DNA of 18,820 bases from Candidatus Desulfofervidaceae bacterium. GTDB taxonomy: Bacteria; Desulfobacterota; Desulfofervidia; Desulfofervidales; Desulfofervidaceae. Shown here piece by piece: positions 1-18,820 of the stretch. The position numbers and the translations under genes were made by a program. The notes beneath the pieces were generated by a model. It was not told the origin of the DNA and made no database searches. It was given only the letters and a program-made list of their open reading frames with translations. Each line of letters starts with the position of its first letter. Positions within the stretch are counted from its first letter, which is position 1. The stretch is from positions 1 through 18,820 of the forward strand of contig JAGHCL010000027.1 of assembly GCA_021160485.1 (NCBI GenBank). Direction: 5' to 3'.

Positions 1-1004
1 ATGGACTTCCTGATACACTCTATGATACTCCTAGAATTACATCCCGTCCTTCCGGATGTAGTTTCCTTATGCGCCGAGAAGTTATAGAATCTGTAGGTCT
101 ATGGGATGAAGATTATTTTCTTTACTTTGATGATAATGATATGGCAGAGAGAGCAGTAAAACAGGGATGGAAGGTATTTTATAATCCCTATTCCAAGGTT
201 TACCACAAGGGAGCTAAATCTACTGGAGGATGGTTGGCCTCACCATTAAGTGTATATTATGTAACAAGAAATCTACTGCTTTTCTATTATAAACACCGGG
301 GCTTTAAGTTGGAAGAGGCCTTTTCACACATAAAAGATTTTTCTTTTCAATTCATATCCGATCCTCATAAGTTATATACCTTGGTAAAGGGTATTGAAGA
401 TTTTATTTATGGACATAGAGGAAAAGCAAAGATTAATTTTTCAGAATTAAGTAAAGTGTGGGAAAAAGAAAGAAAAGAAACCATACAGGAGTTAATTCAA
501 GATAAGTCAGAAAGGGCCTTTCAGAAAGCTAAAAGAGCCCTATTGATAGAACCAAATCATACCAATCTTAATGAATTTCTCAAAATTGCGCAGGAACTAG
601 CTTTACAAAAATTAGAGAAGGAGAAATCTATGCCAATGAAGTATTATGAACAGGGTGAAACCCTCTACAACAACGGTCAGGTAGAAGAGGCTATTGCTGC
701 CTTTAACAAAGCTCTGGACTTAGATTTTTCTTTTGCCTTGGCACACAACAATTTGGCTTTTATCTATTGGCAGAAGAAGGACGTGGACAAGGCCTTATAT
801 CATCTGTCAAAAGCCATGGAACTGAGCCCAGACAATCGTGATATAATCTGGAATTGCGGCCAAATCATGTTGGGATTGGGGTATGTGCAGCACGCTTATG
901 ATGTGTATAAAAGTTATCTGCAGAAACATCCTGATGAGGTAGAGATAAAACAGGTAGTAGAAGAACTGGACCAAAAAAGAATGATGAGAACAGGTAATGA
1001 ATAA
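1..1004 (+). CDS. Family 2 glycosyltransferase fused to TPR repeats (5' end missing)
   Basis: The reading frame is open from the left edge (first full codon at position 3), so the true start lies outside the window and 333 residues are visible. The beginning is the end of a GT-A fold family 2 glycosyltransferase: a PSGCSFLMRREV segment followed by VGLWDEDYFLYFDDNDMAERA, the usual acidic pattern near the acceptor/base site of rhamnosyltransferase-like enzymes, then a helical region. From about position 630 to the stop there are three TPR units, recognisable by ALxxxxxAxxxxP-type spacing (for example AHNNLAFIY and KALYHLSKAMELSPDN). GT2-TPR fusions are often involved in modifying surface polysaccharide or flagellin; the acceptor here is unknown. 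A cheA relic lies just downstream on the other strand, which is compatible with a former motility region. Fold assignment is confident, substrate is not. Confidence 0.85.
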   Translation, partial: GLPDTLYDTPRITSRPSGCSFLMRREVIESVGLWDEDYFLYFDDNDMAERAVKQGWKVFYNPYSKVYHKGAKSTGGWLASPLSVYYVTRNLLLFYYKHRGFKLEEAFSHIKDFSFQFISDPHKLYTLVKGIEDFIYGHRGKAKINFSELSKVWEKERKETIQELIQDKSERAFQKAKRALLIEPNHTNLNEFLKIAQELALQKLEKEKSMPMKYYEQGETLYNNGQVEEAIAAFNKALDLDFSFALAHNNLAFIYWQKKDVDKALYHLSKAMELSPDNRDIIWNCGQIMLGLGYVQHAYDVYKSYLQKHPDEVEIKQVVEELDQKRMMRTGNE

Positions 1005-1067
1005 TGTGTTAACTGCAGGGTAAAAAGTTCTTCAATAAAAGTTTCGATCCTAAATGTCAAAGTGGGA

Positions 1068-1538
1068 TTAAAACAACTTAAGTGGGTCCAATACAAGAAC
1101 AACCTTTCCTTGGCTAGTAACGGTTGCTCCTGAAAAGCCTTCAATATGAGCAAGAGGGCCGGTTAAAGATTTGATTACAAACTCACATTCTTTGTAAAAA
1201 CGGTCAACTTTTACAGCTATCCGGCGGTTATTAACATTGATAATAACTAGACTGATATCTTGAGAATCGCTAGTTTTACATAAAATGCTATCTAAAATAA
1301 CGCTTCCGCCTATCTTTTCAATATTGGTCTTAACCACATCCATACCCACACCACAACCAGAGACTTCGGTTACCTTTTGAGCTGTGGAAAAACCTGGAGT
1401 AAAAATAAGATTGCATACTGTTCGGTCATCTAACTGGTCCAGCTCTTTAGCATCTATTAATCCCTTTTCTATAGCTTTTGCCCGAATTTGCTCGGGGTTT
1501 ATTCCGCGACCATCATCTATAACTTCAATAATAACACT
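1068..1538 (-). pseudogene. cheA: cheA remnant (chemotaxis histidine kinase, 3' part with internal deletion)
   Basis: Reading the minus strand from about 1538 gives the CheA ATPase core: VIIEVIDDGRGINPEQIRAKA (G1 box region), then LIFTPGFSTAQKVTEVSG and GVGMDVVKTNIEKIGG, which are nearly diagnostic of CheA. Right after GGSVILDS the text jumps to the end of the CheW-like regulatory domain (FVIKSLTGPLAHIEGFSGATV, then VVLVLDPLKLF and stop). Roughly 60-70 residues normally present between them are missing. The P1 phosphotransfer, dimerisation and start of the ATPase domain are absent: a stop codon in frame at 1539-1541 marks the upstream break, where transposase-derived sequence begins. The arginine of the usual SGRGVGMD is cysteine. 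This cannot work as a CheA kinase and is best called a pseudogene. The short open frame from 1349 could at most yield a 93-residue peptide. Confidence 0.8.
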
Positions 1539-1926
1539 CTATCTTTTCCAAATGTTCGGTTACTTCTTGTTCAAATTCATTTTTTATATCTGGAGGAAAA
1601 ATGAAAGAAAGGGGATAAATAATAAATGGTTCATCTTTTACAGACCGTTTGGGATAGAAGCCTAGTTTCTCTAATACTTGAGAGTTATTCCTGAAAAAGG
1701 CTGCCAGCTTTGAACAAAAAGGCCTTTCTGTATCTCTCACTTGGGGCTTATATACACAGAACTTCCTCTCTGCTGTTTTTATATGAAATGGCTCATGGCC
1801 ATTACGATAGCCTGTATTTTCTCCTTTTCGTCTTTCATAATGCCCTCTACCCAAAAACTCAGTTACTTCCTGTTCTAATAATTCCTGAAGAATAATAGCA
1901 GCTCCTTTGAAAATTAGCACCCCCAT
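1525..1926 (-). pseudogene. Truncated IS256-family (mutator-type) transposase remnant
   Basis: A 133-codon frame whose first 88 residues (1926 down to about 1663) match the N-terminal DNA-binding region of IS256-type transposases: LLEQEVTEFLGRGHYERR, TGYRNGHEPFHIKTAE, then KPQVRDTERPFCSKL and NSQVLEKL. Intact family members are about 400 residues and carry a DDE catalytic core; none of it is present here. After residue 88 similarity weakens (a RSVKDEPF stretch may be a worn version of the following conserved block) and the frame ends at 1525, overlapping the start of the cheA remnant in another frame. No terminal inverted repeats or target-site duplication were recognised. It is a dead fragment, probably left by insertion into or beside cheA followed by deletion. 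Confidence 0.75.
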
Positions 1927-1966
1927 TCCCTATTTTTCAAACTTCTGTTAATAATAATCCAATTCG

Positions 1967-1973
1967 AAAGGAG
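1967..1973 (+). promoter_or_regulatory. Shine-Dalgarno site of queA
   Basis: AAAGGAG lies six bases before the ATG at 1980 and fixes the queA start. It marks the beginning of the queA-tgt-sec run. No convincing sigma70 promoter was found in the 50 bases before it, so transcription may start further upstream in the relic region. Confidence 0.7.
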
Positions 1974-1979
1974 CAAATT

Positions 1980-3026
1980 ATGGTATATCGGCTTTCAGGT
2001 TATGATTATCCTTTACCGAAAGAGTTAATTGCTCAGGAACCTGTGCCGAACAGAGACAGGTGTCGCTTATTGGTTTTAGATAAAAATAATGGTGAAATTG
2101 TGCATACAGCATTTGCCAATATCATTGATTATTTAGGGAAAAGAGATGTTTTGGTCATAAACGACACCAAGGTAATACCTGCCCGTCTCTTAGGTAAAAA
2201 AGCCACTGGTGGCAAGGTGGAAGTATTACTGCTTCATTTTGATCCCACACAGGCTGGGGCAGAAGTATTTGAAACTGAAGCCTTATTAAAGGCCTCCCGG
2301 GCTCCCAGACCAGGACAATTTATTTATTTTGCCGATAAATTGAAAGCAGAAGTGTTGGGTTATGATGAAGGTAAAGTCAAATTGCGTTTTTTCAGTCGTG
2401 GTCTTTTTCGGGACGTTTTGTTAGAGCTCGGTCATGTACCTTTACCTCCATATATTAAAAGGGAGGATAAGCCTGAAGATAAGAATACTTACCAGACCGT
2501 GTATGCCAGTAAAGAAGGAGCTGTAGCTGCACCTACAGCCGGATTGCATTTTACCCCTCAGCTTCTAACTGCTCTTCAAGAAAGGGGAGTGGAAATTGTC
2601 CGCCTGACACTTCATGTAGGTTATGGTACATTTATTCCGGTAAAAGTAGAAGATATCCGTGAACACAAAATGCACGGCGAATATTACGAGGTTTCAGAAG
2701 AAGCAGCAAAAAAGCTAAATAAGGCCACCCAGTCTGGAAAGCGAGTCGTGGCAGTCGGCACTACTACTACTAGGCTTTTGGAATATCTTATGACTCGATA
2801 CGGTAAAATTCGTCCTGGACGTGGTATTTGTGATATTTTTATTTATCCAGGTTTTAAATTTAAAATGGTACAGGCCCTAATTACCAATTTCCATCTTCCC
2901 AAATCAACTCTAATTATGTTAGTATCAGCCTTTGCCGGCCGTGAGTTAATTTTAAAGGCATACAAAGAAGCCATTGAAAAGAAATATCGCTTTTACAGCT
3001 ATGGCGATGCTATGTTTATTTTTTAA
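1980..3026 (+). CDS. queA: S-adenosylmethionine:tRNA ribosyltransferase-isomerase QueA
   Basis: QueA transfers and isomerises the ribosyl part of S-adenosylmethionine onto preQ1 at position 34 of tRNAs with GUN anticodons, giving epoxyqueuosine; it acts in the cytoplasm after Tgt. The 348-residue length is normal. Family motifs are present in order: LPKELIAQEPVPNRDRCRLL near the N terminus, VLVINDTKVIPARL, YQTVYASKEGAVAAPTAGLHFT, GYGTFIPVKVEDIREHKMHGEYYEV, VAVGTTTTRLLE (usually GTTSVRTLE, so slightly divergent), TNFHLPKSTLIMLVSAFAG and the YSYGDAMFI end. The start is supported by the AAAGGAG site. The next gene, 12 bases on, is tgt, which supplies its substrate, so the pair forms a queuosine module. 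Confidence 0.97.
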   Translation: MVYRLSGYDYPLPKELIAQEPVPNRDRCRLLVLDKNNGEIVHTAFANIIDYLGKRDVLVINDTKVIPARLLGKKATGGKVEVLLLHFDPTQAGAEVFETEALLKASRAPRPGQFIYFADKLKAEVLGYDEGKVKLRFFSRGLFRDVLLELGHVPLPPYIKREDKPEDKNTYQTVYASKEGAVAAPTAGLHFTPQLLTALQERGVEIVRLTLHVGYGTFIPVKVEDIREHKMHGEYYEVSEEAAKKLNKATQSGKRVVAVGTTTTRLLEYLMTRYGKIRPGRGICDIFIYPGFKFKMVQALITNFHLPKSTLIMLVSAFAGRELILKAYKEAIEKKYRFYSYGDAMFIF

Positions 3027-3038
3027 GTAAAGACAGGT

Positions 3039-4187
3039 ATGGAAAAGCACTCTTTCGAATTCAAACTCCAAGCGCAAGATGGTAAGGCCAGGGCAGGTAT
3101 CTTAAAAACACCCCACGGTCCAATTCATACTCCTGTCTTTATGCCAGTAGGCACCTTAGCCAGTGTAAAATCCCTTACTCCTGAAGACCTGGAAGAAATC
3201 GGAGCAGAAATCATTTTAGGCAACACCTACCACCTTTACTTGCGACCTGGACCCGATCTAATCGCTCAATTTCAGGGGTTACATCGGTTCATGCATTGGA
3301 ACAAACCGATTTTAACCGACAGTGGTGGATACCAAATTTATAGCTTGGCCCATCACCGCAAAATTAGTGAAGAAGGGGCTACCTTTCGCTCTCACATTGA
3401 TGGTTCTCTCCATTTCTTGACTCCAGAAAAGGTAATCAGCATCCAGGAAACCATCGGAGCAGATATTATCATGTGTTTTGACGAATGCCCTCCTTATCCG
3501 GTGGACTATAAATACGCTGAAAAGTCGCTTGATCTTACCCTTCGCTGGGCCAGGCGGTGTAAAGAAGCCCATCACCGTAAAGACCAAGCATTGTTTGGCA
3601 TTGTTCAGGGAAGTTTTTTTCCAGATTTAAGACGTAGGAGTGCAGAAGCCCTGTTAGAAATGGACTTTGATGGCTACGCCATTGGTGGTTTGAGCGTAGG
3701 AGAACCAAAAGAAATGATGTGGGAAGCGATAGAGATAAGTAATGAAGTCTTACCTCCTCATCAGCCTCGGTATGCTATGGGTATCGGTTTACCGGAAGAC
3801 ATTGTTGAGTGTGTATGGCGAGGCGTGGATATGTTTGATTGCGTTGTACCTACAAGACATGCCCGGACTGGCACTTTATTTACTTCGTTTGGGCCTCTAG
3901 TTATAAGGCATGCTAAATATGCCAAAGACGAAAGGCCTATAGACGAAAATTGTCAGTGTTATGTGTGTCGGCACTACAGCCGAGCTTACTTGCGTCATCT
4001 TTTTATGACTAAAGAGCTACTGGCCTATAGGCTAAATAGTTATCATAATATATATTATTTTATCAATTTAATGCGACAATTAAGAGAAGCAATTTTGACT
4101 GGCTGTCTTGCACAATTTAGAAAAACATTTTATGAAAGACAAAATCAAATAAAGGAGGAAAATCATGATGTGGATGAGTCTATTTAA
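3039..4187 (+). CDS. tgt: Queuine/preQ1 tRNA-ribosyltransferase (tRNA-guanine transglycosylase)
   Basis: Tgt swaps guanine-34 for preQ1 in tRNAs for Asp, Asn, His and Tyr. The 382-residue protein has the expected parts: TPVFMPVGTLASVKSLTPEDL, the base-recognition aspartate in LTDSGGYQIYSLA (D94), GIVQGSFFPDLR, AIGGLSVGE, and MFDCVVPTRHARTGTLF with the nucleophile Asp267. The zinc site is C305, C307, C310 and H336, with the 31-residue spacing between first and last ligands known for this enzyme. The phenylalanines of the usual GGFQVFSL are tyrosines, a conservative variation. The ribosome site is weak, so translation may be coupled to queA 12 bases upstream. Its last 23 bases overlap yajC in another frame. 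Confidence 0.97.
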   Translation: MEKHSFEFKLQAQDGKARAGILKTPHGPIHTPVFMPVGTLASVKSLTPEDLEEIGAEIILGNTYHLYLRPGPDLIAQFQGLHRFMHWNKPILTDSGGYQIYSLAHHRKISEEGATFRSHIDGSLHFLTPEKVISIQETIGADIIMCFDECPPYPVDYKYAEKSLDLTLRWARRCKEAHHRKDQALFGIVQGSFFPDLRRRSAEALLEMDFDGYAIGGLSVGEPKEMMWEAIEISNEVLPPHQPRYAMGIGLPEDIVECVWRGVDMFDCVVPTRHARTGTLFTSFGPLVIRHAKYAKDERPIDENCQCYVCRHYSRAYLRHLFMTKELLAYRLNSYHNIYYFINLMRQLREAILTGCLAQFRKTFYERQNQIKEENHDVDESI

Positions 4188-4512
4188 TCTTGCCTGGGCA
4201 ATGGCACCACCACAGCAAAAGGGAGCAGAAGGTGGAGGAAGTGCCTTTGCTGCTTTTATCCCCCTTATCATTATCCTGGTTATTTTTTATTTTTTACTCA
4301 TTCGTCCTCAACAAAAACAGGCAAAAAAACACAGAGAATTGTTACAAAATCTCAAAAAAGGCGATTGGGTTATGACGGCTGGCGGACTACGGGGGAAAAT
4401 AGTCAATGTTTCTGACACGGTCGTCACATTAGAATTACCACCTGATAACGCAAAGGTAAAAATAACCAAAAACTACATTGCTGGCTTGTTAAAATCGGAA
4501 ACGGAAAAATAG
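4165..4512 (+). CDS. yajC: Preprotein translocase accessory subunit YajC
   Basis: YajC is a small inner-membrane partner of SecD and SecF in the SecYEG holotranslocon. The 115-residue protein has an alanine/glycine-rich N terminus, one membrane helix (about residues 27-46, FIPLIIILVIFYFLLIRP), the family hallmark RPQQKQAKKHRELL just after it, and a soluble SH3-like part with GDWVMTAGGLRGKIVNVSD. An excellent AAGGAGG site at 4152-4157 supports ATG 4165, with a second in-frame ATG directly after at 4168. It begins inside the end of tgt (23-base overlap) and is followed by secD 27 bases on, the classic yajC-secD-secF order. Confidence 0.96.
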   Translation: MMWMSLFNLAWAMAPPQQKGAEGGGSAFAAFIPLIIILVIFYFLLIRPQQKQAKKHRELLQNLKKGDWVMTAGGLRGKIVNVSDTVVTLELPPDNAKVKITKNYIAGLLKSETEK

Positions 4513-4539
4513 TGAAAAACTGGCAGGTGAGGTGAAAGA

Positions 4540-6138
4540 ATGAAAGGTTTGAAGTGGCGTGGTCTCCTTGTGTTGGTTATCTTAGTTTGGGCAGTTTTGT
4601 ATTTAATTCCCACATTTGTCCCTGCTCTGCCCTCCTGGTGGCAGGATATTTTTCCTAAGAATAAAATTCAGTTAGGTCTGGACTTAAAGGGTGGTATTCA
4701 CTTGGTGCTGGAGGTAGAAAGTGAAGCAGCCGTTAAGACAACAGCTGACACCCTGGCCGAAGAAATAGAAAACTCCTTAAAAGAAGCCAAGATACCCTAT
4801 CTGGCAGTAGAAAGAAAGGGAATAAAAGAAATTGAAGTGAGATTAGTAAGAGAAAAAGATGTTGAGCAGTTTAAAAAATTAATCAAAGATAGTTATGCAG
4901 ACCTGGACTGGAAGAAAGAAACGGTAAAAGAAAGATTGCATACTGTCCGTTTGGTCTTAAAAGCAGAACGAGAAGCCCAAATCAAAAAGATGGCAGTTAC
5001 TCAGGCCTTGGAAACCATCCGCAACCGGATTGATCAGTTCGGTGTAGCTGAACCAGACATTAGGCGTCAGGGCAAAGACCGTATTCTGATCCAGTTACCT
5101 GGAGTAAAGGATCCCCAACGGGCCATCAATATTATTGGTAAGACCGCCCGGTTAGAATTCAAACTTGTAGATGATGAACACAGTCTGCAGGAGGCCTTGA
5201 AGGGAAATATCCCTCCAGGCGATGAAATTCTCTATGGCATTCAAGAAGACCCAGTCACGCACAGACAGGTTAAAGTCCCTTACTTACTGCAAAAGCGCAC
5301 ATTACTTACTGGAGATTATATTGCTGATGCTCGGGTGCTAATAGACCCTCAATTTAATGAGCCCTACGTATCTATTACCTTTAATAAAGAAGGGGCAAAG
5401 ATATTTGCCCGTATTACCGAAGCCAATGTGGGAAAAAGGCTGGCCATTGTTTTGGACAACAAAGTGCATTCTGCTCCAGTTATCCGGGAAAAAATTCCCA
5501 GCGGTGAAGCCAGAATTACAGGTAACTTTACCATGGAAGAAGCCAGAGATCTGGCGGTTGTGCTTAGGGCTGGTGCCCTACCCGCTCCTATTAAGATTTT
5601 GGAAGAACGCACTGTTGGTCCTTCTCTAGGACATGATTCCATTCGTAAAGGTGTCAAGGCTTCTTTAATCGGTGGTATCTTGGTCGTGCTCTTCATGGCT
5701 ATCTATTACGGTTTTTCTGGAATTGTTGCTGATATCGCCCTTCTGGTTAACCTCATCCTGCTGCTGGCCGGTTTGGCCATGTTTCAAGCTACCCTGACTC
5801 TGCCAGGTATTGCCGGTATTGCTTTAACCATCGGTATGGCTGTTGATGCCAATGTGCTTATTTTTGAGCGTATTCGGGAAGAGCTGCGTCTGGGTAGAAC
5901 ACCACGTGCAGCGGTAGAAGCCGGGTATAGCAAGGCATTTTGGACGATATTTGATGCCAACACAACTACCTTGATTACAGCTTTCATCCTGTTTCAATTT
6001 GGCACAGGTCCAGTAAAGGGCTTTGCGGTCACACTGAGTTTGGGTATCCTAGCCAATATGTTTACGGCTATTTTCATGTGTAAGGTCATATTCGATTACC
6101 TGCTTTACCGTCTGCACTTAAAGCGGTTAAGCATTTAG
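4540..6138 (+). CDS. secD: Protein translocase subunit SecD
   Basis: SecD is an RND-like membrane protein that, with SecF, uses the proton gradient to help pull exported proteins through SecYEG. The 532 residues include a first membrane helix (about 7-26), the D1 motif LGLDLKGGIHLVLEV (residues 46-60), a large periplasmic P1 region with NRIDQFGVAEPDIRRQG and IQLPGVKDP, then five C-terminal helices. The transmembrane signature GMAVDANVLIFERIREE falls at about residues 431-447, followed by NTTTLITAFILFQFGTGPVKGF and a final helix. Start ATG 4540 follows GAGGTG at 4529-4534. secF follows 14 bases later, so the two are surely co-transcribed. Confidence 0.97.
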   Translation: MKGLKWRGLLVLVILVWAVLYLIPTFVPALPSWWQDIFPKNKIQLGLDLKGGIHLVLEVESEAAVKTTADTLAEEIENSLKEAKIPYLAVERKGIKEIEVRLVREKDVEQFKKLIKDSYADLDWKKETVKERLHTVRLVLKAEREAQIKKMAVTQALETIRNRIDQFGVAEPDIRRQGKDRILIQLPGVKDPQRAINIIGKTARLEFKLVDDEHSLQEALKGNIPPGDEILYGIQEDPVTHRQVKVPYLLQKRTLLTGDYIADARVLIDPQFNEPYVSITFNKEGAKIFARITEANVGKRLAIVLDNKVHSAPVIREKIPSGEARITGNFTMEEARDLAVVLRAGALPAPIKILEERTVGPSLGHDSIRKGVKASLIGGILVVLFMAIYYGFSGIVADIALLVNLILLLAGLAMFQATLTLPGIAGIALTIGMAVDANVLIFERIREELRLGRTPRAAVEAGYSKAFWTIFDANTTTLITAFILFQFGTGPVKGFAVTLSLGILANMFTAIFMCKVIFDYLLYRLHLKRLSI

Positions 6139-6152
6139 GGAGGAAGAAAAAA

Positions 6153-7238
6153 ATGGGGCTGGAAATTGTTAAACCTGGAGTTAATATTAATTTCATTCGC
6201 TTGCGTCCATGGGCATTTGCTCTATCGGCTATCTTAATCATTTTGGGATTGACTTCTCTAATTTTGAAAGGTGGACCCCGGTATGGAATTGATTTTGCAG
6301 GTGGCACTATCATTCAGGTAAAGTTTACCAAAGAGGTGAAGGCAGACGAAATTAGAGCTGCACTTAAAACACTAAATCTAAAAGAGGCAACTGTGCAGGG
6401 CTTTGGGGCAGCAGAAGAACATGAATATCTCATTCGGACAAAAGTGACAAGCGGAGCCTTGCAGCGCACGGCAGAAATACTTAAAAAGGTCTTAGAAAAA
6501 AAACTGGGAGAAGGAACAGTAGAAATTCGACGGGTGGAAATGGTCGGACCTAAGGTAGGAAAAGACTTGCGGGAAAAGGCACTTTTAGCCCTTTTTTACG
6601 CTATTCTAGCCATCGGTATTTACATTTCAGGCCGATTTGAGATGAAATGGGGCACAAGTGCAATCATGGCTGGTGTTCTTCTTGGAGTGGTATATGTTTT
6701 TTCTCTGCTTAAAGTGCCATTGTCCCTTCTCGTCATTGTTGCTTTTGTGGCCACGCTTATCCTCTATATTGTTTTAAATCTTCGCTTTGCTCTAGGGGCA
6801 GTAATTGCTTTAATACACGACGTCTTCATTACAGTAGGCATGTTTTCTTTACTGAACAAAGATATAGACTTACTTATTGTGGCAGCTCTGCTTACCATTA
6901 TGGGTTACTCCCTCAACGACACCATCGTTGTGTTTGATCGTATCCGGGAAAATATGCGCAAGACAACAAAAGAAAGCTTTCCCTCTGTGGTTAACCGCAG
7001 TATAAATGAAACGCTAAGCCGAACTGTGCTTACTTCAGGTACTACTTTGCTTACCCTTTTGGCTCTGTTCTTGCTGGGTGGTAGTGTCATTCACAACTTC
7101 GCCTTTGCTCTGCTGGTGGGCGTCATGGTAGGAACCTACTCCTCTATTTTTATTGCCAGCCCAATTTTAACAGCCTTAGAAAGAAGAGGTTTTCTTTTAA
7201 AAAAACAAATTTCTTATAAAAAAGTAAAAGCGAGATGA
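6153..7238 (+). CDS. secF: Protein translocase subunit SecF, with an extra hydrophobic segment
   Basis: SecF pairs with SecD. At 361 residues it is longer than the roughly 300-320 of well-studied SecFs. It shows the first helix (about 20-39), the GIDFAGGT motif (45-52), a periplasmic region ending in VEMVGPKVGKDLREKA, and the C-terminal helices with ALGAVIALIHDVFITVG, GYSLNDTIVVFDRIREN (251-267) and SRTVLTSGTTLLTLLALFLLGG. The extra length sits in one place: between YISGRFE (ending 163) and RFALGA (from 211), which are normally adjacent, about 47 mostly hydrophobic residues are inserted. Start ATG 6153 has AGGGAGG at 6137-6143. Identity is certain; whether the insertion is lineage-typical cannot be judged from here. 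Confidence 0.96.
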   Translation: MGLEIVKPGVNINFIRLRPWAFALSAILIILGLTSLILKGGPRYGIDFAGGTIIQVKFTKEVKADEIRAALKTLNLKEATVQGFGAAEEHEYLIRTKVTSGALQRTAEILKKVLEKKLGEGTVEIRRVEMVGPKVGKDLREKALLALFYAILAIGIYISGRFEMKWGTSAIMAGVLLGVVYVFSLLKVPLSLLVIVAFVATLILYIVLNLRFALGAVIALIHDVFITVGMFSLLNKDIDLLIVAALLTIMGYSLNDTIVVFDRIRENMRKTTKESFPSVVNRSINETLSRTVLTSGTTLLTLLALFLLGGSVIHNFAFALLVGVMVGTYSSIFIASPILTALERRGFLLKKQISYKKVKAR

Positions 7239-7242
7239 TAAA

Positions 7243-8175
7243 ATGAGGCAAACCATCATTATTATTTGTTTATTATTATCAGGGGTACAGGTTTGGGCAG
7301 ACGAGCTTTATAAAGTAAAAAAGGGAGATACATTGTGGGATATTTGTGACCAATATTATCACAACCCTTCTTTGTGGCCAAAGCTGTGGCAAATAAATCC
7401 TCAACTGACCAATCCTCATTGGATCTATCCCGGGGATGTGCTGCTTTTGAAAGAGACACCTGAAGAACTTATTAAAGCAACTGAGAAAAAGAAGCTGCCT
7501 TCAGTAGTGAAAAAGAAAGAAAAAGTCATTACACTGGACGAACGCTTTATAGAAGCAGCCGGATATCTGTTGCCCTATAGAGAAAAGCATAGTGGTGAAA
7601 TTATAAAGGCAGTCGGGGAAGAAAGGACAATTCTGGGTAAGGACGACAAAATCTTTGTTAAATTTGGAAGTGAAGTGAAGCCACAAATAGGCTCAGTCTG
7701 GACTATCTTTCATATTTCTAATCCTGTCAAACATCCAGTTACTGGGGAACAAATCGGCTATATTCATGAAATCTCGGGAGTAGCAAAAATTACTAAAGTA
7801 TATCCTCAAGTAGCCGAAGCCCGGATTATAAAGTCTTATGATGTAATCTATAAGGGAGATTATCTTAAGCCTTATAAGCCAGTGAAGTCAATGGTTGTGC
7901 TTGAAAAAGGTTCTAAAACAAAACAAAGGGCCTTTATTATTACCTGCCGCAATCGCCTTTCAGAGATTGGTGCGCCAGAAGCAGTTTATATTGATGTCGG
8001 TGAAAAGCAGGGCGTAAAGACAGGGCAAATTTTAAAGGTATATCGTCGTGAAAAGGAAAACTTACCTTTATTATCTGTGGGAGAAATCTTAATCATCTAT
8101 ACCACGCCCAGAACAGCTACGGCCATGGCATTAAAATCGCAATATCCTTTTCATCCAGGAGACATTGTAGAATAA
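7243..8175 (+). CDS. Exported LysM-domain protein
   Basis: A 310-residue protein starting four bases after the secF stop. Residues 1-19 are a signal peptide (hydrophobic core IIIICLLLSG, likely cut after VWA). Residues 22-71 are a LysM domain of the tryptophan-rich type: YKVKKGDTLWDIC, then YYHNPSLWPKLWQINP and HWIYPGDVLLL. LysM binds peptidoglycan N-acetylglucosamine, so the mature protein probably sits at the cell wall or in the periplasm. After a lysine-rich linker (about 80-95) come some 200 residues of beta-rich sequence that I do not recognise as a catalytic domain. Two segments look alike in pattern (QIGSVWTIFHI, then GVKTGQILKVYR), resembling small barrel folds. Position after secDF is compatible with an envelope role; specific function unknown. 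Confidence 0.85.
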   Translation: MRQTIIIICLLLSGVQVWADELYKVKKGDTLWDICDQYYHNPSLWPKLWQINPQLTNPHWIYPGDVLLLKETPEELIKATEKKKLPSVVKKKEKVITLDERFIEAAGYLLPYREKHSGEIIKAVGEERTILGKDDKIFVKFGSEVKPQIGSVWTIFHISNPVKHPVTGEQIGYIHEISGVAKITKVYPQVAEARIIKSYDVIYKGDYLKPYKPVKSMVVLEKGSKTKQRAFIITCRNRLSEIGAPEAVYIDVGEKQGVKTGQILKVYRREKENLPLLSVGEILIIYTTPRTATAMALKSQYPFHPGDIVE

Positions 8176-8179
8176 ACTT

Positions 8180-9262
8180 ATGTCCGCTATACATTATTGG
8201 CTCGCTTTGCACTATCTCCCGGGATTGGGTAACCAAGGTTGTCTGAGGCTATTACAGCATTTTGGACAACCGCAACACGTTTTCTCTGCTCCAGAAAAGG
8301 TTTTAAAAGAAGCCGGAGTAAAAGAAGAAACCATTAAAGCCATTAAAGCTGGCACCTGGCAGGCCTTGGCCCAAGCAGAAGAAGAAAAACTAAAACAACT
8401 GGATGTGGAGCTTATTACTTATGCTGATAACCGTTATCCTTCCCTCTTAAAAGAAATTTATGACCCACCTTTTCTGCTTTATGTAAAGGGGAACGTGGAG
8501 TTATTACATACCCCCTGCGTCGCTATTGTTGGCACAAGGAGGGCTAGTTTCTATGGGATAAAAACTGCTACTCGCCTGGCAGTGGAGTTGGCCGAAGCAG
8601 GCATAACAGTTGTAAGTGGTCTAGCCAGAGGCATTGATACGGCTGCGCATAAGGGAGCGCTTCAAGCCAAAGGGAAAACTATTGCTGTCCTCGGATGCGG
8701 TATGGACATCGTTTATCCACCAGAGAATAAAAAAATATATGCAGACATTGCTCGGCAAGGGGCAATTATCTCTGAGTTCCCTTTAGGCACACCGCCAGTG
8801 GCCAGAAATTTTCCTATCCGGAATCGAATCATCACTGGCCTTTCTTTAGGAGTGATCGTAGTAGAAGCAGCTTTAAAAAGTGGCTCTTTAATCACGGCTC
8901 GGCTGGCTTTAGAACAGGGAAGAGAAGTTTTTGCTGTGCCTGGACAGATAGACACCTTTCACAGTAAGGGCACACATAGTCTGATTAAACAGGGGGCAAA
9001 ATTAGTAGAAACAATTGCCGATGTTTTAGAAGAATTAAATTTATCTGTAGTAGAAACTTCAACTTTTAGAGAAAAACAGGAAACAAAATTAGACTCCATG
9101 ACGGAGAAGCTCCTTTCTCTTTTACAGGAACCAAGACAACTGGATGAAATAGCCCTGAGTTTAAATCAGGATATAGCAGAACTTTCTGCCACCTTAACCA
9201 CGCTGGAAATTCAGGGTCTAATAAAACAGTTACCTGGAAAACAATACGTGAGGGCAAATTGA
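8180..9262 (+). CDS. dprA: DNA-processing protein DprA/Smf
   Basis: DprA binds incoming single-stranded DNA in the cytoplasm and loads RecA during natural transformation; many bacteria not known to be competent also carry it. The 360-residue protein has an N-terminal SAM/helix-hairpin-helix-like part (about 1-70), then the Rossmann-type DprA core: VAIVGTRRAS (113-122), VVSGLARGIDTAAHKGAL (144-161), TIAVLGCGMDIVYPPEN (167-183), FPIRNRIITGLSLGVIVVEA (211-230), SGSLITARLALEQGREVFAVPG (234-255) and GTHSLIKQGAKLV. The end (about 305-358) is the winged-helix DprA C-terminal domain. Its stop is a few bases before the topA start; dprA-topA adjacency is common in bacteria. No close Shine-Dalgarno site is visible. 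Confidence 0.96.
   Translation: MSAIHYWLALHYLPGLGNQGCLRLLQHFGQPQHVFSAPEKVLKEAGVKEETIKAIKAGTWQALAQAEEEKLKQLDVELITYADNRYPSLLKEIYDPPFLLYVKGNVELLHTPCVAIVGTRRASFYGIKTATRLAVELAEAGITVVSGLARGIDTAAHKGALQAKGKTIAVLGCGMDIVYPPENKKIYADIARQGAIISEFPLGTPPVARNFPIRNRIITGLSLGVIVVEAALKSGSLITARLALEQGREVFAVPGQIDTFHSKGTHSLIKQGAKLVETIADVLEELNLSVVETSTFREKQETKLDSMTEKLLSLLQEPRQLDEIALSLNQDIAELSATLTTLEIQGLIKQLPGKQYVRAN
9250..9254 (+). promoter_or_regulatory. Ribosome site deciding the topA start
   Basis: GAGGG lies 10 bases before ATG 9265 but only 4 bases before the in-frame TTG at 9259. The spacing favours the ATG, which also gives the usual short N terminus MKLLIVESPAKA. The TTG would only add two residues and overlap the dprA stop codon. 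Confidence 0.5.
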
Positions 9263-9264
9263 AT

Positions 9265-11610
9265 ATGAAACTACTGATTGTAGAATCACCGGCAAAGGCA
9301 AGGACGCTAAAAAAATTGCTCAAGGACTTTGCAGTAGAAGCTACACTAGGACATGTCAAAGACCTACCAAAGAACAAACTTGGGGTAGATATTGAACGTC
9401 AGTTCAAGCCTTCTTATGTTCTTTTGCCAGGAAAGCAAAAAATCTTGCAAAAAATTCGGAAACTTGCTGCTTCTGCCCAGGAAATTTACCTAGGCTCTGA
9501 TCCGGACAGAGAAGGAGAAGCCATTGCATGGCATGTGGCTGAAGAAATAAATAAAAAAAATAAAAAAGTCCAAATTAAGCGAGTGCTTTTTCATGAAATC
9601 ACCCCACAAGCCGTAAAAGAGGCTATAGCTCATCCTACTAGCCTTGATCCCAATAAGTATGCCTCCCAACAGACACGTCGTATTTTAGATAGGCTTGTGG
9701 GTTATAAAATCTCGCCTCTGCTTTGGGAAAAGGTAAAAAGGGGACTCTCGGCCGGGCGGGTGCAATCAGTAGCCCTGCGTTTGGTTTGTGAGCGTGAACG
9801 TGCTATTCAGAACTTCGTTCCCGAAGAGTATTGGGAAATTGTTGCTCGGTTAGAAGGCAAAGCACCACCTGTTTTTGAAGCAAAATTGGTGCAAATAAAA
9901 GGGAAAAAATGCCATCTTTCCAATCAGGCTCAGGCAGAAGAAGTAGTAGAAATCTTAAAAAAGCAGACTTTTGTTGTTAAAAAGATTACCCGTAAAGAGA
10001 AACGTCGCTATCCCGCTCCACCCTTTATTACCAGCACCTTACAACAGGAAGCAGCAAAAAAGCTTGGGTTTTCTGCTCAGAAGACTATGGCTATTGCTCA
10101 ACAACTTTACGAAGGTATAGACCTGGGACCGGAAGGCCGGGTAGGCCTTATTACTTATATGCGCACTGATTCGGTGCGAACAGCTGATGTGGCCATTAAA
10201 GAAGCACGACAATTTATTAAAGAAACATGGCCCAGTCTTTTACCAGCAAGGCCCTGCCGTTATAAAAACAAACGGCAAGCCCAGGATGCTCACGAAGCCA
10301 TCCGTCCTACCTCGGTTTACCGCCGCCCTGAACTGGTAGCTTCCTATCTTACACCTGACCAAAAAGCCCTTTATGAACTTATCTGGAAGCGTTTTATTGC
10401 CTCTCAGATGACACCTGCTATTTATGACCTAACGACAGTTGATATAGAGGCCACTGAATACCTCTTTCGGGCAACAGGAAGTATATTAAAAGATCCAGGA
10501 TTTAAACAAATCTATGAAGAAACTCAGGAGGACACAGAGAAAGAAAAGGCCATTTCATTACCCCTTTTGCAGGAAAAAGAAATTTTAACTCTAAAGGAAA
10601 TTATCCCCAGCCAGCATTTTACCAAACCTCCCGCACGCTACACTGAAGCAAGTTTAATTAAAGAGTTAGAAGAAAAAGGGATTGGCCGTCCCAGCACTTA
10701 CGCTACTATCCTCTCTACTATCCAAGAGAGAAAATATGTGGAAAAGGAAAAAGGCCGTTTTAAACCTACTGAATTGGGATTTCTGGTGAACGATTTACTT
10801 GTCACTAATTTTCCTGATATTGTTGATGTTTCTTTTACTGCTCGCATGGAAGCAGATCTAGACGAAATTGAAGAAGGCAAAAAGCCATCTTTAGAAACAT
10901 TGAAGGCATTTTACCCGGTATTCACTCAAGCCCTAGAACAAGCTCAAAAACACATGGTAGATGTCAAGAAGCGAGGAGTAAAAACCGAAGTTATCTGTGA
11001 CCAATGTGGTGCTCCAATGGTGATAAAATATGGGAAAAATGGGGCTTTTCTGGCCTGTTCTCGGTATCCCGAATGCAAAAACACCAAGGAATTTATCCGG
11101 AATGATAAGGGAGAAATCACTATTGTCACTCAGGAAGTCCCAGAAGAGTTATGTCCACAGTGTGGTAGTCCTTTGAAAGTAAAACACGGTCGTTACGGAG
11201 CCTTTCTAGCTTGTTCTGCTTATCCAAAGTGTCGTTTTACCAAACCTCTGGAAGAAAGGGACATTGTAATAGAAGATAAAGAATGCCCAACATGTGGTGC
11301 CCCCCTCGTTATTAAACGTAACAAAAAAGGAGGGCGATTTCTGGCTTGTTCTCGGTATCCAGAATGTAAATACGCTGCCCCTCTGACTTTGGGGATAAAA
11401 TGCCCACAATGTGGAGAAGGTGAACTAGTAGAGCAACTTTCCAAAAAAGGGCGGGTATTTTATGGTTGCTCTCGGTATCCACAGTGCAAATTTGTCATGT
11501 GGGAACGTCCGGTACTCAGCCCTTGCCCTCAGTGTGGAGCTGAATTCCGGGTTATTAAAGGAAGTAATTTGGTATGTATTAAATGCGGATACAAAGAAAA
11601 GGCAGCGTAA
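9265..11610 (+). CDS. topA: DNA topoisomerase I (type IA) with five C-terminal zinc-ribbon units
   Basis: Relaxes negative supercoils by single-strand passage. Numbering from ATG 9265 (781 residues): toprim domain with LLIVESPAKA (Glu7) and GSDPDREGEAIAWH (Asp79, Asp81, Glu85, metal-binding); GLSAGRVQSVALRLV; the catalytic tyrosine Tyr298 in GLITYMRTDS; QDAHEAIRPT; ASLIKELEEKGIGRPSTYATI; FTARMEADLDEIEEG. From about residue 578 come five C4 zinc-ribbon units beginning CDQCGAP, CPQCGSP, CPTCGAP, CPQCGEG and CPQCGAE. The first four end in CSxYPxCxx; the last is short and ends CIKCGYKEKAA. E. coli has three such C-terminal units. An in-frame TTG at 9259 is the alternative start. The gene is followed by 145 bases without a clear terminator. 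Confidence 0.97.
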   Translation: MKLLIVESPAKARTLKKLLKDFAVEATLGHVKDLPKNKLGVDIERQFKPSYVLLPGKQKILQKIRKLAASAQEIYLGSDPDREGEAIAWHVAEEINKKNKKVQIKRVLFHEITPQAVKEAIAHPTSLDPNKYASQQTRRILDRLVGYKISPLLWEKVKRGLSAGRVQSVALRLVCERERAIQNFVPEEYWEIVARLEGKAPPVFEAKLVQIKGKKCHLSNQAQAEEVVEILKKQTFVVKKITRKEKRRYPAPPFITSTLQQEAAKKLGFSAQKTMAIAQQLYEGIDLGPEGRVGLITYMRTDSVRTADVAIKEARQFIKETWPSLLPARPCRYKNKRQAQDAHEAIRPTSVYRRPELVASYLTPDQKALYELIWKRFIASQMTPAIYDLTTVDIEATEYLFRATGSILKDPGFKQIYEETQEDTEKEKAISLPLLQEKEILTLKEIIPSQHFTKPPARYTEASLIKELEEKGIGRPSTYATILSTIQERKYVEKEKGRFKPTELGFLVNDLLVTNFPDIVDVSFTARMEADLDEIEEGKKPSLETLKAFYPVFTQALEQAQKHMVDVKKRGVKTEVICDQCGAPMVIKYGKNGAFLACSRYPECKNTKEFIRNDKGEITIVTQEVPEELCPQCGSPLKVKHGRYGAFLACSAYPKCRFTKPLEERDIVIEDKECPTCGAPLVIKRNKKGGRFLACSRYPECKYAAPLTLGIKCPQCGEGELVEQLSKKGRVFYGCSRYPQCKFVMWERPVLSPCPQCGAEFRVIKGSNLVCIKCGYKEKAA

Positions 11611-11717
11611 AGAAAATAAACATGTCAATAATGTAGATAGGCAGAAACAAGAAAGACCATTCCATAACCAAATTCCTAAGCCAAAACCCAAGACTGCAAA
11701 TGGCTAATTTTGAAACC

Positions 11718-11746
11718 TTGCATTCTTCTTTCATTTTCTTTATGCT
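11718..11746 (+). promoter_or_regulatory. Possible sigma70-type promoter before the cvpA-like gene
   Basis: TTGCAT and TATGCT are separated by 17 bases (4 of 6 matches in each box). Transcription would begin around 11753, only about three bases before ATG 11756. There is no Shine-Dalgarno site, so the message would be leaderless or nearly so. A 13-base palindrome (11742-11754) overlaps the -10 box. Modest support only. Confidence 0.3.
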
Positions 11747-11755
11747 TAAAGCATT

Positions 11756-12280
11756 ATGAACCCGATAGATATTTTGGTCTTTATCCTGGTAGGTATATTT
11801 TTACTGCTTAACGGGATAAATGGTTTTATAAAAAGTCTGAGCTTCTTAATCGGTTTGGTAGCCGGTTTTTGGTTGGCCGGCCGTTATGCAGCTAAAGGGG
11901 CATTGATGTTAAATACATGGATGCATACTCCCTTCTCCTATATAGTAAGTTTTATATTAATCTTTCTTGTTGTATTTCTGGCTGCACAGTTGGGAGGTTT
12001 CTTTCTTAAAGCTATATTTAAACCAAAGATTTTAAGCTGGTTGGACCACACTTTAGGATGTCTGTTGGGATTCGTTAAAGGGGTAATAATTGCAACTCTC
12101 ATCCTGGTGGTTGTGAATATGTTTCACCCTCTACCTCAAAATTTAATAAAAAATTCTTATACTTATCCTTATTTGTGCAAAATCAGCAGGTGGATGGCAA
12201 CTAAGTTACCTAAGAAATTACAATTAAAGCCTCCGTCAAAACAATTCTTCTGGGAGAAACGCAATGGCCGACCTATCTAA
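11756..12280 (+). CDS. CvpA family inner-membrane protein
   Basis: A 174-residue membrane protein with the CvpA/YhjX-like pattern: it begins MNPIDILVFILVGIFLLLNG and has a glycine-rich second helix (SLSFLIGLVAGFWLAGRYA). Two further helices lie at about residues 62-86 (YIVSFILIFLVVFLAAQLGGF) and 104-123 (LLGFVKGVIIATLILVVVN), preceded by the LDHTLGCLLGFVKG stretch typical of the family. E. coli CvpA is needed for colicin V export and affects envelope integrity; the biochemical role is not settled. The lysine-rich tail (about 140-174) is cytoplasmic or periplasmic. The end overlaps mazG by 17 bases, so cvpA-mazG-fxsA likely form an operon. Confidence 0.85.
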   Translation: MNPIDILVFILVGIFLLLNGINGFIKSLSFLIGLVAGFWLAGRYAAKGALMLNTWMHTPFSYIVSFILIFLVVFLAAQLGGFFLKAIFKPKILSWLDHTLGCLLGFVKGVIIATLILVVVNMFHPLPQNLIKNSYTYPYLCKISRWMATKLPKKLQLKPPSKQFFWEKRNGRPI

Positions 12281-13034
12281 ATTAGAAGAAATCGTGACTG
12301 CTCTTCGTGGTGAACACGGCTGCCCTTGGGATAAAAAACAGACGCCCCAGACATTGAAAAATTATCTTCTGGAAGAGGTTTATGAACTGGTAGAAGCCAT
12401 TGAAGAAGACAATCCAGAAGCGGTAAAAGAAGAGCTGGGAGATGTGCTTTTTATATTGGTATTTTTAGCGCATATATACAAAGAGAGAAAACAATTTGAA
12501 CTAAAACATGCCATTGCACATGGAGCCGCCAAGATGATCAGGCGACATCCACATGTATTTGGAGACATGCACCCGGATAGCATAGAAGAAATCCATGCCA
12601 AGTGGCAAGAGATAAAATCACAGGAAAAGCCATGCCGGAAGTCTCTTCTGGATGGTATTCCCAAAAATCTGCCCGCTTTAATGCTGGCTTATAAAATCGG
12701 AAAAAAGGCAGCTAAAGTTGGCTTTGATTGGGAAAGAGTGGATGATGTATTGGAAAAGGTAGCCGAAGAAACAGAAGAATTCAAATCCTCTTTAAAGACA
12801 GGCGAAACAGAAAAAATAAAAGAGGAATTGGGAGACATTCTGTTCTCCTGGGTAAATGTGGCCCGGTTATTAAAAATTCAGCCAGAAGACGCCTTGCGTC
12901 AGACAATCCAAAAATTTAAAAGGCGTTTTCAGTTTATTGAAGCTGAACTAAAAAAACAAAAAAAATCCTTGGAGACGGCTTCTTTAAAAGACATGGATGC
13001 CCTCTGGGAAAAAGCCAAGGAAAAAAGACAGTAA
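12264..13034 (+). CDS. mazG: Nucleoside triphosphate pyrophosphohydrolase MazG
   Basis: MazG hydrolyses nucleoside triphosphates to the monophosphate and pyrophosphate, cleaning noncanonical nucleotides and, in E. coli, affecting ppGpp levels. The 256 residues contain two all-alpha MazG domains. The first has GCPWDKKQTPQTLKNYLLEEVYELVEAI with acidic ligands E37, E38, E41, E57 and D60; the second has VAEETEEFKSSL and KEELGDILFSWVNVARLL with E168, E169, E172, E188 and D191. Both metal-binding sets look intact, and the family-typical segment RRHPHVFGD lies between. Start ATG 12264 has GGGAG at 12252-12256. It overlaps the cvpA-like gene by 17 bases and fxsA by one base (TAATG). Confidence 0.95.
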   Translation: MADLSKLEEIVTALRGEHGCPWDKKQTPQTLKNYLLEEVYELVEAIEEDNPEAVKEELGDVLFILVFLAHIYKERKQFELKHAIAHGAAKMIRRHPHVFGDMHPDSIEEIHAKWQEIKSQEKPCRKSLLDGIPKNLPALMLAYKIGKKAAKVGFDWERVDDVLEKVAEETEEFKSSLKTGETEKIKEELGDILFSWVNVARLLKIQPEDALRQTIQKFKRRFQFIEAELKKQKKSLETASLKDMDALWEKAKEKRQ

Positions 13035-13423
13035 TGTTTTTTAAACTATTTTGTCTTTTTACCTTAGTAAGCTTACTAGAACTTGCTCTTATTATTGAAG
13101 TTGGGTCTCATGTAGGTGTATTAACCACCATATTGCTCATTCTGGGCACGGCTGTGCTTGGAGCCCACCTTGCCCAAACTCAAGGGCTACAGATACTTAC
13201 CCATCTGCGGGCAGAGCTACAGGCAGGTCAAATGCCTGATAATACCCTCATTGAAGGTCTGCTCATTCTGGCTGGAGGACTATTGTTATTGACGCCCGGA
13301 TTTCTCACAGATACTCTTGGTTTTCTACTTATTATACCTCCCAGCAGAAAATGGTTCAGGGAAAAATTAAAAAACTATTTTCGCCGCAGGATGAATTTAA
13401 AAATTCACTATTGGCACATGTAG
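13034..13423 (+). CDS. fxsA: FxsA family cytoplasmic-membrane protein
   Basis: A 129-residue membrane protein. FxsA in E. coli, when overproduced, relieves F-plasmid exclusion of phage T7; its normal role is unknown. Recognised by ELALIIEVGSHVG near the N terminus, the LGTAVLGAHLAQTQGLQIL segment, and above all GLLLLTPGFLTDTLGFLLIIPPSRKWF (in two parts of the last hydrophobic region), which is the family signature. Helices at about 4-22, 25-46 and 75-107; the C terminus is strongly basic (KNYFRRRMNLK). Start overlaps the mazG stop as TAATG, implying translational coupling. Confidence 0.93.
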   Translation: MFFKLFCLFTLVSLLELALIIEVGSHVGVLTTILLILGTAVLGAHLAQTQGLQILTHLRAELQAGQMPDNTLIEGLLILAGGLLLLTPGFLTDTLGFLLIIPPSRKWFREKLKNYFRRRMNLKIHYWHM

Positions 13424-13819
13424 GAATGAAAACAAAAAGCTTTATCGAAGATAAAAAAGTATAATGGCGGTGGAATTTTTAGAACCTCCAATTGGATGGG
13501 CACATCCGGGTAAATATGAAGAGATTTTAGTAACGGTTAGGAGTGAAACACCTGAAACCACCGAGATAAACATTTCAACTAGGATTCTATATGGAGACGT
13601 AGAAGTAAGCCAATCTTTGAATCACACCTGAGCTAGCCATTCTTAAACACCTTTCACCAAAATAAGCAAAACGTTTAGAAGCATTAACGTGTAAACATTC
13701 ATGTAATCGTGCTTGAAATAAAGCAGACATTCTGGCGAAATCAGTCGTGGATTTTGAGTAGGTAGATTGGGAGATGAGCTTGTAAAAGCAAAGGCAATTT
13801 AGTATAATCTGCCATTCTG
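13424..13819 (+). other. Gene-poor relic region between fxsA and the ABC ATPase
   Basis: Nearly 400 bases without a convincing intact gene. A 55-codon plus-strand frame (13464-13631) has protein-like composition (FLEPPIGWAHPGKYEEILV, then ETTEINISTRILYGDVEV) and may be a fragment of a beta-rich surface domain, but it has no ribosome site. From about 13587 to 13841 the minus strand is open for 84 codons, with a cysteine- and phenylalanine-rich product I do not recognise; this may be the edge of a degraded mobile element. The 55-codon frame ends at 13631, inside the minus-strand frame, suggesting a junction near there. The right end carries the promoter of the next gene. No hairpin terminator was seen after fxsA. 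Confidence 0.5.
13780..13808 (+). promoter_or_regulatory. Sigma70-type promoter of the ABC-class ATPase
   Basis: TTGTAA and a perfect TATAAT are separated by 17 bases. Transcription would start near 13815, about five bases before ATG 13820. No Shine-Dalgarno site lies between, so translation is probably leaderless or nearly so. This is the best promoter match in the window. Confidence 0.5.
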
Positions 13820-15538
13820 ATGGGAAATGAGCCTGTACCAAAAGATATTGCCTATATCCGAGGGGTATTAAAGCGGATAAATGCTCGGGGATATAGGGCC
13901 TATAAAGATTTAGAAGGTGTTTATCAATTTCCGTGGTTTCGGTTAGCTATTGACCATGTCCAGGCAGATCCATTTGCCACTCCTTCCCGCTTTACTATTA
14001 TCGTCTCTCTTGAAAAGACAGGCTTACCTGCCCATTTATGGGCAAACAAAAGGCGAATAGTTGCCCTAACAGATTTTCTCGCCCGCACTTTCCAAAAACA
14101 CCTTCATCCCTTCTCCAGACCATGTGGCACAGGCCATAGTGGTAAAATTGCCATTCAGGCTGGTAGCCAAGTCATTTTAGAAAGAAACAGCATTGCCATT
14201 AAACCACCATTTCTGGAAGTCCGTTTTACTGTAGGATTACCTGCCAGTGGACGCAGTATCCTAGGAGAAAAAGCAGAAAAAATCATCTGTGAATATCTCC
14301 CTTGCATCGCCGAGAAGTCTCTTTTATATCAGCATCTACCTTCTAAGACACTGGAGGAGCATGTTTTTAGCTATGAAGATCAGGAAATCCTTCGCTCTCA
14401 GCTAAAGCAGTTAAATTTAGTAGCCTTTATTCCCAACGGGGCTATCTTACCCCGTAAAAGTGGGGTAGAAGATACACCTTTACCTACGGCCATTCCTTTT
14501 ATGGCGCCTAAAGAAGCAGAAGTTACCGTAAAGCTACCCTATAAAGGTGAAATAAAGGGAATGGGCATCCCTGAAGGCATTACTCTTATTGTAGGTGGTG
14601 GTTTTCATGGTAAATCCACTTTACTTAAGGCCATTCAAGAAGGCATTTACAGCCATATTCCGGGGGATGGGCGTGAATATGTGGTAAGTCTGGCAGATAC
14701 AATCAAAATTAAGGCTGAAGACGGACGGCGCATTGAAAAAGTGGATATTTCCCCTTTTATAAATAACTTACCTTTCCAAAAAGATACTAGGACATTTTCT
14801 ACAGAAAATGCCAGTGGAAGCACCTCTCAGGCAGCCAATATTATGGAGGCCATTGAAGTAGGCACTCATTTGCTTTTGCTGGATGAAGACACTTCTGCTA
14901 CCAATTTTATGGTAAGAGATAAACGCATGCAGGCCTTGGTGAGCAAGGATGAAGAACCTATTACTCCCTTTCTGGATAGAGTAAAAGAACTTTACACATA
15001 CTTGGGCATTTCCACTATCCTGGTGATGGGAGGGTGTGGAGACTATCTGGACGTCGCTGACCATGTCATCATGATGTCTGCCTATAGGCCTTTAATTGTT
15101 ACTCAGAAAGCAAAGGAAATTGCCTCCAAGTATCAAACTGGAAGAAAGCCTGAAGCTGCTCAACCTCTCTACATACCCTCACCCCGTCGACCTGTGGGGG
15201 GGATAGATTCACGCCGGGGAGGAAAAGTCAAGATCACAGCCAAAGGTAATCAACATCTCATTTTGGGCAGGGAAACAGTAGATGTAAGCGCTAATGAACA
15301 GATAAAAGAAACCGGGCAACTTCTGGCTATCGGTCATGTCCTACACTATTATGCCTGGCATTATTTGCGCACTGCCTCTTCTTTAAAAGAAGGACTAGAA
15401 ATGGTTGAAAAAGACATAGATAAAAACGGGCTAGATGTCCTTTTACCTCACCGGGCTGGCAATTTGGCCAGACCACGTCTTCAAGAAATGGCCTTTACTT
15501 TAAACCGATTACGTTCTTTGAAAATACAGAGTAAATGA
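13820..15538 (+). CDS. Predicted ATPase of the ABC class (PF09818-type), function unknown
   Basis: A 572-residue soluble ATPase. N-terminal part (about 1-230): GYRAYKDLEG, AIDHVQADPFATPSRF, GTGHSGKI, VRFTVGLPASGRSILGEKA and the EDQEILRSQL stretch. The ATPase core has Walker A GGGFHGKST (259-267), a PGDGREYVV loop, KAEDGR and VDISPFINNLP, the TENASGSTSQAANI stretch standing where an ABC signature would be (329-341), Walker B LLLLDEDTSATNF (351-363), ITPFLDRVKELY and LVMGGCGDYLDVADHVI. These match the uncharacterised 'predicted ATPase of the ABC class' family end to end. No membrane helix or permease partner is present, so it is not a transporter subunit. The substrate process is unknown; nucleic-acid-related roles have been suggested only by analogy. 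The next gene starts 25 bases downstream. Confidence 0.93.
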   Translation: MGNEPVPKDIAYIRGVLKRINARGYRAYKDLEGVYQFPWFRLAIDHVQADPFATPSRFTIIVSLEKTGLPAHLWANKRRIVALTDFLARTFQKHLHPFSRPCGTGHSGKIAIQAGSQVILERNSIAIKPPFLEVRFTVGLPASGRSILGEKAEKIICEYLPCIAEKSLLYQHLPSKTLEEHVFSYEDQEILRSQLKQLNLVAFIPNGAILPRKSGVEDTPLPTAIPFMAPKEAEVTVKLPYKGEIKGMGIPEGITLIVGGGFHGKSTLLKAIQEGIYSHIPGDGREYVVSLADTIKIKAEDGRRIEKVDISPFINNLPFQKDTRTFSTENASGSTSQAANIMEAIEVGTHLLLLDEDTSATNFMVRDKRMQALVSKDEEPITPFLDRVKELYTYLGISTILVMGGCGDYLDVADHVIMMSAYRPLIVTQKAKEIASKYQTGRKPEAAQPLYIPSPRRPVGGIDSRRGGKVKITAKGNQHLILGRETVDVSANEQIKETGQLLAIGHVLHYYAWHYLRTASSLKEGLEMVEKDIDKNGLDVLLPHRAGNLARPRLQEMAFTLNRLRSLKIQSK

Positions 15539-15551
15539 GTAGATTAGAAAC

Positions 15552-15557
15552 AAGGAG
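15552..15557 (+). promoter_or_regulatory. Shine-Dalgarno site supporting a TTG start
   Basis: AAGGAG is six bases before TTG 15564. No ATG or GTG in the same frame lies at a better distance, so the rare TTG start of the following gene is well supported. Confidence 0.6.
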
Positions 15558-15563
15558 TGTTTT

Positions 15564-16130
15564 TTGGCCAAACATATCCGGAAAGAAATAGAGGAAGAAA
15601 GGGAAATTATTACTCATGCCGGTGAGCTGCCAGAAGTAGCTCTTTATGCTAGCCTTTATTATCTCACCGAGGACCCTGAAGGACCTCATCTAGTCCTCAC
15701 TCCTGAGGAAGTTGCATTTCTCAAAGAAGGAGTAATAGAAGGGTATAAAAAGATTATTTTACGAGACTTAAATCTTAAAATGAGAGGGGAAAACATCTTT
15801 AGAGGAACAGAGCGCGCCATTATAAACTATAGAAGGCTAAAACGTTTTGCTAAAAAAGAGAGAATTGGTATTAACAATCTTATTCCCGAAATAGCCCAGG
15901 CTCTTATCACTTATATGGAAATCGAAATAAAAGACCCCTATTTAAAAACACACTCTCTACGCACTGTGAACTGTTCAAAGAAAGATTGGGAATGGTTTAT
16001 AAAGGAGCTAAATCTTACTCCATCTCACCTACTACCTGAGCCTGAGGCATTCTTCAAACGCACTCCCTTATCTTTTAAGGAAACTATTACCTTATTTAGA
16101 AAAAGAAAAAAGAAAAATGAAGGGCACTAA
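15564..16130 (+). CDS. Unrecognised 188-residue protein, partner of the ABC-class ATPase by position
   Basis: I do not recognise a family. The gene begins at TTG with a strong AAGGAG site, 25 bases after the ATPase stop, so the two are probably co-transcribed. The product is soluble and highly charged with no signal peptide or membrane helix. The N terminus is mixed acidic and basic (HIRKEIEEEREII), followed by a short hydrophobic segment (VALYASLYYL), a mainly helical middle (FLKEGVIEGYKKIILRDLNL, TERAIINYRRLKRFAKKERI) and a tryptophan pair (DWEWF). The tail is very basic (LFRKRKKKNEGH). The basic helix and tail would suit nucleic-acid or acidic-protein contact, but that is only compositional. 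Codon use and AT content resemble its neighbours, so it looks like a real gene. Confidence 0.75.
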   Translation: MAKHIRKEIEEEREIITHAGELPEVALYASLYYLTEDPEGPHLVLTPEEVAFLKEGVIEGYKKIILRDLNLKMRGENIFRGTERAIINYRRLKRFAKKERIGINNLIPEIAQALITYMEIEIKDPYLKTHSLRTVNCSKKDWEWFIKELNLTPSHLLPEPEAFFKRTPLSFKETITLFRKRKKKNEGH

Positions 16131-16182
16131 TTTATGTGGTTATAGAGGCTCTTTTATAAAATAACAGAGTTAAAGCCAGATA

Positions 16183-16211
16183 TTGACTTTTTCACCAACT
16201 CGGGCTACTTT
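16183..16211 (+). promoter_or_regulatory. Possible promoter of the V4R-histidine kinase unit
   Basis: TTGACT (5 of 6) and TACTTT (3 of 6, keeping the important TA and final T) are 17 bases apart. The start point would be about 16218, two bases before ATG 16220, and there is no Shine-Dalgarno site. The weak -10 box could mean activator dependence or another start. Confidence 0.3.
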
Positions 16212-16219
16212 TACACGCA

Positions 16220-16750
16220 ATGGAATTTTCTAAGTATGTATTTGACAAACGGTTTTCCCCTGAAAAGAATCTCATCTCTGTCTCTGGTGCTCTAGTCTCT
16301 TTACATTGCCATCACTTTAATTGTGGTCTTTTAAAGGCCATTGAAGAATTAAAGGGTATTGACGGGTTAACTCTGTTTGTCAAAACCACAGAAGAAGTCT
16401 ATCGGCATTTTTTTTCTGATTATTTAAAGCAACACCCGGAGCTTACAACTCCGGCAGATAAGTTGCAGGCAGCTTCGGAAATGTATTATGCTTTTGGATT
16501 TGGAAAGTTAAACCTGAGTAATCTAAACGAACAGGGTGGAACAGCAAAGGCTACTTCTTCCTATTATGTCACCGCCTGGTTAGCTAAATATGGACGTCGT
16601 CATACCCCGGTATGTTATTTTACTTGTGGATTCATTGCGGGAGTTTTAGAAAGTGTATTTACCAAACCCATCGGTAGTTATAAGGTCAAGGAGACAAAGT
16701 GTTTAATTACAGGAAGTGATTTCTGCGAATTTGAGGTAAAGGCAATTTAA
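16220..16750 (+). CDS. V4R-like small-molecule-binding protein 1
   Basis: A 176-residue soluble protein. Its last third fits the V4R (4-vinyl reductase-type) domain: a CGFIAGVLESVF helix, then KVKETKCLITGSDFCEFEV (residues 155-173) with the usual pattern of Cys, Gly-Asp-like turn, Cys-x-Phe. V4R domains are predicted to bind small organic ligands and occur beside the sensor domain of XylR/DmpR-type regulators and in bacteriochlorophyll and hydrocarbon pathways. Cysteines and histidines cluster: HCHHFNC at 29-35, C132 and C136, C161 and C169, so a metal or redox site is possible but unproven. The N-terminal half (LISVSGALVSLHCHHFN) I cannot assign. The next gene follows one base after its stop and is also V4R-like. 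The start codon lacks a ribosome site and may be leaderless. Confidence 0.72.
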   Translation: MEFSKYVFDKRFSPEKNLISVSGALVSLHCHHFNCGLLKAIEELKGIDGLTLFVKTTEEVYRHFFSDYLKQHPELTTPADKLQAASEMYYAFGFGKLNLSNLNEQGGTAKATSSYYVTAWLAKYGRRHTPVCYFTCGFIAGVLESVFTKPIGSYKVKETKCLITGSDFCEFEVKAI

Positions 16751-16751
16751 A

Positions 16752-17357
16752 ATGGCCATAGATGTAAAAAAGATAATTTCTGTTTATTCAATCGGAGAGT
16801 TACCCAGGGACAATAAAGGAATTATCGGCGTATTTGGCATTTATGCTGCTTACAATTACAACGAATTTTACTATCGCATTGTGTCTAAGACCTTAACTCA
16901 GGCTAGTAAAGAAGAAGCAGAAAAGGTTGAAAACCAACTTTATCAAGCCGTTCTTGATTGTGCCTATTACACTTTTCACGGTGCTCGCACTTCAATGTTA
17001 TGGCGAGAAATTGTGGAGCCCATGGTTGAAACTCCTGAGGATGAAGTTCATGCTCTTGTTGCTTTTACTAATGTTTTTGGAATTGGTTATCTAGAAGTAG
17101 TAGAATTGGTGCCTGGTGAAAAACTGGTTACCCGTGTTTACAATGCCTATGATCCAGGTAGATATCTAGAGGAATATGGACCGCAACCTCATGGACGATG
17201 TTATATGTTCAGAGCCTGCACAGCCAGTTATATGGATTTGGTATATGGCCCTCCTTTCCCTAACGGAATGGGAACATTTAAATGCAAAGAAGTAAAATGC
17301 CGCAGTATGGGAGATAAATACTGTGAGTTTGTAGCTACCAAAAACCAGGATGAATAA
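16752..17357 (+). CDS. V4R-like small-molecule-binding protein 2
   Basis: A 201-residue soluble protein beginning one base after the stop of the first V4R-like gene. The C-terminal half again fits a V4R domain: GRCYMFRACTASYMDLVYG, GTFKCKEVKCRSMGDKYCEFVA (in two stretches, residues 148-195), with Cys150, Cys156, Cys178, Cys183 and Cys191. The ending GDKYCEF is a close match to the family signature. The N-terminal half contains VLDCAYYTFHGARTSML and EIVEPMVETPEDEVHALVAF and is not recognised. It is related in layout but not nearly identical to the preceding protein, so the pair may be an old duplication or two subunits of one complex. The last eight bases overlap the histidine kinase gene, which implies linked function in sensing. 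Confidence 0.72.
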   Translation: MAIDVKKIISVYSIGELPRDNKGIIGVFGIYAAYNYNEFYYRIVSKTLTQASKEEAEKVENQLYQAVLDCAYYTFHGARTSMLWREIVEPMVETPEDEVHALVAFTNVFGIGYLEVVELVPGEKLVTRVYNAYDPGRYLEEYGPQPHGRCYMFRACTASYMDLVYGPPFPNGMGTFKCKEVKCRSMGDKYCEFVATKNQDE

Positions 17358-18603
17358 TTCACAAGTGAATCTTTGTAAAAACGATGTTCAATCAGCATTA
17401 GAAGTAGCAGCAGAACAGATATTAGCTGCCATTCCCAATGCTGTCTTTGCCACTGATAAAAATATGCGTATTATTTATTTTAACAAAATAGCTGAAAAAA
17501 TAACAGGCTTTAAGGAAAAAGAAGCTATTGGTATGTATTGCCGAGATGTCTTTAAAACTGATTTGTGTGGATACCAATGTTTAATTGAACGGGCCTTTGA
17601 ATCTGGTAAAAATATATTTCATGTAGAGGCAGAACTAACTGATGCAGAAGGGGAAAAGATACCTGTGCTTACCAATGCCTCTGTTCTACGGGACAAATCC
17701 GGCAGAATTACCGGTTATCTGGTTGTTTTTCAAGACATTTCTGACATAAAAAAGACTGTAGAAGAACTTCGTTTAGCCAAACGGATGTTGGTAGAAAAAA
17801 ACCGCTCTTTACGTTTGGCCTATAAAGAGCTCGAATTAACTCAACGCCAGTTATTACAGGCACAAAAAATGGAGTCTTTAGGTCGGTTGGCAGGAGGATT
17901 TGCCCACAATTTTAACAATATTCTGTGTGTCATTTTGGGATATGTAAGTCTGCTTAAAAAGCAATTGAGTTATGACAAGTCTATTAACACATACATAGAT
18001 ATTATAGAAAAATCCACTCTCAAGGCAGCAGATTTGACCCAAAAAGTGCTTGCCTTTGCCCAAGGGGGAAAATACAAAATAGAACTAGTGGATGTTAACA
18101 AAATTATAATAAGATTGGTCTCAGTATTAAAAGAAACTTTAGCAGAAAACATTCAAATAGATTTAGAGCTTTCTCCAGAAATACTGCCAGTAGAAGCAGA
18201 TGCCTCCCAAATTTATCATGCGTTACTTAATTTGTGTATTAATGCCCGGGATGCTATGCCAGAAGGAGGTAAAGTCAAAATTAAAACAGAACGTGTAAAA
18301 ATACCTTCCCAAAAGTCTATTTCAGCATCAAAAATAAACCCTGGGCATTATGTATTGATAACTGTTTCAGATACAGGACCTGGAATTAAGCCTGAAATCC
18401 AAGATAAAATCTTTGAACCTTTTTTTACTACTAAAGGCCCCGATAAAGGCACTGGTCTTGGACTGGCTGTGGTTTATGGGATTGTAAAAGGGCACCATGG
18501 ACATATAAAACTAGAAAGCACTCCTGGCAAAGGGACTAATTTCTATATTTATCTTCCAGTAAAAGAGGTCTTTTTACAGTCAAAACTTCCCTTTAACGTT
18601 TAG
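17350..18603 (+). CDS. Soluble PAS-domain sensor histidine kinase
   Basis: A 417-residue kinase. PAS domain at about 20-132 ([39 protein letters not shown]) containing a cysteine cluster C64, C73 and C77. A coiled-coil linker follows (133-172). Then HisKA with [19 protein letters not shown], phosphoacceptor His186, where the residue after the histidine is Asn rather than the usual Asp. The HATPase domain has the N box [15 protein letters not shown]1 VSDTGPGI, F box FEPFFTTK, and G2 [18 protein letters not shown]. No membrane helix or signal peptide, so it senses inside the cell. There is no receiver domain and no response regulator next door, so its partner is encoded elsewhere. It overlaps the second V4R-like gene by eight bases, suggesting the V4R proteins feed into it. 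Confidence 0.93.
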
Positions 18604-18612
18604 CTGATCTTT

Positions 18613-18816
18613 TTAGGCAAATTTTCTCTCTAGCCTCAGATTATCTTCTTTCCCTGAAGTCAGCTTGGATATTTTTAACTCCAGTTTGAAGTTTTCCTCT
18701 AACGAGAAACTCTGCTCTAATCCTGTAAAAGTTTCTTTCTTAGGCAAAAGATACACATACTCTTTAGACTTTTTGTATAATTTATTTATCATTTTAGGAA
18801 GGTTTAAAATATCCAT
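18613..18816 (-). CDS. Unrecognised lysine-rich protein, probably the 3' part of a gene running off the right edge
   Basis: The minus-strand frame is open from the right edge of the window and ends nine bases past the histidine kinase stop, in convergent orientation. An ATG at 18816 would give 67 residues, but the frame stays open up to the edge and no clear ribosome site is visible, so it may be the end of a longer protein. The product is charged and mostly hydrophilic (KLYKKSKEYVYLLPKKE, LEENFKLELKISKL, RLERKFA), with no recognised domain. It could also be a chance frame. Confidence 0.35.
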   Translation of the reverse strand: MDILNLPKMINKLYKKSKEYVYLLPKKETFTGLEQSFSLEENFKLELKISKLTSGKEDNLRLERKFA

Positions 18817-18820
18817 AATG

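Follow-up and report, generated by a model that had tools for sequence, protein, structure and literature searches.

V4R sensing coupled to a PAS domain and a histidine kinase is already known within a single sensor, PcrS of Aromatoleum aromaticum, which contains a V4R domain and serves as the sensor in the p-cresol two-component system PcrSR (as far as the consulted part of PMC10715001 describes it). Side-by-side V4R proteins are known as well: in the sections consulted of PMC10151467, bilin gene clusters carry two V4R proteins each, from two V4R clades that travel together in pre-PcyA clusters and in slr0144-slr0149 of Synechocystis. A V4R domain is also joined to a PAS-type domain (PYP) in the signalling proteins called PYP-V4R fusions (available portion of PMC12826048). 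The sensor domains of MopR, PoxR and DmpR belong to sigma54 activators made of one polypeptide, and in the eukaryotic TRAPP complexes paralogous Bet3-Trs subunits of the same superfold pair with each other in solved structures. To our knowledge, there are few accounts of histidine kinases driven by soluble receptor subunits on separate polypeptides, and most V4R proteins have no settled role. Here we analysed a locus in which two free-standing V4R proteins, V1 and V2, are encoded together with a soluble PAS kinase. Because this pair keeps together across many genomes and is coupled there to a PAS kinase lacking any apparent membrane segment, our results, on sequence grounds, are best explained by a split sensory system.

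The locus and its three genes

The analysed stretch of DNA (the window) makes up an entire contig of 18820 bases, which belongs to a genome of 1.55 Mb that is 81% complete. All three genes lie on the plus strand. V1, a V4R protein of 176 aa (16220..16750), is followed after one base by V2, a V4R-fold protein of 201 aa (16752..17357), and the gene for a soluble PAS histidine kinase of 417 aa (17350..18603) overlaps that of V2 by eight bases. A first-pass annotation, made from the sequence alone, had described two adjacent, non-identical V4R-like proteins followed by a PAS kinase, and coordinates, gap, overlap and phmmer comparison confirm this, V1 and V2 being homologous yet distinct (E 6e-9 and 8e-9). 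V1 matches the Pfam V4R model (PF02830) at E 7e-12 and 45.7 bits, above the gathering score of 31 bits; V2 (E 1e-5, 25.9 bits) lies below that score and is termed V4R-like on its fold and its profile similarity to MopR only. Neither V1 nor V2 contains an AAA+ match, which sets both apart from sigma54 activators.

The kinase matches PAS_9 (1e-17), HATPase_c (7e-26, above the Pfam cut-off) and HisKA at E 1e-5 and 26.0 bits, 0.9 bits below the cut-off of 26.9. Its H186 lies in columns that are at least 90% conserved across 13 kinases of the window's clade (clade A, below). With an HATPase_c domain and a phosphoacceptor-histidine region, the protein fits a two-component histidine kinase whose catalysis is predicted. 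Its PAS1 domain (residues 19-140; 17404..17769, plus strand), common to the partner ORFs described below, is a candidate docking site for V1 and V2. No 19-residue stretch of V1, V2 or the kinase has a Kyte-Doolittle mean above 1.63, so that no membrane segment is apparent in any of the three proteins, and no response regulator lies 3' of the kinase in the window, where the contig ends at 18820; the annotation had remarked on both points.

Directly upstream of V1 lies a gene for a DUF7826 protein (15564-16130), which adjoins an ABC-class ATPase gene (13820-15538) and is not found in the largest clusters of neighbours that recur at other loci. The minus strand carries a partial CheW-like ORF and a Mutator-family transposase fragment (1068-1349 and 1525-1926). 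Promoter-like sites numbered 17, against a shuffled mean of 9.5, in a consensus scan that we did not use as evidence.

Conservation of the set in two clades

Among 297 genomes of the phylum, V2 was found in 11 and V1 (>200 bits) in the same 11, with a broken V1 in one more (G038). The kinase adjoins the pair in eight of the 11; in one the contig ends inside V2 (L007), and two have no kinase in the stretch (L012 and L013). A second sample, in which 84,980 species are represented by a single genome each, was scanned with two V2 patterns, which favour sequences resembling the query alignment, and yielded 55 loci; the two counts are not independent, as some genomes occur in both (e.g., G074, which is L015). 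After leaving out one locus that ends inside V2 (L025) and one that ends soon after it (L058), we found a kinase-type ORF just 3' of V2 in 52 of 53 evaluable loci (exception, L019), more than chance would give. The first-pass annotation had proposed such a check on whether the three genes stay together in other genomes. These 52 partner ORFs include incomplete ones: several run off the contig, that of L051 is short (428 aa) and that of L020 consists of PAS domains only. V1 lies 5' of V2 in 51 of 53 loci, a count from which L021 and L065 are excluded as their sequence starts too near V2. It is missing from L063 and L066, which are sisters in the V2 tree and have both V2 and the kinase, and is therefore not strictly required. 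Broken frames were counted as present, unmended (V2 of L027 and V1 of L039, each in two ORFs).

Loci with the V1-V2 pair and without the kinase are rare. They comprise L019 and the divergent pairs of L012 and L013, which are followed by a class V aminotransferase (by Pfam for L013, by membership of the same cluster for L012). These divergent pairs span 5799-8493 of L100 and 6263-8670 of L101; in L100 a small protein, presumably roadblock/LC7-like, sits between pair and aminotransferase. Within the window's own family, a stop interrupts V1 in G038, and the broken gene continues into what is left of a kinase linker and H-box (L081, approximately 1324-1806, minus strand); no V2 match was found in this genome. 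The pattern fits joint decay of one functional set.

The 55 loci form two clades. The window belongs to clade A (L015-L028; 14 loci), whose V2 proteins are 60-81% identical to its own; the nearest named relative is L015, Candidatus Desulfofervidaceae bacterium (81%), and some records in this clade carry the label Nitrospirota. Clade B (L029-L069; 41 loci) comes mostly from Desulfobacterales-type genomes, with V2 identities to the window of 37-43%. Clade A groups in both trees (100 for V2, 84 for V1), as does clade B (99 in V1, and 85 in V2, where it is drawn as open). When 88 rows are placed in one joint tree, V1 comes out as a single group (SH-aLRT 91), and V2 needs two label changes, two long-branch rows of other V4R proteins lying among its deep branches. 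The set spans several groups of mostly uncultured bacteria; one clade B set comes from Desulfatitalea alkaliphila M08but (L052), a named strain, which makes the idea testable outside metagenomes.

The kinases of the two clades differ in their catalytic halves. In clade A, HisKA was detected in 12, HATPase_c in 10 and a receiver domain in 7 of 13 kinases; in clade B, HisKA_3 and HATPase_c were each detected in 34 of 35, the scan covering 35 of the 40 kinases found, with five omitted that run off contigs. No V4R match (E 0.001) was seen in any of these kinases or in that of the window. What the HisKA and HisKA_3 kinases have in common is PAS1: the window's domain has a match in each of the 52 partner ORFs, with scores of 60 to 184 bits, and the match begins 51-336 nt beyond the end of V2. 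Used as a query in 14 genomes, it found the V4R-linked kinase as the best match in 7 of the 8 genomes having one. In these seven the linked match scores at least 111 bits (111-188 without the self match) and any other PAS domain at most 97 bits; in the eighth (G113) the linked match is partial (65 bits) and another PAS domain scores 86. According to the first-pass annotation, it would speak against a shared system if the pair regularly occurred without the kinase or the kinase regularly beside unrelated genes; on both counts the loci mostly favour a shared system, with L019, L012, L013 and G113 as exceptions. We infer from these comparisons that PAS1 may be where the V1/V2 pair acts.

In clade B kinases a Cys-rich region lies between the end of V2 and PAS1 (e.g., L048 10572-10830), with seven cysteines that are invariant or nearly so across 35 kinases; in the one clade B kinase scanned, it resembles a two-CW domain model, below the cut-off.

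Between the clades, mean identity is 0.42 for PAS1, 0.37 for V2 and 0.32 for V1. Distances among the three are correlated (Mantel r 0.86-0.91 in clade A and 0.48-0.72 in clade B; none of 999 shuffles reached such values), and the distances of V2 also agree with those of its neighbours (regulator, 0.71; CobW, 0.83; MtrH, 0.48). Since the neighbours agree too, we attribute the correlation to shared descent and discarded it as a sign of specific co-evolution of V1, V2 and PAS1.

Ligand residues, genomic setting and rival readings

The predicted models of V1 and V2 are complete sensor domains of the MopR/PoxR type with a V4R fold, and their nearest folds are those of ligand sensors. Residues were counted in 35 V1 proteins (32 of 51 named, plus the window, L012 and L013) and 37 V2 proteins (34 of 55 named, plus the same three). 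As in phenol sensors, both have a Cys3-Glu zinc site (C132, E158, C161 and C169 in V1; C150, E180, C183 and C191 in V2), each ligand being kept in 34-35 of 35 V1 and 36 of 37 V2 sequences. V1 has an HCHH motif (H29-C30-H31-H32) with an invariant His-Cys part, and V2 carries an invariant C70. The residues that anchor phenol are missing. At the equivalent of MopR His106 (position 106), V2 has Ala (21), Thr (14), Ser (1) or Phe (1), and at that of Trp134 (position 129) Val (26) or Ala (11; n = 37 for both). In V1 the Trp134 equivalent (position 111; n = 35), one column past the aligned stretch, is Ser (22), Ala (11), Gly (1) or Leu (1); the His position falls outside the alignment, and the phenol-pair result for V1 concerns the Trp position only.

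The clade B kinase is followed by a gene for a LuxR-type response regulator (Response_reg and GerE) in 33 of 41 loci, that is, in all 33 where it could be visible, as the other eight have less than 2.4 kb after V2 or no kinase called. MtrH-type, MtaA/UroD-type, corrinoid-protein and RACo genes, identified from one annotated representative of each cluster, occur in 24 of 41 loci, with all four types in 14. Where at least 5.5 kb follows V2, one or more genes of this methyltransferase set is present in 20 of 22 loci (exceptions, L061 and L063). CobW-type GTPases (18 of 41) and CobA-type adenosyltransferases (12 of 41) are further neighbours. Of the 297 genomes, 15 have strong MtrH matches (E <1e-38). 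Three of the four clade B genomes in that sample are among them, each with the match 3-5 kb from the pair on one contig. The nearest solved structure of the MtrH-type protein is a methylcorrinoid:tetrahydrofolate methyltransferase. That of the UroD-type protein is a methylcobalamin:CoM methyltransferase, for which reason O-demethylation was set aside as the clade B substrate. The gene set resembles the Mto and Cdm systems, as these are described in the consulted parts of PMC8630106 and PMC13222342. In L055 (13630-15534) and seven other clade B loci, the system adjoins a gene for a protein of about 630 aa that matched nothing in Pfam or NCBIfam at the chosen thresholds.

At the 14 clade A loci neither the LuxR regulator cluster nor the methyltransferase clusters were found, and no recurrent neighbour names a target. 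Methyltransferase control by the window's set is not supported, as no MtrH match was found in its genome or in four other clade A genomes (G074, G017, G055 and G066); nor is a LuxR-type partner in the window's genome, no GerE-type regulator being found there (81% complete) or in G074 (100% complete). G000 has 35 receiver matches. The earlier proposal that the window's output is encoded elsewhere is refined by the relatives: those of clade B have an adjacent regulator and a corrinoid methyltransferase setting, which were not seen in the window's clade.

Could V1 and V2 bind phenols or other aromatics as DmpR and MopR do, and switch on an aromatic degradation pathway? The fold match to MopR/PoxR and the p-cresol sensor PcrS speak for such a ligand, which the first-pass annotation had named as a possibility. 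The loss of both anchoring residues in V2 and of the Trp in V1 weakens the idea of an aromatic held as in DmpR, and no aromatic pathway appears in the 11 annotated recurrent neighbour clusters; we regard this reading as highly improbable. The zinc ligands and the conserved His-Cys motif would also be compatible with a redox or metal sensor, in which oxidation or metal would act on the HCHH motif of V1, on the Cys-rich V4R sites and, in clade B, on the Cys-rich N-terminus of the kinase. V1 resembles the methanogen regulator MsvR weakly (E 4e-6, far under that model's cut-off), and three V4R cysteines of MsvR are implicated in redox-dependent DNA binding (consulted part of PMC3729527); the two-CW-like N-terminus of the clade B kinase scanned points the same way. 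Yet in MopR-type sensors this Cys3-Glu site is assigned a role in maintaining structural integrity (in the text consulted of PMC10715001), and the PAS1 cysteines at the C73 and C77 positions are lost in some clade B kinases, e.g., in L065, which leaves redox or metal sensing quite doubtful.

A different possibility is that V1 and V2 are enzymes or cofactor carriers, merely co-regulated with a kinase that senses alone through its PAS domain. A catalytic role is conceivable for the invariant His-Cys motif in V1, two divergent pairs stand beside a class V aminotransferase without a kinase, and V4R proteins occur in the bilin clusters mentioned above. Against this, an ORF carrying the same PAS1 is linked to the pair at 52 of 53 loci, with kinases of both types and with a regulator in clade B, and the folds are closest to ligand sensors, so that we think this account unlikely. 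Finally, V1 and V2 may together make up a heterodimeric receptor that recognises a tetrapyrrole-type cofactor (a corrinoid, a methyl-corrinoid or haem) or the state of such a cofactor; the invariant His-Cys of V1 would then lie near the ligand or subunit interface, and the receptor would report in trans to PAS1 of interchangeable kinases. We put this forward as a decidedly speculative variant; were it true, a modular receptor pair would have been joined to kinases of two types and, within clade B, would time corrinoid methyl transfer.

A proposed split sensory system and its relation to known systems

The explanation that we consider probable is that V1 and V2 are receptor subunits signalling in trans to PAS1 of the co-encoded kinase, and from there to a response regulator. 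From the computed folds, linkage, shared PAS1, two kinase types and neighbours, we infer contact, signal direction, ligand and target genes as follows. V1 and V2 would be cytosolic subunits acting together, probably as a heterodimer of phenol-sensor-like V4R domains, a pairing suggested by the retention of both in most lineages and by the known pairing of paralogues in the same superfold. They would bind a small molecule or cofactor, candidates being a methyl donor, a corrinoid or the redox state of a corrinoid. The pair would touch PAS1, ligand binding would alter kinase activity, and the kinase histidine would pass phosphate to a response regulator. In clade B this would be the adjacent LuxR-type protein, with the neighbouring corrinoid-dependent methyltransferase operon as the most likely target; in clade A, including the window, the regulator may be encoded elsewhere or the receiver fused to the kinase. 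Of the first-pass proposal, the split system with a free-standing pair linked to a PAS kinase is supported, and the DmpR-like aromatic ligand is not. With the clade B setting there is something definite to aim at: how corrinoid methyltransferase systems are regulated, a subject described as "largely unexplored" in a 2026 paper on a system of this kind (PMC13222342, part consulted).

Among the matches listed from the open-licence PMC literature (titles and abstract openings), the V1/V2/kinase triplet is not described, and no precedent appears there for a free-standing V4R pair wired to a kinase, which suggests that this arrangement may be new. Each known system shares part of it. TRAPP Bet3-Trs heterodimers show how paralogous subunits of this superfold pair, but serve eukaryotic trafficking and have no kinase. 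The bilin clusters, compared by description only, have two V4R clades together with an Fe-S protein, a globin and a bilin reductase where our loci have a kinase; these three and haem oxygenase are absent from the 11 annotated recurrent clusters, a subset of the neighbours. PYP-V4R fusions are single proteins, described in the consulted part of PMC12826048 as lacking an apparent relay domain. With MopR, PoxR and DmpR, V1 and V2 have the full-length sensor fold and the Cys3-Glu zinc ligands in common, but they are free-standing and without the phenol-anchoring residues. PcrS likewise joins V4R sensing to a PAS domain and a histidine kinase, but its V4R domain lies inside the sensor polypeptide and keeps the His/Trp pair, whereas the loci described here encode two separate V4R proteins without that pair.
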